DNA of 64,000 nt, taken from contig DXHQ01000078.1 of NCBI GenBank assembly GCA_019113345.1, forward strand, positions 1 to 64,000. Reading direction: 5' to 3'. The stretch comes from Candidatus Faecalibacterium intestinigallinarum. GTDB lineage: Bacteria > Bacillota > Clostridia > Oscillospirales > Ruminococcaceae. Positions 1-64,000 of this stretch are shown piece by piece. The notes under the pieces were generated by a model, which had not been told where the DNA came from, did no database searches, and was given only the letters and a program-made list of their open reading frames with translations. Each line of letters opens with the position of its first letter. Position 1 is the stretch's first letter. Both the position numbers and the translations under genes were made by a program.

Positions 1-14
1 GGGTCCGCCCCAGC

Positions 15-1040
15 TCAGGACTGGCAGGCGGTGATGAGGCTCATCTTGTAGACCTCGTCGGCGTTGCAGCCGCGGGACAGGTCGTTGATGGGGGCGTTCA
101 GGCCCTGCAGGATGGGGCCGTAGGCCGCGTAGCCGCCCAGGCGCTGGGCGATCTTGTAGCCGATGTTGCCGGCCTCGATGCAGGGGAAGATGAAGGTGTT
201 GGCCTGGCCGGCGACGGCGCTGCCCTTGCACTTGGTCTTGGCGACCTCGGGCGAGACGGCGGCGTCGAACTGCAGCTCGCCGTCGATGGCGAGGTCGGGG
301 GCCAGCTCCTGGGCCTTGATGGTGGCATCGTGGCTCAGCGCGACGGTGCCGCCCTTGCCCGAGCCCTTGGTGGAGAAGCTCAGGACGGCCACCTTCGGGT
401 CGATGCCGAAGATCTTGGCGGTCTTGGCGGTCTCGACCACCACTTCAGCCAGCTTGGCGGCGGCCGGCATCTTGACCTCGCCGGTGGCCTTGTCGACGGT
501 GTCCTGATAGTCGATGTTGATGGCGCAGTCGCCCATGGCGATCCGCTTGAGGCCCTCTTCGCCCCAGTCGCGGTCCAGAATGAAGCAGGAACTGACCAGG
601 TGCGCGCCCTTCTTGGTCTTAATCAGCTGCAGGGCGGGGCGGACGGTGTCCGCGGTGGAATAGGTGGCGCCGCCCAGCAGGCAGTCGGCCTTGCCCATCT
701 TGACCAGCATGGTGCCGAAGTAGTTGGACTTTTTGAGCAGGGCGCGGCACTCGTCGGCGGTCATCTTGCCCTTGCGCAGCTCGACCATGGTGTTGACCAT
801 GTCCTCAAAGCCCTCGTAGGTATCGGGGTCGATAATCTCAGCGCCCGCAATGTCAAAGCCGCCCGCCGCAGCCGCAGCCTCGCACTCGGCCTTGTTGCCG
901 ACCATGACGACCTTCAGGATCTTCTCGGCCAGCAGCTTGCTGGCTGCCTCCAGAATGCGGGGGTCGCTGCCCTCGGTGAAAACGATGGTCTTGGGGTTTG
1001 CCTTCAGCTGCTCTACCAGCGGCGCAAACATATCTGCCAT
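15..1040 (-). CDS. pta: phosphate acetyltransferase
   Basis: Protein MADMFAPLVEQLKANPKTIVFTEGSDPRILEAASKL... with PTA-type N-terminus and C-terminal GGYAAYGPILQGLNAPINDLSRGC. ORF track start at 1094 trimmed to the internal Met at 1040. Confidence 0.95.
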   Translation of the reverse strand: MADMFAPLVEQLKANPKTIVFTEGSDPRILEAASKLLAEKILKVVMVGNKAECEAAAAAGGFDIAGAEIIDPDTYEGFEDMVNTMVELRKGKMTADECRALLKKSNYFGTMLVKMGKADCLLGGATYSTADTVRPALQLIKTKKGAHLVSSCFILDRDWGEEGLKRIAMGDCAINIDYQDTVDKATGEVKMPAAAKLAEVVVETAKTAKIFGIDPKVAVLSFSTKGSGKGGTVALSHDATIKAQELAPDLAIDGELQFDAAVSPEVAKTKCKGSAVAGQANTFIFPCIEAGNIGYKIAQRLGGYAAYGPILQGLNAPINDLSRGCNADEVYKMSLITACQS

Positions 1041-1293
1041 TTTGATTACCTCCGATATCGTTCCAATGTAATGACGCCGTGTTGGACACAACACGCTCTT
1101 TCCCTCTTATTTTAACACAAGAAGCCAAAACTTCAATACAGAATCCGAATTTTCTATGAAATTTTGCGGTTTTGGCGCGCCCTGCCGGCCGCGTCGCCGC
1201 CCGTCCGCTTGACATCGGCCCCAAACCGGTGCAAAATAAAAGACAGCCGGGCGGCGGCCGCCCCCGGCAAATGATTGAAAAGAAAGAGGGAAT

Positions 1294-1992
1294 GTGATGA
1301 AACGCAAAGCGCTGCAGGCCGCCTTCCCCTACACCCTGCCGATCTGCGTCGGCTTTCTGTTTTTGGGGCTTTCCTACGGCTTTCTGATGCGCAGCGAGGG
1401 GTTTTCCTTTGTCTATCCCTTGCTGATGAGCCTGTTTATCTTTGCCGGCTCGATGGAGTTTTTGACGGTGGAGCTGCTTTTGTCGGCCTACGACCCCCTG
1501 CACGCCTTTCTGCTGGCGCTGATGGTCAACGCGCGGCATCTGTTCTACGGGCTGTCCATGCTGCAGAAGTACAAAAACACCGGCTGGAAAAAGTTCTACC
1601 TCATCTTTGGGATGTGCGACGAGTCCTTTTCCATCAACTGCACCGTCACCCCGCCGGAGGGGGTGGACAGAGGGTGGTTCATGTTCTTTGTCACCCTGCT
1701 CAACCACATCTACTGGGTGACCGGGGCCACCGCCGGGGCTCTGCTGGGCTATGTCATCCACTTTGACACCACCGGCATCGAGTTCGTCATGACCGCCCTG
1801 TTTGTGGTCATGTTCCTCAACCAGTGGGAGGAGGCCAAAGACCACCGCCCCGCCCTGGTGGGGCTGGGCTGCTCGCTGGCCTGCCTGCTGCTTTTCGGCA
1901 GCGGCAGCTTCATCGTGCCGGCCATGGCGCTGATCATCCTCAGCTTCCTGCTCACCCGCAGGACCTTTGTCCGGGAGGTGAAGCGGCCATGA
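1294..1992 (+). CDS. azlC: AzlC family branched-chain amino acid permease
   Basis: [29 protein letters not shown]...[13 protein letters not shown] typical of AzlC; followed by AzlD. GTG 1294 or ATG 1297 start. Confidence 0.9.
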
Positions 1993-2321
1993 CCATGACC
2001 CTTTCGCAGAGCGTCCTGACCATCCTGGCGGTGGTTGCCGCCACCATGCTGACCCGCTTTCTCCCCTCCCTCCTCTTCCCGGAGGACAAAACGCCCCCCG
2101 CCGCCGTCACCTACCTCGGCGGCGTGCTGCCCTGCGCGGTGATCGGGCTGCTGGTGGTCTACTGCCTGAAAGACGCCGTCTTTGCCGGCTGGCACGGCCT
2201 GCCGGAACTGATCGCCATCCTCTTCATCGCGGCGCTGCACAGGTGGAAAAAGAACACCCTGCTCAGCATCGCCGGCGGCACCATCCTGTACATGATCCTG
2301 GTGCAGAAAATCTTTGTCTGA
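1989..2321 (+). CDS. azlD: AzlD domain-containing branched-chain amino acid transport protein
   Basis: Small hydrophobic protein [31 protein letters not shown]..., overlaps the azlC stop by 4 bp. Confidence 0.9.
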
Positions 2322-2337
2322 TTCGGAGGGAAACACC

Positions 2338-2922
2338 ATGAACAAACTTTCCAAACAGGACGCCTGGGCCCTGCTGGCCCGCTACACCGAGACGCCCGCC
2401 CTGCAAAAGCACGCTCTGCAGGTGGCCGCCGCCATGGAGCACTTCGCCCACCTCGCCGGCCCCGGCGAGGACCCCGAGGTCTGGTGGGCCGCCGGCCTGC
2501 TGCACGACCTCGACTACGAAAAGTACCCCGAGGAGCACTGCAAAAAGAGCGAAGAACTGATGCGGGCCGCCGGCCTGGACGAGGTCTACATCCGGGCCAT
2601 GCTCTGCCACGGCTACGGTCTGGTCACCGACACAAAGCCCGAAAGCCGGCTGGAAAAGACCCTCTACACCGTCGACGAACTGACCGGCCTTATCAACGCG
2701 GCCTGCCTGGTCCGCCCCTCCAAAAGCGTGCTGGACCTCGAGGTCAAGTCGGTCAAGAAGAAATTCAAGGACAAGGCGTTCGCCGCCGGGGTCAACCGCG
2801 AGGTGATCCGCAAGGGCTGCGAGATGCTGGGGGTCTCCCTCGACGACGTCATCCGCGAGACCATCGAGGGGCTGAAGGAGCACGCCGAGGAAGTCGGGCT
2901 GAAAGGCAGCGCCGTGCTCTGA
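2338..2922 (+). CDS. HD domain-containing hydrolase
   Basis: HALQVAAAMEHFA...WWAAGLLHDLDYEKYPEEHCKKSEE: HD-domain signature. Confidence 0.88.
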   Translation: MNKLSKQDAWALLARYTETPALQKHALQVAAAMEHFAHLAGPGEDPEVWWAAGLLHDLDYEKYPEEHCKKSEELMRAAGLDEVYIRAMLCHGYGLVTDTKPESRLEKTLYTVDELTGLINAACLVRPSKSVLDLEVKSVKKKFKDKAFAAGVNREVIRKGCEMLGVSLDDVIRETIEGLKEHAEEVGLKGSAVL

Positions 2923-2950
2923 CCTCCCCGCCGCGCCGTCCGGATACACA

Positions 2951-2996
2951 GAAACGCGCCGCAGAGTTTTGGCTGGCTCTGCGGCGCGTTTCTTCT
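2951..2996. terminator. intrinsic terminator (possibly bidirectional)
   Basis: AAACGCGCCGCAGAG-loop-CTCTGCGGCGCGTTTCTT between convergent genes. Confidence 0.85.
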
Positions 2997-3019
2997 TATG
3001 ATGAAGTGGGGATGTCGAT

Positions 3020-3259
3020 TCAGCAGTCGCCGGCGTAGTAACACACCACCCGCATATAATCCCGCCCATTGGGGATGACAAGGGTGATGGGCAGCTCGCC
3101 CCGGTTTTGGCGGTACTGCGCGCGCAGACCGTCCTGCAGCCGGTAGGCCCGCCGGATATCGGTCCGGCTGCCGTCCGGGCCGATCTGGTACACCGCGCCC
3201 TCGCAGCCGTTGACCACATCCAAAAACCGCTCCATGTTCAAAATCTTCAGTTTCATCAT
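3020..3259 (-). CDS. small hypothetical protein (79 aa)
   Basis: ORF MMKLKILNMERFLDVVNGCEGAVYQIGPDGSRTD...; plausible RBS, flanked by terminator. Confidence 0.7.
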   Translation of the reverse strand: MMKLKILNMERFLDVVNGCEGAVYQIGPDGSRTDIRRAYRLQDGLRAQYRQNRGELPITLVIPNGRDYMRVVCYYAGDC

Positions 3260-3336
3260 CCGGACCGCCTCCCTTTCCTGTATCTGCTGCCGTTTACAGG
3301 TATCATTATAGTGCAGTCCGCGCCGATAAAATAGCC

Positions 3337-4260
3337 TTATTCCTGCCCAGTTTTATCACCATCCTGCCATTTGCGGCGATACTCGGAGGGGGTGCAGCCC
3401 ATCGCCTCCCGGAACAGCTTGCCGAAATAGCTGCTGCTGCCAAGGCCGCAGGCCCGCCCGACTTCGGTCAGGGATTCGCTGCTGCGGGCCAGCATCTCGC
3501 AGGCCATCTGCAGCCGGTAAGACTGGATGTACGCCGCCGGGGTGGTATGCAGGCAGTCGCGGAAGAGCCGGAAGCAGGCCCGCTCGCTGAGATAGGCCGA
3601 GGCCGCCAGTTCCGTCACCGAGATCTTTTCGGCGTAGTGTTCGTGGATATAGACCAGCAGGGCCTTGATCTTTTCGCTGGAGCAGCCGGGGCGGGCGGGC
3701 TGCTCCAGCTGCGGGCGGGCCTGTTCAAGCAGCCTCAGCCATATCTCGGACAGGGCGCTGCGCAGCCGCAGCTCGCAGCCGTCCGCCGCCTCGGACAGGG
3801 AAAACGCCGCCCGGATGTCCGCAAGCAGCGCCGCCTGGGCGGGGTCTGCGGGGGAAAGGGCGATCAGCTCCACCTGCGGCGCCGCCGTCAGGGGCAGGAC
3901 GTATTTCTGCCCGATCCGGCTGCCCGGCTCCCCGGCGATGAGGGAAGGGTCGAACAGGTGAACCAGCTGCACATTTTCCCCCGCACGGCCCACCGGCCGG
4001 GTCATGTGCAGGACGCCCGTGTTGACAAAGCCGCCCGACCCGGCCGGAAAGAGGGCCCTTCCCTGCGGGGTGCTGTATTCCAGCGCGCCGCTTTCCATAT
4101 AGAACAGCTCGACCGCCCTGTGCCAGTGCCAGGGGACCAGCCGTTCGGGGTAGCAGTCCAGCTCCGCCCGGGAGGCAATGTAGGGGAAATCCGGCGCAAA
4201 ATCGGGCAGGCGCTCTTCCCTGCTGCCGGCGTGAAACTCAATGCCGCGGACTTGTTTCAT
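3337..4260 (-). CDS. AraC family transcriptional regulator (cupin + AraC HTH)
   Basis: C-terminal ISVTELAASAYLSERACFRLFRDCLHTTPAAYIQSYRLQMACEMLARSSESLTEVGRACGLGSSSYFGKLFREAMGCTPSEYRR. Confidence 0.93.
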   Translation of the reverse strand: MKQVRGIEFHAGSREERLPDFAPDFPYIASRAELDCYPERLVPWHWHRAVELFYMESGALEYSTPQGRALFPAGSGGFVNTGVLHMTRPVGRAGENVQLVHLFDPSLIAGEPGSRIGQKYVLPLTAAPQVELIALSPADPAQAALLADIRAAFSLSEAADGCELRLRSALSEIWLRLLEQARPQLEQPARPGCSSEKIKALLVYIHEHYAEKISVTELAASAYLSERACFRLFRDCLHTTPAAYIQSYRLQMACEMLARSSESLTEVGRACGLGSSSYFGKLFREAMGCTPSEYRRKWQDGDKTGQE

Positions 4261-4341
4261 GGCGCATATCCTCCTTGCGCAAAAATGCGCCGCCGGCTTT
4301 CAGAGAAAGCGCAGCGGCGCACGCCGTTTCCTGCATGGGGG

Positions 4342-5550
4342 TCAGCCTTCGGCGTCCTCTTTCTCCTCGGCTTCGAGAGCCTGATTGATGAGGGCGTCCA
4401 TCGTCTCGGCCTGCGCGGCGGCCTTCTGGCTCTCGATGCGGGCGTTGACCGTCTCCTTGAGCAGGATGTAGACCACCGCCATCACCGGGATGAAGAAGAT
4501 CATGCCCAGGATGCCGAACGCCGCGCCGCCCACCAGGACGGCGATGACCGTCCACAGCGGTTCAAGCCCCACCGAGCTGCCCACCACATGGGGGTAGATG
4601 AACTGATTTTCGATGAACTGCACCACCTGATAGACCACCAGGCAGAGCACCGCCTGCAGAGGGTTGACCAGCAGGATGAGGGCCACCCCGATGCCGCAGG
4701 AGAGGAAAGCGCCGATATACGGGATAAAGGCGCAGACCGCCGTCAGCACCGCGATCAGGCTGGCGTAGGGGATGCGGAAGACCGACAGCGCAATGAACAT
4801 CAAAAAGCCCAGCAGGCAGGACTCGATGGACTGCCCGCCCAAAAACTTGCCGAACACTTCCCGGATGAGGGTGCCGACGTGCCAGATCTTGTCGCCCAGC
4901 TCGGGGCTGACAAAGGCGTAGAGCAGCTTGCGGCACTGGCGGGAGAGGTTCTCCTTGTCGATCAGGATATACAGGGCGATGACGGTCGAGAACAGAGCGT
5001 TGCCCAGCACCGAGATGGTGGCGCTGACCGCGCCGACCAGGGTGCCCAGCATACTGGTGGCCCCGCTCAGCATCTGGCCGGCCAGCTCCTTGAAGTCGAT
5101 GGCCGCAAAGTCGATGGCGGCCAGCTGCTGCTCCATCCAGGTGGTGTCGATGCCCATGCTGTAGAGGTAATCCATCAGGGCGGGCAGGCTCTCCTGGATC
5201 TGGGCGATGACACTCATGATCGACTTGCGCAGCTCGGGGATCAGCATCAGCACCGCCAGCGCCACCACCACCAGGATGCAGACAAAGGTCAGCAGCAGGC
5301 TGACCATCCGCAGGGCCTTGCCGGCCTTTTCGGGGTGCTTGCGGTAGAGCAGCTTTTTCAGCCCGTTTTCGATGGCAGTCATGGGCACGTTGAGCAGAAA
5401 GGCGATGATGCCGCCGATCACCGCCGGGGTGCACAGCCCCACCAGCCCGCTGAGCCAGTGCAGCACCGTATTGAAATGGGTCAGCCCGAAGTAAAAGGCG
5501 ATGCCTCCAAAGACGAGGATCGCCGCAAAGCGTTGGTTCTGTCGTTCCAT
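4342..5550 (-). CDS. AI-2E family transporter (UPF0118 membrane protein)
   Basis: Multi-TM protein with AVCAFIPYIGAFLSCGIGVALILL and QFIENQFIYPHVVGSSVGLEPLWTVIAVLVGGAAFGILGMIFFIPVMAVVYILLKE. Start set at Met 5550. Confidence 0.93.
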   Translation of the reverse strand: MERQNQRFAAILVFGGIAFYFGLTHFNTVLHWLSGLVGLCTPAVIGGIIAFLLNVPMTAIENGLKKLLYRKHPEKAGKALRMVSLLLTFVCILVVVALAVLMLIPELRKSIMSVIAQIQESLPALMDYLYSMGIDTTWMEQQLAAIDFAAIDFKELAGQMLSGATSMLGTLVGAVSATISVLGNALFSTVIALYILIDKENLSRQCRKLLYAFVSPELGDKIWHVGTLIREVFGKFLGGQSIESCLLGFLMFIALSVFRIPYASLIAVLTAVCAFIPYIGAFLSCGIGVALILLVNPLQAVLCLVVYQVVQFIENQFIYPHVVGSSVGLEPLWTVIAVLVGGAAFGILGMIFFIPVMAVVYILLKETVNARIESQKAAAQAETMDALINQALEAEEKEDAEG

Positions 5551-5741
5551 GCAAGTTCTCCCGATGCGTTTTTGGTCCGGCAGCGCCGCCGCCCGCCCGC
5601 GCGGCGGGGGCAGGTCTGCCCGTATAAATCCATTATGCACGGATTTGCGGGCAAGGTCAATAGATGGGACGCAGAATTTGTGGAATATTCACTTTATTTA
5701 TGCTATAGTAATAGACAGGAAACATTTGAGAGTCTGTCAGA

Positions 5742-6329
5742 ATGGAGAAAAAACGCGCTATGGATCTGCAAACCTTACAGGAAAAATGCGCAGCCTGCAC
5801 CCGCTGCTCTCTGTGCGAGACCCGCCAGCATGTGGTCTTCGGGCAGGGCGCGGCCGACGCCGAGGTGCTGTTTGTGGGCGAGGGCCCCGGTCAGAGCGAG
5901 GACGAGCAGGGCCTGCCCTTTGTGGGGCGCAGCGGCCAGCTGCTGGACAAGTACCTCTTTGCCATCGACCTGGACCGGAACAAAAACTGCTACATTGCCA
6001 ACATCGTCAAGTGCCGGCCGCCCCGCAACCGCGACCCCCTGCCCGAGGAGAGCGAAGCCTGTATGCCCTGGCTGCGGGAGCAGTTCCGCATCCTGCGGCC
6101 CAGGATCGTGGTCTGCCTGGGGCGGATCGCGGCCCAGCGGATGATCCGGCCCGGCTTTTCGGTGACAAAGGAACACGGCGTCTTTGTGGACAAGGGCGGG
6201 GTGGCCTTTATGGGCACCTTCCACCCGGCGGCGCTGCTGCGCCAGCCCCAGAACAAACCCCTGGCCTTTGCGGATTTTGCGGCGCTGCGGGACAAGATCG
6301 GCGAAGTGTGCCGGCACACCTATCTTTGA
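5742..6329 (+). CDS. type-4 uracil-DNA glycosylase
   Basis: CAACTRCSLCETR Fe-S cysteines, VLFVGEGPGQSEDEQGLPFVGRSGQLLD, IANIVKCRPPRNRDP, TFHPAALLR. Confidence 0.95.
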   Translation: MEKKRAMDLQTLQEKCAACTRCSLCETRQHVVFGQGAADAEVLFVGEGPGQSEDEQGLPFVGRSGQLLDKYLFAIDLDRNKNCYIANIVKCRPPRNRDPLPEESEACMPWLREQFRILRPRIVVCLGRIAAQRMIRPGFSVTKEHGVFVDKGGVAFMGTFHPAALLRQPQNKPLAFADFAALRDKIGEVCRHTYL

Positions 6330-6393
6330 GCCTGTTTTTGTGGCATTCCGCCTCGCTTTTGCATACCTTGTGCCAAAAGCGAGGTGTTCTACT

Positions 6394-7473
6394 ATGGAAA
6401 TAAAGTGTCCGCAATCGGTCGATTTCTTTCTCGGCACCACCACCCCGGCCGGCTTCAAGGGCTACTTCCGGCAGCTGGGGCAGGAGAGCGGGATGCAGCT
6501 CTATCTGCTCAAGAGCGGGCCGGGCTGCGGCAAGTCCACCCTGATGAAACAGCTGGCCCAGCTTTCGGCGGGGCCGGTCCAGCGCATCCACTGCGCAAGC
6601 GACCCCGACAGCCTGGACGGCGTGGTCTTCTGCGACAAGTCCGCCGCCATCCTGGACGCCACCGCCCCCCACACCCTCGAGCCGCTGGCCCCCGGCGCGG
6701 ACGAGGTGGTGGTCAGCCTCTACCACACCATCTCCCCCGAGGCGCTGCGCCCCCACCGGGAAGAGATACGGGCCCTCTTTGCCCAGAACGCCGCCCTGCG
6801 CGGCCGGGCCGCCCGGTACATCGCCTCGGCGGGCAGCCTGCTTTTGGACAGCCGCCGGGCCGAGGCGTGCAGCACCGACTTTGAAAAGGTGCGCCGCTAT
6901 GTCAAGCGGCTGGCCGCCCGGCTGCTGCCCCGCAAAGGCGGCGCGGGCAGCGAGCAGATCCGGCTGCTGTCGGCCGTCACCCCGCAGGGGCCCGTCTTTT
7001 ACAGCCAGACCATCCGCGCCCTGGCCGACCGGTCCATCGTATTCCGGGACGAATACGGCGCGGCCTCCCGCTTTCTGCTCGAACAGATCCGCGCCGAGGC
7101 GCTGGCCCGCGGGTACGAGATCATCACCTGCCCCTGCGCCCTCCACCCCGAGGACAAGATCGACCACGTTCTGATCCCCTCCCTCCGGCTGGCCTTTGTC
7201 ACCGACAACGGCTGGCACTCGGCCCCCCTGCCGGGGCAGCAGGCGGTGCGGTGCAGCCGCTTCTGGGATAAATCCAACCTCTCGAGCTTCCGGGCGCGGC
7301 TGCGGTTCAACGCCCGCGCCGCCCAGGAACTGGTGCAGCAGGCGGTCGACCTGATGGCCAGCGCCAAAGCCTGCCACGACGAGCTGGAGAGCTATTACCG
7401 CGCCGCCGTCGACTTCGAGGCGGTGGAGCAGGCCGCCCGCGACTGCGCCCGCCGCATCGGGCTGACAACGTAA
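6394..7473 (+). CDS. P-loop ATPase, PRK06851-like, with duplicated NTPase domain
   Basis: LYLLKSGPGCGKSTLMKQLAQ Walker A; DPDSLDGVVFCDKSAAILDATAPH; a diverged second copy in the C-terminal half. Confidence 0.8.
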   Translation: MEIKCPQSVDFFLGTTTPAGFKGYFRQLGQESGMQLYLLKSGPGCGKSTLMKQLAQLSAGPVQRIHCASDPDSLDGVVFCDKSAAILDATAPHTLEPLAPGADEVVVSLYHTISPEALRPHREEIRALFAQNAALRGRAARYIASAGSLLLDSRRAEACSTDFEKVRRYVKRLAARLLPRKGGAGSEQIRLLSAVTPQGPVFYSQTIRALADRSIVFRDEYGAASRFLLEQIRAEALARGYEIITCPCALHPEDKIDHVLIPSLRLAFVTDNGWHSAPLPGQQAVRCSRFWDKSNLSSFRARLRFNARAAQELVQQAVDLMASAKACHDELESYYRAAVDFEAVEQAARDCARRIGLTT

Positions 7474-7492
7474 TTGCAAGGAAGGTGAAACC

Positions 7493-10006
7493 ATGCAGCA
7501 GATCCGTCTGGCCGTCCGCCAGCTGGTGGAGTTTCTGCTCCAGACCGGGGACATCGACAGCCGCTTTGCCGGCTTCGACCGGGCCAACGAAGGAGCCCGC
7601 ATCCACCGCAAACTGCAAAAGCAGGCCGGGGAAGGCTACCGGGCCGAGGTCTTTCTCTCGGGCAGCCGGGAGCTGGACGGCATCCGCTGCACCGTCGAGG
7701 GGCGGGCCGACGGCATCTTCACCGACGGGGAGGGCCGCGCCGCCATCGACGAGATCAAATCGACCACCGTCCCCGCCGAAGAGATCACCGGGGAGATGAA
7801 TCCCTGCCACTGGGCCCAGGGGATGGTCTACGCGGCCCTCTATACGGCCCAGGAAGACCTGGCCGAAGCGGCCGTCCGGCTGACTTACTACCAGGTCGAC
7901 GATGACAAGACATTCTACTTTACACGACAGTTTCCCCGCGCAGAGCTGGAAGAATTTCTCCTCGGGCTGCTGCGGCAGTACCTGCCCTGGGCCCGCCGGC
8001 AGCTGGACTGGAACGCCGCCCGCACGGCCTGTCTGCGGGCCATGCGCTTCCCCTATCCAAGCTACCGCCCGGGGCAGCGCGCCCTCGCCGGCGAGGTCTA
8101 CCGGGCCTGCAAAACGGGGCGGGAGGCCGGGAAAGGCGGCTTCCGCCTGTTCTGCCAGGCGCCCACCGGCACCGGCAAGACCATGAGCGCCCTCTTCCCC
8201 GCCATGAAGGCGATGGGCGAGGACAACGGTGAAAAGATATTTTACTTTACAGCCAGAACCACCGCCCGGGCGGCCGCCGAGGACGCCGTCTCCCTGCTGC
8301 GGCAGGCAAACCCGGGCCTTGTCTTTCGGGCGGTGACCCTGACCGCCAAGGAAAAGGTCTGCCTGTGCAGAAACGAGGCCGGCCGCCCGGTCTGTATGCC
8401 GGAGGCCTGCCCCTTCGCCAAAGGCTATTACGACCGCCGCAAGGACGCCCTGGCCTTTCTGCTGGACAGCGGCGGCCAGCTGGACCGCCCCGCCATCGAG
8501 GCGGCGGCCCGGCAGTTCACCGTCTGCCCCTTTGAGCTGGGGCTGGATCTGAGCGACTGGTCCGACCTGGTCATCGGGGACTACAACTACCTGTTCGACC
8601 CCACCGTCCATCTGCGGCGCTTTTTCGAGCTGGCCGGGGACTGGGTCTTTCTGATCGACGAGGCCCACAACCTGCCCGATCGGGCCCGGGAGATGTATTC
8701 CGCCGCCTTTGCCAAGAGCAGCCTCACCGAGGCCAAGCGCGCCCTGCTGCGGAGCAAAAGCGCCCTGAAGCGGCAGCTGCTCCGGGCCGACCGGGAGCTG
8801 CTGGCCCTCCGGCGGGCGGTGGAAGCCCTGGCTCCCCGGCAGCGCGGCGGCCCGGCGGCCGGCGCCGATGCGCCGCCGCAGCCGGAACAGCTGGGCTTTT
8901 GGGACGCGGCCCCCGACGAAACGAAGTCCGCTCCCTCCCCCGCCCTGCCTGCGCCCCTCTACGCGCAGGACGGCACCGTCTTTTTCAGGGAGCTGCCGCC
9001 GGCGGCGGTGCGGCCCCTGCACAGCCTGCTGCCCGCTTTGCAGGACTGGCTGGAGCAGGAGCCCGACCACCCCGCCCACGAACAGCTGCTCGACCTCTAT
9101 TTCTCCCTCCACGACCTGCTGCGCGCCGCCGAGCGGTACGACGAGCACTCGGTCACCCAGCTGACCGCCCGCGGCAGCGAGCTGACCATCCGGCTGCTCT
9201 GCCTCGACCCCTCCGCCTTTGTAGACGAGAGTCTGGCCAGCGGACGGACGGCGGTGCTGTTCAGCGCCACTCTGGTCCCGCCCGGCTACTACAAAAAGGT
9301 GCTGGGCTGCGCCGGGGCGCGGGCCGTCGCGCTGGAAAGCCCCTTCCCGCCGGAGCACCTCGGGCTCTACTGCCTGCCCGGCATCTCAACCCGCTATCGC
9401 CACCGGGAGGCCAGCGTCGGCGCCGTCTCGGACGCGCTGGCCGCTCTGGCCCGGGGCCGGGTGGGCAATTATCTGGCCTTCTTCCCCAGTTACGCCTATC
9501 TGCGGGCGGTCTGGGCCGACTTCACCGCCCGCTACCCCGACATCCGCACCGCCGCCCAGGAGAGCGGCCTGGATGAGGCCGGGCGGGCGGCCTTTCTGGC
9601 CCGGTTCGCCCCCGACCCCGCCGAGACCCTGCTCGGCTTTGGGGTGCTGGGCGGCGTCTTTGGGGAGGGGGTCGACCTTGTGGGCAGCCGGCTGATCGGC
9701 TGCGCCATCGTGGGGGTGGGGCTGCCGCAGGTCAGCCCCCGGCAGGAGATGCTGCGCCGCTACTTTGACGAAAAGGACGGCAGCGGCTTTGACTGCGCCT
9801 ATCGCTTTCCCGGCATGAACAAGGTGCTGCAGGCGGCGGGGCGGGTCATCCGCACCGAGAGCGACCGCGGCGTGGTGCTGCTGCTGGACGACCGCTTTGC
9901 GCAGGAGGGATACCGGCGGCTCTTCCCGCGGCACTGGGCCCATCTGCGCTATCTGCCCGGCACCCAGGCGCTGGAAAACGAGCTCGCCCGCTTCTGGGAC
10001 GCTTGA
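7493..10006 (+). CDS. ATP-dependent DNA helicase, DinG/XPD-type with N-terminal PD-(D/E)XK-like nuclease domain
   Basis: APTGTGKTMSALFP Walker A, IDEAHNL DEAH box, cysteine cluster CLCRNEAGRPVCMPEACPFAKGYYDR, C-terminal AAGRVIRTESDRGVVLLLDDRF; N-terminal EGRADGIF...AIDEIKST...WAQGMVYAALY. Confidence 0.9.
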   Translation: MQQIRLAVRQLVEFLLQTGDIDSRFAGFDRANEGARIHRKLQKQAGEGYRAEVFLSGSRELDGIRCTVEGRADGIFTDGEGRAAIDEIKSTTVPAEEITGEMNPCHWAQGMVYAALYTAQEDLAEAAVRLTYYQVDDDKTFYFTRQFPRAELEEFLLGLLRQYLPWARRQLDWNAARTACLRAMRFPYPSYRPGQRALAGEVYRACKTGREAGKGGFRLFCQAPTGTGKTMSALFPAMKAMGEDNGEKIFYFTARTTARAAAEDAVSLLRQANPGLVFRAVTLTAKEKVCLCRNEAGRPVCMPEACPFAKGYYDRRKDALAFLLDSGGQLDRPAIEAAARQFTVCPFELGLDLSDWSDLVIGDYNYLFDPTVHLRRFFELAGDWVFLIDEAHNLPDRAREMYSAAFAKSSLTEAKRALLRSKSALKRQLLRADRELLALRRAVEALAPRQRGGPAAGADAPPQPEQLGFWDAAPDETKSAPSPALPAPLYAQDGTVFFRELPPAAVRPLHSLLPALQDWLEQEPDHPAHEQLLDLYFSLHDLLRAAERYDEHSVTQLTARGSELTIRLLCLDPSAFVDESLASGRTAVLFSATLVPPGYYKKVLGCAGARAVALESPFPPEHLGLYCLPGISTRYRHREASVGAVSDALAALARGRVGNYLAFFPSYAYLRAVWADFTARYPDIRTAAQESGLDEAGRAAFLARFAPDPAETLLGFGVLGGVFGEGVDLVGSRLIGCAIVGVGLPQVSPRQEMLRRYFDEKDGSGFDCAYRFPGMNKVLQAAGRVIRTESDRGVVLLLDDRFAQEGYRRLFPRHWAHLRYLPGTQALENELARFWDA

Positions 10007-10069
10007 CAGCAGGCCGCCCCATCGGCTACAATAGGCGGGTAACAGGAAACGACGAAGGACGGAGGAATC

Positions 10070-11023
10070 ATGAAGATACTCAAAGTGAAATGCCTGGCCC
10101 CCACCCGGCTGGACCATTATCTGACGCAGCAGTACCCCGCGCTGACCCCCGGCCGCCTGAACAAGGCTCTGCGGGAGAACAAGATCAAGCTGAACGGCAA
10201 AAAGCAGCCCCTCTCCACCCGGGTGATGGCCGGGGATGAGATCAAGCTGTTCATTCTGGACGAGCAGCTGGACGGCGGCCGGGAGGCGGACGGTCCGGCC
10301 TGGAAAAGCGCCCGCGGTCCCGCCGAGGCAGTCTACAACGGGCCGCAGCTGCTGGTGGTCAACAAGCCCGCCGGCCTGCCGGTGGACGGCCCCGAAAGCG
10401 ACACCCTTCTGAACCGCGCCCTCCTCTACCTCAACAAGGCGGGCGAGTATGGCGAGGACAGCCTCTATCAGCCCGCCCTCTGCCACCGGCTGGACACCGG
10501 GACAAGCGGGCTTGTCCTGATCGCCAAGACCCCCGAGGCCGAGCAGATCCTGCTGGAGGCCATCCGGGAGCGGCAGGTGAAAAAGACCTATCTCTGCGTC
10601 ACCTTCGGCCGGCCTGTCCCGCCCGAGGGAACCCTCGGCGGCTACCTGCTCAAGGACGCAAACCTCGGCAAGGTGCAGATCCTGCCCGAGAAAAAGCCGG
10701 GCGCCAAGGAGGTCTGCACCGAGTACGAGACCATCGCGGTGTCGGGGCGGCTGGCCCTTTTGAAGGTGCGGCTGATCACCGGGCGGACCCACCAGATCCG
10801 GGCCCACATGGCCAGCATCGGCTGCCCCATCCTGGGAGACAGCAAGTACGGCAACAACGCCGCCAACCGGGAGCTCAAGCTGAAATACCAGGCCCTCTGC
10901 GCCTGGGAGCTGGTCATGCCCGATTTCCCCGCCGCAAGCCCCCTCGCCGACGTCGCCGGCAAGGTTTTCCACGCCCCGCGGCCCTGGTACTACGGGCAGG
11001 TTCTGGACGGGACATTAAAATAA
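10070..11023 (+). CDS. RluA family pseudouridine synthase
   Basis: S4-like N-terminus; LLVVNKPAGLPVDG...CHRLDTGTSGLVLIAK...ITGRTHQIRAHMASIGCPILGD. Confidence 0.93.
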   Translation: MKILKVKCLAPTRLDHYLTQQYPALTPGRLNKALRENKIKLNGKKQPLSTRVMAGDEIKLFILDEQLDGGREADGPAWKSARGPAEAVYNGPQLLVVNKPAGLPVDGPESDTLLNRALLYLNKAGEYGEDSLYQPALCHRLDTGTSGLVLIAKTPEAEQILLEAIRERQVKKTYLCVTFGRPVPPEGTLGGYLLKDANLGKVQILPEKKPGAKEVCTEYETIAVSGRLALLKVRLITGRTHQIRAHMASIGCPILGDSKYGNNAANRELKLKYQALCAWELVMPDFPAASPLADVAGKVFHAPRPWYYGQVLDGTLK

Positions 11024-11033
11024 AGAACGGCGC

Positions 11034-11069
11034 AAAAAAGCGGCGGCCCGCAGTGGGCTGCCGCTTTCG
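11034..11069. terminator. intrinsic terminator
   Basis: AGCGGCGGCCC-gcagt-GGGCTGCCGCT stem flanked by A/T runs between convergent genes. Confidence 0.7.
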
Positions 11070-11084
11070 CTGTGACAGGACTGT

Positions 11085-12116
11085 TTACTTGCAGATGCGG
11101 ACCATCTCGGGGCCGATGTCGGCCAGGGTGCGGGCGCCGCACATCTGCATGGCGTCGGCCAGTTCGCCGGCCAGCTTTTCGATGTAGAGGCGAACCCCCT
11201 CTTCCCCGCCGCCGTAGACGGCAGTCACGAAGGGCCGGGCGATCAGAACGCCGTCGGCGCCCAGGGCCAGCGCCTTGAAGATATCGGTGCCGGTGCGGAT
11301 GCCGCCGTCCACCAGGACCACCGTGCTGCTGCCGTGCAGGGCCGAAACGATCTCGGGCAGGACCTCGGCGGTGGCGGGGCACTGGTCCAGGACCCGGCCG
11401 CCGTGGTTGGAGACGACGATGGCCGCCGCGCCGGCCTCCCGCGCCTTGAGCGCGCCCTTGACGGTCATGACGCCCTTGACGATGAAGGGCTTGTTCAGGA
11501 TGCCGACGATCTCCCGCAGCTCCTCGACGCTCTTGCTGCCGGCCGGCGGGTTGCGGTTTTTCAGGAAGGGCAGGCCGGCGGCGTCCACATCCATGGCCAC
11601 CGCAAAGCAGCCGCTCTGGCGGGCCTGCTCCATCTTGGCGCGGATGGTGTCGATGTCCCAGGGCTTGATGGTGGGCACGCCCATCCCGCCGGCCGCCGCG
11701 ATGGCGCGGGTGGCCTGGGTCATGACGTTGGGGTCGGTGCCGTCGCCGGTGAAGGCCGCGATGCCGGCCGCCGCGCAGGCCCGGACCAGGACGTCGTTGT
11801 AGGTCATGTCGGTGTAGGCCTCCGAATAGTGGAGATTGACCGCCCCCACCGGCCCCGCAAAGAAGGGGTAGCGGAAGGTGCGCCCAAACAGCTCGCAGCG
11901 GGTGTCCGCCTCGCCGCCGGGGCAGAGGGTGTCCATATTCAGGCGGATCTCGGCCCACTTGTCATAGTTGCGGATGGCGGTGTCCCCCACCCCCTTGGCC
12001 CCCGGGCCGGGAATGCGGTTGCGGCAGGCAACACCGTTGCAGACCGGACAGGCCTTGCAGGAATCGCCCAGGCACTGCCGGGCTTGGTTCAGTACATCTG
12101 TATACGTCATATCCAT
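11085..12116 (-). CDS. alpha-hydroxy-acid oxidizing protein (FMN-dependent dehydrogenase family)
   Basis: AAIVVSNHGGRVLDQCPATAEVLPEIV...VLVDGGIRTGTDIFKALALGADGVLIARP; N-terminal CxxCPxCNGxxCRN. Confidence 0.88.
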   Translation of the reverse strand: MDMTYTDVLNQARQCLGDSCKACPVCNGVACRNRIPGPGAKGVGDTAIRNYDKWAEIRLNMDTLCPGGEADTRCELFGRTFRYPFFAGPVGAVNLHYSEAYTDMTYNDVLVRACAAAGIAAFTGDGTDPNVMTQATRAIAAAGGMGVPTIKPWDIDTIRAKMEQARQSGCFAVAMDVDAAGLPFLKNRNPPAGSKSVEELREIVGILNKPFIVKGVMTVKGALKAREAGAAAIVVSNHGGRVLDQCPATAEVLPEIVSALHGSSTVVLVDGGIRTGTDIFKALALGADGVLIARPFVTAVYGGGEEGVRLYIEKLAGELADAMQMCGARTLADIGPEMVRICK

Positions 12117-12230
12117 CCTCCTTGATTCCATCCGGGGCGGCCGGAACCGCCCTTTTTTCTCAGCTCCATGATACCCCCGCAGGGCCGCCGCGTCAAGATG
12201 CGGACGGGCAGAAAAATTTTCAAAAAAGGC

Positions 12231-12262
12231 TTGACAAATACAGACTTTTCAGGTATTATAAT
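12231..12262 (+). promoter_or_regulatory. sigma-A-type promoter upstream of tRNA-Ser
   Basis: TTGACA (12231-12236) N17 TATTAT(AAT) (12254-12262). Confidence 0.75.
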
Positions 12263-12304
12263 GGAGCGCTCCACGAGAGCCGCCAAACAAAACAAAATCA
12301 AGAT

Positions 12305-12395
12305 GGAAAGATGGCTGAGTTGGTCTAAGGCGCGCGACTGGAAATCGCGTAACGTGTAAAAGCGTTCTGGGGTTCGAATCCCCATCTTTCCGCCA
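12305..12395 (+). tRNA. tRNA-Ser(GGA), CCA encoded
   Basis: Acceptor GGAAAGA/TCTTTCC, anticodon loop ACTGGAAAT (GGA), long variable arm, T-loop GGTTCGAATCC, discriminator G followed by CCA. Confidence 0.96.
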
Positions 12396-12398
12396 GAA

Positions 12399-12436
12399 AG
12401 AACCCCGCAGGATCGCAAGATTGTGCGGGGTCTTTT
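12399..12436 (+). terminator. intrinsic terminator after tRNA-Ser
   Basis: AACCCCGCA...TGCGGGGTCTTTT. Confidence 0.8.
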
Positions 12437-12520
12437 GCTTTGGTTTTGCTCTGCCTGCCGGCAAAAAACACCCGCAGAAGCCCGCCCGCGCGGACCTTTG
12501 CGGGTGTTTGTCCCATGGGC

Positions 12521-12889
12521 TCAGCAGTGTCCGCCGCGGTGATGTCCGCCGTGACCACCGCTGTGGCAGCCGGAACCATGGCCTGCGCCGCAGCCGTGAC
12601 CATCCTGGTAGTGGTCGCAGACGCCGTCGCCGTCCAGGTCGAGGTAATACTGGCCGCACTGGTGGTCGTAGACACAGCCTGTCTCACAGACTGCGCCGCA
12701 GTAGTCACAGACGCCGTCCGCGTTGCGGTCGGTGTGGCAGCTGCTGCCGATATAATCGCAGATGCCGTCGTGGTCGTTGTCCACGCAGTAGGAGCCCATC
12801 CCCTGCCGTGCACCGGCCGCCTGCGCGCGGCAGGCCGTCATGGTGAGCGCCAGGGCGGCTGTCAGCAGGGCCGCTGTCAGTTGTTTCAT
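12521..12889 (-). CDS. small lipoprotein-like secreted protein with DxDxDGxCD repeats and His/Gly/Cys-rich tail
   Basis: Signal peptide MKQLTAALLTAALALTMTAC; repeats DNDHDGICD, DRNADGVCD, DLDGDGVCD; tail HGCGAGHGSGCHSGGHGGHHRGGHC. Confidence 0.8.
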   Translation of the reverse strand: MKQLTAALLTAALALTMTACRAQAAGARQGMGSYCVDNDHDGICDYIGSSCHTDRNADGVCDYCGAVCETGCVYDHQCGQYYLDLDGDGVCDHYQDGHGCGAGHGSGCHSGGHGGHHRGGHC

Positions 12890-13064
12890 CTCCCATGCCT
12901 CCTTCGGGGTTTCTTATAGATAAAGCATACCACCGTTCTTTCCGAATTGCAAGCGGAGAATGGGTTCTTTTGGCCTCGCGGCAGCCGCCGCCCGCTTCTT
13001 ATGGACAGAACAAGCCCGGCTCCATACGCAAACGCGCTGCCGCAAAGTGCGGCCGGCGGCAAGA

Positions 13065-13103
13065 AAAGCGGCGCAGCCCCGTAGATAAGGGCCGCGCCGC
13101 TTT
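13065..13103 (-). terminator. intrinsic terminator downstream of XRE regulator
   Basis: On the minus strand AAAGCGGCGCGGCCC...GGGCTGCGCCGCTTTTCTT. Confidence 0.75.
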
Positions 13104-13108
13104 CGCTG

Positions 13109-13714
13109 TCAGCGAGTGATTCTGCGCCGGCACATGCTGGTCTTGCCGCAGTGCGGGCAGGTCAGCCGCCGACGGGTGAGGGTGTGGTAACCCTTGACGT
13201 ATTCGCCCAGAGTCGGCACAAAGAGCCGGCGGCAGGACGGGCACTCATAGCAGCCGGCCTGCGCGTCCAGCGCTGCCGCCGCCCCTATGCCGACCACCCC
13301 CGTCGCCACGGCCAGCACCAGCACCGCAATGCGGGCAGGCACCGACAGGTCGACCAGGGAAGCAATGGTCACCAGCGCGCAAACCGCCACGACGGTAACG
13401 CCGACGCAGGCTGCCGCAAGGACAAACCTCTTTTTGTTCTCTTGATTTTCACGCATCAGATCCATCATATTTTCCTCCGCTTTCTGTTGGTAGTCTGCCG
13501 GCTCCACCCGCTGCCCGGTGAGCAGGTCGTTGACCGTCACCCCCAGCGCCTCGCACAAAGGCAGCATCAGGGATACGTCGGGCAATCCGCGGCCGGTCTC
13601 CCACTTGGAGACGGTCTTGTCGCTGATCGCGAGCGCATCGGCAAGCTGGCGCTGGGTGAGTCCGCAGTCCTTGCGTCTTTCGGCGATGAACTGACCGATC
13701 TTATATTGGTCCAT
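13109..13714 (-). CDS. XRE family transcriptional regulator with two TM segments and C-terminal zinc ribbon
   Basis: IGQFIAERRKDCGLTQRQLADALAISDKTVSKWETGRGLPDVSLMLPLCEALGVTVNDLL; C-terminal CPSCRR...CPHCGK. Confidence 0.9.
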   Translation of the reverse strand: MDQYKIGQFIAERRKDCGLTQRQLADALAISDKTVSKWETGRGLPDVSLMLPLCEALGVTVNDLLTGQRVEPADYQQKAEENMMDLMRENQENKKRFVLAAACVGVTVVAVCALVTIASLVDLSVPARIAVLVLAVATGVVGIGAAAALDAQAGCYECPSCRRLFVPTLGEYVKGYHTLTRRRLTCPHCGKTSMCRRRITR

Positions 13715-13857
13715 GGAATCGCCTCCTTTCTTCTGGCCCGAGTATAGCACAAAGCAGCCTGCAAAGTACACCCACGGGGCGGAGAATGGAGGTATGCGGA
13801 AGGTAGAGATGCGATGATGCGTGTATTTCCGACAAATCGATGCCGCGCGCAGTTAAA

Positions 13858-14841
13858 TCAAAAATCTTTCTGCGCCCGCGCCATGGTCGCTTCTACCTGC
13901 TCCGGCGTGGGCATGGCCTTGATGGCGCCCTTTTTGGTGGTGACGAGGTAGGCCGCCGTGTTGGCGAAGCGGAGCATGGCGGCAAGGTCGGCGTCGGTCA
14001 GGCCGGCGAGGCCTCGCTCCAGCACAAAGTTGAGCGCGCAGGCGCAGAAGGTGTCGCCCGCGCCGGTCGTCTCGATGACGCCGCCCAGGGCGCAGCCCGG
14101 CACGTAGACGTGCCGGCCGCCGTAGTAGGCGTGGCTGCCCGCCGCACCGGCGGTGACGTTCAGCAGGCGGATGTTGGGGTACTGCTCTTGCAGGATGGCC
14201 GCGCCGCGGTCGAAGTCCGCCTCGCCGGTCATGAAGAGCAGCTCGTTGTCGGCGATCTTGACCACGTCGGCCTGAGCAAGGCCCCAGGCGATCTGCGCTT
14301 TGGCATCGTCGAGGCTGTCCCAGAGGGGCGGGCGGAGGTTGGGGTCGAAGGAGATGAGCACCCCGGCCGCTTTGGCCAGGGACACCGCCTTTTGGGTGGC
14401 GGCGCGGCAGGGCTCGCCGGTCAGGGACAGGCTGCCGAAGTGGAAGATTTTGCAGTCGGCCAGCAGCGCTTCGTCCAGGTCGGCGGGGGCGAGGCTTGCG
14501 TCCGCGCCCGGCTTGCGGTAGAAGCTGAAGTCCCGGTCGCCGCCCGGCAGGGTCTGGACGATGGCCAGGGTGGTGTGCACCTCGCTGTCATAGCGCAGGC
14601 CCCGCAGATCGATGCCGGCGTCCGCCGCGACGGCGGCCAGCTGCCGGCCAAAACCGTCCGCACCCACCTTGCCCAGGAAAGCGCAGTGCTTGCCCAGCTT
14701 GCGCAGCATGGCCAGCACGTTGCAGGGCGCGCCGCCGGGGTTTGCCTCGAACAGGGGGTTGCCCTGTTCGGAAAGGCCGTTCTGGGTGAAGTCGATCAGC
14801 AGCTCGCCCAGAGCCGCCACGTCAAAGGTTTTTTCGTTCAT
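13858..14841 (-). CDS. PfkB family carbohydrate kinase (probable fructokinase)
   Basis: GELLIDFT...PGGAPCNVLAMLRKLG; GGVIETTGAGDTFCACALNF; next to GH32. Confidence 0.93.
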   Translation of the reverse strand: MNEKTFDVAALGELLIDFTQNGLSEQGNPLFEANPGGAPCNVLAMLRKLGKHCAFLGKVGADGFGRQLAAVAADAGIDLRGLRYDSEVHTTLAIVQTLPGGDRDFSFYRKPGADASLAPADLDEALLADCKIFHFGSLSLTGEPCRAATQKAVSLAKAAGVLISFDPNLRPPLWDSLDDAKAQIAWGLAQADVVKIADNELLFMTGEADFDRGAAILQEQYPNIRLLNVTAGAAGSHAYYGGRHVYVPGCALGGVIETTGAGDTFCACALNFVLERGLAGLTDADLAAMLRFANTAAYLVTTKKGAIKAMPTPEQVEATMARAQKDF

Positions 14842-16343
14842 TGCGCGTCCTCCTCAAACTCCAGACTGTATTTTTCCACGTCGATGCGGGCCGCGCCCTC
14901 GATCACCTCAAAGCTGACCGCCTGGGCGCTCTGCGGGGTGTAGAGGGTCATGCTGGCGGCCTGCTCGCCGTCGTTGACGAAGAGCTCCAGACTGTACCGG
15001 TCCAGCACCACCCGCAGCTTGACCGCGCCGCCGGCCGGCCGCACCGGGAAGTCCCGCACGTTGACGATGTCATAGGGGAAGCCGCTGTGGGTGCGGTCGA
15101 TGCGGACGGTGCTGCTCGCGGGCTTGTAGCGGATCACCGTCTCGCAATTGCCGTCGGCGGCCAGGTGCAGCTTGAAGGCCTGGTAGGACTCCCTGCCGTC
15201 CACCGGGCGGACGGTGACAGTCATGTCCAGCATCCGGCCCTCCACCCCGTGCAGGCTGGTGGCGCCGGCGGTGAGCAGAACGTCCTTATAGCTGACGCGC
15301 CGGCCATGATACTGGGCCAGCTCCCGCACCGGGTTCTGGACAAGACGGCCGTCCCGGATGGACAGCTCGCGGGGCAGGGTCATCTGTCCGAACCAGCGGC
15401 AGCCCTGGGGCTTGCAGCCGGTGGTGGCCCAGTTCTGCATCCAGGCGATCATGATCCGGCGGCCGTCGGGCGTTTCGAGGGTCTGGGGGGCGTAGAAGTC
15501 GGTGCCGTAATCGACGGCCTGCACCGCCTCACGCTCAAAGCGGTAGGGCGCCTTGTCGTAGCTGCCCAGCAGGGCCACCACGCCGTAGCCGGCGTGGAAC
15601 TCGAGGCCGATGGCCGTCATCTCCTGCGGGCTGACCATCAGCACCTGCTTGCCGTCCAGCGGGAAAAAGTCGGGGCACTCCCACATCCGGCCGTACTCGT
15701 TGCAGCTGGCGTCGAGGGTGGCGGCGTAGCGCCAATGGGTGCCGTCGGCGCTTTCAAAGAGGCGGATGGCCCCGCTGCCGTCCTCGGTGCGGTTGCCCGC
15801 CACCATGTAAAAGGTCCCCTCCTCCAGCCAGAGCTTGGGGTCGCGGAAGTCCAGCACGCTGCCCCCGGCGGGCAGGTCTGCGCCGTCCAGCACGGGGTTG
15901 CCGGCGTACTTTTCATAGTCGACCCCGTCGCCGAAGGCTACGCACTGCTGCTGGAACTCTTCCATCCGGCCGTCGGGGCGGCGGACCCGGTAGACGCCGG
16001 TGTACATCAGCATCTGGCGGCCGTCGGGCAGCTCGGCCGCGCTGCCCGAAAAGCAGCCGTCCCGGTCGGCGTCGGTGTCGGGGGCGATGGCCGCCGGCAG
16101 CCGCTCCCACCGGATGAAGTCGCGGGTCTTGACATGGCCCCAGTGCATGGGGCCCCACTCGGTGGAATAGGGGTGGTACTGGAAAAAGAGGTGGTACTCC
16201 CCCTTGTAGCAGGAAAAGCCGTTGGGGTCGTTGATCCAGCCGATGGCGCCCGTCACGTGGAAGGCGGGGCGTTCGGCGTCGGGAATAAAGGCCGCGTACT
16301 GCGTTTCAAAGCTGCGGGCCTGCTGCAATTTGTCGCTCGTCAT
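14838..16343 (-). CDS. glycoside hydrolase family 32 (sucrose-6-phosphate hydrolase / fructanase)
   Basis: GAIGWINDPNGFSCYKGEYHLFFQYHPYSTEWGPMHWGH; DFRDPKLWLEEGTFYMVAG; MWECPDFF. Confidence 0.95.
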   Translation of the reverse strand: MTSDKLQQARSFETQYAAFIPDAERPAFHVTGAIGWINDPNGFSCYKGEYHLFFQYHPYSTEWGPMHWGHVKTRDFIRWERLPAAIAPDTDADRDGCFSGSAAELPDGRQMLMYTGVYRVRRPDGRMEEFQQQCVAFGDGVDYEKYAGNPVLDGADLPAGGSVLDFRDPKLWLEEGTFYMVAGNRTEDGSGAIRLFESADGTHWRYAATLDASCNEYGRMWECPDFFPLDGKQVLMVSPQEMTAIGLEFHAGYGVVALLGSYDKAPYRFEREAVQAVDYGTDFYAPQTLETPDGRRIMIAWMQNWATTGCKPQGCRWFGQMTLPRELSIRDGRLVQNPVRELAQYHGRRVSYKDVLLTAGATSLHGVEGRMLDMTVTVRPVDGRESYQAFKLHLAADGNCETVIRYKPASSTVRIDRTHSGFPYDIVNVRDFPVRPAGGAVKLRVVLDRYSLELFVNDGEQAASMTLYTPQSAQAVSFEVIEGAARIDVEKYSLEFEEDAQ

Positions 16344-16515
16344 GGAGGGACCTCCTGCGCTGCAAAAATCCAAAATCGGTTCTATAAACAGTATACTACA
16401 AAATCCGGCACAATGCCATCCCCTTTTCACCGGCAAAGCCCTGCCGCGACCCCGCAAAGGGCGGCGCGGCAGGGTTCTGCACGTGTGTGAATGGAGGATG
16501 CTTATGAAAAGTCGA

Positions 16516-18186
16516 TCAGGCGGTGGTATAGCGGGCGTAGGCGTCCTGGTAGACCTTGAGCAGATCGTTCATGCCGCAGGTGTCGGCCAGCATCTGCTTG
16601 TAGGCCTCCCACTCCTCGTCGGTGGGGCCGCCGTCCCGGATCCACAGGCCCTCCTGCTCCGAGACCATGCTCTCGAAGTCGGGCTTGTAGCGGTCGATGG
16701 TGTCCAGCTCGTCGGTGGTAAAGACGCAGTCCACCGGGTAGACCGAGGTATCGGTGACCTGCGGCATCCAGTAGTCGTACAGGTCGGTCAGACGCTCGAT
16801 GGCGCGGTCCTCCATCTTGAAGGTGTCCTCGTAGTACTCCGAGAGGATCAGCTTGGGGCCGGCCACTTCGTATTCGCCCTTCAGTTCGCCGGCGCTCTTG
16901 CCGAACTGGGCCTGGGCCTCCTCGTCGGTGATGGACAGCCAGACGCCGTTCTCGTCCTGCTCGGTGAAGTAGACGCCGATGGGGCCGTACTGCAGCTGCA
17001 TGACGTTCTCGCCGGTGTACCACTGGTCGAAGAACTTGAGCAGGTTAATGGGGCTCTGGCAGATGGAGGTGATGGACAGCTGGCCCGAGTTGGTGCCGCC
17101 GCCGGTGCGGACGGTGACGTTCTTGGTGCCGTCGGGGCCGCTCAGCACCGGCAGGAAGACATAGTCCTTGGCGTAGTCGCCCATCAGCTCGTCGATGTAC
17201 CACCAGGTGGACACGCCCACCCAGCCCTGCTGGCACTTGGACATCAGCTGGGTGTCGGACTGGGAGAACATCTCGATGTCCATCAGACCCTCGGCGTACC
17301 AGTCGTGGAAGTAGGTGACCGCCTCGCGGTACTTGTCGTCCACGCACATGAACTTGATGGTGCCGTCGCCCTGCAGCACCAGGTCGTTGCAGACGTCGTT
17401 GGGCCAGTTGGTGAAGCCGAAGCCGGCGTAGAAGATGTTCTGGCCCCAGCACCACTGGTCAAAGCCGGTGGACATGGGCAGGGTGGTGCCGGCGTCGTTG
17501 CCGTAGTACTTGTGGCTCATGTCGTTGTCCTTGAAGGCCTTCAGCACGTCGTGCAGCTCGTCGAGGGTGGTGGGCACTTCGAGGCCGAGGTCATCCAGCC
17601 ATGCCTTGTTGATCATCGAGTACTGGGGGATGGTGTAGATGGAGTAATCCTCCTCCTTGCCGATGCCGGCGGTGCCCATCTGTTCGGCGGCGGGCAGGCC
17701 GTAGATGCAGCCGTCGCTCATGGTGATGGCCGACTTGATGTTGGGGTGGGCTTCCAGAATGGCGGACAGGTTCGGCATAATGTCGGGGGTGATGTAGGGC
17801 TCGAGGTTGATGAAGATGCCGTCCGCGCCGTAGTTGGTCAGGTCGTAGTTGGAGAAACCCACCCCCATGAAAGCGTCGGGCCAGTCGCCGCCGGCGATGC
17901 GGATGTTGACCTGCTCGGCCAGGGAGTCGCTCATGGTGTTCCATTCGATCGAGATGCCGGCAGCCTCCTGCATCTCGTTCAGCACCTGGTTGTCGGCGTA
18001 GCCGGGCGACAGGGCGCCCTGCCCGCCGATGATGGTGAAGGCGGTCTGCTCGGTGCTCTCGACGACGCCCTGCTCGTTGGCGACGGGGGTGTCGGCCTTG
18101 GAGCCGCCGCAGGCGGTCAGGGTGACGGCCGAACCGGCCAGGGCGGCGGCCTTGAGGAAGTTGCGGCGGGAAATCAGCTTTTTCAT
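16516..18186 (-). CDS. extracellular solute-binding protein of a sugar ABC transporter (Lpl type)
   Basis: Signal MKKLISRRNFLKAAALAGSAVTLTACGG; large SBP; followed by two permease genes. Confidence 0.92.
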   Translation of the reverse strand: MKKLISRRNFLKAAALAGSAVTLTACGGSKADTPVANEQGVVESTEQTAFTIIGGQGALSPGYADNQVLNEMQEAAGISIEWNTMSDSLAEQVNIRIAGGDWPDAFMGVGFSNYDLTNYGADGIFINLEPYITPDIMPNLSAILEAHPNIKSAITMSDGCIYGLPAAEQMGTAGIGKEEDYSIYTIPQYSMINKAWLDDLGLEVPTTLDELHDVLKAFKDNDMSHKYYGNDAGTTLPMSTGFDQWCWGQNIFYAGFGFTNWPNDVCNDLVLQGDGTIKFMCVDDKYREAVTYFHDWYAEGLMDIEMFSQSDTQLMSKCQQGWVGVSTWWYIDELMGDYAKDYVFLPVLSGPDGTKNVTVRTGGGTNSGQLSITSICQSPINLLKFFDQWYTGENVMQLQYGPIGVYFTEQDENGVWLSITDEEAQAQFGKSAGELKGEYEVAGPKLILSEYYEDTFKMEDRAIERLTDLYDYWMPQVTDTSVYPVDCVFTTDELDTIDRYKPDFESMVSEQEGLWIRDGGPTDEEWEAYKQMLADTCGMNDLLKVYQDAYARYTTA

Positions 18187-18255
18187 AGGGATGCTCCTTT
18201 GCTTCTTCATTTGCTTCTTATCGCTTGGTGTGGAGGATACAGCAGGGGGACAGGC

Positions 18256-19158
18256 TCAGCCCTTGACGGCGCCGGCCATAAAGCCCTTTTCAAAGTACTT
18301 CTGGACAAAGGGATAGATGATGAGCATGGGGGCGGCCGCCACGATGATGGAGGAGAACTTGATCATCTCGGTCAGCTTGTTCAGCTCGGCATAGCCGCCC
18401 GATATGGTGCTGGCCTGGCTGGCGCTGGCCGAGCTCTTGATCAGGACGTTGCGCAGCACCAGGGGCAGAGGCGCCTTCTCGCTGCCGGTCAGGTAGATCA
18501 AAGCGGTGAACCAGTCGTTCCAGTAGGCCACCATGCTGAAGACCACCATGACCGCCATGATGGGCATGGACAGCGGGATGATGATGCTGAGGAAGGTGCG
18601 GAACTTGGAGCAGCCGTCGATCTCGGCGGCCTCGATCAGGTCGTGGGGGATGCTGTTCTGGAAGTAGTTGCGGACGATGATCATGTTGCCCACCGCCACG
18701 CCGCCGGGCAGGAAGAGGGCCCACATGTTGTTGATGAGGCCGGTCTCCTTGACCACCAGGTAGGTGGGCACCAGGCCGCCGCCGAAGTACATGGTGAACA
18801 CGAAGAAGAGGCTGATCCACTTGCGGCCGGGCAGGCTCTTGACCGACAGCGGGTAGGCGGTAATGTAGAGCATGACCACCGAGAAGATGGTGCCGATGAC
18901 GGTGTACTTGACCGAGTTGAGGTAACCGGTGAAGATGTTGTCATCCGCAAAGACCGCCTTGTACCCGTCGAAGGTAAAGCCGCTGGGCAGCAGGAAGGTC
19001 TTGCCGGCGTAGACGTCGTAGGGGTCGGAGAAGGAGGCCACCAGGACGTAATAGAGAGGGTAAGCCACGATGAACATGACGATGGCGGTGATGAGCACGA
19101 GGATCACATCGCTGGTCTTGTCCGAGAGGCCGTGGAGTTTCCCGGATTCTCTTGCCAT
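18256..19158 (-). CDS. carbohydrate ABC transporter permease (LplC/ YtcP type)
   Basis: NYFQNSIPHDLIEAAEIDGCSKFRTFLSIIIPLSMPIMAVMVVF: EAA loop of MalG-type permease. Confidence 0.93.
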   Translation of the reverse strand: MARESGKLHGLSDKTSDVILVLITAIVMFIVAYPLYYVLVASFSDPYDVYAGKTFLLPSGFTFDGYKAVFADDNIFTGYLNSVKYTVIGTIFSVVMLYITAYPLSVKSLPGRKWISLFFVFTMYFGGGLVPTYLVVKETGLINNMWALFLPGGVAVGNMIIVRNYFQNSIPHDLIEAAEIDGCSKFRTFLSIIIPLSMPIMAVMVVFSMVAYWNDWFTALIYLTGSEKAPLPLVLRNVLIKSSASASQASTISGGYAELNKLTEMIKFSSIIVAAAPMLIIYPFVQKYFEKGFMAGAVKG

Positions 19159-19172
19159 TCTGAGTTCCTCCT

Positions 19173-20111
19173 TTACACAAATTCAACGTCCGATGCCTTG
19201 GACGCGATCTTGTTCACGATGATGAGCAGGATCAGGTTGATGGCGGTGTTGAACAGGCCGACCGCCGTCGAGTAGCTGTAGTTGGCGTTCTCGATGCCCT
19301 GCTGGTAAACGTAGACGGCGATGACGTCCGAGGTGGCCTTGTTCAGGTCGGTCTGCAGCAGCCAGACCTTTTCAAAGCCGATGTTCATCAAACTGCCGGC
19401 GCTCATGATCAGGTTCAGGATGACCATGGGCAGCAGAGCGGGCACGTCGATGTTCAAAATGCGCTGGAAGACCGACGCGCCGTCCACCTTGGCGGCTTCG
19501 TACAGGGTGGTGTCGACGTTCGAGAGGGTGGCCAGATAGATGATGCAGCCCCACCCGGCGTCCTGCCAGATGCCCGAGGCGATGTAGATGGTGCGGAAGG
19601 CCGAGGACTCGGTCAGAAAGTCGATGCTGGTGCCGAGGATCAGGTTGATCAGGCCGCCCGACGGGCTGAGGAAGATGCGGATCATACCGCAGACGACCAT
19701 GATCGAGATGAAGTGCGGCGCATACAGCACCGTCTGCACCACCCGCTTATACTTTTTGAACCGCACCTGGTTGATGCACAGAGACAGGATGATGGGGATG
19801 GGGAAGCTCCACAGCAGGCTGTACAGAGCCAGCAGAAAGGTGTTCTTGATCATCCGGGCGCAGGTGGGGGCGGTGAAGAACCGCTCGAACCATTCCAGCC
19901 CCACCCACTCGCTGCCCCAGATGCCGCGGGAGGCGCGGTAATCGCGGAAGGCGATCTGGATGCCGTACATCGGAATGTACTTGTAGATGAAGGTCAATAC
20001 GATAGGAATGAGCAGCAGCGCGTAGAGCTGCCAGTGCTCCGCAAGGCGCAGCCCCAGCCCTTTGCGGTGGTGCCGGATGGCGGGGGCGTTCGCTTGTACT
20101 TTGGAACTCAT
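19173..20111 (-). CDS. sugar ABC transporter permease (LplB type)
   Basis: IYLATLSNVDTTLYEAAKVDGASVFQRILNIDVPALLPMVILNLI: EAA loop. Confidence 0.93.
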   Translation of the reverse strand: MSSKVQANAPAIRHHRKGLGLRLAEHWQLYALLLIPIVLTFIYKYIPMYGIQIAFRDYRASRGIWGSEWVGLEWFERFFTAPTCARMIKNTFLLALYSLLWSFPIPIILSLCINQVRFKKYKRVVQTVLYAPHFISIMVVCGMIRIFLSPSGGLINLILGTSIDFLTESSAFRTIYIASGIWQDAGWGCIIYLATLSNVDTTLYEAAKVDGASVFQRILNIDVPALLPMVILNLIMSAGSLMNIGFEKVWLLQTDLNKATSDVIAVYVYQQGIENANYSYSTAVGLFNTAINLILLIIVNKIASKASDVEFV

Positions 20112-20238
20112 GATGTTCCCTCACTTCCTTTCAAAGAATCAGACACATGGATGGCGGATCACTGCTTCCCCCCTCTCCTGACGGGCAGGCGTTCCCAGCG
20201 CATACCGCCGCGCCGGACGCCCTTGTGCGGCCTTTTGA

Positions 20239-20310
20239 ATGTAACGTTTCATAAGCCTTGCTTTTGAAAGCCCCTGCGAAAGGGGCGGCTGCGGATGTGA
20301 AACGTTACAT
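20239..20310. promoter_or_regulatory. LacI-family operator pair upstream of lplB-type permease
   Basis: ATGTAACGTTTCAT (20239-20252) and ATGTGAAACGTTACAT (20295-20310); same palindromic core. Confidence 0.75.
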
Positions 20311-20325
20311 TTGCTTTGTGCTCTT

Positions 20326-20354
20326 ATGATAGCCCAGAATTTTTGTGTTGTCAA
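20326..20354 (-). promoter_or_regulatory. sigma-A-type promoter for the sugar ABC/GH32 operon
   Basis: Minus strand TTGACA (20354-20349) N17 TATCAT (20331-20326). Confidence 0.75.
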
Positions 20355-20431
20355 GGACTTTTTGTGTGAAAACTGCACTTTTACAGTTTGCACAAATACC
20401 GCCTTTTCTCTTTGTGCGGATTCACAGAAAA

Positions 20432-20570
20432 GAACGTTTCACGCCCAGTTTCATGAAAAACGGCTTTACTTTTCATGGCAGGACTGCTATAATCAGGGTA
20501 ACAGCGGGCGCGCAGTGCGCAGAACGGCCCTTCGGGGCCTTTCTTTTCATGAAATATATGAAACGTTCCA
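20432..20570. promoter_or_regulatory. lacI promoter region with two further operator-like sites
   Basis: GAACGTTTCA at 20432-20441; TTTACT N17 TATAAT at 20465-20493 (extended -10 TGCTATAAT); TGAAACGTTCCA at 20559-20570. Confidence 0.7.
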
Positions 20571-20616
20571 CGCCGCCCGCCCCACTTTCCTTTTAGGAGC
20601 AAAGGAGCAGCATCCC

Positions 20617-21615
20617 ATGACCAGAAAATCTACCGCCGCCCCCACCATGAAGGACGTGGCCGCCGAGGCCGGGGTGGCCCTGGGCACCGTATCCAAGGTG
20701 TTCAACAACATCCCCGTGGGGGAGGAATACCGCGTCCGCGTCCTGGACGCCGCCCACAAGCTGGGCTACCGGGTGAACAGCTACGCCCGCGGCCTCAAGA
20801 CCAACAAGACCAACACCGCCGCCCTGGTCTGGCCCACCCTGTGGCATCCCTTCTTCGCCTCCCTGGCCGACGCCATCGTCGGCTGCCTGATGAAGCGGGG
20901 CTATCGCACCATCGTCACCATCACCAATTACGACAGCCAGGCCGAGCAGCGCTGCATCGACCTGGTGCGCCAGAACAAGGTGGACGGCATCATCGCCCTG
21001 ACCTACAACCCCGACCTCGACGTCGACCCCGACCTGCCTTTTGTCAGCATCGACCGGCACTTCAAGGCCGGGGTGCCCTGCGTCGCCTCCGACAACTTCA
21101 GCGGCGGGCAGCTGGCGGCAGCCAAGCTGATCGAGCTGGGCTGCCGCAGGCTGCTGTTTCTGCGGCGGGGCTCGGGTGTCGCCGGCGAGGCCGACAAGCG
21201 CCGGATGGGCTTTGAGGCCGCCTGCCGGGAAAAGGACCTCCCCTTCGACTCTCTCTATCTGCTGGACGAGGCGGGCTTCGACCCCTTCGACGCCTTTCTG
21301 GCCGAGCACATCCACGGCGGCGTCTTTGATTACGACGGCATCTTCTGCAATACCGACCGGCTGTGCTACGAGATCCAGAAACGGCTGGAAGGGCTGGGCA
21401 TCCATGTCCCCGCCGACGTCCAGATGATCGGCTACGACGGCATCCGCAAGTTTGACTCGGACGAGCTGTTCTGCTCCACCATCATCCAGCCGGTGGACCA
21501 GATGGCCCAGACCGCGGTCGACCTGCTGCTGGACGACGACCGCTCCAGCCTGCCGGCCCTGATCTGTCTGCCGGTGCGCTACCAGCCCGGCGGCACCACC
21601 CGCGACAGCGTCTAA
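20617..21615 (+). CDS. LacI family transcriptional regulator
   Basis: TMKDVAAEAGVALGTVSKVFNNIPVGEEYRVRVLDAAHKLGYRVNSYARGLKTNKT; RBS AAAGGAG. Confidence 0.95.
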   Translation: MTRKSTAAPTMKDVAAEAGVALGTVSKVFNNIPVGEEYRVRVLDAAHKLGYRVNSYARGLKTNKTNTAALVWPTLWHPFFASLADAIVGCLMKRGYRTIVTITNYDSQAEQRCIDLVRQNKVDGIIALTYNPDLDVDPDLPFVSIDRHFKAGVPCVASDNFSGGQLAAAKLIELGCRRLLFLRRGSGVAGEADKRRMGFEAACREKDLPFDSLYLLDEAGFDPFDAFLAEHIHGGVFDYDGIFCNTDRLCYEIQKRLEGLGIHVPADVQMIGYDGIRKFDSDELFCSTIIQPVDQMAQTAVDLLLDDDRSSLPALICLPVRYQPGGTTRDSV

Positions 21616-21630
21616 AAGGAGGCGCGCCCC

Positions 21631-22257
21631 ATGCTGAAACAACACCGCAATCTGCTTTACCTGCTCTGCCCCTTCCTGCTGATCCTGGCGCTGATCGCGG
21701 GGTGGAATGCGCTGGACTTTGCCCAGTACCCCGACCAGGCCGCCGACGGCGCGGCGTGGGACAAAAGCTGGGAGATGATGGCCAAGGCCGTCGGCATCGA
21801 GCCGCCCGGCCACGGCCTGACCCTGCTGGCCAACAACTCGGTCCTTGCCGGGGAGGACACCTACTACGCCGCCTGGACTGTAGGCGAACCGGTCCAATAC
21901 ACCAACGTCGACGGCGACGAGGTGGACCTCTACCCTGCCCAGCTCTACCTCCTGCTCTACGGCTGCGCGGACGAAACCGCCGCCGAAGAGGCCTGCGCCG
22001 ATTTCCTTGCGCGGGAAAAGGAGACCTACACCGTCCAGGACGAGCGGACCGAGACCCACAACGCCCAGGACTACACCGTCCTCGACTACACCGGCGGCTC
22101 GGCCGACAACCCCTACGACCGGGGCAGTTCGGCCTTCGCGGTGCGGGGGAACTACGTTCTGGTGGCCGAGCTGCTGGCGCAGGACAGCTTTGACGGCGAC
22201 CTGCCGCAGATACTGGCCGATTTTCTGGACGGCGTCCACTACGACGCCGCATTGTAA
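21631..22257 (+). CDS. hypothetical membrane-anchored extracytoplasmic protein
   Basis: Single N-terminal TM (LLYLLCPFLLILALIAGWNAL) then soluble acidic domain; between lacI and a YesL-like gene, 15 bp spacings. Confidence 0.82.
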   Translation: MLKQHRNLLYLLCPFLLILALIAGWNALDFAQYPDQAADGAAWDKSWEMMAKAVGIEPPGHGLTLLANNSVLAGEDTYYAAWTVGEPVQYTNVDGDEVDLYPAQLYLLLYGCADETAAEEACADFLAREKETYTVQDERTETHNAQDYTVLDYTGGSADNPYDRGSSAFAVRGNYVLVAELLAQDSFDGDLPQILADFLDGVHYDAAL

Positions 22258-22271
22258 AGGAGGAAGGAACG

Positions 22272-23048
22272 ATGGGCCTCTTTTTTGCCGACGACAGCTA
22301 TGACGAGAGCCGCCGGATGACGGGCTTCGCCCGCTACAAGCAGCTGCTGTCCTTTTACGCGGGGCGGTGGGTCAAGCTCAACCTGCTGGCGGCGCTGGGG
22401 GCGCTGCCCCTCGCGGCGGGCATCGCCTTTTCCATCCTGACCTCCAGCGTGGTGGTGCTGCTGCCGGCAAGCCTCATCGGCGGGACCGTCTTCGGGCCCT
22501 TCCTGGCCGCCCTCTATGACAGCATCTTCCGCGGCCTGCGGGACGCCCCCGGCTCCTGGCGGGAGCACTGGCGGCGCAGCTGGCGGCAGAACGCCAAAGC
22601 CAGCCTCGCGCCCGGCGCGCTGCTGGGCCTGCTGGCCGGGCTGTACGCCTTCATGCTCTACATGATGTGGTCGGCCGCGCTGCCGCCCACCCCCGGCACC
22701 GTGGCGCTGCTGGTGTTCAGTGCGCTGCTCTTCCTCGCGCTCAACCTGCTGTACTGGCCCCAGCTGGTGCTGTTTCAGCAGGGCGCAAAGGCGCGGCTCT
22801 ACAACGCCGTCCTCTTCACCATCCGCTATTTCTGGCGTGTGATGGGCGCGGCCGCGCTGGCGCTGGCCTGGACGGCCGCCTTCGTCCTCTTCGCGCCCTG
22901 GACGCTGCTGCTCGCGCCCTTCATCGGGCTGTGGTTCATCCTCTTCGTCTGCGAGTTCATCCTCTACAGCCGCCTGGACAGCGCCCTGCAGATCGAAGAA
23001 CAGTTCCGCGCCGTGGAAGGCGATCCATGGAAAGAGGAGAACGCATAA
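22272..23048 (+). CDS. DUF624/YesL-like membrane protein
   Basis: Multi-TM protein ...LNLLAALGALPLAAGIAF...GPFLAALYDSIFRGLRDAPGSWREHWRRSWRQNAK. Confidence 0.8.
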   Translation: MGLFFADDSYDESRRMTGFARYKQLLSFYAGRWVKLNLLAALGALPLAAGIAFSILTSSVVVLLPASLIGGTVFGPFLAALYDSIFRGLRDAPGSWREHWRRSWRQNAKASLAPGALLGLLAGLYAFMLYMMWSAALPPTPGTVALLVFSALLFLALNLLYWPQLVLFQQGAKARLYNAVLFTIRYFWRVMGAAALALAWTAAFVLFAPWTLLLAPFIGLWFILFVCEFILYSRLDSALQIEEQFRAVEGDPWKEENA

Positions 23049-23060
23049 ATACAAAACGAA

Positions 23061-23106
23061 AGAGCCGCCGCACTGGCATTACGCTGGCGCGGCGGTCTTA
23101 TTTTAT
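23061..23106 (+). terminator. intrinsic terminator
   Basis: AGAGCCGCCGCACTGG-cattacg-CTGGCGCGGCGGTCTTATTTT. Confidence 0.8.
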
Positions 23107-23262
23107 CGGGAAGCATACGGTAAGCGCAGGGAAAATCCTTATAACCGTTACAGCATCATCAAACGTTGTCTTTTTTGTTCTTTGCAGCCCATACAATTTT
23201 CAACCGTCTCATTGCATGGAACGCTCTCTGTCGCTATAATGAAGGCAGGAGGTGTTGAAGAG

Positions 23263-23745
23263 ATGGCGAATGAAGCGCAAAAAGATTTTAACGCCATGCT
23301 GCATGACAGCAAGGATATGCCCAAGTTCCAGATCATCACAGATGCAAAGAGCATTGAAAAATACGGCGGAAACAGAATGTATTTTGCCCCGCCCATCGAC
23401 TATGACAAGGTGATGAAACGAATCCCCTATGGCAACGTCATCACGGTCGGAAAGATCCGCGAATACTTCGCCGAACTGCATGGGGCGGATTTCACAGAAC
23501 CCATCACGGCCGGGATTTTTGTGTCGATCGCAGCATGGGCAAGTTACCAGCGCTCCGAAGATGAAACCCCGTATTGGCGAACCCTAAAGGCAAACGGAGA
23601 GCTGAACGCAAAATATCCCGGCGGCATAGAAGCGCAAAAAGAAAAACTGGAAGCAGAAGGCCATACCATCATCCAGAAGGGCCGCACCAATAGAAAGTAT
23701 TTTGTAAAAGATTTTGAAAGGGTTCTTTTTGACTTGAAGAGGTAA
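23263..23745 (+). CDS. MGMT-family protein (alkyltransferase-like, no PCHR cysteine)
   Basis: KRIPYGNVITVGKIREYF...TPYWRTLKANGELNAKYPGGIEAQKEKLEAEGH; RBS AGGAGGT upstream of ATG 23263. Confidence 0.8.
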   Translation: MANEAQKDFNAMLHDSKDMPKFQIITDAKSIEKYGGNRMYFAPPIDYDKVMKRIPYGNVITVGKIREYFAELHGADFTEPITAGIFVSIAAWASYQRSEDETPYWRTLKANGELNAKYPGGIEAQKEKLEAEGHTIIQKGRTNRKYFVKDFERVLFDLKR

Positions 23746-23749
23746 AAAT

Positions 23750-24505
23750 ATGGCTCACATTCTAATTGTTGGCGCCAACCAGGGAATTGGGTATTATATC
23801 GTCAAAAGACTTTTAGCCACGGGTCATTCCGTAAGTGTTTTGGATGTAAACACAAACCATCTTGCATCGCTGCAAAAGGAATATCCAGAGCGGCTGTTTT
23901 CTATGATTGCGGATGCACAGAATCTTGCAAGCATCCAGGACGGCGTTTCACAGAGCATAAAAATCTTCGGCAACATCGATGCCGCCATCCATAATGCCTG
24001 TTTCTGTACATTTGAAAATGAGCAGAATAGTGACTATACAATGTACCAGAAAGCCATGAATGTCAATTTCTTTGGCGCTCTGCGACTGGCGAAAACAGTT
24101 CTCCCCTATATGCGTAAAGCCCAAAAGGGGCGCATCATTTTTACCAGTTCCGGTGTGGGCATTACAGGGTTTGCGAACATTTCACCCTATGCTTCCACAA
24201 AAGGAGCGATCGAATCGCTCGCCAAATGCCTTGAGATTGAGAATGCAACGTATGGAATTTCATTTCATCTCTTTCATCCACCGTTGACAAATACGGCATC
24301 CGCCCAAGGACTTCCCGTTCCGAAGGAGTTCAAAGCTGATCCTCAAACCGTTGGATACGGATTGGCCGATCATCTCTGGTCTAAAAAATTTGTAATTTGT
24401 CATTCTTTTATTCAGGAACTGCAAATCAGATTTTCCTATCGTCACCCTCTTTTTATTGGCAGATTGATGACCAAAATGACAAAACGAGCAGAAGAAAAGC
24501 ATTAA
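23750..24505 (+). CDS. SDR family oxidoreductase
   Basis: LIVGANQGIGYYIVKRLLATGHSVSVLDVN; FTSSGVGITGFANISPYASTKGAIESLAKCL. Confidence 0.92.
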   Translation: MAHILIVGANQGIGYYIVKRLLATGHSVSVLDVNTNHLASLQKEYPERLFSMIADAQNLASIQDGVSQSIKIFGNIDAAIHNACFCTFENEQNSDYTMYQKAMNVNFFGALRLAKTVLPYMRKAQKGRIIFTSSGVGITGFANISPYASTKGAIESLAKCLEIENATYGISFHLFHPPLTNTASAQGLPVPKEFKADPQTVGYGLADHLWSKKFVICHSFIQELQIRFSYRHPLFIGRLMTKMTKRAEEKH

Positions 24506-24612
24506 ATAAAACGTTATGTTTTGTTCAAGGATACCGAACGGTATGGCATCCGCTTCTCAAAACACATCAAGGGAGGACGGGGATTTCTGCATCCTGCGCA
24601 GAAAAACTGGTG

Positions 24613-24650
24613 AGGCCGCCTCTGGCGCAAAGCCAGAGGCGGCCTTTCCC
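24613..24650 (+). terminator. intrinsic terminator
   Basis: AGGCCGCCTCTGGC-gcaaa-GCCAGAGGCGGCCTTT. Confidence 0.85.
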
Positions 24651-24714
24651 TGACCGGGCTTCTGCTGCATCCCACAGCTGAACAATCAACAGATCTCCAG
24701 CGATTTTTACAGAC

Positions 24715-24745
24715 AAAGCGCGCCCCGCAGGGCGCGCCTTTTTTG
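24715..24745 (-). terminator. intrinsic terminator downstream of LysR gene
   Basis: AAAGCGCGCCC-cgca-GGGCGCGCCTTTTTT; works in either orientation. Confidence 0.75.
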
Positions 24746-24753
24746 CGCTTGAT

Positions 24754-25614
24754 TCAGCCCAGAATCAGCTCCTGCAGGCGTTTGGCTGCCTGGGTGACCA
24801 TTCGTGTCCGATGGCGCATCAGATAAATGGAACGGCCGCCGGTGAGCCACGCGGGATGGAGAATGCGGATGCGGTAGGCTTCCAAGCCTTCGATCTCGGC
24901 CACGATGCCAACCCCCAGGCCCTGCTCTACCAGGCGGGCGATGGCTCCCTCGCTGTAGCTGTAGTGTGTGATCTGAGGGGCGATGCCCCAGGAGGCAAAA
25001 AGCCCGCTGAGGGTACGGTACATGGGATAATCACGGCGGTAGCAGATCAGAGGCGCGGCGGCAAAGGTCTCCCTGTCCTCGTATAAATCGGGGTCGCTGG
25101 CGGGGACCAGCAGACAAAGCTTCTGGTAGGCGATCGGGATCTGCTCGATCTCCGGGTCCGGCGGGATCTGGGAACCCAGGCCGAGATCAAACCGGCCTTC
25201 CCGCAGGCCCTGGGCGATCTGGTCGCTGGGCATCTCGTCGGAATAGATGACGCAGCCCTTGCCCTCCTGCTCCTGGAACTGCTTCAGCAGCCGGGGGATG
25301 TAAGCGTCTGCCAGGGAATACGTGTAAGCAATTCGTATCTCGGCATGGTCCCGCTGGGCAAACTGCCGCATATGGGTCGCCGTAAGATCGGCCTGGGCGA
25401 GTATATTCTGGGCGTCCTGCCAAAAGATGCGGCCCGCTTCGGTCAGCACAGCCCCCTTGCGGTTTGGCTGGAACAGTCTGACCCCGTATTCCCGCTCCAG
25501 TTTGCGGATGGCGACGCACAGGCTGGGCTGGGAAATGGGGATGCTTTCCGCCGCTTTGCTGAAGCTGCCCAGCTGTGCCGCAGCGCAGAAATAGCGGAGT
25601 TGCTCAAAGGTCAT
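24754..25614 (-). CDS. LysR family transcriptional regulator
   Basis: MTFEQLRYFCAAAQLGSFSKAAESIPISQPSLCVAIRKLEREYGVRLFQPNRKGAVLTEAGRIFW. Confidence 0.95.
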   Translation of the reverse strand: MTFEQLRYFCAAAQLGSFSKAAESIPISQPSLCVAIRKLEREYGVRLFQPNRKGAVLTEAGRIFWQDAQNILAQADLTATHMRQFAQRDHAEIRIAYTYSLADAYIPRLLKQFQEQEGKGCVIYSDEMPSDQIAQGLREGRFDLGLGSQIPPDPEIEQIPIAYQKLCLLVPASDPDLYEDRETFAAAPLICYRRDYPMYRTLSGLFASWGIAPQITHYSYSEGAIARLVEQGLGVGIVAEIEGLEAYRIRILHPAWLTGGRSIYLMRHRTRMVTQAAKRLQELILG

Positions 25615-25634
25615 CGGTGCACCTCGCAAAAACT

Positions 25635-25653
25635 ATACTAGCATTGCTATTAT
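25635..25653. promoter_or_regulatory. LysR-type binding box candidate
   Basis: ATACTAG-CATTG-CTATTAT imperfect dyad in the divergent lysR/MATE intergenic region. Confidence 0.5.
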
Positions 25654-25715
25654 ATATTTTACAACAGAAAAAAGCAACTGTATACTAAAGGTCAGAACGA
25701 TTCTGGAGGTGCTTT

Positions 25716-27080
25716 ATGGCAAACGGCAGCACGATGGATCTGACGCAGGGCCGCCCCATCCGGCAGATCCTGCTTTTCTCCCTGCCGCTGGTGGCGGGAA
25801 CGCTGTTCCAGCAGCTGTATTCCTTTGTGGATACGGTGATGGTGGGGCGGCTTATCGGGGACGCAGCCTTGGCCGCGGTGGGCACGACCTATTCTCTGAA
25901 TTTTCTCACCCTGGGGTTTGTACAGGGGGCCTGCATCGGTTTTGGCATCCCGCTGGCTCAGGCCACCGGCGCAAAGGATACGGGCAGCTTTCGGCGCTAT
26001 TTCTGGAACGGCGTGTGGCTCTGCGTCCTGCTGGGGGCAGTCCTGACCGCCGGGACCTTTCTGCTGGCGGAACCCCTGCTCCGGCTGATCCACACCCCTG
26101 AGGAGATTTTGGCCGACGCGGTCCGTTACATCCAGGTCATTTTTCTGGGCATCCCCGCCACCATTCTGTACAACTTCTGCGCCGGGGCGCTCCGGGCGGC
26201 GGGCGATTCCCGGCGGCCCACCCTGTTCCTGCTCCTGTCCTCGGTGCTGAACGTGGTTTTGGATTACCTCCTGATTGCGGTCATCCCCATGGGGGTAGCC
26301 GGCGCGGCCCTGGCCACGGTGCTCAGCCAGCTGGTCAGCGGTCTGCTGAACCTCGGCTGGATCTGCCGGCGCACCGACCTGCTCCGAGACTGCGCCGGTC
26401 TGCGGGGCGTTTCCCGCCCCCATATGGCCAAGCTGTGCAAGGTGGGGTTCCCCATGGGATTCGAATATTCGGTGTCCGCCCTGGGGGCGGTGGTCATGCA
26501 GTGGGCCATCAACGGGCTGGGCACCGCGGCCATCGCGGGTCAGACCGCCGGCGAAAAGATCCGGCAGATGTTCACCCTGCCCATGGAGTCGGTGGGAATG
26601 GGCATGGCGACCTATGCCGGACAGAACGACGGCGCCGGCCGGTACGACCGAGTTCGGGCGGGGATCAAAGCCAGCCTGACCATCCAGCTGACTTACTGTG
26701 CCGCTGCCTGGGCGGTGATCCTGGTGGGCAAAGGTTTCTTCACCGGGATCGTCCTAGGCCCCGGCGACGGACCCGCCGCAGCCCTGTCGGTCCAGTACCT
26801 CGGGGTCATCAGCTGCCTGTTCTGCCTCCACGGCAGCCTGATGATCATGCGCAACACCCTGCAGGGCATGGGCTACAGCCTGCACGCCGTCCTCAGCGGT
26901 GCGGGCGAATTGCTGGGTCGGACGCTGGGCGGCTGGCTGGCAGCCCATTCCCTCGGCTTTTTGGGAATCTGCCTGGCCAACCCTCTGGCCTGGGGCTTTG
27001 CTCTGCTGTACTGCACAGCGATGGTGCGGCGCTTTCTGGGGCGCCGGCTACGCAGCGGTGTGGGCAGCGCTTCGGCCTGA
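25716..27080 (+). CDS. MATE family efflux transporter
   Basis: PIRQILLFSLPLVAGTLFQQLYSFVDTVMVGRLIGDAALAAVGTTYSLNFL; GFPMGFEYSVSALGAVVMQWAINGLG. Confidence 0.95.
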   Translation: MANGSTMDLTQGRPIRQILLFSLPLVAGTLFQQLYSFVDTVMVGRLIGDAALAAVGTTYSLNFLTLGFVQGACIGFGIPLAQATGAKDTGSFRRYFWNGVWLCVLLGAVLTAGTFLLAEPLLRLIHTPEEILADAVRYIQVIFLGIPATILYNFCAGALRAAGDSRRPTLFLLLSSVLNVVLDYLLIAVIPMGVAGAALATVLSQLVSGLLNLGWICRRTDLLRDCAGLRGVSRPHMAKLCKVGFPMGFEYSVSALGAVVMQWAINGLGTAAIAGQTAGEKIRQMFTLPMESVGMGMATYAGQNDGAGRYDRVRAGIKASLTIQLTYCAAAWAVILVGKGFFTGIVLGPGDGPAAALSVQYLGVISCLFCLHGSLMIMRNTLQGMGYSLHAVLSGAGELLGRTLGGWLAAHSLGFLGICLANPLAWGFALLYCTAMVRRFLGRRLRSGVGSASA

Positions 27081-27242
27081 ACAGGCTAAGCTTCTGAAAA
27101 CGCCTCTCCCAGCCCCCCTTTTCTGATGTTTTTCTCATCACTCTCCCATGCCTGCGGGGAGCGCTCGCTGAGGCCATATTTTGCGCAAATGCCGTGCGGC
27201 AAAGTCCGTGTTCCGGTGACTGTTAAAAATAGCGAAGCAAGC

Positions 27243-27290
27243 AAAAGACCTTCCACGGCAGCGCAGAAACTGCCGCAGAAGGTCTTTTTT
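27243..27290. terminator. intrinsic terminator
   Basis: AAAAGACCTTC...GGCAG...CTGCC...GAAGGTCTTTTTT between convergent genes. Confidence 0.85.
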
Positions 27291-27316
27291 CTGTATTCTT
27301 TTGGCTTTGCGCCCGT

Positions 27317-27928
27317 TCAGTCTTCATCCTGTGCCTGCACGAGAAGCAGCCAGATGGAATAGTTCTCGTTCTCTGCCCGCACAACGCTCAGACTGACGAT
27401 CCTCTGGACGTTTTCGCTCAGGATATCGTTCAAAGAGGCGCTCTTTTTCGCCCTGACTCGCGAGGCGGGAGCAGAAGACTCCTCGTCCTCGTTTGTTTCG
27501 TCTGCCTGAGAGGTCTGGGTCGAGCCCTGCAGGGTTTCAAGAGCCAGTCTGCCGACCTGTGTGACAGAAAGAGAACCGTCGTAGAGGTAGGCATAAGCAA
27601 AATCGCCCAGCATATCTTCCAGAACACGGCTGCCGTCTGAGACAGCATAGAGGGCAGCGTTCTCCAAAATGATCCCGGCAAGAAAAGAGGCGGATTCATC
27701 CAGATTGTCGCTTGCCACGACGCGGTTTTGCGGCTGACAGAGGTTTAAGGTAGAAATCAACTGGTCGCGCAGCGTTTCGTCCTCTCCAGGAGCGGTCTGC
27801 TCTTCGGCAGAAGAGTCCGCACTCGCAGTCTGGGCCGTCCCCTGCGGGGAGCTGGCGCAGCTGCTGAAAAGCAGCACACCGAGAAGTGCGAGGCAGACCA
27901 TTTTCCATCGGCGACCAGTAAGTTTCAT
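27317..27928 (-). CDS. hypothetical lipoprotein
   Basis: MKLTGRRWKMVCLALLGVLLFSSCASS lipobox; Ser/Thr/Glu-rich linker; no recognised domain. Confidence 0.8.
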   Translation of the reverse strand: MKLTGRRWKMVCLALLGVLLFSSCASSPQGTAQTASADSSAEEQTAPGEDETLRDQLISTLNLCQPQNRVVASDNLDESASFLAGIILENAALYAVSDGSRVLEDMLGDFAYAYLYDGSLSVTQVGRLALETLQGSTQTSQADETNEDEESSAPASRVRAKKSASLNDILSENVQRIVSLSVVRAENENYSIWLLLVQAQDED

Positions 27929-28222
27929 AAGATTCGCTCCTTTCTGTGGAACCGCGTTTATGCCGGAGGAAACCGGCAGTCAGGTAAAGCGGTTCGTTGA
28001 TAAAAGAAGCATAGCATAGAAAAAGGCGAACAGTCAAGAAAAAACTGTTATATACTGTAAATTCAATATAATAAACAAAGAATAAACAGCAAATTCAGTC
28101 ATATAGTACAGCAGAAGAATGATGTAAAGAAACTAGGTGGTCTGCATGATACTATGAATGAAATACCTTGCTTGGGAGGCGCCTCTCATGCAGATGCTGC
28201 AGGTGATCGATCAGGCGAACAA

Positions 28223-29614
28223 TTACGCCTCGCTATGCTGCGCTGCATGAAGTTTGGACAACAAGATCACGCACTCGACGTGCCCCGTCCTTGGGAACAT
28301 ATCCACCGGCTGCACCTTTTCGACGCGGTAGCCGTCCTGTGCCAGGACGGCGGCGTCGCGGGCGGCGGTGGAGGGGTTGCAGCTGACATAGACCAGGCGG
28401 CGGGGAGCCATCCGGACGATGGCGGCCAGGGTGGCTGCGTCGCAGCCCTTGCGGGGCGGGTCGACGACGATGATGTCGGGGGCCAGGCCCTCGGCGGCCA
28501 GGCGGCCGGCGGCTTCGCCGGCGTCGGCGCAGAAAAAGCGGCTCTTGGCCGCGATGGCTTCGCCCATCCGGGCGGCGTTGGCTTTGGCGCTCTCGATGGC
28601 TTCGGGGACCACCTCGACCCCGACCAGGGCGCGGCAGCGCGCCGCCATGGACAGGCCGATGGTGCCCATTCCGCAATAGAGGTCGAGCAGCAGGTCGCCG
28701 GGGGCGGGGTCCGCGTAGGCGGCGGCCACGCCGTAGAGCTGCTCGGCGCCGGGGGTGTTCACCTGGTAAAAGGAGAGGGGTCCCAGCCGGACCGGCACCC
28801 CGCAGAGGGTGTCCTCGATGAAACCGGGGCCGCAGAGGACCCGGTTCTCCTGGCCGAGGATGACGTTGGTCTTGTCGGGGTTGACGTTGACGAGGACGGT
28901 GCGGACCGCCGGAAAGCGGCCGCAGAGGGCGGCGGTCAGCTCGGCGGCGTGGGGCAGGCGGGGCCGGGTGCAGACCAGGCAGACCATGATCTGGCCGCTG
29001 TGCGCGCCCCGCCGCAGAAAGATGTGCCGCACCAGCCCCTCGCCGGAAGCTTCGTCGTAGGGGCGGATGCCGTACTGTTCCAGAAGGCCGCACAGGAACC
29101 GGCCGATCTCGTTCAGGACGGCGGGCTGCAGTTTGCAGTCGCCGCAGGGGACGATCCGGTGGCTGCGCCCGGCGTAAAAGCCGATGCAGATCCGGCCGTT
29201 TTTGTCCAGGCCCACCGGGTACTGCACCTTGTTGCGGTAGCGGTCCACCTCGGGGGAGGGGAGGATGGGCTCGACCTCGACCTCCAGCCCGCCGATCCGG
29301 CGGAAGGCGTCGGCCACGGCGTCCTGCTTGGCCTGCAGCTCGGCGGCATAGCGCAGATGCCGCAGGCTGCACCCGCCGCAGGGCCCGGCCACCGGACAGT
29401 CGGCCGGGATGCGGTCGGGGGAGGGGACCTCCACCGACTCCACAATGCCGAAGGCGTACCGCCTGCAGTCCTTGACCACCCGGGCGCGGATGAGGTCGCC
29501 GGGGGCTGTGCCCGGCACAAAGACCGCCTCGCCCTCCCAATGGCCGACGCCGCTGCCGTCGCCGGACAGCCGCTCGATGGGCAGTGTGATGATCTGGTTT
29601 TTCTGTAAAGGCAT
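28223..29614 (-). CDS. rlmD: 23S rRNA (uracil-C5)-methyltransferase, RlmD/TrmA family
   Basis: TRAM-like N-terminus; CPVAGPCGGCSLRHL Fe-S cysteines; LLLDLYCGMGTIGLSMA; VVDPPRKGCD; LVYVSCNPSTAARD. Confidence 0.93.
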   Translation of the reverse strand: MPLQKNQIITLPIERLSGDGSGVGHWEGEAVFVPGTAPGDLIRARVVKDCRRYAFGIVESVEVPSPDRIPADCPVAGPCGGCSLRHLRYAAELQAKQDAVADAFRRIGGLEVEVEPILPSPEVDRYRNKVQYPVGLDKNGRICIGFYAGRSHRIVPCGDCKLQPAVLNEIGRFLCGLLEQYGIRPYDEASGEGLVRHIFLRRGAHSGQIMVCLVCTRPRLPHAAELTAALCGRFPAVRTVLVNVNPDKTNVILGQENRVLCGPGFIEDTLCGVPVRLGPLSFYQVNTPGAEQLYGVAAAYADPAPGDLLLDLYCGMGTIGLSMAARCRALVGVEVVPEAIESAKANAARMGEAIAAKSRFFCADAGEAAGRLAAEGLAPDIIVVDPPRKGCDAATLAAIVRMAPRRLVYVSCNPSTAARDAAVLAQDGYRVEKVQPVDMFPRTGHVECVILLSKLHAAQHSEA

Positions 29615-29629
29615 GGTTCCTCCTTGGGC

Positions 29630-30499
29630 TCACGGGGTGTCGGGCGGGTCGGATGCGGCGGCCGTGCCGGCCTGCAGCGCAGCCAGATACTTGCTGGGGG
29701 GCACCCCCTTGGCCCGCTTGAAGACACGGGAAAAATAAAACTGATCGAAAAAGCCGACCGAAATGGCCACTTCGGCAATGGACAGGCTGCCGTCCTGCAG
29801 CAGTTTGCAGGCCTCGTTGATCCGGTATTCGGTCAGGTAGTCGATGGGGCTCTTGCCCACGTTGCTCATAAAGACGCGGTAGAGGTGGCTGCGGGAGACC
29901 CCGACGCTCTTGGCCACGTCGTCGATCGAGATATCGTGTGAGTAATTGAACTGGATGTACTTGATGGCGTTCAGGACGTACTGGCAGGAAGAATTGGTGC
30001 TACGGGGCCGCCGCTCGCTGCTCTCCTCCATCAGGGCGGCGATGAAGAGGTAGAGATAGCCCACCATGGCCGTCTCGTCCTGGACCCGCAGCCCGCGGGC
30101 GCGGTAGATGTTCTCCATCGCCTTGAACATCTCGTCGAGATGCTGGGTGTGATGGACCGGCTGCTCCTCCGAAAAGGGCAGCAGGGCGGCCAGCCGGTGG
30201 GCGCTGATCCCGTTGAAGCCCACCCAGCAGTATTCCCAGGGCTGCTGCGCGTCGGCGGCGTAGGTATTCAGCTGGCCGGGCGGGACAAAAAAGAAGTCGC
30301 CGGGGGTCAGCTCCCAGGTCTTGCCCCCGGTCTGAAAGGTGCCCCTGCCCGCCAGCACCAGATGGATCAGGTAATGGTCCCGGATGCCGGGGCCCCAGGT
30401 GTGGCCGGGGGCGCAGCGTTCCAGTCCGCAGTTGAAGACGGACAGGTCCACGTTGTTGGCAAAATTGTGTTTGAACGACTGTTTATAAACCTCCGGCAT
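29630..30499 (-). CDS. AraC family transcriptional regulator
   Basis: DISIDDVAKSVGVSRSHLYRVFMSNVGKSPIDYLTEYRINEACKLLQDGSLSIAEVAISVGFFDQFYFSRVFKRAKGVPPSKY. Confidence 0.94.
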   Translation of the reverse strand: MPEVYKQSFKHNFANNVDLSVFNCGLERCAPGHTWGPGIRDHYLIHLVLAGRGTFQTGGKTWELTPGDFFFVPPGQLNTYAADAQQPWEYCWVGFNGISAHRLAALLPFSEEQPVHHTQHLDEMFKAMENIYRARGLRVQDETAMVGYLYLFIAALMEESSERRPRSTNSSCQYVLNAIKYIQFNYSHDISIDDVAKSVGVSRSHLYRVFMSNVGKSPIDYLTEYRINEACKLLQDGSLSIAEVAISVGFFDQFYFSRVFKRAKGVPPSKYLAALQAGTAAASDPPDTP

Positions 30500-30627
30500 A
30501 ATGGGCCTCCTTTTCGGGCAGAGTGGGGAACACCCTCAGTATACCATATCCGGCGGCGCAAATTCAACAAAAGTACATCTGAATCTTTGTCCCGGACGCC
30601 GAAAATCCTTTTTTCGGCCCAAGAAAA

Positions 30628-30656
30628 TTGCAAAATGCCCCCGCATGGGCTACAAT
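30628..30656 (+). promoter_or_regulatory. sigma-A-type promoter for galactokinase gene
   Basis: TTGCAA (30628-30633) N17 TACAAT (30651-30656). Confidence 0.65.
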
Positions 30657-30701
30657 AGGGATATCACCATCGGCTCACACGACAAAAGCAAGGGGGTACT
30701 T

Positions 30702-32000
30702 ATGGCGACAAGCGGACAGAGGCGGCAGGAGATCGCGGCGGGCGTCTGGGACGGCGTGCTGCAAAATTTGTACGGCCCGTCGGAGGAGACGCTGGCCCGG
30801 CAGCGGGCGCGCTGGTGCGCGGCGCTGGAAGGGTTCGAGCTCTACTTCGGCCCGGGGCGGCAGGTGCGGATCTACACCGCGCCCGGCCGGGCCGAGCTGG
30901 GGGGCAACCACACCGACCATCAGCACGGTTACGGCCTGGCGGCGGCGGTGGGGCTGGACCTGGTGGCGGTGGCCGCCCCCAACGACGACCATTACATCCG
31001 GGTCAAGTCCTGGGGGTTCAACAAGCTGGACGTGGTCGACCTCGACCAGTCCGATCTGCAGAGCGGGGAGTTCACCCATTCGGCCAGCCTGATCCGGGGC
31101 CTGGCCGAAGGCTTCCGCTCGGCCGGGCGGGAGGTGAGCGGCTACGACGCCTACACCACCAGCGACGTGCTGCGCGGGTCGGGGCTGTCCAGCTCGGCGG
31201 CCTTTGAGATGGGGATGGGCGCCATCATGAACGCCGAGTCCGGCTGCGGCCTGACGGCGGCGCAGGTGGCCCGGCTGGGCCAGTACGCCGAGAACATCTA
31301 CTTCGGCAAGCCCAGCGGCCTGCTGGACCAGCTGACCAGCGCGCTGGGCGGGGTGGTCTTTGCCGACTTTGAGGACCCCGAGACCCCGCGGGTCGAAAAG
31401 ATCCACGCCGGCGGGCTGCTGCCGGAGGGGATGAGCCTCTGCGTCACCGACACCCGGGGCAGCCACAGCGAGCTGACCGCCGAGTTTGCCGCCATCCGGG
31501 GCGAGATGGAGGCGGTAGCCGCCTGCTTTGACGGCTGCAAGGTGCTGGGTCAGGTGCGGGAGGCCGACTTCTGGGCCCGCCTGCCCGCCCTGCGGGCCCA
31601 GTGCGGGGACCGCGCCTGCCTGCGGGCGGTCCACTTTTTCCGGGAAAACGCCCGCACCCTCGCCGAGGACCGGGCCCTCCGCTCCGGCCGCTTTGAAGAG
31701 TTCCTCCGGCTGGTGCGGGAGAGCGGCCACGACTCCTTCACCCTCTGCCAGAACGTCTACAGCGGCGCCGACCCGCACCACCAGAGCCTTTCGGTGGCGC
31801 TGGCCCTCAGCGAGCAGATCCTGACGGGCAGCGGCGGCGCCTGGCGGATGCAGGGGGGCGGCTTTGCCGGCACCATCCAGGCCTTTGTCCCGGCGGCCTG
31901 CCTTGCCCGCTACCGCGCCGCCATGGACGGCGTCTTCGGCCCCGGCAGCTGCCACGTCCTCACCCTGCGGGAGCAGGGGGCCGGGCTGGCCATCGGATAG
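30702..32000 (+). CDS. galK: galactokinase family protein (GHMP kinase)
   Basis: TAPGRAELGGNHTDHQHGYGLAAAV; SDVLRGSGLSSSAAFEMGM; GGAWRMQGGGFAGTIQAFVP. Confidence 0.88.
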   Translation: MATSGQRRQEIAAGVWDGVLQNLYGPSEETLARQRARWCAALEGFELYFGPGRQVRIYTAPGRAELGGNHTDHQHGYGLAAAVGLDLVAVAAPNDDHYIRVKSWGFNKLDVVDLDQSDLQSGEFTHSASLIRGLAEGFRSAGREVSGYDAYTTSDVLRGSGLSSSAAFEMGMGAIMNAESGCGLTAAQVARLGQYAENIYFGKPSGLLDQLTSALGGVVFADFEDPETPRVEKIHAGGLLPEGMSLCVTDTRGSHSELTAEFAAIRGEMEAVAACFDGCKVLGQVREADFWARLPALRAQCGDRACLRAVHFFRENARTLAEDRALRSGRFEEFLRLVRESGHDSFTLCQNVYSGADPHHQSLSVALALSEQILTGSGGAWRMQGGGFAGTIQAFVPAACLARYRAAMDGVFGPGSCHVLTLREQGAGLAIG

Positions 32001-32027
32001 GTACTCCATACAGAGAAGGGAAATCAC

Positions 32028-32573
32028 ATGGAACAAATGCTTTTGGTGCGCTGCGCGCCCGCTTACGCCGCGCAGATCGCTTCGTACCGGCAGGAATGTC
32101 TGGACACCGGCAGCCGGATGGACGGATGCGGCCCGCTGCGCCGGATGGAGGACCCCATGGACTGGGTCCGCTGGTGCCAGTCCTGGGATACAGACGGGGC
32201 TCTGCCCACCGATATGGATTGGGTGCGGACCACCCAGTTTTTGTACATCCGTGCATCCGACAGTAAGATGGTGGGCACCATCCAGGTGCGGCATACCCTG
32301 AACCAGATGCTTGCAGCTTACGGCGGGCATATCGGCTATTCCGTCCGCCCGTCCGAGCGGCGCAAAGGCTACGCCGCCCGGATGCTGGGGGAGGTTTTGC
32401 CCTTTTGCCGGCAGCTGGGGCTTGCCCGCGTGCTGATTACCTGTACGCCGGACAATGAAGCCAGCCGGCGGACCATTCTGGCGAATGGCGGTGTGTATGA
32501 ATCGACCGTCTTTGAGGCAGATCGAGGCCGGGAACTGGAACGGTACTGGATCGACCTGACATCAAAAAAATAA
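32028..32573 (+). CDS. GNAT family N-acetyltransferase
   Basis: GTIQVRHTLNQMLAAYGGHIGYSVRPSERRKGYAARMLGEVLPFCRQLGLARVLITCTPDNEASRRTILANGG. Confidence 0.93.
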   Translation: MEQMLLVRCAPAYAAQIASYRQECLDTGSRMDGCGPLRRMEDPMDWVRWCQSWDTDGALPTDMDWVRTTQFLYIRASDSKMVGTIQVRHTLNQMLAAYGGHIGYSVRPSERRKGYAARMLGEVLPFCRQLGLARVLITCTPDNEASRRTILANGGVYESTVFEADRGRELERYWIDLTSKK

Positions 32574-32588
32574 AGAAAGAGGGAAATC

Positions 32589-32996
32589 ATGGCCCATCCG
32601 TACTATAAGCCGTGTCCGGAGCTGACGAGATGCAATGACCTGATCGAAAGATATTGGGAAAATAAACAGTACGAAGAATGTTTTGCCGGGCATATGGAGC
32701 TTGCGCAGAAGGGCTATCCGCTGGCAGAATGCCAGATCGGGTACTTTTATCTGTATGGATTCGGCGTCGAAAAAGATTTGGAGCAGGCATTTTACTGGAC
32801 CGAACGTGCGGCGAAGCATGGAGATTGGGACGCCCAGTATAACCTGGCTTCGTTTTATGAACAGGGCGTCGCAACAGCGCCCGACCTGGAAAAGGCGGAT
32901 GAGTGGTATCGCAAAGCGGCCGCCCAGGGGCACAAGCTGGCGCTGCAAAAATTAGGAGAGGAACAGCCGGCAGAAAAATCCCAAAAAAGTGATTGA
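32589..32996 (+). CDS. SEL1-like/tetratricopeptide repeat protein
   Basis: QIGYFYLYGFGVEKDLEQAFYWTERAAKHGDWDAQYNLASFYEQGVATAPDLEKADEWYRKAAAQGHKLALQKLGE. Confidence 0.9.
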   Translation: MAHPYYKPCPELTRCNDLIERYWENKQYEECFAGHMELAQKGYPLAECQIGYFYLYGFGVEKDLEQAFYWTERAAKHGDWDAQYNLASFYEQGVATAPDLEKADEWYRKAAAQGHKLALQKLGEEQPAEKSQKSD

Positions 32997-33021
32997 CAAT
33001 CCCGCTTTCTCTTGGTATAAT
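32993..33021 (+). promoter_or_regulatory. consensus sigma-A promoter of the rpsF-ssb-rpsR operon
   Basis: TTGACA (32993-32998) N17 TATAAT (33016-33021), exact consensus. Confidence 0.9.
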
Positions 33022-33029
33022 AAATTGCT

Positions 33030-33098
33030 GTCTGTAAAGACGGCCCCGCGGGAAGCCCCGCGGACCCTTGGCTTCCATCCGAAGCCCTTATGTCCAAA
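33030..33098 (+). promoter_or_regulatory. structured 5' leader of rpsF (candidate S6:S18 autoregulatory RNA)
   Basis: Hairpins CCGCGGG-aagc-CCCGCGG and GGCTTC-CATCC-GAAGCC in the 70-90 nt leader. Confidence 0.45.
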
Positions 33099-33112
33099 AG
33101 GAGGTGCACAAA

Positions 33113-33397
33113 ATGGCAAAGTACGAAACCATGCTGATTACCACCGCCACCCTCGATGACGAGGCTACCGCCGCTCTGGTCGGTAAGTTTAAGTCCCTGA
33201 TCGAGGCCAACGGCACGATCGATTCCATCGACGAGTGGGGCAAGCGCCGTCTGGCTTACCCCATCAACGACGAGAACGAGGGCGTCTACACCGTGATCAA
33301 CTTCACCAGCGAGCCCGACTTCCCCGCCGAGCTGGACCGTGTGTACAAGATCACCGAGGGCGTCATGCGCTCCCTGATCGTCGCTAAGGAAGACTAA
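33113..33397 (+). CDS. rpsF: 30S ribosomal protein S6
   Basis: MAKYETMLITTATLDDEATAALVGKFKSLIEANGTIDSIDEWGKRRLAYPINDENEGVY. Confidence 0.97.
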   Translation: MAKYETMLITTATLDDEATAALVGKFKSLIEANGTIDSIDEWGKRRLAYPINDENEGVYTVINFTSEPDFPAELDRVYKITEGVMRSLIVAKED

Positions 33398-33425
33398 TTC
33401 CATCGAGTTCAAGGAGTCCTGTCTT

Positions 33426-33911
33426 ATGTTGAACGTTGTTGCAATCATGGGCCGCCTGGTGGCGGACCCCGAGCTCCGCACCACCACCAGCGGCATCAAT
33501 ATGGCCCGCTTCCGCATCGCCTGCGACCGCAACTTTGCCCGCCAGGGCGAGCAGCGCCAGGCCGATTTCCTGGACGTGGTGGCATGGCGCAGCCAGGCCG
33601 ATTTTGTCTGCAAGTACTTTCAGAAGGGCAGCTTGATCGTCATCGACGGCAGCATCCAGACCCGTCAGTACCAGGACAAGAACGGCAACAACCGCACCGC
33701 GGTGGAGATCGTCGCCAACAACATCAATTTTGCCGGGCCCAAGAATTCGGGCGGCAGCACCGGGGGCGGCTCGTCCTACCAGGGCGGCCAGCCCCGCCAG
33801 AACGCCCAGAGCGCCGCACGCCCCTCCAACATCGAGGCGGTGCCCAGCTATTCGGCCGGGGACAACGATGACTTCGCCGTCATCGACGACAGCGACGATC
33901 TGCCGTTCTGA
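33426..33911 (+). CDS. ssb: single-stranded DNA-binding protein
   Basis: MLNVVAIMGRLVADPELRTTTSGINMARFRIACDRNF; C-terminal acidic DDSDDLPF. Confidence 0.97.
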   Translation: MLNVVAIMGRLVADPELRTTTSGINMARFRIACDRNFARQGEQRQADFLDVVAWRSQADFVCKYFQKGSLIVIDGSIQTRQYQDKNGNNRTAVEIVANNINFAGPKNSGGSTGGGSSYQGGQPRQNAQSAARPSNIEAVPSYSAGDNDDFAVIDDSDDLPF

Positions 33912-33956
33912 TGCGTCCATCCCGACATCAAAATTCAAACAGGAGGTAAACCAGCA

Positions 33957-34214
33957 ATGGCTTTTGAGAAAAACGAAGGCTCCCGCCCCGCACGTCCCGT
34001 GCGCCGCGGCCGCAAGAAGGTCTGCAGCTTCTGCGTCGATCGCATTGACGAGATCGATTACAAGGATGTTGCCCGTCTGCGCAAGTACGTCTCCGAGCGG
34101 GCCAAGATCATTCCCCGCCGCGTGACCGGCACCTGCGCTTATCATCAGCGCGCCCTGACCACCGCCATCAAGCGGGCCCGTCACGTCGCCCTGATGCCCT
34201 ACGTCAGCGACTAA
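33957..34214 (+). CDS. rpsR: 30S ribosomal protein S18
   Basis: [64 protein letters not shown]. Confidence 0.97.
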
Positions 34215-34252
34215 TTCGCAAACCTATTCCAAAACAATCAGCAATCAGCAGC

Positions 34253-34290
34253 AAACGTCGCCTTGCCCCTTCGGGCCGGGCGGCGTTTTT
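34253..34290 (+). terminator. intrinsic terminator of rpsF operon
   Basis: AAACGTCGCC...GGGCGGCGTTTTT. Confidence 0.8.
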
Positions 34291-34306
34291 CTATGCCGGG
34301 ACGCAG

Positions 34307-34342
34307 AAAAGCCCGGCCTCAGAAGAGGACCGGGCGGTTTTT
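34307..34342 (-). terminator. intrinsic terminator downstream of galU
   Basis: Minus strand CCGCCCGGTCCTC-ttct-GAGGCCGGGCTTTTCT. Confidence 0.75.
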
Positions 34343-34343
34343 C

Positions 34344-35219
34344 TTACAGCGTTTTGCAGAACTCTTTCAGGTAGGCGCGGAACGCTTCGCCGATCTCGGG
34401 GTGCTGCAGCGCAAGCTCGACCTGCGCCTCGGCGACGCAGAGCTTGTTGCCCATATCGTAGTGCTTGCCGGTGAAGGCCACCGCCGTCATGCCGCCTTTG
34501 GTGCGGGCGTATTCGGCCATGGCGTCGGTCAGCTGGATCTCGCCGCCGGCGCCGGGCCGGGTGGCGGCCAGCAGGGGATAGATCTCGGAAGTCAGCAGCA
34601 CCCGCCCCAGGATGGAGTAGTTGCTGAATTCCTGGCCCTTTTTGGGCTTTTCGATCATGTCGTCCACAAAGAAATAGTTGTCGCGGATGGGGGTGGTCTT
34701 GAGGCTGCAATAGCGGCTGACGTCCTCCCAGGGGACGGCGCAGACGCCGGCAGCCGGCCGGCCAAATTCCTCGTAGGCGCGGATCAGCTGGGCGCAGACC
34801 GGGTCCTCGCCGATGATGACGTCGTCGCCGTAGATGACCACGAAGGGGTCATCGCCGGTGAAGGGTTGGGCCATGCTCACCGCATGGCCGAGGCCGAGGG
34901 TCTGCTTCTGGCGGACAAAGTAGATGTTGGCGAGGTTGGCGATGCCCAGGCACTCTTCCAGCAGCTTTTCCTTGCCGGGGACGGCAAGTTTTGCCTCCAG
35001 CTCGGGGCTGCGGTCGAAGTGGTCCTCGATGATGGACTGGTTCCGGCTGACGATGATGAGGATGTCGGTGATGCCGGAGCGGACCGCCTCTTCCACCAGA
35101 TACTGGATGGCGGGCTTGTCCACAATGGGCAGCATCCCCTTGGGCATGGCTTTGGTGGCGGGCAGGACCCGGGTGCCCAGACCGGCGGCGGGGATGACGG
35201 CTTTTTTGACGGCTTGCAT
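34344..35219 (-). CDS. galU: UTP--glucose-1-phosphate uridylyltransferase
   Basis: MQAVKKAVIPAAGLGTRVLPATKAMPKGMLPIVDKPAIQYLVEEAVRSGITDILIIVSRNQSIIEDHFD. Confidence 0.97.
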   Translation of the reverse strand: MQAVKKAVIPAAGLGTRVLPATKAMPKGMLPIVDKPAIQYLVEEAVRSGITDILIIVSRNQSIIEDHFDRSPELEAKLAVPGKEKLLEECLGIANLANIYFVRQKQTLGLGHAVSMAQPFTGDDPFVVIYGDDVIIGEDPVCAQLIRAYEEFGRPAAGVCAVPWEDVSRYCSLKTTPIRDNYFFVDDMIEKPKKGQEFSNYSILGRVLLTSEIYPLLAATRPGAGGEIQLTDAMAEYARTKGGMTAVAFTGKHYDMGNKLCVAEAQVELALQHPEIGEAFRAYLKEFCKTL

Positions 35220-35254
35220 AAGGGGACCTCCTTTGGCTTTGATGGATTCCTGTC

Positions 35255-36226
35255 TCAGATCAGCAGCCCCACAATGGCGTCGACGTTGGGGCCCAGCAGC
35301 AGGCTGAACACCGCCCCGGCCACCATCATCAGGGTGCATACCCCGACGACGGCGGCCCAGCTGACGCCGCCCTGCGCGCGGAGCACGGCTTCACGCTTGG
35401 CCTTTTCGGGGAACTCGGCCTCGATCCGGCGGATCCGCCCGGCGGCGCTGCGGCGGTACAGATATTTGGCGAACATCCCGCTCAGCACCATGACGGCAAA
35501 GCTGGCGATGGAAGCCAGCTGCGCCAGAAAGAGCAGGGACGAGGCGCTGATGGAAGGGGCAAAGGCGCTTTCGCTCAGCACCAGCAGCTCCAGCAGGGCG
35601 GGCAGGTTGAGCAGCAGGTCGACCGCCAGAAAGGCGAAAGCCGGCTTCCAGGCCTTGCGGTAGAAAAAGTAGAGCGGCCCGAACAGCAGCGCCGAGAAAC
35701 AGATCGAGCTCTTGCGGCCGTACTTCTGCATCTGGGAAAAGTCGCGCAGATAGGCCAGGCTGGAAGGCCCGAGGTAGATCTCCCACTCCTCGGCCGGGAT
35801 GCCGTCGATGGGCTCGGCGGCGCTGGCCGCGCTGGTCTGCCAGGCGCCGCCCTGCGCTTCCTGATAAAGGCGGGCGTAGTTGAAGCCGCCGCCGGGATTG
35901 GCCTGCGCCTGACGGTCGGCGCCCACCCGGGGCGGCGGGGTCTGGCCGGCCTCGCCGCTTTTCAGGGGCGCGCCGCAATGACTGCACCGGGCGGCGTTTT
36001 CGGGGTTGGGGGCGCCGCAGTTGGGGCAGCGGTGTTCGGGCCGGGCCGAAGCCGGGGGCGTCCACTCGAAGCCTGTGCCGTGCCGGGCGGCGTAGACGCA
36101 GGCCCCCTGCTTTTCATAGCAGGCGCGGTGATAGGGCGCGCCGCAGTCGGGGCAGACGACGATATCGTCCGTGTCGGTCAGGGCCTTGCCGCAGACCGAA
36201 CAGGGACAACCGGTAAACTGATACAT
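35255..36226 (-). CDS. RING-like/zinc-ribbon membrane protein (DUF2628-like C-terminus)
   Basis: CPCSVCGKALTDTDDIVVCPDCGAPYHRACYEKQGACVY; CPNCGAPNPENAARCSHCGAPL; C-terminal TM segments. Confidence 0.85.
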   Translation of the reverse strand: MYQFTGCPCSVCGKALTDTDDIVVCPDCGAPYHRACYEKQGACVYAARHGTGFEWTPPASARPEHRCPNCGAPNPENAARCSHCGAPLKSGEAGQTPPPRVGADRQAQANPGGGFNYARLYQEAQGGAWQTSAASAAEPIDGIPAEEWEIYLGPSSLAYLRDFSQMQKYGRKSSICFSALLFGPLYFFYRKAWKPAFAFLAVDLLLNLPALLELLVLSESAFAPSISASSLLFLAQLASIASFAVMVLSGMFAKYLYRRSAAGRIRRIEAEFPEKAKREAVLRAQGGVSWAAVVGVCTLMMVAGAVFSLLLGPNVDAIVGLLI

Positions 36227-36397
36227 AAAAGCCTCCGCATTCACATTGGATGGTATGTCTAGTATACTCTCCGGGAGCAAAAAAGAAAAGCCAAACTTGC
36301 AAATTTGACCCTTTATTCTGTAGTTCCCGGCCAGTATACCACAAAATCTTGAAGAAATTGAAAACAAACCCCGCCTTTGACCCTTCTTCACAAAAAA

Positions 36398-36426
36398 TTG
36401 ACAGACGGCGCCGTCCCGTGTTATCC
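36398..36426 (+). promoter_or_regulatory. sigma-A-type promoter
   Basis: TTGACA (36398-36403) N17 TTATCC (36421-36426), preceded by TG. Confidence 0.55.
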
Positions 36427-36453
36427 TGATGGCAGAACAGGGGAGGGACAACC

Positions 36454-37182
36454 ATGATGCGAGACCATGACATCGACCTGTGCGGTGCGGAAGGGGGCGG
36501 CCGCGCGCCCGATATGCCCTATCTGGCGGCGGAGGACCGCTTTGCCTTCCGGTGCGCCGGGTGCGGCGGATGCTGCCGGGGCCGGGAGGACCTTGTCCTC
36601 TCGGGCTACGACCTCTACCGGCTCTCCCGGCGGCTGGGCCTGCCGCCCAAAATCACCGCCCGGGCCTTCTGCCGCAGCTACATCGGGGCGGTCAGCCGGC
36701 TGCCGGTGCTCCGGCTGGCCCCGGTCAGGGCGGAGCGGAACAACTGCCCCTTTCTGACCGGCGGGCGGTGCGCCGTCCACGAGGCGCGGCCGCTGGCCTG
36801 CGCCCTCTACCCGCTGGGGCAGGAGATCAGCCGGGAGGGGCGGGTGCGCTATTATTTTCAGAACACCGGCTGCGGAGAGGCGCCGGACGGGACGGTCCTT
36901 GCGGATTACCTCGCGGCGCAGGGCGTCGCCGGGCGGGAGAAGTGCGATGTGCTCTGGGCCGTCCGCTGCATGGCCCTCGAGGAGGAGGCCCCCGGCTGGG
37001 AGGCGGCGATGGGCCCGGTGGTGCTGCGGCGGTTCCAGGCAAAGCTGGCCGAAGCGCTGTATGAGCGCTACGATACCGCCCGCCCCTGGCCGGAGCAGTT
37101 TTTGGAAAATCTCGCCTGGCTGGCCGGGCAGCGGGCCCGTCTGGAAGAGATGCAGCAGCGCGTCTATCGAAAAAACAGATAG
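36454..37182 (+). CDS. YkgJ family cysteine cluster protein
   Basis: FRCAGCGGCCRGREDLVLSGYDLYRL...NNCPFLTGGRCAVHEARPLACALYPLG. Confidence 0.92.
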   Translation: MMRDHDIDLCGAEGGGRAPDMPYLAAEDRFAFRCAGCGGCCRGREDLVLSGYDLYRLSRRLGLPPKITARAFCRSYIGAVSRLPVLRLAPVRAERNNCPFLTGGRCAVHEARPLACALYPLGQEISREGRVRYYFQNTGCGEAPDGTVLADYLAAQGVAGREKCDVLWAVRCMALEEEAPGWEAAMGPVVLRRFQAKLAEALYERYDTARPWPEQFLENLAWLAGQRARLEEMQQRVYRKNR

Positions 37183-37264
37183 ATGATTTTTGAAGTATCA
37201 ATAAGAAACGTGCTTCAGGGAAATAAAATCTTGCGGCCGCTCTTGTATTCTGGGACAAAGTGTG

Positions 37265-37304
37265 CTATACTTCACAAGCATGAAGCACTTCACACGCGTG
37301 AAGC
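37265..37304. promoter_or_regulatory. promoter -10 with two abutting 18-bp operator repeats
   Basis: -10 TATACT then ACTTCACAAGCATGAAGC (37269-37286) and ACTTCACACGCGTGAAGC (37287-37304), each with an internal dyad. Confidence 0.7.
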
Positions 37305-37380
37305 ACCGGGGCGGACCTGCCGCCCTGCCCGCCGGGGGTCCTGTCCCCGCGGCATTTGAAAGTAGAGGAGAGTTTTGGTT

Positions 37381-38424
37381 ATGCGTAAGATTTCCCGTCG
37401 TTCCTTCCTGACTGTTTCTGCGGCTGCCGCCGCTGCCGGCGTTCTGGCAGCCTGCGGCGGTTCTTCGTCGTCTTCCACCGCGGCTTCGTCCTCCACCGCC
37501 TCGTCGGCGGCAAGCTCGGCGGCTGCGGACAGCGCCGCCCCGGCCGAGAGCTATACCGTCGGCATCTGCCAGCTGGTGCAGCACGAGGCCCTCGACGCCG
37601 CCACCCAGGGCTTCCAGGACGCGCTGGCAGAGCAGCTGGGCGACGCCGTCAGCTTTGATCTGCAGAACGCCCAGAACGATTCGGCCACCTGCGCCACCAT
37701 CTGCAACGGCTTTGTCTCGGCCGGCGTCGACCTGATCATGGCCAACGGTACCGCCGCGCTGCAGGCCGCGCAGGCCGCCACCGCCGATATCCCCATCCTG
37801 GGCACCTCCATCACCGAGTACGGCGTGGCCCTGGGCCTCGACGACTTCAGCGGCACGGTGGGCGGCAACATCTCGGGCACTTCCGACCTGGCGCCCCTCG
37901 AGGAGCAGGCGGCCATGATCGTGGAGTGGATGCCGGAAGCCAAGACTGCCGGCCTGCTCTACTGCTCGGCCGAGGCCAACAGCCAGTACCAGGTGGACGT
38001 GGTCCAGGCCGAGCTGGAAGCCGCCGGCCTGACCGTCACCCAGTACCCCTTCTCCGACTCGAACGACCTGTCCTCGGTCTGCCAGCAGGCCGCCACCGAG
38101 AGCGACGTCCTCTATGTCCCCACCGACAACACCGTCGCCGCCAACACCGGCATTGTGGACGGCATCTGCCGCCCGATGGGCAAGCCGGTCTTTGCGGGCG
38201 AGGAGGGCATCTGCCGCGGCTGCGGAGTGGCCACCCTGTCCATCAGCTACTACGACCTGGGCTACACCACCGGCGAGATGGCCGCCCAGATCCTGACCGG
38301 CGAGGCCGATATCTCGACCATGGCCATCCAGTACACCAACGTCACCAAGAAGTACAACCAGACCATCTGCGATGAGCTGGGCCTGACCGTGCCGGAAGGG
38401 TACGAGGCCATTGCCGAGGCGTAA
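37381..38424 (+). CDS. ABC transporter substrate-binding protein (TrpX/BMP-like family)
   Basis: MRKISRRSFLTVSAAAAAAGVLAACGG; YTVGICQLVQHEALDAATQGFQDAL...FVSAGVDLIMANGTAALQAAQAATADIPILGTSITEYG. Confidence 0.93.
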   Translation: MRKISRRSFLTVSAAAAAAGVLAACGGSSSSSTAASSSTASSAASSAAADSAAPAESYTVGICQLVQHEALDAATQGFQDALAEQLGDAVSFDLQNAQNDSATCATICNGFVSAGVDLIMANGTAALQAAQAATADIPILGTSITEYGVALGLDDFSGTVGGNISGTSDLAPLEEQAAMIVEWMPEAKTAGLLYCSAEANSQYQVDVVQAELEAAGLTVTQYPFSDSNDLSSVCQQAATESDVLYVPTDNTVAANTGIVDGICRPMGKPVFAGEEGICRGCGVATLSISYYDLGYTTGEMAAQILTGEADISTMAIQYTNVTKKYNQTICDELGLTVPEGYEAIAEA

Positions 38425-38456
38425 GCCGGCTTACATTTTAGAAGCGTTGCACGGAC

Positions 38457-38486
38457 GGCCGTCAGGGCAGTTTTGCCCTGGCGGTC
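38457..38486 (+). other. strong intergenic RNA hairpin between SBP and permease genes
   Basis: GGCCGTCAGGGCA-GTTT-TGCCCTGGCGGTC, 13-bp stem with two G-U pairs, no following T run. Confidence 0.65.
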
Positions 38487-38552
38487 GCCTCTGCGCTTGT
38501 ATAGGATCCGCCGCGAACCGGCGGCAAAACGTCAAAAACAGGAGGAATCATT

Positions 38553-39500
38553 TTGGAAGTCTTAGCAAGACTGGCAAACCTGCCCGGCGCGCTGCCGGGG
38601 GCCTGCGCACAGGGCCTGATCTGGGGCATCATGGCCATCGGCGTCTATCTGACCTACCGCATTCTGGATGTGGCCGACCTGACGGTGGACAACTCCTTCG
38701 GCACCGGCGGCGCGGTCTGCGTCATGGCCCTGCTCTCGGGCCAGAACGTCTGGACCGCCCTCATCCTGGCCTTTGCCGCCGGCCTGGCCTGCGGCCTTGT
38801 CACCGGATTGCTGCACACCTTCATGGGCATCCCGGCCATCCTCGCCGGCATCCTGACCCAGCTGGCCCTCTACTCGGTCAACCTGAAGATCATGGGCAAG
38901 GCCAACCAGTCCATCAATGTGGACAAGTACGACCTGCTCATCTCGCTGCGCTGGGTCAAGGAGTTCGCCCTCCACAACCCCGTCATCATGGTCATCCTGA
39001 TCACCGTCATCCTGATCGGGATCCTCTACTGGTTCTTCGGCACCGAGCTGGGCTGCGCCATCCGCGCCACCGGCTCCAACCCCCACATGAGCCGGGCCCA
39101 GGGCATCAACACCGATTTCAATGTGGTGCTGGGCCTGGCCGTCTCCAACGGCCTGGTCGCCCTGTCGGGCGCTCTGCTGGCCCAGTACCAGGGCTTTGCC
39201 GACGTCAGCATGGGCCGCGGCGCCATCGTCATCGGCCTGGCCGCCGTCATCATCGGCGAGACCATCTTCAGCCGCATCTTCCATAACTTCGCGCTCAAGC
39301 TGGTCGCCGTTTCGATCGGCGCCGTGATCTATTATATCGTCCTGCAGCTGGTTTTGACACTGGGCTTCGACGCCAACCTCCTCAAGCTGCTGTCGGCCGT
39401 GGTGGTGGCCATCTTCCTGGCGGTACCCTACTGGAAGGGCAAGTATTTCTCAAAGCCGGTCTCCAAAAAGGCCCAGAAGGAGGAACAGCCCCATGCTTGA
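38553..39500 (+). CDS. ABC transporter permease
   Basis: GLIWGIMAIGVYLTYRILDVADLTVDNSFGTGGAV...GIPAILAGILTQLALYSVNLKIMGKAN; TTG start with RBS AGGAGG. Confidence 0.93.
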   Translation: MEVLARLANLPGALPGACAQGLIWGIMAIGVYLTYRILDVADLTVDNSFGTGGAVCVMALLSGQNVWTALILAFAAGLACGLVTGLLHTFMGIPAILAGILTQLALYSVNLKIMGKANQSINVDKYDLLISLRWVKEFALHNPVIMVILITVILIGILYWFFGTELGCAIRATGSNPHMSRAQGINTDFNVVLGLAVSNGLVALSGALLAQYQGFADVSMGRGAIVIGLAAVIIGETIFSRIFHNFALKLVAVSIGAVIYYIVLQLVLTLGFDANLLKLLSAVVVAIFLAVPYWKGKYFSKPVSKKAQKEEQPHA

Positions 39501-40287
39501 CATCCAGAACATTTCCAAGACCTTCAACCCCGGTACCGTCAACGAAAAGACGGCGCTGAACGGGCTGTCCCTCCACCTGAACGAGGGCGATTTCGTCACC
39601 GTCATCGGCGGCAACGGCGCGGGCAAATCCACCATGCTGAACGCGGTGGCCGGCGTCTGGCCGGTGGACGAGGGCAGGATCATGATCGACGGCACCGACG
39701 TCACCCGGCTGAGCGAGCATCAGCGGGCCAAATACATCGGCCGGGTCTTTCAGGACCCCATGACCGGCACCGCCGCCACCATGCAGATCGAAGAAAACCT
39801 GGCCCTGGCCGCCCGCCGCGGTAAGCCCCGCACCCTCCGCATCGGCATCACCCGCAAGGAGCGGGAGGAATACAAAGAGCTGCTCAAGAGCCTTGACCTC
39901 GGCCTGGAGAACCGGCTCACCGCCCGGGTGGGGCTGCTGTCGGGCGGACAGCGCCAGGCGCTGACCCTGCTGATGGCCACCATGAACCGGCCCAAGCTGC
40001 TGCTGCTGGACGAGCACACCGCCGCCCTCGACCCCAAGACCGCCCTCAAGGTGCTGACCCTCTCAGCCAAGCTGGTGGCTGAAAACCACCTGACCACCCT
40101 GATGATCACCCACAACATGAAGGACGCCATCAAATACGGCAACCGCCTGATCATGATGCACGAGGGACACATCATCTACGACGTGAGCGGCGAGGAAAAG
40201 CAGAAGCTCCACGTCTCCGACCTGCTGGCCAAGTTCCAGACCGCCAGCGGCGGCGAATTTGCCAACGACCGCATGATCCTCTCCTGA
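39493..40287 (+). CDS. ABC transporter ATP-binding protein
   Basis: VIGGNGAGKSTMLNAVAG Walker A, LLSGGQRQALTLLMA signature, LLLLDEHTAALDP Walker B. Confidence 0.96.
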   Translation: MLDIQNISKTFNPGTVNEKTALNGLSLHLNEGDFVTVIGGNGAGKSTMLNAVAGVWPVDEGRIMIDGTDVTRLSEHQRAKYIGRVFQDPMTGTAATMQIEENLALAARRGKPRTLRIGITRKEREEYKELLKSLDLGLENRLTARVGLLSGGQRQALTLLMATMNRPKLLLLDEHTAALDPKTALKVLTLSAKLVAENHLTTLMITHNMKDAIKYGNRLIMMHEGHIIYDVSGEEKQKLHVSDLLAKFQTASGGEFANDRMILS

Positions 40288-40305
40288 ACATAGCAACACA
40301 ACAGG

Positions 40306-40345
40306 AAACGCCCGGCGCTCTTTTGCAGAGCACCGGGCGTTTTCG
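40306..40345. terminator. intrinsic terminator
   Basis: AAACGCCCGGCGCTC-ttttgca-GAGCACCGGGCGTTTTC. Confidence 0.85.
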
Positions 40346-40378
40346 CAGCCGCTTCCGTCAGAGGGACGGAAGGGCGGA

Positions 40379-40633
40379 TCATCGCGCCAGTTTGCGGGCG
40401 ACCCAGATGCAGACGCAGGCGCCCGCCACCGAGACGACGAAGTCGCCCACAAAGCCGGTGGCGCGCAGGCCGATCAGGCCCAGCAGAAAGCTGCCTACAA
40501 AGCCGCCCAGCATACCCAGCACAATGTTGTGCAGGGTGGAGGCGGGATAAGTCCCCATCAGGCGGCCGGCCACATAGCCGGCCAGCGCGCCCACAATGAG
40601 GCTGAAAATGACGTTGACGATGGAAAAGAGCAT
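40379..40633 (-). CDS. GlsB/YeaQ/YmgE family stress response membrane protein
   Basis: MLFSIVNVIFSLIVGALAGYVAGRLMG...HNIVLGMLGGFVGSFLLGLIGL. Confidence 0.92.
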   Translation of the reverse strand: MLFSIVNVIFSLIVGALAGYVAGRLMGTYPASTLHNIVLGMLGGFVGSFLLGLIGLRATGFVGDFVVSVAGACVCIWVARKLAR

Positions 40634-40659
40634 AAAGTATAAACCTCCTGTAGATTGGG

Positions 40660-41352
40660 TCAGACCGGCGCCGGCTGGGCGTTCTGGGCCTCGCGGGCGG
40701 TGCGGCAGATGCCGGCCAGGCAGCACCTGTCGCAGGCCGGCCGGCGGGCGTCGCAGACGGCACGCCCGTGCAGCACAAAGCGGTGGCAGAGATCGCTGCC
40801 CTCCTCGGGCGGGATGATCTGCCACAGCAGCATCTCCACCTTCTGCGGCTCCTTGACGCCGTCCACCAGGCCGATGCGGTTGCACAGCCGGATGCAGTGG
40901 GTGTCGGTGACGATGGCCGGCTTGCCGAACACGTCCCCCATGATGAGGTTGGCGCTCTTGCGGCCGACGCCGGGCAGGGCAAGCAGTTCTTCAAAGGTGG
41001 TGGGCACCTGGCAGTCGTACTTGTCCCGCAGGATGCGCATACAGGCCGAGATGTCCCGCGCCTTGGAGCGGCCCAGACCGCAGGGTTTGACGATGGCCTC
41101 GATCTCCTCCGGTTCGGCGGCGGCCAGGGCGGCCACGCCGGGGTACTTGGCAAAGAGCTCTTCCACCACCACGTTGACCCGCGCGTCGGTGCACTGGGCC
41201 GCCAGCCGGACGCTGACCAGCAGCTGCCAGGCGTCGGCATAGTCGAGGGTGCAGGCGGCGTCGGGATATTCCGCCTTCAGCCGCTCGATAACGGCGAGGG
41301 CCAGTTCCTTTTTGGCCGCGAGCTCGGCGGCCGGCATCTGCTTTCTGGGCAT
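40660..41352 (-). CDS. nth: endonuclease III
   Basis: LLALPGVGRKSANLIMGDVFGKPAIVTDTHCIRLCNRIGLVD; Fe-S cysteines CDARRPACDRCCLAGIC. Confidence 0.96.
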   Translation of the reverse strand: MPRKQMPAAELAAKKELALAVIERLKAEYPDAACTLDYADAWQLLVSVRLAAQCTDARVNVVVEELFAKYPGVAALAAAEPEEIEAIVKPCGLGRSKARDISACMRILRDKYDCQVPTTFEELLALPGVGRKSANLIMGDVFGKPAIVTDTHCIRLCNRIGLVDGVKEPQKVEMLLWQIIPPEEGSDLCHRFVLHGRAVCDARRPACDRCCLAGICRTAREAQNAQPAPV

Positions 41353-41414
41353 GGGCGTTCCTCCTTGTCGGTTCCTGCAAGTGATGATACCACGTTTTCC
41401 CCCGTTTGTAAACC

Positions 41415-41443
41415 TTGTCCTTTTGCGCAAAATGCTGTATAAT
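41415..41443 (+). promoter_or_regulatory. sigma-A-type promoter upstream of rarA
   Basis: TTGTCC N17 TATAAT (41438-41443). Confidence 0.7.
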
Positions 41444-41501
41444 ATCCAATAGAATGGCAAATCGTAATCATTCGCAGTAATCAGGAAAGGAGGCGGCAGC
41501 C

Positions 41502-42767
41502 ATGCGCGAACCTCTGGCGCAGCGCCTGCGGCCCAAGACGCTGGCCGAAGTCTGCGGCCAGCAGCACCTGCTGGCCCCGGGGCGGGTGTTCCGCCGCACC
41601 ATCGACAGCGGCAGCATCCCCAACATGATCTTTTACGGTCCGTCCGGCACCGGCAAGACCACCGTGGCCCGCATCATCGCCGAAAACAGCGGCATGACGT
41701 TGCACAAACTGAACGGCACTTCCTGCGGGACGGGGGACATCAAGGCGGTGTTCAAGGACATCGGCACCCTGGCCGGCGCGGGGGGCATCCTGCTCTATCT
41801 CGACGAGATCCAGTACCTGAACAAAAAGCAGCAGCAGAGCCTGCTGGAATGCCTCGAGGAGGGCACCGTCACCCTCATCGCCTCCACCACCGAAAACCCC
41901 TATTTCTATATTTACAATGCGCTGCTCTCCCGCTGCACCGTCTTTGAGTTCAAGAGCCTGACGGCGGCCGACGTCGAGCAGGGCATCCGCCACGCGGCGG
42001 CCCGCCTTTCGGCCGAGGGGGAGCCGGTCACGGTCACCGACGAGGCGGCGCAGTACCTGGCCGAGAGCGCCGGCGGCGATATGCGCAAGGCCCTGGGCAG
42101 CCTGGAGTTTGCGGTGGCCGCTGCCGAGACCGGCCCCGAGGGCAAGCTGGTCACCCTCGAGATGATCCGGCAGGTGACCAGACGGACCGCCATGCGGTAC
42201 GACAAGGACGGCGACGAGCACTACGACATCGTCTCGGCCTACCAGAAGTCGATGCGGGGCTCCGACCCCGACGCGGCGCTGCACTATCTGGCCCGGCTTT
42301 TGGAGGCGGGGGACCTGCCCTCGGCCTGCCGGCGGCTGATGGTCTGCGCCTGCGAGGATGTGGGACTGGCCTACCCGCAGATCATCCCCATCGTCAAGGC
42401 GGCGGTGGACGCGGCCAATATGCTGGGCCTGCCCGAGGCCCGCATCCCGCTGGCTGACGCGGTGATCCTGGTCTCGACCAGCCCCAAGTCCAACAGCGGG
42501 GAGGCCGCCATCGACGCGGCCCTGGCCGACGTGCGGGCGGGGCGGACCGGGCCGGTGCCCCGCCAGCTGCAGAACAAGCACTTCGACGGGGCCGACGCTC
42601 TGGTCAAAGGGCAGAACTACAAGTACGCCCAGGAGTACAAAAACCACTGGGTGGCCCAGCAGTATCTGCCCGACGCCATCAAGGACGCCCATTACTACAC
42701 CTACGGCGACAACCGCACCGAACAGGCCGCCAAAGCCTACTGGGACCGGATCAAAGGGGATGGGTGA
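41502..42767 (+). CDS. rarA: replication-associated recombination protein A (AAA+ ATPase)
   Basis: PLAQRLRPKTLAEVCGQQHLL...NMIFYGPSGTGKTTVARIIA...LYLDEIQYLNKKQQQSLLECLEEGTVTLIASTTENP. Confidence 0.95.
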   Translation: MREPLAQRLRPKTLAEVCGQQHLLAPGRVFRRTIDSGSIPNMIFYGPSGTGKTTVARIIAENSGMTLHKLNGTSCGTGDIKAVFKDIGTLAGAGGILLYLDEIQYLNKKQQQSLLECLEEGTVTLIASTTENPYFYIYNALLSRCTVFEFKSLTAADVEQGIRHAAARLSAEGEPVTVTDEAAQYLAESAGGDMRKALGSLEFAVAAAETGPEGKLVTLEMIRQVTRRTAMRYDKDGDEHYDIVSAYQKSMRGSDPDAALHYLARLLEAGDLPSACRRLMVCACEDVGLAYPQIIPIVKAAVDAANMLGLPEARIPLADAVILVSTSPKSNSGEAAIDAALADVRAGRTGPVPRQLQNKHFDGADALVKGQNYKYAQEYKNHWVAQQYLPDAIKDAHYYTYGDNRTEQAAKAYWDRIKGDG

Positions 42768-42796
42768 ATCGTTTGGAACAAGGAGGAACACAAGGG

Positions 42797-43195
42797 ATGC
42801 GCTACTCCAAACAGAGGGAACTGGTCATGCAGCAGGTCGAGGCGCTGCACGACCATCCGACCGCGGAAGAGATCTATCACTGTGCCCGCCGGGAGTGTCC
42901 GGGGCTCAGCCTCGGCACCGTCTACCGCAACCTGAACAGTCTGGTGGAGGCCGGGCGGGTCCGGCGGGTGTCCATCCCGGGCCAGCCCGACCGCTTTGAC
43001 CACACCCTGGCCTGGCACGGGCACCTGTACTGCACCGGGTGCGGCCGGGTGGAGGACCTCGACCTCGACCCCGGCGTCGTCCGGCAGCTGCTGGACGGGC
43101 AGCCCGGCCGGGTCACCGACTGCGTCGTGACCTGGATCGGCCTGTGCGAGGCCTGCGCCCGGCAGGCGGAAGCGGCCCCGGCCGCCGCACTGTGA
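42797..43195 (+). CDS. Fur family transcriptional regulator (PerR-like)
   Basis: HPTAEEIYHCARRECPGLSLGTVYRNLNSLVEAGRVRRV; two CxxC motifs. Confidence 0.9.
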   Translation: MRYSKQRELVMQQVEALHDHPTAEEIYHCARRECPGLSLGTVYRNLNSLVEAGRVRRVSIPGQPDRFDHTLAWHGHLYCTGCGRVEDLDLDPGVVRQLLDGQPGRVTDCVVTWIGLCEACARQAEAAPAAAL

Positions 43196-43214
43196 TCTTT
43201 TGCGAAATTTTCCC

Positions 43215-43243
43215 TTGTTTCGCACCGGAGAAACCTGTATAAT
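43215..43243 (+). promoter_or_regulatory. sigma-A-type promoter upstream of miaB
   Basis: TTGTTT N17 TATAAT (43238-43243). Confidence 0.65.
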
Positions 43244-43329
43244 AGGTAAGATAGAGGCGGGGCCAAGGCCCGGCTTTCTGAGAGATTGAGCCCCGGGCCA
43301 TGGACCCGCGGGGTAAGGATGGTAGATCG

Positions 43330-44718
43330 TTGGAATATCAAAGATACGAACATAACGCCGCGGCGGCCGAGCTGGTCGGCCGCCATTACGACACGCCGCC
43401 CCTGGCCTTTGTGCACAGCTACGGCTGCCAGCAGAACGTCAACGACGGCGAGCGGATCAAGGGGGTCCTGGTGGACATCGGCTACGGCCTGTGCGATGCC
43501 CCCGAGGACGCCGACCTGATCCTCTTCAACACCTGCGCCGTGCGGGAGCACGCCGAGCAGAGGGTCTTTGGCAACGTGGGGGCCCTCAAGGGCCTCAAGG
43601 AGAAAAAGCCGGGCCTCATCATCGGGCTGTGCGGCTGCATGGCCAACCAGAAGCAGGTGGTGGAAAAGCTGCGCCGCAGCTACCCCTACGTCGACCTGGT
43701 CTTTGGGGTGGACGGCATCGACACCCTGCCGGCCCTTCTGGCCCGCAAGCTGGAAGAGAAAAAGCGGATCCTGCTGGAGCCGGCCCAGCGCCCGGTCATC
43801 GTCGAGGGCATCCCCATCCGGCGGGAGAGCGAGTTCCGGGCCTGGCTGCCCATCATGTATGGGTGCGACAACTTCTGCACCTACTGCATCGTGCCCTACG
43901 TCCGCGGCCGGGAGAAAAGCCGCCGCCCGGGGGACATCCTGGCCGAGTTCAAAGGGCTGGTGGCCGCCGGCTACAAGGAGATCACCCTTCTGGGACAGAA
44001 CGTCAACAGCTACGGCAAGGGGCTGGATGAGGAAGAGAAGATGGACTTCTCCGATCTGCTCAACCTGCTCTGCGCCGTGCCGGGTGATTACCACATCCGC
44101 TTTATGACCAGCCACCCCAAGGACGCCAGCCGCAAGCTGATCGACACCATCGCGGCCCAGCCCCATCTGTGCAAGCACCTGCACCTGCCGGTGCAGTGCG
44201 GGTCGGACCGGCTGCTGGAAAAGATGAACCGCCACTACACGGTGGAACACTACCTCGACCTGATCGAGTACGCCCGCGAGCGGGTGCCGGGCATCACCTT
44301 CTCCAGCGACATCATCGTCGGCTTCCCCGGCGAAACCGAGGAGGATTTTCAGGGCACCCTCGACCTGGTCCGCAGGGTGGGGTATATGCAGCTGTTCACC
44401 TTTATTTACTCCAAGAGGGAGGGCACGCCGGCGGCTTCCTACCCCGACCCCACCCCCCGCGCCGAAAAGACCGACCGGATGGCCCGGCTGCTGAAAACCC
44501 AGGACGAGATCGCCATGGCCCTGGTCAAGGCCCAGGTGGGGCAGACCGTCCGGGTCCTGGTCGAGGGTTCCGGCCGGGCGGAGGGGACCCTCTCGGGCCG
44601 GCTGGACAACAACCTGACCGTCGAGTTTGCCGGGGAAGAGGCCCTGCTGGGCCAATACGCCCGAGTGAAACTGACCGGCGCGCGGGCCACCGTCCTGCTG
44701 GGCGAATTATCAGTGTAA
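43330..44718 (+). CDS. miaB: tRNA-2-methylthio-N6-dimethylallyladenosine synthase
   Basis: HSYGCQQNVNDGERIKG; MYGCDNFCTYCIVPYVRGREKSRRP radical SAM CxxxCxxC. TTG 43330 has an AAGGA upstream; ORF track start at 43300 is the alternative. Confidence 0.94.
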   Translation: MEYQRYEHNAAAAELVGRHYDTPPLAFVHSYGCQQNVNDGERIKGVLVDIGYGLCDAPEDADLILFNTCAVREHAEQRVFGNVGALKGLKEKKPGLIIGLCGCMANQKQVVEKLRRSYPYVDLVFGVDGIDTLPALLARKLEEKKRILLEPAQRPVIVEGIPIRRESEFRAWLPIMYGCDNFCTYCIVPYVRGREKSRRPGDILAEFKGLVAAGYKEITLLGQNVNSYGKGLDEEEKMDFSDLLNLLCAVPGDYHIRFMTSHPKDASRKLIDTIAAQPHLCKHLHLPVQCGSDRLLEKMNRHYTVEHYLDLIEYARERVPGITFSSDIIVGFPGETEEDFQGTLDLVRRVGYMQLFTFIYSKREGTPAASYPDPTPRAEKTDRMARLLKTQDEIAMALVKAQVGQTVRVLVEGSGRAEGTLSGRLDNNLTVEFAGEEALLGQYARVKLTGARATVLLGELSV

Positions 44719-44757
44719 CAGAAGGAAAAGATAGAAAAAACAAAAGGAGACACCACA

Positions 44758-45165
44758 ATGGATTGCATCGACCTTTTCAAGCGCGCCGCCATGGCGCTGC
44801 AGACCGACCGCCGCTACCTGGCCCTGGACCAGGCCCGCAAGATGAACGACAGCGACGAAGAGCTGCAGAACATGATCGGCGAATTCAACCTCGCCCGGAT
44901 GGACCTGAACAATGAGATCGGCAAGCCGGAGCGCAACGACGCCCGCATCGCCGAGCTGAACGAGAAGGTGAACACCCTCTACGGCCAGATCATGAGCGAC
45001 GAGGGGATGGTGGCCTACAACGAGGCCAAGCGGGAGTGCGAGGCTCTGGTCAACTATATCGACGCCATCATCAACGCCGCGATGAACGGCGGCGACCCGA
45101 TGGCGGTCCAGGAGCCCTCGGCTTCCTGCACCGGCAGCTGCTCCACCTGCGGCGGCTGCGGCTAA
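44758..45165 (+). CDS. YlbF family regulator with cysteine-rich C-terminus
   Basis: LALDQARKMNDSDEELQNMIGEFNLARMDLNNEIGKPERNDARIAELNEKVNTLYGQIMSDEGMVAYNEAKRECEALVNYIDAIINAA; tail CTGSCSTCGGCG. Confidence 0.88.
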   Translation: MDCIDLFKRAAMALQTDRRYLALDQARKMNDSDEELQNMIGEFNLARMDLNNEIGKPERNDARIAELNEKVNTLYGQIMSDEGMVAYNEAKRECEALVNYIDAIINAAMNGGDPMAVQEPSASCTGSCSTCGGCG

Positions 45166-45171
45166 GAGCGC

Positions 45172-45206
45172 AACGCGGCTGCGGCACAAGCACAGCCGCG
45201 TTTCCT
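45172..45206 (+). terminator. intrinsic terminator
   Basis: AACGCGGCTG...CAGCCGCGTTTCCTT. Confidence 0.65.
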
Positions 45207-45255
45207 TGTCCCTGCCCGGTTACGGGCCACAAACCGCAGAAAGAAGGGGGATGCC

Positions 45256-47871
45256 ATGGCGGACCTGTCGCCCATGATGAAACAATACCTGGAGATCAAA
45301 CAGCAGCATAAAGACGAGATCCTCTTTTACCGCATCGGCGATTTTTACGAGATGTTCTACGACGACGCCATCACGGCCTCCCGGGAACTGGACCTGACCC
45401 TGACCGGCAAACAGTGCGGCCAGAAGGAGCGCGCCCCCATGTGCGGCGTGCCCTTCCACAGCTACGAGACCTACATGGCCCGCCTGATCGCCAAGGGGTA
45501 CAAGGTGGCCATCTGCGAGCAGACCGAGGACCCCGCCCTGGCCAAGGGGCTGGTCAAACGGGAGATCGTGCGGGTGGTCACCCCCGGCACCGTCATCGAG
45601 AGCAGTATGCTCCAGGACGACCGGAACAACTACATCGCCAGCCTCTACCTGAAAGGGGAGGCGGCGGGGGTCTGCTTTGCCGACGTCTCGACCGGCACCG
45701 CCCACGTCACCGAGCTGGCAGGGCCCAAGATCGGCCTGGCCGTCATCGCCGAGCTCTGCCGCTACCATCCCAGCGAGGTGCTGTTCAACGCCGGCGCCCT
45801 GAGCTGCCGGGAGGTGACCAACTACATCAAAAAGCACATGAACTGCGCCGTCGAGCTGATGGAGGACGAAAAATACGCCCCCGGCCTAATCGAGACCGTT
45901 CTGGCCGGGCAGTTCGGCCGGGACTGGGCCCAGAGCACCGAGATCGAGGCAAAGGGGCTGGTCCGCTATGCGATGGGCGGCCTGCTGCAGTACCTCCACG
46001 ACACCCAGATCAAGGGGGTCAGCCGGCTCAAGACGGTCATCCGGTACACCGAGGCGCAGTATATGCACCTGGCGCCGGTCACCCGCGCCAACCTTGAACT
46101 GACCGAGACCCTGCGCGGGCGGGAAAAGCGGGGCACCCTGCTCTGGGTGCTGGACCGCACCTCGACCGCCATGGGCAAGCGGCTGCTGCGCAGCTGGCTG
46201 GAACAGCCCCTGGTTTCGAGCGGGATCATCAACCACCGGCTCAACGCGGTGGAAAGCCTGGTCAAACAGACGGTCGCCCGGGGCGAACTGGCCGAAACGC
46301 TGCGCTACATCACCGACATCGAGCGGCTGATGACCCGCACCGTCTACGGCTCGGCCACCCCCAAGGAGATCTACACCATGGCCCAGACCTTCGACCGGCT
46401 GCCCGAGCTGAAAAGGCTGGCCGAGAGCTGCGGCTGCGCCGAGCTGACCGAGCTTGCCGCCGGCATCGACCCGTTGGACGACCTCAAGGCCCGCATCTGC
46501 GCCGCCATCGACCCCGACGCCCCCTCCACCCTCAAGGACGGCGGCGTCATCCTGGCGGGCTACAACAGCGAGGTGGACGAGCTGCGCTCCATCCGGGAGA
46601 ACACCAAGGGGGTGCTTGCCCAGCTGGAGACCCGCCTGCGGGAGGAGACCGGCATCCCCAAGCTGAAGATCGGCTTCAACCATGTGTTCGGGTATTTCAT
46701 CGAGGTCAGCAACAGCTACAAGAGCATGGTGCCCGACAACTACACCCGCAAGCAGACCCTGACCACCGGCGAGCGGTACATCACCCCCGAGCTGAAAACC
46801 CTGGAAAACAAGATCCTCGGCGCCCACGAACGGCTGATCAGCCTGGAACACCGCCTCTTTGCCGACCTGCTGGACGGCATCAGCCGGGAACTGGACCGGA
46901 TCCAGCGCACCGCCCGGGCGGTGGCCCAGCTGGACGTCTTTGTCTCGCTGGCCGCGGTGGCGGCGGACAACAACTACTGCCGCCCGGTGGTGGACGACAG
47001 CGACCGGCTCTTCATCCGGGAGGGCCGCCATCCGGTGGTGGAGCAGGTGCTCAAGGGCAGTCTCTTTGTTCCCAACGACACCGAGCTCGACTGCGGCGAA
47101 AACCGCTGCCTCATCATCACCGGCCCCAACATGGCGGGCAAATCGACCTATATGCGCCAGAACGCCCTCATCGCCCTGATGGCCCAGATCGGCTCCTTTG
47201 TGCCGGCCGCGGAGTGCCATGTCGGCATTGTGGACGCGGTCTTTACCCGGGTGGGCGCCTCGGACGATCTGGCCGCCGGCCAGTCCACCTTCATGGTCGA
47301 GATGACCGAGGTGGCCGAGATCCTCAAAAACGCCACCCGGCGCAGCCTGGTCATCCTGGACGAGATCGGCCGGGGCACCTCCACCTTCGACGGGATGAGC
47401 ATCGCCCGCGCGGTGGTCGAGCACATCGCCAGCCCCCAGAACGGCTTGGGCTGCAAAACCCTGTTTGCCACCCACTACCACGAGCTGACCGACCTGGAAG
47501 GGGAGGTCGAGGGGGTCAAAAATTACAACATCGCAGTCAAGAAGCGGGGAGAGGACATCACCTTCCTGCGGCGAATCGTCCGCGGCCCCGCCGACGACAG
47601 CTACGGCATCGAGGTGGCGAAACTTGCCGGCCTGCCCGGCAGCGTCACCCGCCGGGCCCACGAGGTGCTGCGCAAACTGGAGGCTGCCGCCCCCAAAAAC
47701 AATGTGGAGCAGATGGATTTCGGCACCCTGGCCGACTACCAGTCGCCCGCCGCCCCCAGCGAGATGGTGGAAAAACTGGAAGCTCTCGATCTCGAGACCC
47801 TGACCCCCATCGAAGCCCTCAACTTCCTCTACGAGCTGAAAAAGACCCTGAAGGGGAGCATCAGCGGCTGA
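45256..47871 (+). CDS. mutS: DNA mismatch repair protein MutS
   Basis: PMMKQYLEIKQQHKDEILFYRIGDFYEMFYDDAITASRELDLTLTG; TGPNMAGKSTYMRQNALIALMAQIGSFVPA; LDEIGRGTSTFDGMSIA. Confidence 0.98.
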   Translation: MADLSPMMKQYLEIKQQHKDEILFYRIGDFYEMFYDDAITASRELDLTLTGKQCGQKERAPMCGVPFHSYETYMARLIAKGYKVAICEQTEDPALAKGLVKREIVRVVTPGTVIESSMLQDDRNNYIASLYLKGEAAGVCFADVSTGTAHVTELAGPKIGLAVIAELCRYHPSEVLFNAGALSCREVTNYIKKHMNCAVELMEDEKYAPGLIETVLAGQFGRDWAQSTEIEAKGLVRYAMGGLLQYLHDTQIKGVSRLKTVIRYTEAQYMHLAPVTRANLELTETLRGREKRGTLLWVLDRTSTAMGKRLLRSWLEQPLVSSGIINHRLNAVESLVKQTVARGELAETLRYITDIERLMTRTVYGSATPKEIYTMAQTFDRLPELKRLAESCGCAELTELAAGIDPLDDLKARICAAIDPDAPSTLKDGGVILAGYNSEVDELRSIRENTKGVLAQLETRLREETGIPKLKIGFNHVFGYFIEVSNSYKSMVPDNYTRKQTLTTGERYITPELKTLENKILGAHERLISLEHRLFADLLDGISRELDRIQRTARAVAQLDVFVSLAAVAADNNYCRPVVDDSDRLFIREGRHPVVEQVLKGSLFVPNDTELDCGENRCLIITGPNMAGKSTYMRQNALIALMAQIGSFVPAAECHVGIVDAVFTRVGASDDLAAGQSTFMVEMTEVAEILKNATRRSLVILDEIGRGTSTFDGMSIARAVVEHIASPQNGLGCKTLFATHYHELTDLEGEVEGVKNYNIAVKKRGEDITFLRRIVRGPADDSYGIEVAKLAGLPGSVTRRAHEVLRKLEAAAPKNNVEQMDFGTLADYQSPAAPSEMVEKLEALDLETLTPIEALNFLYELKKTLKGSISG

Positions 47872-47896
47872 TCTTTTAGGAAAGGAAGGTATCTGT

Positions 47897-49927
47897 ATGG
47901 CAGTCATCCGCGTATTGGACAAACATACCGCCGAACTGATCGCGGCGGGCGAAGTGGTGGAGCGTCCGGCTTCCGCCGCCAAGGAACTGATCGAAAACGC
48001 CATCGACGCCGGCGCGACGCAGATCGCCGTTTCCATCGAGTCGGGCGGCGTCAAGCTGATCGAAGTCAGCGACAACGGCAGCGGCATCGAGCCGGAATAC
48101 GTCTCCACCGCCTTCATCCGGCACGCCACCAGCAAGATCGAGGACGAGATAGATCTGGCCGCCATCCGCACCCTGGGTTTCCGGGGGGAAGCGCTGTCCT
48201 CCATCGCCAGCGTATCCAAGGTCGAACTGCTGACCCGCACCGCTTCCAGCGAGTTTGCCGTCCTCTACCGCAACGAGGGCGGAGAAGAGTTCCCCATCGA
48301 GCCGGCGGCCCGCGCCGTGGGCACCACCATCCGGGTGCGGGACCTCTTCTACAACACCCCCGCCCGGATGAAGTTCCTGAAAAAGGATTCCAGCGAGGGC
48401 ACCTATGTGGCCGATATCGTCGACCGGCTGGCCCTCAGCCACCCCGAGATCAGCTTCAAGTTTGTCCGGGAGGGCAAACAGCAGTATGTCACCCCCGGCG
48501 ACGGTGACCTGCGCGGCGCAGCCTACGCCGTGCTGGGCCGGGAGTTTGCCCGCGACCTGATCGAGATCGACAAAAAGCAGAGCATCTACCGGCTGCACGG
48601 CCTGATCACCCCGCCCAGAAAATGTCGGGCCAGCCGCAGCATGGAATTTTTCTACATCAACGGGCGCTATGTTCGCAACCCGACCATGATGGCCGGGCTG
48701 GAGATGGCCTTCAAGCATAACGCCATGCAGGGCAGGTTCCCGGGCTGCATCCTGATGCTGGATATGCCGGTCGAGCTGCTGGACGTCAATGTCCATCCGG
48801 CCAAGACCGCGGTCCGTTTTGCCTGCGAGAACAACGTCTTTGAGGCGATCTACCATATGGTCATGCTGGCCCTGAAGGAGCCCGGCAGCGGGGAGCGCGG
48901 CTTTGTCCTCGGGGGACCGTGGGTCAAGGGCTCCCCTTATGAGGAGTTCGCAAACAAAAACACAAGCTGGAAAGACAACGACGACACGAAAGAAAATGAT
49001 GTAAAGGACAATGACTTTACAGGGCTTTCGGCCGTCATTCCCGGCCAGGCGCAGCCGGGCGCGCTGCCTTATACGCCCGACGAGGCGGACGAGACGGACG
49101 AAGAAGAGGGCGAGATGCCCGCGCCGCCCGCCGTCCCCGCCAAGCCGTCGGGCTGGGGGGCGCCTTTGCAGGAGAGCCTTGCTCTGCACAGCACCCCGGC
49201 CGAAAAGCCCGCATCCTCTTTCCGCCCCGCCGGGCAGGAATCGCAGCTGGACGTCACGCCGGACTGGGAGGACGAAGAGGCCCTGCCGCAGCAGGAAGCG
49301 CTCTTCCCCGACGAGGACGAGCCGGAGCAGACCGTCATGCCCGGCGCGGAGGACCCCAACCGGCTGGAATATGTGGGGGAAGCCTTCCGCACCTACATCA
49401 TCGCGCAGCGGGGGGACGAGCTCTATCTGATCGACAAGCACGCCGCCCACGAGCGGCAGATCTATGAGGAGCTGGCCGCCGAGTACGGCGAGATCCCCTG
49501 CCAGCTGCTGATTACCCCGCTGGTTGTCTCGCTGTCGGCGGAGGAGAAGGATGCTCTGCTGTACAACAGCGCGCTGCTGGAGAACGTCGGCGTTGTGATG
49601 GAAGATTTCGGGGGCAACAGCATTCTGATGCGGACCACTCCCGCCGACGTCGAACCCAAGGACCTCGAGGATTTGGCGGTCGAGCTTGCGGACAAACTCG
49701 TTCACGGCAGCCCCGACGCCTTGAGCGAGCACACCGAGTGGGTCCTCCACTCGGTCGCCTGCCGGGCGGCGATCAAGGCGGGGGACCACACCTCCCCCGA
49801 GGAGCTGATGGTCCTGGCCGAAAAGATCCTCTCGGGCAAGGTGCCGCCCACCTGCCCCCACGGCCGCCCCTGCGTCCTCAAGCTGACCCGAAAGGAGCTG
49901 GAAAAGCAGTTTGGCAGAATCGAATGA
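47897..49927 (+). CDS. mutL: DNA mismatch repair protein MutL
   Basis: IAAGEVVERPASAAKELIENAIDAGATQI; TLGFRGEALSSIASVSKVEL; NVHPAKTAVRF. Confidence 0.98.
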   Translation: MAVIRVLDKHTAELIAAGEVVERPASAAKELIENAIDAGATQIAVSIESGGVKLIEVSDNGSGIEPEYVSTAFIRHATSKIEDEIDLAAIRTLGFRGEALSSIASVSKVELLTRTASSEFAVLYRNEGGEEFPIEPAARAVGTTIRVRDLFYNTPARMKFLKKDSSEGTYVADIVDRLALSHPEISFKFVREGKQQYVTPGDGDLRGAAYAVLGREFARDLIEIDKKQSIYRLHGLITPPRKCRASRSMEFFYINGRYVRNPTMMAGLEMAFKHNAMQGRFPGCILMLDMPVELLDVNVHPAKTAVRFACENNVFEAIYHMVMLALKEPGSGERGFVLGGPWVKGSPYEEFANKNTSWKDNDDTKENDVKDNDFTGLSAVIPGQAQPGALPYTPDEADETDEEEGEMPAPPAVPAKPSGWGAPLQESLALHSTPAEKPASSFRPAGQESQLDVTPDWEDEEALPQQEALFPDEDEPEQTVMPGAEDPNRLEYVGEAFRTYIIAQRGDELYLIDKHAAHERQIYEELAAEYGEIPCQLLITPLVVSLSAEEKDALLYNSALLENVGVVMEDFGGNSILMRTTPADVEPKDLEDLAVELADKLVHGSPDALSEHTEWVLHSVACRAAIKAGDHTSPEELMVLAEKILSGKVPPTCPHGRPCVLKLTRKELEKQFGRIE

Positions 49928-50858
49928 GAAACCCGCGGTGCTGGCGGTGGCGGGCCCCACCGCCACCGGCAAGACCGCCCTCGGGGTGGAGCTGGCCCTC
50001 CGGCTGGGGGGCGAGATCATCAGCGCTGACTCGATGCAGATCTACCGGGGCCTTGACATCGGCACCGCCAAGGTCACCCCTGCCGAGATGCGGGGGGTGC
50101 CCCACCACGGCCTGGACATCCTGCCGCCCGAGGCGGCCTTCAGCGTGGCGGACTTCACCGCCATGGCCGGCCGGCTGACCGAAGAGATCGCATCCCGCGG
50201 CCGCCTGCCCATTCTGGTGGGGGGCACCGGGCTGTACATCCAGAGCTTTCTGTACGGGGTCCGCTTTGCCGAAGAGAAGGCCCCCGACGGGCTGCGCCGG
50301 CAGCTGGCGGACGAGCTTGCCGCCCGGGGCCCGGCGGCCCTCTATGCCGAGCTGCAGGCCGCCGACCCGGAGGCGGCCGCCGCCATCCACCCCAACAACC
50401 ACCTGCGGGTGCTGCGGGCGCTGGAGCATTACCGGGCCACCGGCCGCCGCCTCAGCGAACAGAAGGCGGCCTCCCTCCCGCCCGAGCGGCCCTACCGCGC
50501 CCTGGTGCTGGGGCTGGATTTCCCCGCGCGGGAGCAGCTCTACCGCCGCATCGACGCCCGGGTGGACCGGATGCTGGAACAGGGCCTGCTGGAAGAAGCG
50601 CGGATGGTCTATGACCGCCGCGCGTCCTGCCGCACTGCGGCGCAGGCCATCGGGTACAAGGAGTTCTTCCCCTACTTTGCGGGGGAGGACAGCCTTGCCC
50701 ACTGCACCGAACAGCTGAAGCAGGCCTCCCGCCGGTACGCCAAGCGGCAGCTGACCTGGTTTCGCCATATGGACGGGGTGGTCTGGCTGGACGCCGGCGC
50801 GCCCGACCTTGCGGCACAGGCCCTGCGCCTGGCCGAAGCATTTCTGCAAAAGGGGTGA
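49911..50858 (+). CDS. miaA: tRNA dimethylallyltransferase
   Basis: AGPTATGKTALGVELALRLGGEIISADSMQIYRGLDIGTAK; overlaps mutL by 17 bp. Confidence 0.97.
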   Translation: MAESNEKPAVLAVAGPTATGKTALGVELALRLGGEIISADSMQIYRGLDIGTAKVTPAEMRGVPHHGLDILPPEAAFSVADFTAMAGRLTEEIASRGRLPILVGGTGLYIQSFLYGVRFAEEKAPDGLRRQLADELAARGPAALYAELQAADPEAAAAIHPNNHLRVLRALEHYRATGRRLSEQKAASLPPERPYRALVLGLDFPAREQLYRRIDARVDRMLEQGLLEEARMVYDRRASCRTAAQAIGYKEFFPYFAGEDSLAHCTEQLKQASRRYAKRQLTWFRHMDGVVWLDAGAPDLAAQALRLAEAFLQKG

Positions 50859-52228
50859 TGGACCGAATGCGAAAGGACAGGCAGAACCCGGAACATCCCG
50901 GCGGCGAAAGCGCCCTTCCCGGCTGGAAGACGGTCCTGGGCGGGACGGTGGTCCTCCTGCTGCTGGTCATCCTGGCCTATGTGGGCTATCAGATCCTCCA
51001 CCTCGTCAACCCGCCCAACACCTACGAGACGGTCCTGACCGCGACGGTGGAGGACAAGGTGGAGGCGGACGGGGTGCTCCTCTTTGAGGAGATGGTCATC
51101 CCCGGCAGCGGGGACCTGGGCTACCTCGTCGAGGACGGGGCGCGGGTCTCGGCCGGGACGGTGGTGGCCGAGGTCTACACCAACAGCGGGCAGAGCGCCC
51201 TGCGCGCCGCCCTCGACGGCCTGAACGAGCAGATCGAGCTGCTCAGGCGGGCCGAGAACGTCTCCTCCACCCAGGTGGACACCATGATCCAGGAGCGCAC
51301 CACCGCCCTCTATGATCTGCTGGACGCCGCCGACCGGGGTACGCCCGCCGCCATGGACGAGGGGCGGGAGGCCTATCTCCTGGCCCAGAACAAGATCCTG
51401 GTGGTCACCGGGGAAGCGTCGGACTTCGCCTCGCAGATCGCAGCGCTGCAGGCCGAAGCGGCCCAGCTGCAGAGCCAGCTGGGCGCCCCCGCCGCGGTCA
51501 CGGCCCCGCTCACCGGCTACTTTGTCCGCAGCGCCAGCACCCGGCAGCTGACCCAGCCGGCCGAGGCCATCCTGGCCATGGACCCCGCCGCCCTGCGCAG
51601 TGCCCTGGACACCGGCCTGGACGCCGCCCTGACCGGCTGCGCCGGCAAGATGGTCTCGGGGTTCAGCTGGCGCTACTGCGGCGTCTGCACGGCCGAAGAG
51701 GGCCGCAAGCTGCTGCGGGCCGACGGGACTCCGCTCACCAGTACCGTCCATATCCGCTTTCCCGGCCAGACCGACGAGGCCCTGCCGGCCAAGCTGGATG
51801 AGGTGACCATCGACGAGGCGGCGGGGCTGGCCCGGTTCGTCCTCACCTGCGACTCGGTCACCGGCGACGTGCTGCGGCTGGAACAGGCCGAAGCCGAGGT
51901 CATCGTCAGCGAGACCACCGGCCTGCGGGTGCCCGCCGCCGCGGTCCACTATGTGCTGGAGAGCGAAGCGGCCTCTTCGGAGGCGGGGGAGGCGGACAGC
52001 GCCGTGCCGGCAGGGGAGAACTATATCCCCGGCGTCTATGTCAAGTTCGGCAACCTGGCCCGCTTCTGCCGCATCGACCCGGTGGACGACGCGCATCCCC
52101 TTGTCACCGACGGGACCTACATCATCGTCCCGCCGAAAGGGACGGCGGGGTCGGTCAGCGAGGTGCGGCTCTACGACCAGGTCATCGTGGAGGGACAGAA
52201 CCTCTACGACGGCAAACTTTTGTCCTGA
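50855..52228 (+). CDS. HlyD-like membrane fusion/efflux adaptor-like protein
   Basis: N-terminal TM, then YETVLTATVEDKVEADGVLLFEE...VEDGARVSAGTVVAEVY lipoyl/barrel-sandwich half-motif, coiled coil; 4-bp overlap with miaA. Confidence 0.8.
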   Translation: MMDRMRKDRQNPEHPGGESALPGWKTVLGGTVVLLLLVILAYVGYQILHLVNPPNTYETVLTATVEDKVEADGVLLFEEMVIPGSGDLGYLVEDGARVSAGTVVAEVYTNSGQSALRAALDGLNEQIELLRRAENVSSTQVDTMIQERTTALYDLLDAADRGTPAAMDEGREAYLLAQNKILVVTGEASDFASQIAALQAEAAQLQSQLGAPAAVTAPLTGYFVRSASTRQLTQPAEAILAMDPAALRSALDTGLDAALTGCAGKMVSGFSWRYCGVCTAEEGRKLLRADGTPLTSTVHIRFPGQTDEALPAKLDEVTIDEAAGLARFVLTCDSVTGDVLRLEQAEAEVIVSETTGLRVPAAAVHYVLESEAASSEAGEADSAVPAGENYIPGVYVKFGNLARFCRIDPVDDAHPLVTDGTYIIVPPKGTAGSVSEVRLYDQVIVEGQNLYDGKLLS

Positions 52229-52232
52229 ACAT

Positions 52233-52275
52233 GGTCCCGCCCGTCCGCGCGCTGCGGCCCGGCGGGACTTTTTTG
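52233..52275 (+). terminator. intrinsic terminator
   Basis: GTCCCGCC...GGCGGGACTTTTTT. Confidence 0.7.
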
Positions 52276-52411
52276 GTGGTCTGTATTGACATCCGGCCTA
52301 AAAAAACAGATAATATAGAGAGCTATTCTTTTCTGCGGCCCGGCTGCACGGGGCGGGCGGCGGTTGTTATGGCAAAACGGCATCTGCTTGCAGATGAAAG
52401 GAGCGGTATTG

Positions 52412-52873
52412 ATGTCTTTTATGCAAAATATCAAAAAGGGCCTTTTCGGTGAGGACGACGGCTACGACGATCAGTACATCGACGACGGCCCCCAGATGGT
52501 GAACAACAACAGCGGCTTCGGCAGCTCGGATTCCTACGACGAGGACAGCGGCGAGGGCAGCAAGAGCGGCAACCGGGTGGTCAACATCAACGCCACCACT
52601 CAGCTCAAGGTGGTCCTGGTCAAGCCCGAGCGGTTCGAGGACGCCAGCACCATCGCCGACCACCTGAACAACAAGCGGACGGTGGTGCTCAACCTCGAAT
52701 CCACCAACAAGGAAGTTTCCCGCCGGCTGGTCGACTTTTTGTCCGGCGTAGCCTACGCCAACAACGGTCAGATCAAGCGGGTGGCCAACAGCACCTTCAT
52801 CATCACCCCGTACAACGTCGACATTATGGGCGACCTGCTGGACGAGCTGGAGAACAATGGCGCGTTCTATTGA
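52412..52873 (+). CDS. sepF: cell division protein SepF
   Basis: VVLVKPERFEDASTIADHLNNKRTVVLNLESTNKEVSRRLVDFLSGVAYANNGQIKRVANSTFIITPYNVDIMGD. Confidence 0.96.
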   Translation: MSFMQNIKKGLFGEDDGYDDQYIDDGPQMVNNNSGFGSSDSYDEDSGEGSKSGNRVVNINATTQLKVVLVKPERFEDASTIADHLNNKRTVVLNLESTNKEVSRRLVDFLSGVAYANNGQIKRVANSTFIITPYNVDIMGDLLDELENNGAFY

Positions 52874-53681
52874 GGAAAGCCCGGAGGCACAGCGCCGGGG
52901 CTACATCCCGCCCCAGAACGATAAGGAACGCTTTCTGATGCGCCACATCGAGGATCTGGCCCGCACGGCCGAATCGCGCGGCATCCCGCGGTATTCCTCC
53001 TTTCTCAGCGACCGGGAGCAGGTTTTGGCCCGGGCGGCCCTGGCCAAAGCGGGCTGCGGCTGCTGGCGTCTGGAGGGGGGCTACCCCGAGGCCGAGCGGC
53101 GGCTTGCCGCCATCGAGCCGGAGGGCTCCTGGGCCGACAGCCCGCTGGCCTGCGTCCGGCTGGAATGCCGGGCCGCGCCGGGGGTGCAGCTGCCCGCCCA
53201 CCGGGACTATCTGGGCAGCCTGATGGGCCTGGCCCTCAAGCGGGAGGCGCTGGGCGACATCGTTCTGCCGGCGGACAGGCCCGGCACGGCCTACGTCTTT
53301 GCCCTCGAGCCGGCGGCCCGGCTGATCTGCGAAGAGCTGGTCCAGGTGGGACGCGCCGAGGTCAGCTGCACCCGGCAGCCGCTGGAAGAGCTGCCGGACC
53401 TTGCGCCGGCCGAGCGGGAAAAGCGGACCGCAGCCGTCTCCTCCTTGCGGCTGGACGCGGTGCTTGCGGCCATGCTGCACTGCAGCCGCGGGGCCGCCGC
53501 CGCCCTCATCGAGGCGGGGAGGGTGGAGATCAACCATCTGCCCACCGAGAGCGTCCACGCGCCGGTCTACGAGGGGGATATCTTCACCATCCGCGGCCGG
53601 GGGCGCTTCGCCCTGACCGGCCTGCCCGGCAGGACGAAAAAGGACCGCCAGATCATCGAGTTTTTTCAGTATTCATCGTAA
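52857..53681 (+). CDS. YlmH family RNA-binding protein (S4 domain)
   Basis: RYSSFLSDREQVLARAAL...ALGDIV...C-terminal S4: SSLRLDAVLAAMLHCSRGAAAALIEAGRVEINHLP. Confidence 0.92.
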   Translation: MARSIEESPEAQRRGYIPPQNDKERFLMRHIEDLARTAESRGIPRYSSFLSDREQVLARAALAKAGCGCWRLEGGYPEAERRLAAIEPEGSWADSPLACVRLECRAAPGVQLPAHRDYLGSLMGLALKREALGDIVLPADRPGTAYVFALEPAARLICEELVQVGRAEVSCTRQPLEELPDLAPAEREKRTAAVSSLRLDAVLAAMLHCSRGAAAALIEAGRVEINHLPTESVHAPVYEGDIFTIRGRGRFALTGLPGRTKKDRQIIEFFQYSS

Positions 53682-53706
53682 ATCACCATGACAGGAGGAA
53701 ATCAGT

Positions 53707-54438
53707 ATGCTGACACCGCAGGATGTCCACGCCGTCCAGTTTGAAAAGAGCTTCCGCGGTTACCGGATCGAGGACGTTGACCGGTTCTTGGACCGGGTGG
53801 AAGAGCAGCTCAAGGCCGGCGCCGCCGAGGCGGACCGGCTGCAGCGGCAGATCGAGCAGCTGCAGAGCGAGAACCAGCGTCTGGCCAAGGAGACCGAGGA
53901 CTATCGCGCCGACGGCGAGATCATGAAGTCCGCCCTCATCAACGCGCAGCGGATCGGCGAAAACGTCATCCGGGAGGCCAACCAGAAGGCTGAGGAGATC
54001 ATCCACAAGGCCAACCTCCGCAGCGACGACATCATCCGGGACGCCAACGACCTGCTGCAGAAGGCCACCGACCGGGCCGACGAGATCGTCCGGGAGGCCA
54101 GCGACCAGCGGATGCTGGAAGAGCGGGAGTACGAGCGGGTCCGGCTGGAGGTCACCCGCTTCAAGGCCGACGTGCTCAACCTCTACCGCAGCCACGTCGA
54201 GTCCCTCAGCCGCCTGCCCGAGTACGCCCCCGACGCAGCGGTCGAGCCGGCCGCCGGAGAGGCCGAAGCGGCCGCAGCCGACGAGGCAGCCGCTGCTGCC
54301 GATGCTGATGCGCCCGAGGACGCCGCCCAGGAGGGGGATTTCTGGAATAAGGACGAGGCCGAGCTCGCCGCGCCCGACCAGAAAGCGCCCGCCGAGGTGG
54401 ACTACTCCGCCTTCCAGGGCGTCCAGTTCAGCAAGTAA
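53707..54438 (+). CDS. DivIVA domain-containing protein
   Basis: MLTPQDVHAVQFEKSFRGYRIEDVDRFLDRVEEQL then long coiled coil. Confidence 0.96.
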   Translation: MLTPQDVHAVQFEKSFRGYRIEDVDRFLDRVEEQLKAGAAEADRLQRQIEQLQSENQRLAKETEDYRADGEIMKSALINAQRIGENVIREANQKAEEIIHKANLRSDDIIRDANDLLQKATDRADEIVREASDQRMLEEREYERVRLEVTRFKADVLNLYRSHVESLSRLPEYAPDAAVEPAAGEAEAAAADEAAAAADADAPEDAAQEGDFWNKDEAELAAPDQKAPAEVDYSAFQGVQFSK

Positions 54439-54561
54439 AAACGTTACATCCCGCGCGGAAAACCGCGCGATGGGGCAGGGCAGGGGCGAAAAGCGCCTGT
54501 CCCTGCTTTCCTGTCTGCCGGCGTGCCGGCAGATCACCATGATTTGAGGAGTGTGGAACCA

Positions 54562-57354
<2,793 letters not shown>

Positions 57355-57382
57355 GAACCTCTTTTTTGAACGTCCAAAACTG

Positions 57383-57422
57383 AACAGCGGCGTTCCCTTT
57401 TTGGGGAGCGCCGCTCTTTGCA
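57383..57422 (+). terminator. intrinsic terminator
   Basis: AGCGGCGTTCCC-ttttt-GGGGAGCGCCGCTCTTT. Confidence 0.75.
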
Positions 57423-57476
57423 AATACTGTCGGGGCCGGGCCCGCGGGCCCGGCTCTTTTCCAGGAGTATTCGTCT

Positions 57477-57968
57477 ATGTTTGTGTTCCTGAATCTCATC
57501 GCCATCGCGGCGCTGGTGGGCGTCGACCAGGCCATCAAGCTCTGGGCCGTCCAGAACCTGCAGCCGGTGGGCTCGATGACCCTCATCCCCCATGTGGTGG
57601 AGCTGCACTTCACCTACAACGAGGGGATGGCCTTCAGCCTGCTCTGGGGCCGGCAGGAGGTGCTGATCGCCGCCACCAGCATCGGGATGCTGCTGATCGC
57701 CTGGTGGCTGTTCACCCACTGCCGCCGCGACCCGCTGCAGCGCTGGGCCCTGGTGCTGGTGCTGGGCGGCGGCATCGGCAACCTGATCGACCGGATCGCC
57801 GCCGGCAAGGTGGTAGACTATATCAACCTGCTGTTCATGAACTTTGCCGTTTTCAACTTTGCCGATATCTGCGTCTGCGTCGGGATGGCCCTGTGGGTCC
57901 TGGCGGTGATCCTGGAGGAGCGCCGCAGCCCCGAAGGGAAGGACGGCAAGGCCGAGGGGGACAAATAA
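57477..57968 (+). CDS. lspA: signal peptidase II
   Basis: VGVDQAIKLWAVQNLQPVGSMTLIPHVVELHFTYNEGMAFSLL; LGGGIGNLIDRI...VVDYINLLFMNFAVFNFADICVCVG. Confidence 0.96.
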   Translation: MFVFLNLIAIAALVGVDQAIKLWAVQNLQPVGSMTLIPHVVELHFTYNEGMAFSLLWGRQEVLIAATSIGMLLIAWWLFTHCRRDPLQRWALVLVLGGGIGNLIDRIAAGKVVDYINLLFMNFAVFNFADICVCVGMALWVLAVILEERRSPEGKDGKAEGDK

Positions 57969-57969
57969 C

Positions 57970-58902
57970 GTGGAACAGCGAGAATTTGCGGTGGAAGCCG
58001 AGGACGCCGGCCAGCGGATCGACCGCTTTCTGGCCGGGGAGGACACCGGCCTTTCCCGCAGCGCGCTGCAAAACCTGATCGCCGAAGGGCGCGTTCTGGC
58101 CAACGGCCAGCCGGCGGCCAAAAACCGCAAGCTCAAGGCGGGGGACACCATCCTGCTCGAGATCCCGGACGCCGCCCCCATCGCGGCGGTGGCGCAGGAT
58201 ATCCCGCTGGACATCGTCTATGAGGACGCCCACCTGCTGGTGGTGAACAAGCCCAAGGGGATGGTGGTCCATCCGGCCCCCGGCAACCCCGACGGCACCC
58301 TGGTCAACGCCCTGCTGTTTCACTGCCGGGGCAGCCTTTCGGGCATCGGCGGTGAGATCCGCCCCGGCATCGTCCACCGCATCGACAAGGACACCAGCGG
58401 CCTGCTGGTGGTGGCCAAGGACGACGCCACCCACATCGGACTGTCCCGCCAGATGGCCGAGCACAGCGTCGAGCGGGCCTACCAGACGGTGGTCTACGGG
58501 GGCTTTGCCCAGGACGAGGGCTTTGTGGAGGGATATCTCGGCCGCTCCAAAACCGACCGTAAAAAGATGGCGGTCTACCCCGCGGGCGAGCCCCACGCCA
58601 AATACGCCTACACCGGCTGGAAGGTGCTGGAGCGGCTGGGGGAGTTCACCCTGCTGGAATGCCGGCTCAAGACCGGGCGGACCCACCAGATCCGGGTGCA
58701 TATGGCCTCCATCCGCCACCCGGTGGCGGGGGACCCGGTCTACGGGCCCCGCAGCTGCATCGAAAGTCTGCACGGGCAGTGCCTGCACGCCAAGACCCTG
58801 GGCTTTGTCCACCCCATCACCGGCGAGCGGCTGTCCTTCGACAGCCCGCTGCCCGAGTACTTCACCCATTTTCTGGCTGGATTAAGGAGGGGACGCGCTT
58901 GA
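57970..58902 (+). CDS. RluA/RluD family pseudouridine synthase
   Basis: S4 domain; LLVVNKPKGMVVHPAPGN; GIVHRIDKDTSGLLVVAK; KTGRTHQIRVHMASIRHPVAGDPVYG. Confidence 0.95.
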   Translation: MEQREFAVEAEDAGQRIDRFLAGEDTGLSRSALQNLIAEGRVLANGQPAAKNRKLKAGDTILLEIPDAAPIAAVAQDIPLDIVYEDAHLLVVNKPKGMVVHPAPGNPDGTLVNALLFHCRGSLSGIGGEIRPGIVHRIDKDTSGLLVVAKDDATHIGLSRQMAEHSVERAYQTVVYGGFAQDEGFVEGYLGRSKTDRKKMAVYPAGEPHAKYAYTGWKVLERLGEFTLLECRLKTGRTHQIRVHMASIRHPVAGDPVYGPRSCIESLHGQCLHAKTLGFVHPITGERLSFDSPLPEYFTHFLAGLRRGRA

Positions 58903-59720
58903 AACTGGAATCCACCCTGGTCCTCTGCGACCTGGACGCCCTGATGCTGGGCCCCGACGGCAACCTGACCCAGGTGCTGCGGGACGTGCTGCAGCTGTTC
59001 ACGGCGCGGGGCGGCCGGCTGACCGTCTTTTCCCAAAAGACGCCCAAGGCGGTGCGGGCCATTCTGGGCAGCGTGCCGCTGGCGGCGCCCGCCCTGCTCT
59101 GCGGGGGGACGCTGGTCTACAGCTTTTCGGCCGGCAGCGGCCAGCCGATGGGCAGCTTTGCCGCGCTGGGGGACGGCTTTCTGGCCAAGCTCCCGGCGGC
59201 CCCCGGCATCGGCATCGCCCTGCAGATGAAGGACGGCGCGACCCGGGTGGTGCGGATGAACCACGCCCTGGAGCGCCGTCTCCGCCGGGAGTGGACCCCC
59301 TATCTGCTGGCCCAGCCCGAGGGGGTGCTGTGCGGGGACGTGCTGCGCGTGCTGCTGTATCAGGACGCCAGGACCATCCCCGCTTTGCAGACCTTTGAAA
59401 AGGCGCTGGAAGAGAGCGGCGCCCCCGTCCGGCAGGAGCGGCTTGCCATCGACTGCCTGGCGCTGACCCCCGGGGACGTCAGCATGGGGGCGGCCTTCAG
59501 TGCGGTCTGCGCCGCGGCCCTGCTCTCGCCCGAAAAGGTCGCGATCCTGGCCGGCAGCGCCCCGATGGTCGAGCTGATGCGGCTGGCCGGGCAGAGCGCC
59601 GCCGCCTTCGACGCCCCCGCCGAGGTGCGCCTTGCGGCCGGACAGACCACCTTCTGCCGCGCTTCGGAAGGGGCGGCGGCCGAGTATCTCTATCAGCTGG
59701 TGCGGAACAGCGGGCGGTAA
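58899..59720 (+). CDS. HAD-like protein (Cof-type), apparently lacking motif IV
   Basis: LVLCDLDALMLGPDGNL DxD motif, LTVFSQKTPKAVRAIL; TTG start preceded by AAGGAGG. Confidence 0.7.
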   Translation: MKLESTLVLCDLDALMLGPDGNLTQVLRDVLQLFTARGGRLTVFSQKTPKAVRAILGSVPLAAPALLCGGTLVYSFSAGSGQPMGSFAALGDGFLAKLPAAPGIGIALQMKDGATRVVRMNHALERRLRREWTPYLLAQPEGVLCGDVLRVLLYQDARTIPALQTFEKALEESGAPVRQERLAIDCLALTPGDVSMGAAFSAVCAAALLSPEKVAILAGSAPMVELMRLAGQSAAAFDAPAEVRLAAGQTTFCRASEGAAAEYLYQLVRNSGR

Positions 59721-59763
59721 AAGGCCGCGCAGGCCGGCAGGCGGGTAAAATTCCTGTAAAAAG

Positions 59764-59798
59764 TTCTCCGCACCCGGTGCGGAGGGCTTTCTTTTTTG
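59764..59798 (+). terminator. intrinsic terminator
   Basis: CTCCGCAC-ccg-GTGCGGAGGGCTTTCTTTTTT. Confidence 0.75.
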
Positions 59799-59814
59799 GG
59801 GAGGATACAGTACA

Positions 59815-60192
59815 ATGATAGGGAAGATCCTCGACAGGCGGGAGCTGGCCTTTCTGGCCCTGTCGGCCGCGGCGGCGGTTCTGTTCGCCGTCCTGGCGCT
59901 GAACGGCACCGCCCCGCTGCGCCCGCCCGAAGGGACAGGCGCGGCCGTCCCTGCCGCCGGCACCCTGCTGGATGCGGCGCGGGTGGACCTGAACACCGCC
60001 GGGCTGGACGCGCTGTGCACCCTGCCCGGCATCGGGGAAAAGCGAGCCCGGGCCATCCTGGCCGACCGCGCGGCCAACGGTCCCTACGCCCGGGTCGAGG
60101 ACGTGACGCGGGTAAGCGGAATTACCCAACATACCATCGAGGACTGGGGCTCCATCGCCTATGTGAGCGGCTCCGGGCCGGAAGGGGAATGA
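59815..60192 (+). CDS. ComEA-like helix-hairpin-helix protein
   Basis: N-terminal TM; VDLNTAGLDALCTLPGIGEKRARAILADRAANGPYARVEDVTRVSGI. Confidence 0.92.
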   Translation: MIGKILDRRELAFLALSAAAAVLFAVLALNGTAPLRPPEGTGAAVPAAGTLLDAARVDLNTAGLDALCTLPGIGEKRARAILADRAANGPYARVEDVTRVSGITQHTIEDWGSIAYVSGSGPEGE

Positions 60193-60198
60193 GGAACG

Positions 60199-62544
60199 AT
60201 GAAGGAAGAAAGCATTTTTATCAACCGGGAGCTCAGCTGGCTGGACTTCAACCAGCGGGTCCTGGTGCTGGGCAAGGACAAAAACGTCCCCCTGGCCGAG
60301 CAGCTCAAGTTTTTGGCAATCTACGGGTCCAACCTGGACGAGTTTTTCATGGTGCGGGTGGGTTCTTTGCAGGAGCGGGCCAACCTCAAGGGCAAAAAGG
60401 AAAAGCCCGAGAACAAGACCAACATGACGGCCGAGGAGCAGCTGAACGCCATCATGCCCAAGACGGCCGAGCTGCAGGCGGACTGCGACAAATACTACCA
60501 CAAGGCCCTCGAGGCGCTGGCCGAGCACGGCTACCGCAAGGTCAACTTTGACAAGATCGGCAAGGAAGAGGAGCGGTTCTGGAAAAAGTATTTCCAGAGC
60601 GAGCTGTTCCCCATCCTCAGCCCCCAGATCGTCGACAACCGCCACCCCTTCCCGTTTCTGCGCAACGAGGAGATCTACCTCGGCGTTCTGCTCAAGGACA
60701 AGAAAGAGGGGGAGCTGAGCCTGGGCATCATCCCCATCTCCAGCCAGATGGAGCGGCTGTGCTTTTTCAAGCGGGACGGCGAGACCCTCTTCGCCCTGAC
60801 CGAGGAGCTGGTCTACCACTATGTGGGGATGGTCTTTGCCAAGGAGAGCATCGTGGAAAAATGCCTGTTCCGGGTCACCCGCAACGCCGACATCGACGTC
60901 AAAGAGGGGATGATGGACCATGACATCGACTATCGCGAGATCATGACCGAGCTGCTCAAGCGCCGCCGCAAGCTGGCGGCCGTCCGGCTGCAGGTTACCC
61001 CCGGCCCCGCGCCCGAGATCGTCAAGATGCTCTGCGCCCGGCTGGAGCTGAGCCACCGCCGGGTCTTTGAGCAGAAGAGCCCGCTGGACCTGAGCTTTTT
61101 CTACAAGCTGGACAGCCGGATGGAAAAGGACGGCCACAGCGAGCTGTTCTATTCACCGGCCCGGCCCATGATGCCGCCCCTCCACTACAGCCTGACCGAG
61201 GAGGTCCAGAAGCACGACGTCCTGCTCTACTATCCCTACCAGTCCATCCGGCCCTTCATCCTGATGCTGAAGAAGGCCGCCCGCGACCCCGACGTCATCT
61301 CGATCAAGATGACCCTCTACCGGCTGGCGCGGGAGTCCCAGATCGTGCAGGCTCTGGTGGACGCCGCCGAAAACGGCAAGGAAGTGGTGGCCCTGGTCGA
61401 ATTGCGGGCCCGCTTTGACGAGCAGAACAACATCGACTGGTCCAAGCAGCTGGAAGAGGCCGGCTGCACGGTGGTCTACGGCTTTGACGACTACAAGGTC
61501 CACTCCAAGCTGACCCTCATCACCCGCAAAAACGCCGGGGGCTACTCCTACATCACCCAGATCGGCACCGGCAACTACAACGAAAAGACCAGCGAGCTGT
61601 ACACCGACCTGTCCTTCATCACCTCCGACCCCGACATCGGCGAGGAGGCGGCGGGCGTCTTCCAGAATCTGGCCGTCCAGAAGCTGACCGAGGAGACCGA
61701 CCAGATGCTGGTGGCGCCGCTGCGGTTCAAGAGCGTCCTGCTGGACGAGATGGACCGGGTGATCGAGGCCGCCCGTCTGGGCCGCCCCGCCTCCATGATC
61801 CTGAAAAACAACTCGATCAGCGACCGGGACATTATCCTCAAGCTGGAAGAGGCCAGCTGCGCCGGGGTCCGGATCGACATGATCGTCCGCGGCATCTGCT
61901 GCGTGCGGGCCGGCGTTCCCGGCAAGACCGAGAACCTGCACATCCGCAGCATCGTCGGCCGCTATCTCGAGCACGCCCGGATCTACAGCTTTGACGACGG
62001 GCGGGAAAAGCGGATCTATATCGCCTCGGGCGACTTCCTCACCCGCAACACCGAGTGCCGGGTGGAGGTAGGCGTCCGCATCAAGGACCCGGCCCTGGTC
62101 CAGAAGCTGACCGATATCCTCGAGATGCAGCTGGCCGACAACGTCAACGCCCGCGAGATGGGCCCAGACGGCAGCTACCAGAAGGTCAAGCCCGCCCCCG
62201 GCGAGCCCCTTGTCAACAGCCAGATGGGGATGTACGAGCTGTTCCGGGGGGACTGGACCCGCGGCGCGGCCGCCCCGGCTGAGCCGGCGCCCGCCCCGCA
62301 GCCCGCCCCCGAGACGGCCGAAGCCGTCCCGGCAGAGCCTGCCCCGACGGCCGAAGCCCCGGCAGAACCCGCTGCGCCCGCCGCAGAGGCGGCTGCCCCC
62401 GCGCCGCAGCCCGCCCCGGCTCCCGTGAAGGAGCCGGACGCCCTGGCAGGCGAGCCCGCCGAGACGGTCGTGGTGGTCAAGGACCAGCCCCAGGGCCTCT
62501 TTGCACGGCTGCGCCGGAGCCTGTTCGGGCGCAAACGCCGGTAA
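60199..62544 (+). CDS. ppk1: polyphosphate kinase 1 with Pro/Ala-rich C-terminal extension
   Basis: FINRELSWLDFNQRVLVLGKD; KMTLYRLARESQIVQALVDAAENGKEVVALVELRARFDEQNNI; YTDLSFITSDPDIGEE. Confidence 0.96.
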   Translation: MKEESIFINRELSWLDFNQRVLVLGKDKNVPLAEQLKFLAIYGSNLDEFFMVRVGSLQERANLKGKKEKPENKTNMTAEEQLNAIMPKTAELQADCDKYYHKALEALAEHGYRKVNFDKIGKEEERFWKKYFQSELFPILSPQIVDNRHPFPFLRNEEIYLGVLLKDKKEGELSLGIIPISSQMERLCFFKRDGETLFALTEELVYHYVGMVFAKESIVEKCLFRVTRNADIDVKEGMMDHDIDYREIMTELLKRRRKLAAVRLQVTPGPAPEIVKMLCARLELSHRRVFEQKSPLDLSFFYKLDSRMEKDGHSELFYSPARPMMPPLHYSLTEEVQKHDVLLYYPYQSIRPFILMLKKAARDPDVISIKMTLYRLARESQIVQALVDAAENGKEVVALVELRARFDEQNNIDWSKQLEEAGCTVVYGFDDYKVHSKLTLITRKNAGGYSYITQIGTGNYNEKTSELYTDLSFITSDPDIGEEAAGVFQNLAVQKLTEETDQMLVAPLRFKSVLLDEMDRVIEAARLGRPASMILKNNSISDRDIILKLEEASCAGVRIDMIVRGICCVRAGVPGKTENLHIRSIVGRYLEHARIYSFDDGREKRIYIASGDFLTRNTECRVEVGVRIKDPALVQKLTDILEMQLADNVNAREMGPDGSYQKVKPAPGEPLVNSQMGMYELFRGDWTRGAAAPAEPAPAPQPAPETAEAVPAEPAPTAEAPAEPAAPAAEAAAPAPQPAPAPVKEPDALAGEPAETVVVVKDQPQGLFARLRRSLFGRKRR

Positions 62545-62599
62545 AGGCATGAAGGACCCGCCGCGCGCATAGAATGTTCCCAGAAAAGGGGGCAGTCCG

Positions 62600-63211
62600 G
62601 TGCAGGCGAGGCGGATCAAACGAATCGGAACAAAACGGACAGCCCGCTGGGGGGCTGCCGGGCGCAGAACAAAACGCCTGGCGGCCCTGCTGTGCGGGCT
62701 GCTCTGCTGTGCGGGGGCGGGGCTTGCCCTGCGGGCCTGCGCCGGCCCCGACGCCCCGGCGGAGTGCAGTCTGGAACGGCTGCGCCCGGCGGCGGAAGCG
62801 GTCTTTCCGCTGGGGACAAGCGGCTGGAGCCTCTCGTCGGGGTACGGCTGGCGGGCCGACCCCCTGGCCGAGAACGGCCCCGGGGAGGAGGAAGAAGCCT
62901 TCCACAAAGGGGTGGACCTGGCCTGCGCCGAGGGCACGCCGGTCCTGGCCGCGATGGACGGGGTGGTCCTGACGGCGGGGCGGAGCGGCAGCTACGGCCT
63001 GTACATCCGCCTTTGTCATCCCGACGGGGTCGAGACCCTCTACGCCCATTTGCAGTACCTCTTTGCCCGGCCGGGCGAGGTGGTGCGGGCGGGGCAGCTG
63101 CTGGGCACTGCCGGGCAGACCGGCCGGGCCACCGGGCCCCACCTCCACTTTGAACTGCTGGAAAAGGCCGTCCGCTGCGACCCCTCGGCCCTGCTGGGTC
63201 TGCCGGCATGA
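62600..63211 (+). CDS. M23 family metallopeptidase
   Basis: LSSGYGWRADPL...FHKGVDLACAEGTPVLAAMDGVVLTAGRSGSYGLYIRLCHPDGVETLYAHLQ...TGPHLHFEL. Confidence 0.94.
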   Translation: MQARRIKRIGTKRTARWGAAGRRTKRLAALLCGLLCCAGAGLALRACAGPDAPAECSLERLRPAAEAVFPLGTSGWSLSSGYGWRADPLAENGPGEEEEAFHKGVDLACAEGTPVLAAMDGVVLTAGRSGSYGLYIRLCHPDGVETLYAHLQYLFARPGEVVRAGQLLGTAGQTGRATGPHLHFELLEKAVRCDPSALLGLPA

Positions 63212-63699
63212 GAGGGCGGGGCCCGGCCTTCCCGCGGCGGGTGCGGGCGGGGAAGTTCGTTTTCCGTGACCCCCTGTGCACCTGCGCGCTGCTGTACATC
63301 CTGCTCTACTTTGACGGCAGCGGCTTTCTGCGGCTGGGGCTGCTGGCGGCAGCTTTGCACGAGTGCGGGCATATAGCGGTCTTTTGGCTGCTGTTCCGCC
63401 GGCTGCCGGTGGTGGAGGTGACCATGACCGGCTTTTGTATGCGGACGGCCGGGCTGCGGCTTTCGCCGGGGCGGCGGTTCTGGCTGGCCGCGGCCGGCCC
63501 GGGGATGAACGCCCTGCTGGCCGCCGTCTGGTGCGCCCGGGTGTCGGCCCGGCTGACGGTAGGGGACGCGGCTTTTCTGGCGGCCAACGTCCTGACCGGA
63601 GTGTTCAACCTGCTGCCCGTCCCGCCTTTGGACGGCGCGCAGATGCTGGGCGCCGGCTGGGAAGCCCTCACGAAAAAATTGCAATCTGCCCCGAAATAG
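63208..63699 (+). CDS. M50 family site-2 protease-like membrane protein (SpoIVFB-like)
   Basis: LLAAALHECGHIAVFWLL (HExxH-like HECGH), C-terminal NVLTGVFNLLPVPPLDGAQML. Confidence 0.9.
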   Translation: MRGRGPAFPRRVRAGKFVFRDPLCTCALLYILLYFDGSGFLRLGLLAAALHECGHIAVFWLLFRRLPVVEVTMTGFCMRTAGLRLSPGRRFWLAAAGPGMNALLAAVWCARVSARLTVGDAAFLAANVLTGVFNLLPVPPLDGAQMLGAGWEALTKKLQSAPK

Positions 63700-63739
63700 G
63701 GTACAATAGGAAGCACAAAAAACCATTTGGGAGGAACCG

Positions 63740-64000
63740 ATGATCGACCAGGATTTGAAAAGCCGGCAGGGCGCGGCCCAAAAGCCGGCCTATGGCATCA
63801 GCCCCAGGCTGAAGGAGGCCCTGAGCCATGTCCAGAAGCCGGGCCGTTATACCGGCGGCGAGCCGGGCAGCGTTTACAAGGAGAAGGACAAGGTGGACGT
63901 CCGCTTTGCCTTCTGCTTCCCCGATACCTACGAGGTGGGTATGTCCTTTTTGGGGGAGAAGATCCTCTACGAGCTTTTGAACCAGCACGAGAACTGGTGG
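63740..64000 (+). CDS. TIGR03960-type B12-binding radical SAM protein (N-terminal fragment, runs off window)
   Basis: MIDQDLKSRQGAAQKPAYGISPRLKEALSHVQKPGRYTGGEPGSVYKEKDKVDVRFAFCFPDTYEVGMSFLGEKILYELLN; open at window end. Confidence 0.85.
   Translation, partial: MIDQDLKSRQGAAQKPAYGISPRLKEALSHVQKPGRYTGGEPGSVYKEKDKVDVRFAFCFPDTYEVGMSFLGEKILYELLNQHENWW

Follow-up and report, generated by a model that had tools for sequence, protein, structure and literature searches.

The gene at positions 23263..23745 (+ strand) of the window, i.e. the whole stretch of 64,000 nucleotides that was analysed, encodes a conserved, cysteine-less homologue of MGMT-fold proteins and is preceded by a private control switch. 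This suggests that the protein now binds DNA in order to sense or regulate, not to repair. The alkyltransferase fold has one known job, the finding of alkylated bases, with AGTs as the repairing form and ATLs as the signalling form. If this reading is true, the branch described here, which carries PYWR in place of PCHR, would represent a third use of the fold, in which the nucleophile, its histidine partner and apparently also the flipping tyrosine have been lost. This branch evolves with a dN/dS near 0.05 and takes its private promoter element along from one bacterial family to another. Members of the PYWR family occur in numerous gut bacteria of humans and animals as well as on Enterococcus plasmids; their sole annotation, 'MGMT family protein', wrongly leads one to expect DNA repair. 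One such entry in RefSeq, WP_002322212.1 from an Enterococcus plasmid, belongs to the same family (87% identical) and bears this generic name.

A cysteine-less relative of the MGMT domain

The gene starts with ATG behind the ribosome binding site AGGAGGTG (23247..23254, + strand). Its product, which reads ...RIPYGNVITVGKIREYF...DETPYWRTLKANGELNAKYPGGIEAQKEKLEAEGH in translation, has 160 amino acids (18.5 kDa, pI 8.6) and zero cysteines among them. The features of the coding region, all on the + strand, comprise a strongly conserved, family-specific N-terminal extension (residues 1-39, 23263..23379), which lies outside the Pfam match; the stretch that matches Pfam DNA_binding_1 (PF01035) below its curated cut-off (23407..23661); a long predicted helix where AGTs and ATLs have their recognition helix (about residues 78-97, 23494..23553); and the PYWR codons at the PCHR position of alkyltransferases (residues 103-106, 23569..23580).

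The first-pass annotation had aligned the protein by eye with the MGMT DNA-binding domain, and this likeness is confirmed, albeit as a distant one. PF01035 is matched over residues 50-133 with E = 8.5e-6 and a score of 26 bits, one bit short of the curated cut-off of 27. The same family is matched by 9/9 diverse members tested, and no other Pfam family is matched consistently; a search of the window product against NCBIfam matched no model. When the family was compared, profile against profile, with sets of AGT and ATL proteins drawn from the same phylum as the window, the probability was 93-94% (E = 1e-7 to 3e-7) and P-Y-W-R was placed on P-C-H-R. Given the Pfam match, the nine relatives and this alignment, the relationship to MGMT is, as judged by profiles, distant yet real and not due to chance. 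The alignment also bears out the earlier statement that TPYWRTL occupies the PCHRV position, with both the cysteine and the histidine replaced. AlphaFold models built from shallow alignments of 54 and 46 close relatives had mean pLDDT values of 57.9 and 59.6. Foldseek with these low-confidence models gave no match at E <= 0.001; an ATL came first once, when the first model was matched best, though without significance, by the S. pombe ATL-DNA structure 3gx4 (E = 1). Because of their low confidence (pLDDT 58-60), the models were set aside as evidence for the fold.

A GTDB-wide scan of 84,980 species genomes revealed 219 stretches that encode relatives. The best 80 of these 219 are 83-93% identical and, as far as record names show, all from Bacillota; distribution beyond this phylum was judged from the same best 80 plus plasmid and phage collections. 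Genome searches extended the set of relatives to about 40% identity. With residues counted directly from the alignments of an unbiased tblastn set, 92 of 94 distinct homologues carry PYWR, one carries PFWR (Enterococcus gallinarum) and one fragment reads PWWG; the tryptophan is invariant, and neither Cys nor His is found at the catalytic positions (0/94). It is this set that gives the unbiased count, for a second set of 86 sequences was picked by the PYWR motif, which makes its 86/86 count for Y104 and W105 circular. As far as these alignments reach, PYWR is a trait of the whole conserved family. A cysteine occurs at position 79 in a distant subfamily (12/86), where the window's clade has Glu or Asp, so no replacement nucleophile is conserved. 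Conservation of PYW among homologues was a check named in the first-pass annotation, and a conserved cysteine elsewhere was named there as evidence to the contrary; the former was found, and the latter is absent from the protein and not conserved in the clade. All three results support the description of the protein as non-transferring.

Comparison with AGTs and ATLs

ATLs are defined by the loss of the cysteine, with the helix-turn-helix, the Arg finger and the flipping tyrosine kept, and also by a helix at the N-terminus and an extension at the C-terminus (PMC10779285). Both AGT and ATL proteins contact DNA via the minor groove without sequence preference (PMC10779285).

The PYWR family has the domain order of AGTs (Ogt, the Ada C-domain and human MGMT; PF01035) and their P-x-x-R, GG and EG landmarks, whereas the window protein, being devoid of cysteine, would not transfer alkyl groups by known chemistry. 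The host genome also encodes a normal Ogt with PCHRV elsewhere; the window protein is therefore not the sole member of the fold in the cell.

Like the ATLs (S. pombe Atl1, E. coli YbaZ and the Vibrio ATL 2KIF), the family combines homology to the MGMT DNA-binding domain with the absence of the catalytic cysteine, a bulky aromatic residue in PxxR, a conserved EG after the last helix and extensions at both ends, the C-terminal one following EGH. The solved structures nearest by sequence are both ATLs (E about 0.02-0.03 with a single-sequence query), and 2KIF reaches E = 0.0018 with a profile query. On the ATL profile the window protein scores 27.9 bits, compared with 14.0 bits on the AGT profile. 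The earlier remark that ATLs usually have PWHRV or an alanine at the cysteine position needs a supplement, as the solved Vibrio ATL has PWFR and thus sets a precedent for the loss of both residues.

Several features, however, set the family apart. It has PYWR where ATLs have PWHR or PWFR, a recognition-helix region that is longer by about 8-14 residues, and a gene-specific promoter element. At the flipping-tyrosine column (position 62) tyrosine never occurs among the 86 sequences, which have Val (65), Ile (10), Ala (5), Ser (4), Thr (1) or Leu (1). The Arg-finger column (position 91) has Ala in 86/86, although this column lies near an 8-residue insertion in a gapped alignment and its assignment is uncertain. 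R97, the sole strongly conserved basic residue of the predicted helix (84/86), could act as an Arg finger. Since the flipping tyrosine and, less certainly, the Arg finger are missing by alignment, the PYWR family appears to be ATL-related and yet cannot be filed as ATL.

A fusion protein encoded on pRUMAL01 of Ruminococcus albus (WP_013483608.1) has the motif in the form IPYWRIV and matches the ATL and PYWR profiles equally well (E about 1e-12 each). It differs from the PYWR family by an N-terminal RelB/DinJ domain and is only about 31% identical; one example was found. This RelB/DinJ-MGMT-like fusion (L093:3677-4339) may be a link between the ATL and PYWR groups. Three Firmicutes genomes (L163, L165 and L204) encode one-domain proteins of ATL length with an ATL-like C-terminus, yet with PCHRV including the cysteine. 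Open-licence papers on the PYWR family or its promoter element were not found, nor, as far as could be searched, was any characterisation of proteins of the WP_002322212.1 type.

Mobility of the gene and its promoter element

Among the genomes sampled from the same genus only three carry the gene, at 68-84% identity, which is less than the 93% identity to homologues of Parablautia, Pseudoflavonifractor and Lachnoclostridium. In three genus relatives the left-flank homology ends at 23006-23030, where the upstream gene stops; in a fourth, which is 97% identical, it extends into the MGMT-like gene before the contig ends. The gene is found on plasmids, in integrated elements and in chromosomes. 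With a median dN/dS of about 0.04-0.06 and synonymous sites near saturation, the protein is under strong purifying selection wherever it lands. The gene, AT-rich and patchily distributed within its genus, is a mobile single-gene cargo that moves among gut Firmicutes.

The neighbourhood offers no constant partner. As stated in the first-pass annotation, the gene lies in an AT-rich patch. It shares this patch (43-50% GC in a window of 64% GC) with the SDR-family oxidoreductase gene behind it (23750..24505, + strand), and the two are close on the same strand, although the SDR start is 4 nt after the stop codon and not 5 bp as given there. The SDR is not a conserved part of the unit. Its cluster adjoins the gene in this window and in none of the other carriers, so that the coupling fails as a functional clue. 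On Enterococcus plasmids (L094 and L097) the gene is directly upstream of the trimethoprim resistance gene dfrF, together with integrase and excisionase genes. This arrangement recurs in several gut species with the same 307-bp gap; dfrF was rejected as a partner because the linkage is confined to one mobile element. A conserved operon was likewise rejected: 96 neighbour proteins fall into 145 Pfam families, the commonest of which, GNAT, occurs in 6, and no regulator gene recurs among the neighbours across contexts. A phage origin was discarded, as two queries of phage records gave no match and two scans of viral contigs gave only 3 loci. Distant members detected in viral contigs by DNA motif were dismissed as chance matches. 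At the right edge of the AT-rich patch are an inverted repeat of 14 bp without mismatches and a GC-rich hairpin that resembles a terminator (24613-24645 and 24718-24737).

What accompanies the gene is its promoter element. When distinct upstream regions were aligned on the start codon, 72 of 86 had in common the non-palindromic element TTTT-n-AAAC-n-GY-CTCATTGCA(T), which with few exceptions is located 43-48 bp from the ATG. It consists of a T-rich tract and AAAC-n-G-[TC]-CTCATTGCA-[TC], followed by 17 unconserved bases and TATnnT. Mean pairwise identity is 0.96 in the element core, whereas the spacer reaches 0.37 and the sequence further upstream 0.29. In the window, the element (about 23195..23217, + strand) ends ...AACCGTCTCATTGCAT and overlaps the weak -35 hexamer TTGCAT (23212-23217), a poor match to TTGACA, and the -10 hexamer TATAAT (23235..23240, + strand) follows 17 bp after TTGCAT.

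Over about 80 carrier genomes, all exact sites checked but one lie before this gene or its remnants. The additional exact copies inspected in 31 of these carriers precede second copies or remnants of the gene, with one exception in front of an aldo/keto reductase gene of Lachnoclostridium An169, where TATAAT stands at the same spacing. A stricter pattern of element plus -10 hexamer found 53 sites in 50 carriers, about one per genome, and the reversed control found 1. Five extra sites inspected in these carriers proved to be another gene copy, the reductase site and three chance-like matches. Among 399 sampled genomes of the phylum the AAAC plus -10 pattern gave 0 sites, although the window's own element, which has CAAC, escapes this pattern too. 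Given the lack of further strong sites in carriers, the element is not supported as a shared recombination site or as the mark of a host regulon. A conserved operator-like sequence is situated at the gene's own promoter and is nearly absent elsewhere, as would be expected of an autoregulated transcription factor. Truncated or frameshifted gene remnants that still have the promoter element are found at L264 and L061:6428-6560. The element of locus L315 (Lachnoclostridium An169, G477:C22, 48494-48531, - strand) may be either a second target or the promoter of a lost MGMT-like gene.

The element is matched by a signature in the predicted helix. All 62 element-bearing members scored for both have [ED]79-[SA]88-W92-Q96-R97, nine Cys79-type members are all without the element, and three members (L032, L066 and L095) have the signature yet no element. 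It is important to note that the co-segregation of element and signature stems from a single branching of the tree and is to be counted as one event and not as many.

Possible functions of the PYWR protein

The most economical reading, which we favour tentatively, is that the MGMT fold has been repurposed as a self-regulating, sequence-specific DNA binder. The encoded protein would be the simplest reader of the element, because the element follows the gene across families, no regulator is linked to it and the hosts have nearly no other copies. A shared helix signature in the element-bearing members is what would be expected if protein and site co-evolve. The protein would keep DNA binding via its helix-turn-helix region, now in a sequence-specific manner, and with its own promoter element as a main binding site it would control its own synthesis. 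The weak -35 hexamer within the element and the perfect -10 hexamer would fit activation; repression through covering of the -35 region may also occur. The Tyr-Trp pair that replaces the reactive cysteine could form an aromatic pocket for a ligand or modified base, by which DNA binding would be switched. A more doubtful form of the proposal is that a lesion-flipping MGMT/ATL fold became a sequence-specific, ligand-switched transcription factor and moves between bacterial families as a self-contained gene-plus-operator unit. The Ruminococcus albus domain fused to RelB/DinJ would count for the DNA-binding reading. Against autoregulation, the reader of the element could be a transcription factor of the host that has a very small regulon, and specific binding would be a large change from the sequence-neutral binding of AGTs and ATLs.

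The first-pass annotation had left the choice between a lesion sensor and a repurposed fold. In favour of the latter are the loss of the flipping tyrosine and, less certainly, of the Arg finger, and a promoter element specific to the gene. The main rival, though a rather unlikely one, is an ATL-like lesion sensor whose enlarged aromatic pocket would accept a bulky O6-alkylguanine or some other adduct and which would pass the lesion on to nucleotide excision repair, the promoter being read by a host factor. Its nearest solved sequences and the better profile score (27.9 versus 14.0 bits) point to ATLs, as do the lack of the alkyltransferase cysteine, the N-terminal extension, the C-terminal extension after EGH, the PWFR of the Vibrio protein and, without significance, the top Foldseek match of the first model to S. 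pombe ATL. On the other hand, the flipping tyrosine and Arg finger, which AGTs and ATLs keep (PMC10779285), are not seen at the aligned positions, the recognition-helix region has an insertion, and repair genes are absent from the commonest neighbours. A host damage regulon would also be expected to have several targets, and the element has nearly none besides the gene itself.

We consider it rather improbable that the target is something other than damaged or specific DNA, such as a small molecule, RNA or a protein, with the protein having, for instance, an accessory role in resistance or phage defence and the element being a host-read or unusual promoter. The gene does resemble such accessories as a mobile, patchy, strongly conserved cargo beside dfrF in plasmid, integrated-element and chromosome settings, and GNAT, NUDIX and similar small cargo genes are among its neighbours. 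However, PADLOC defence models gave no credible match, dfrF is linked to the gene in one element only, always across the 307-bp gap, and the likeness to the alkyltransferase DNA-binding domain has been kept.

That the reading frame is decayed or arose by chance is next to impossible in spite of a Pfam score just below the cut-off: this idea is already refuted by the selection on the frame (dN/dS 0.04-0.06), which is present in more than 200 species genomes; its ribosome binding site and promoter are intact.
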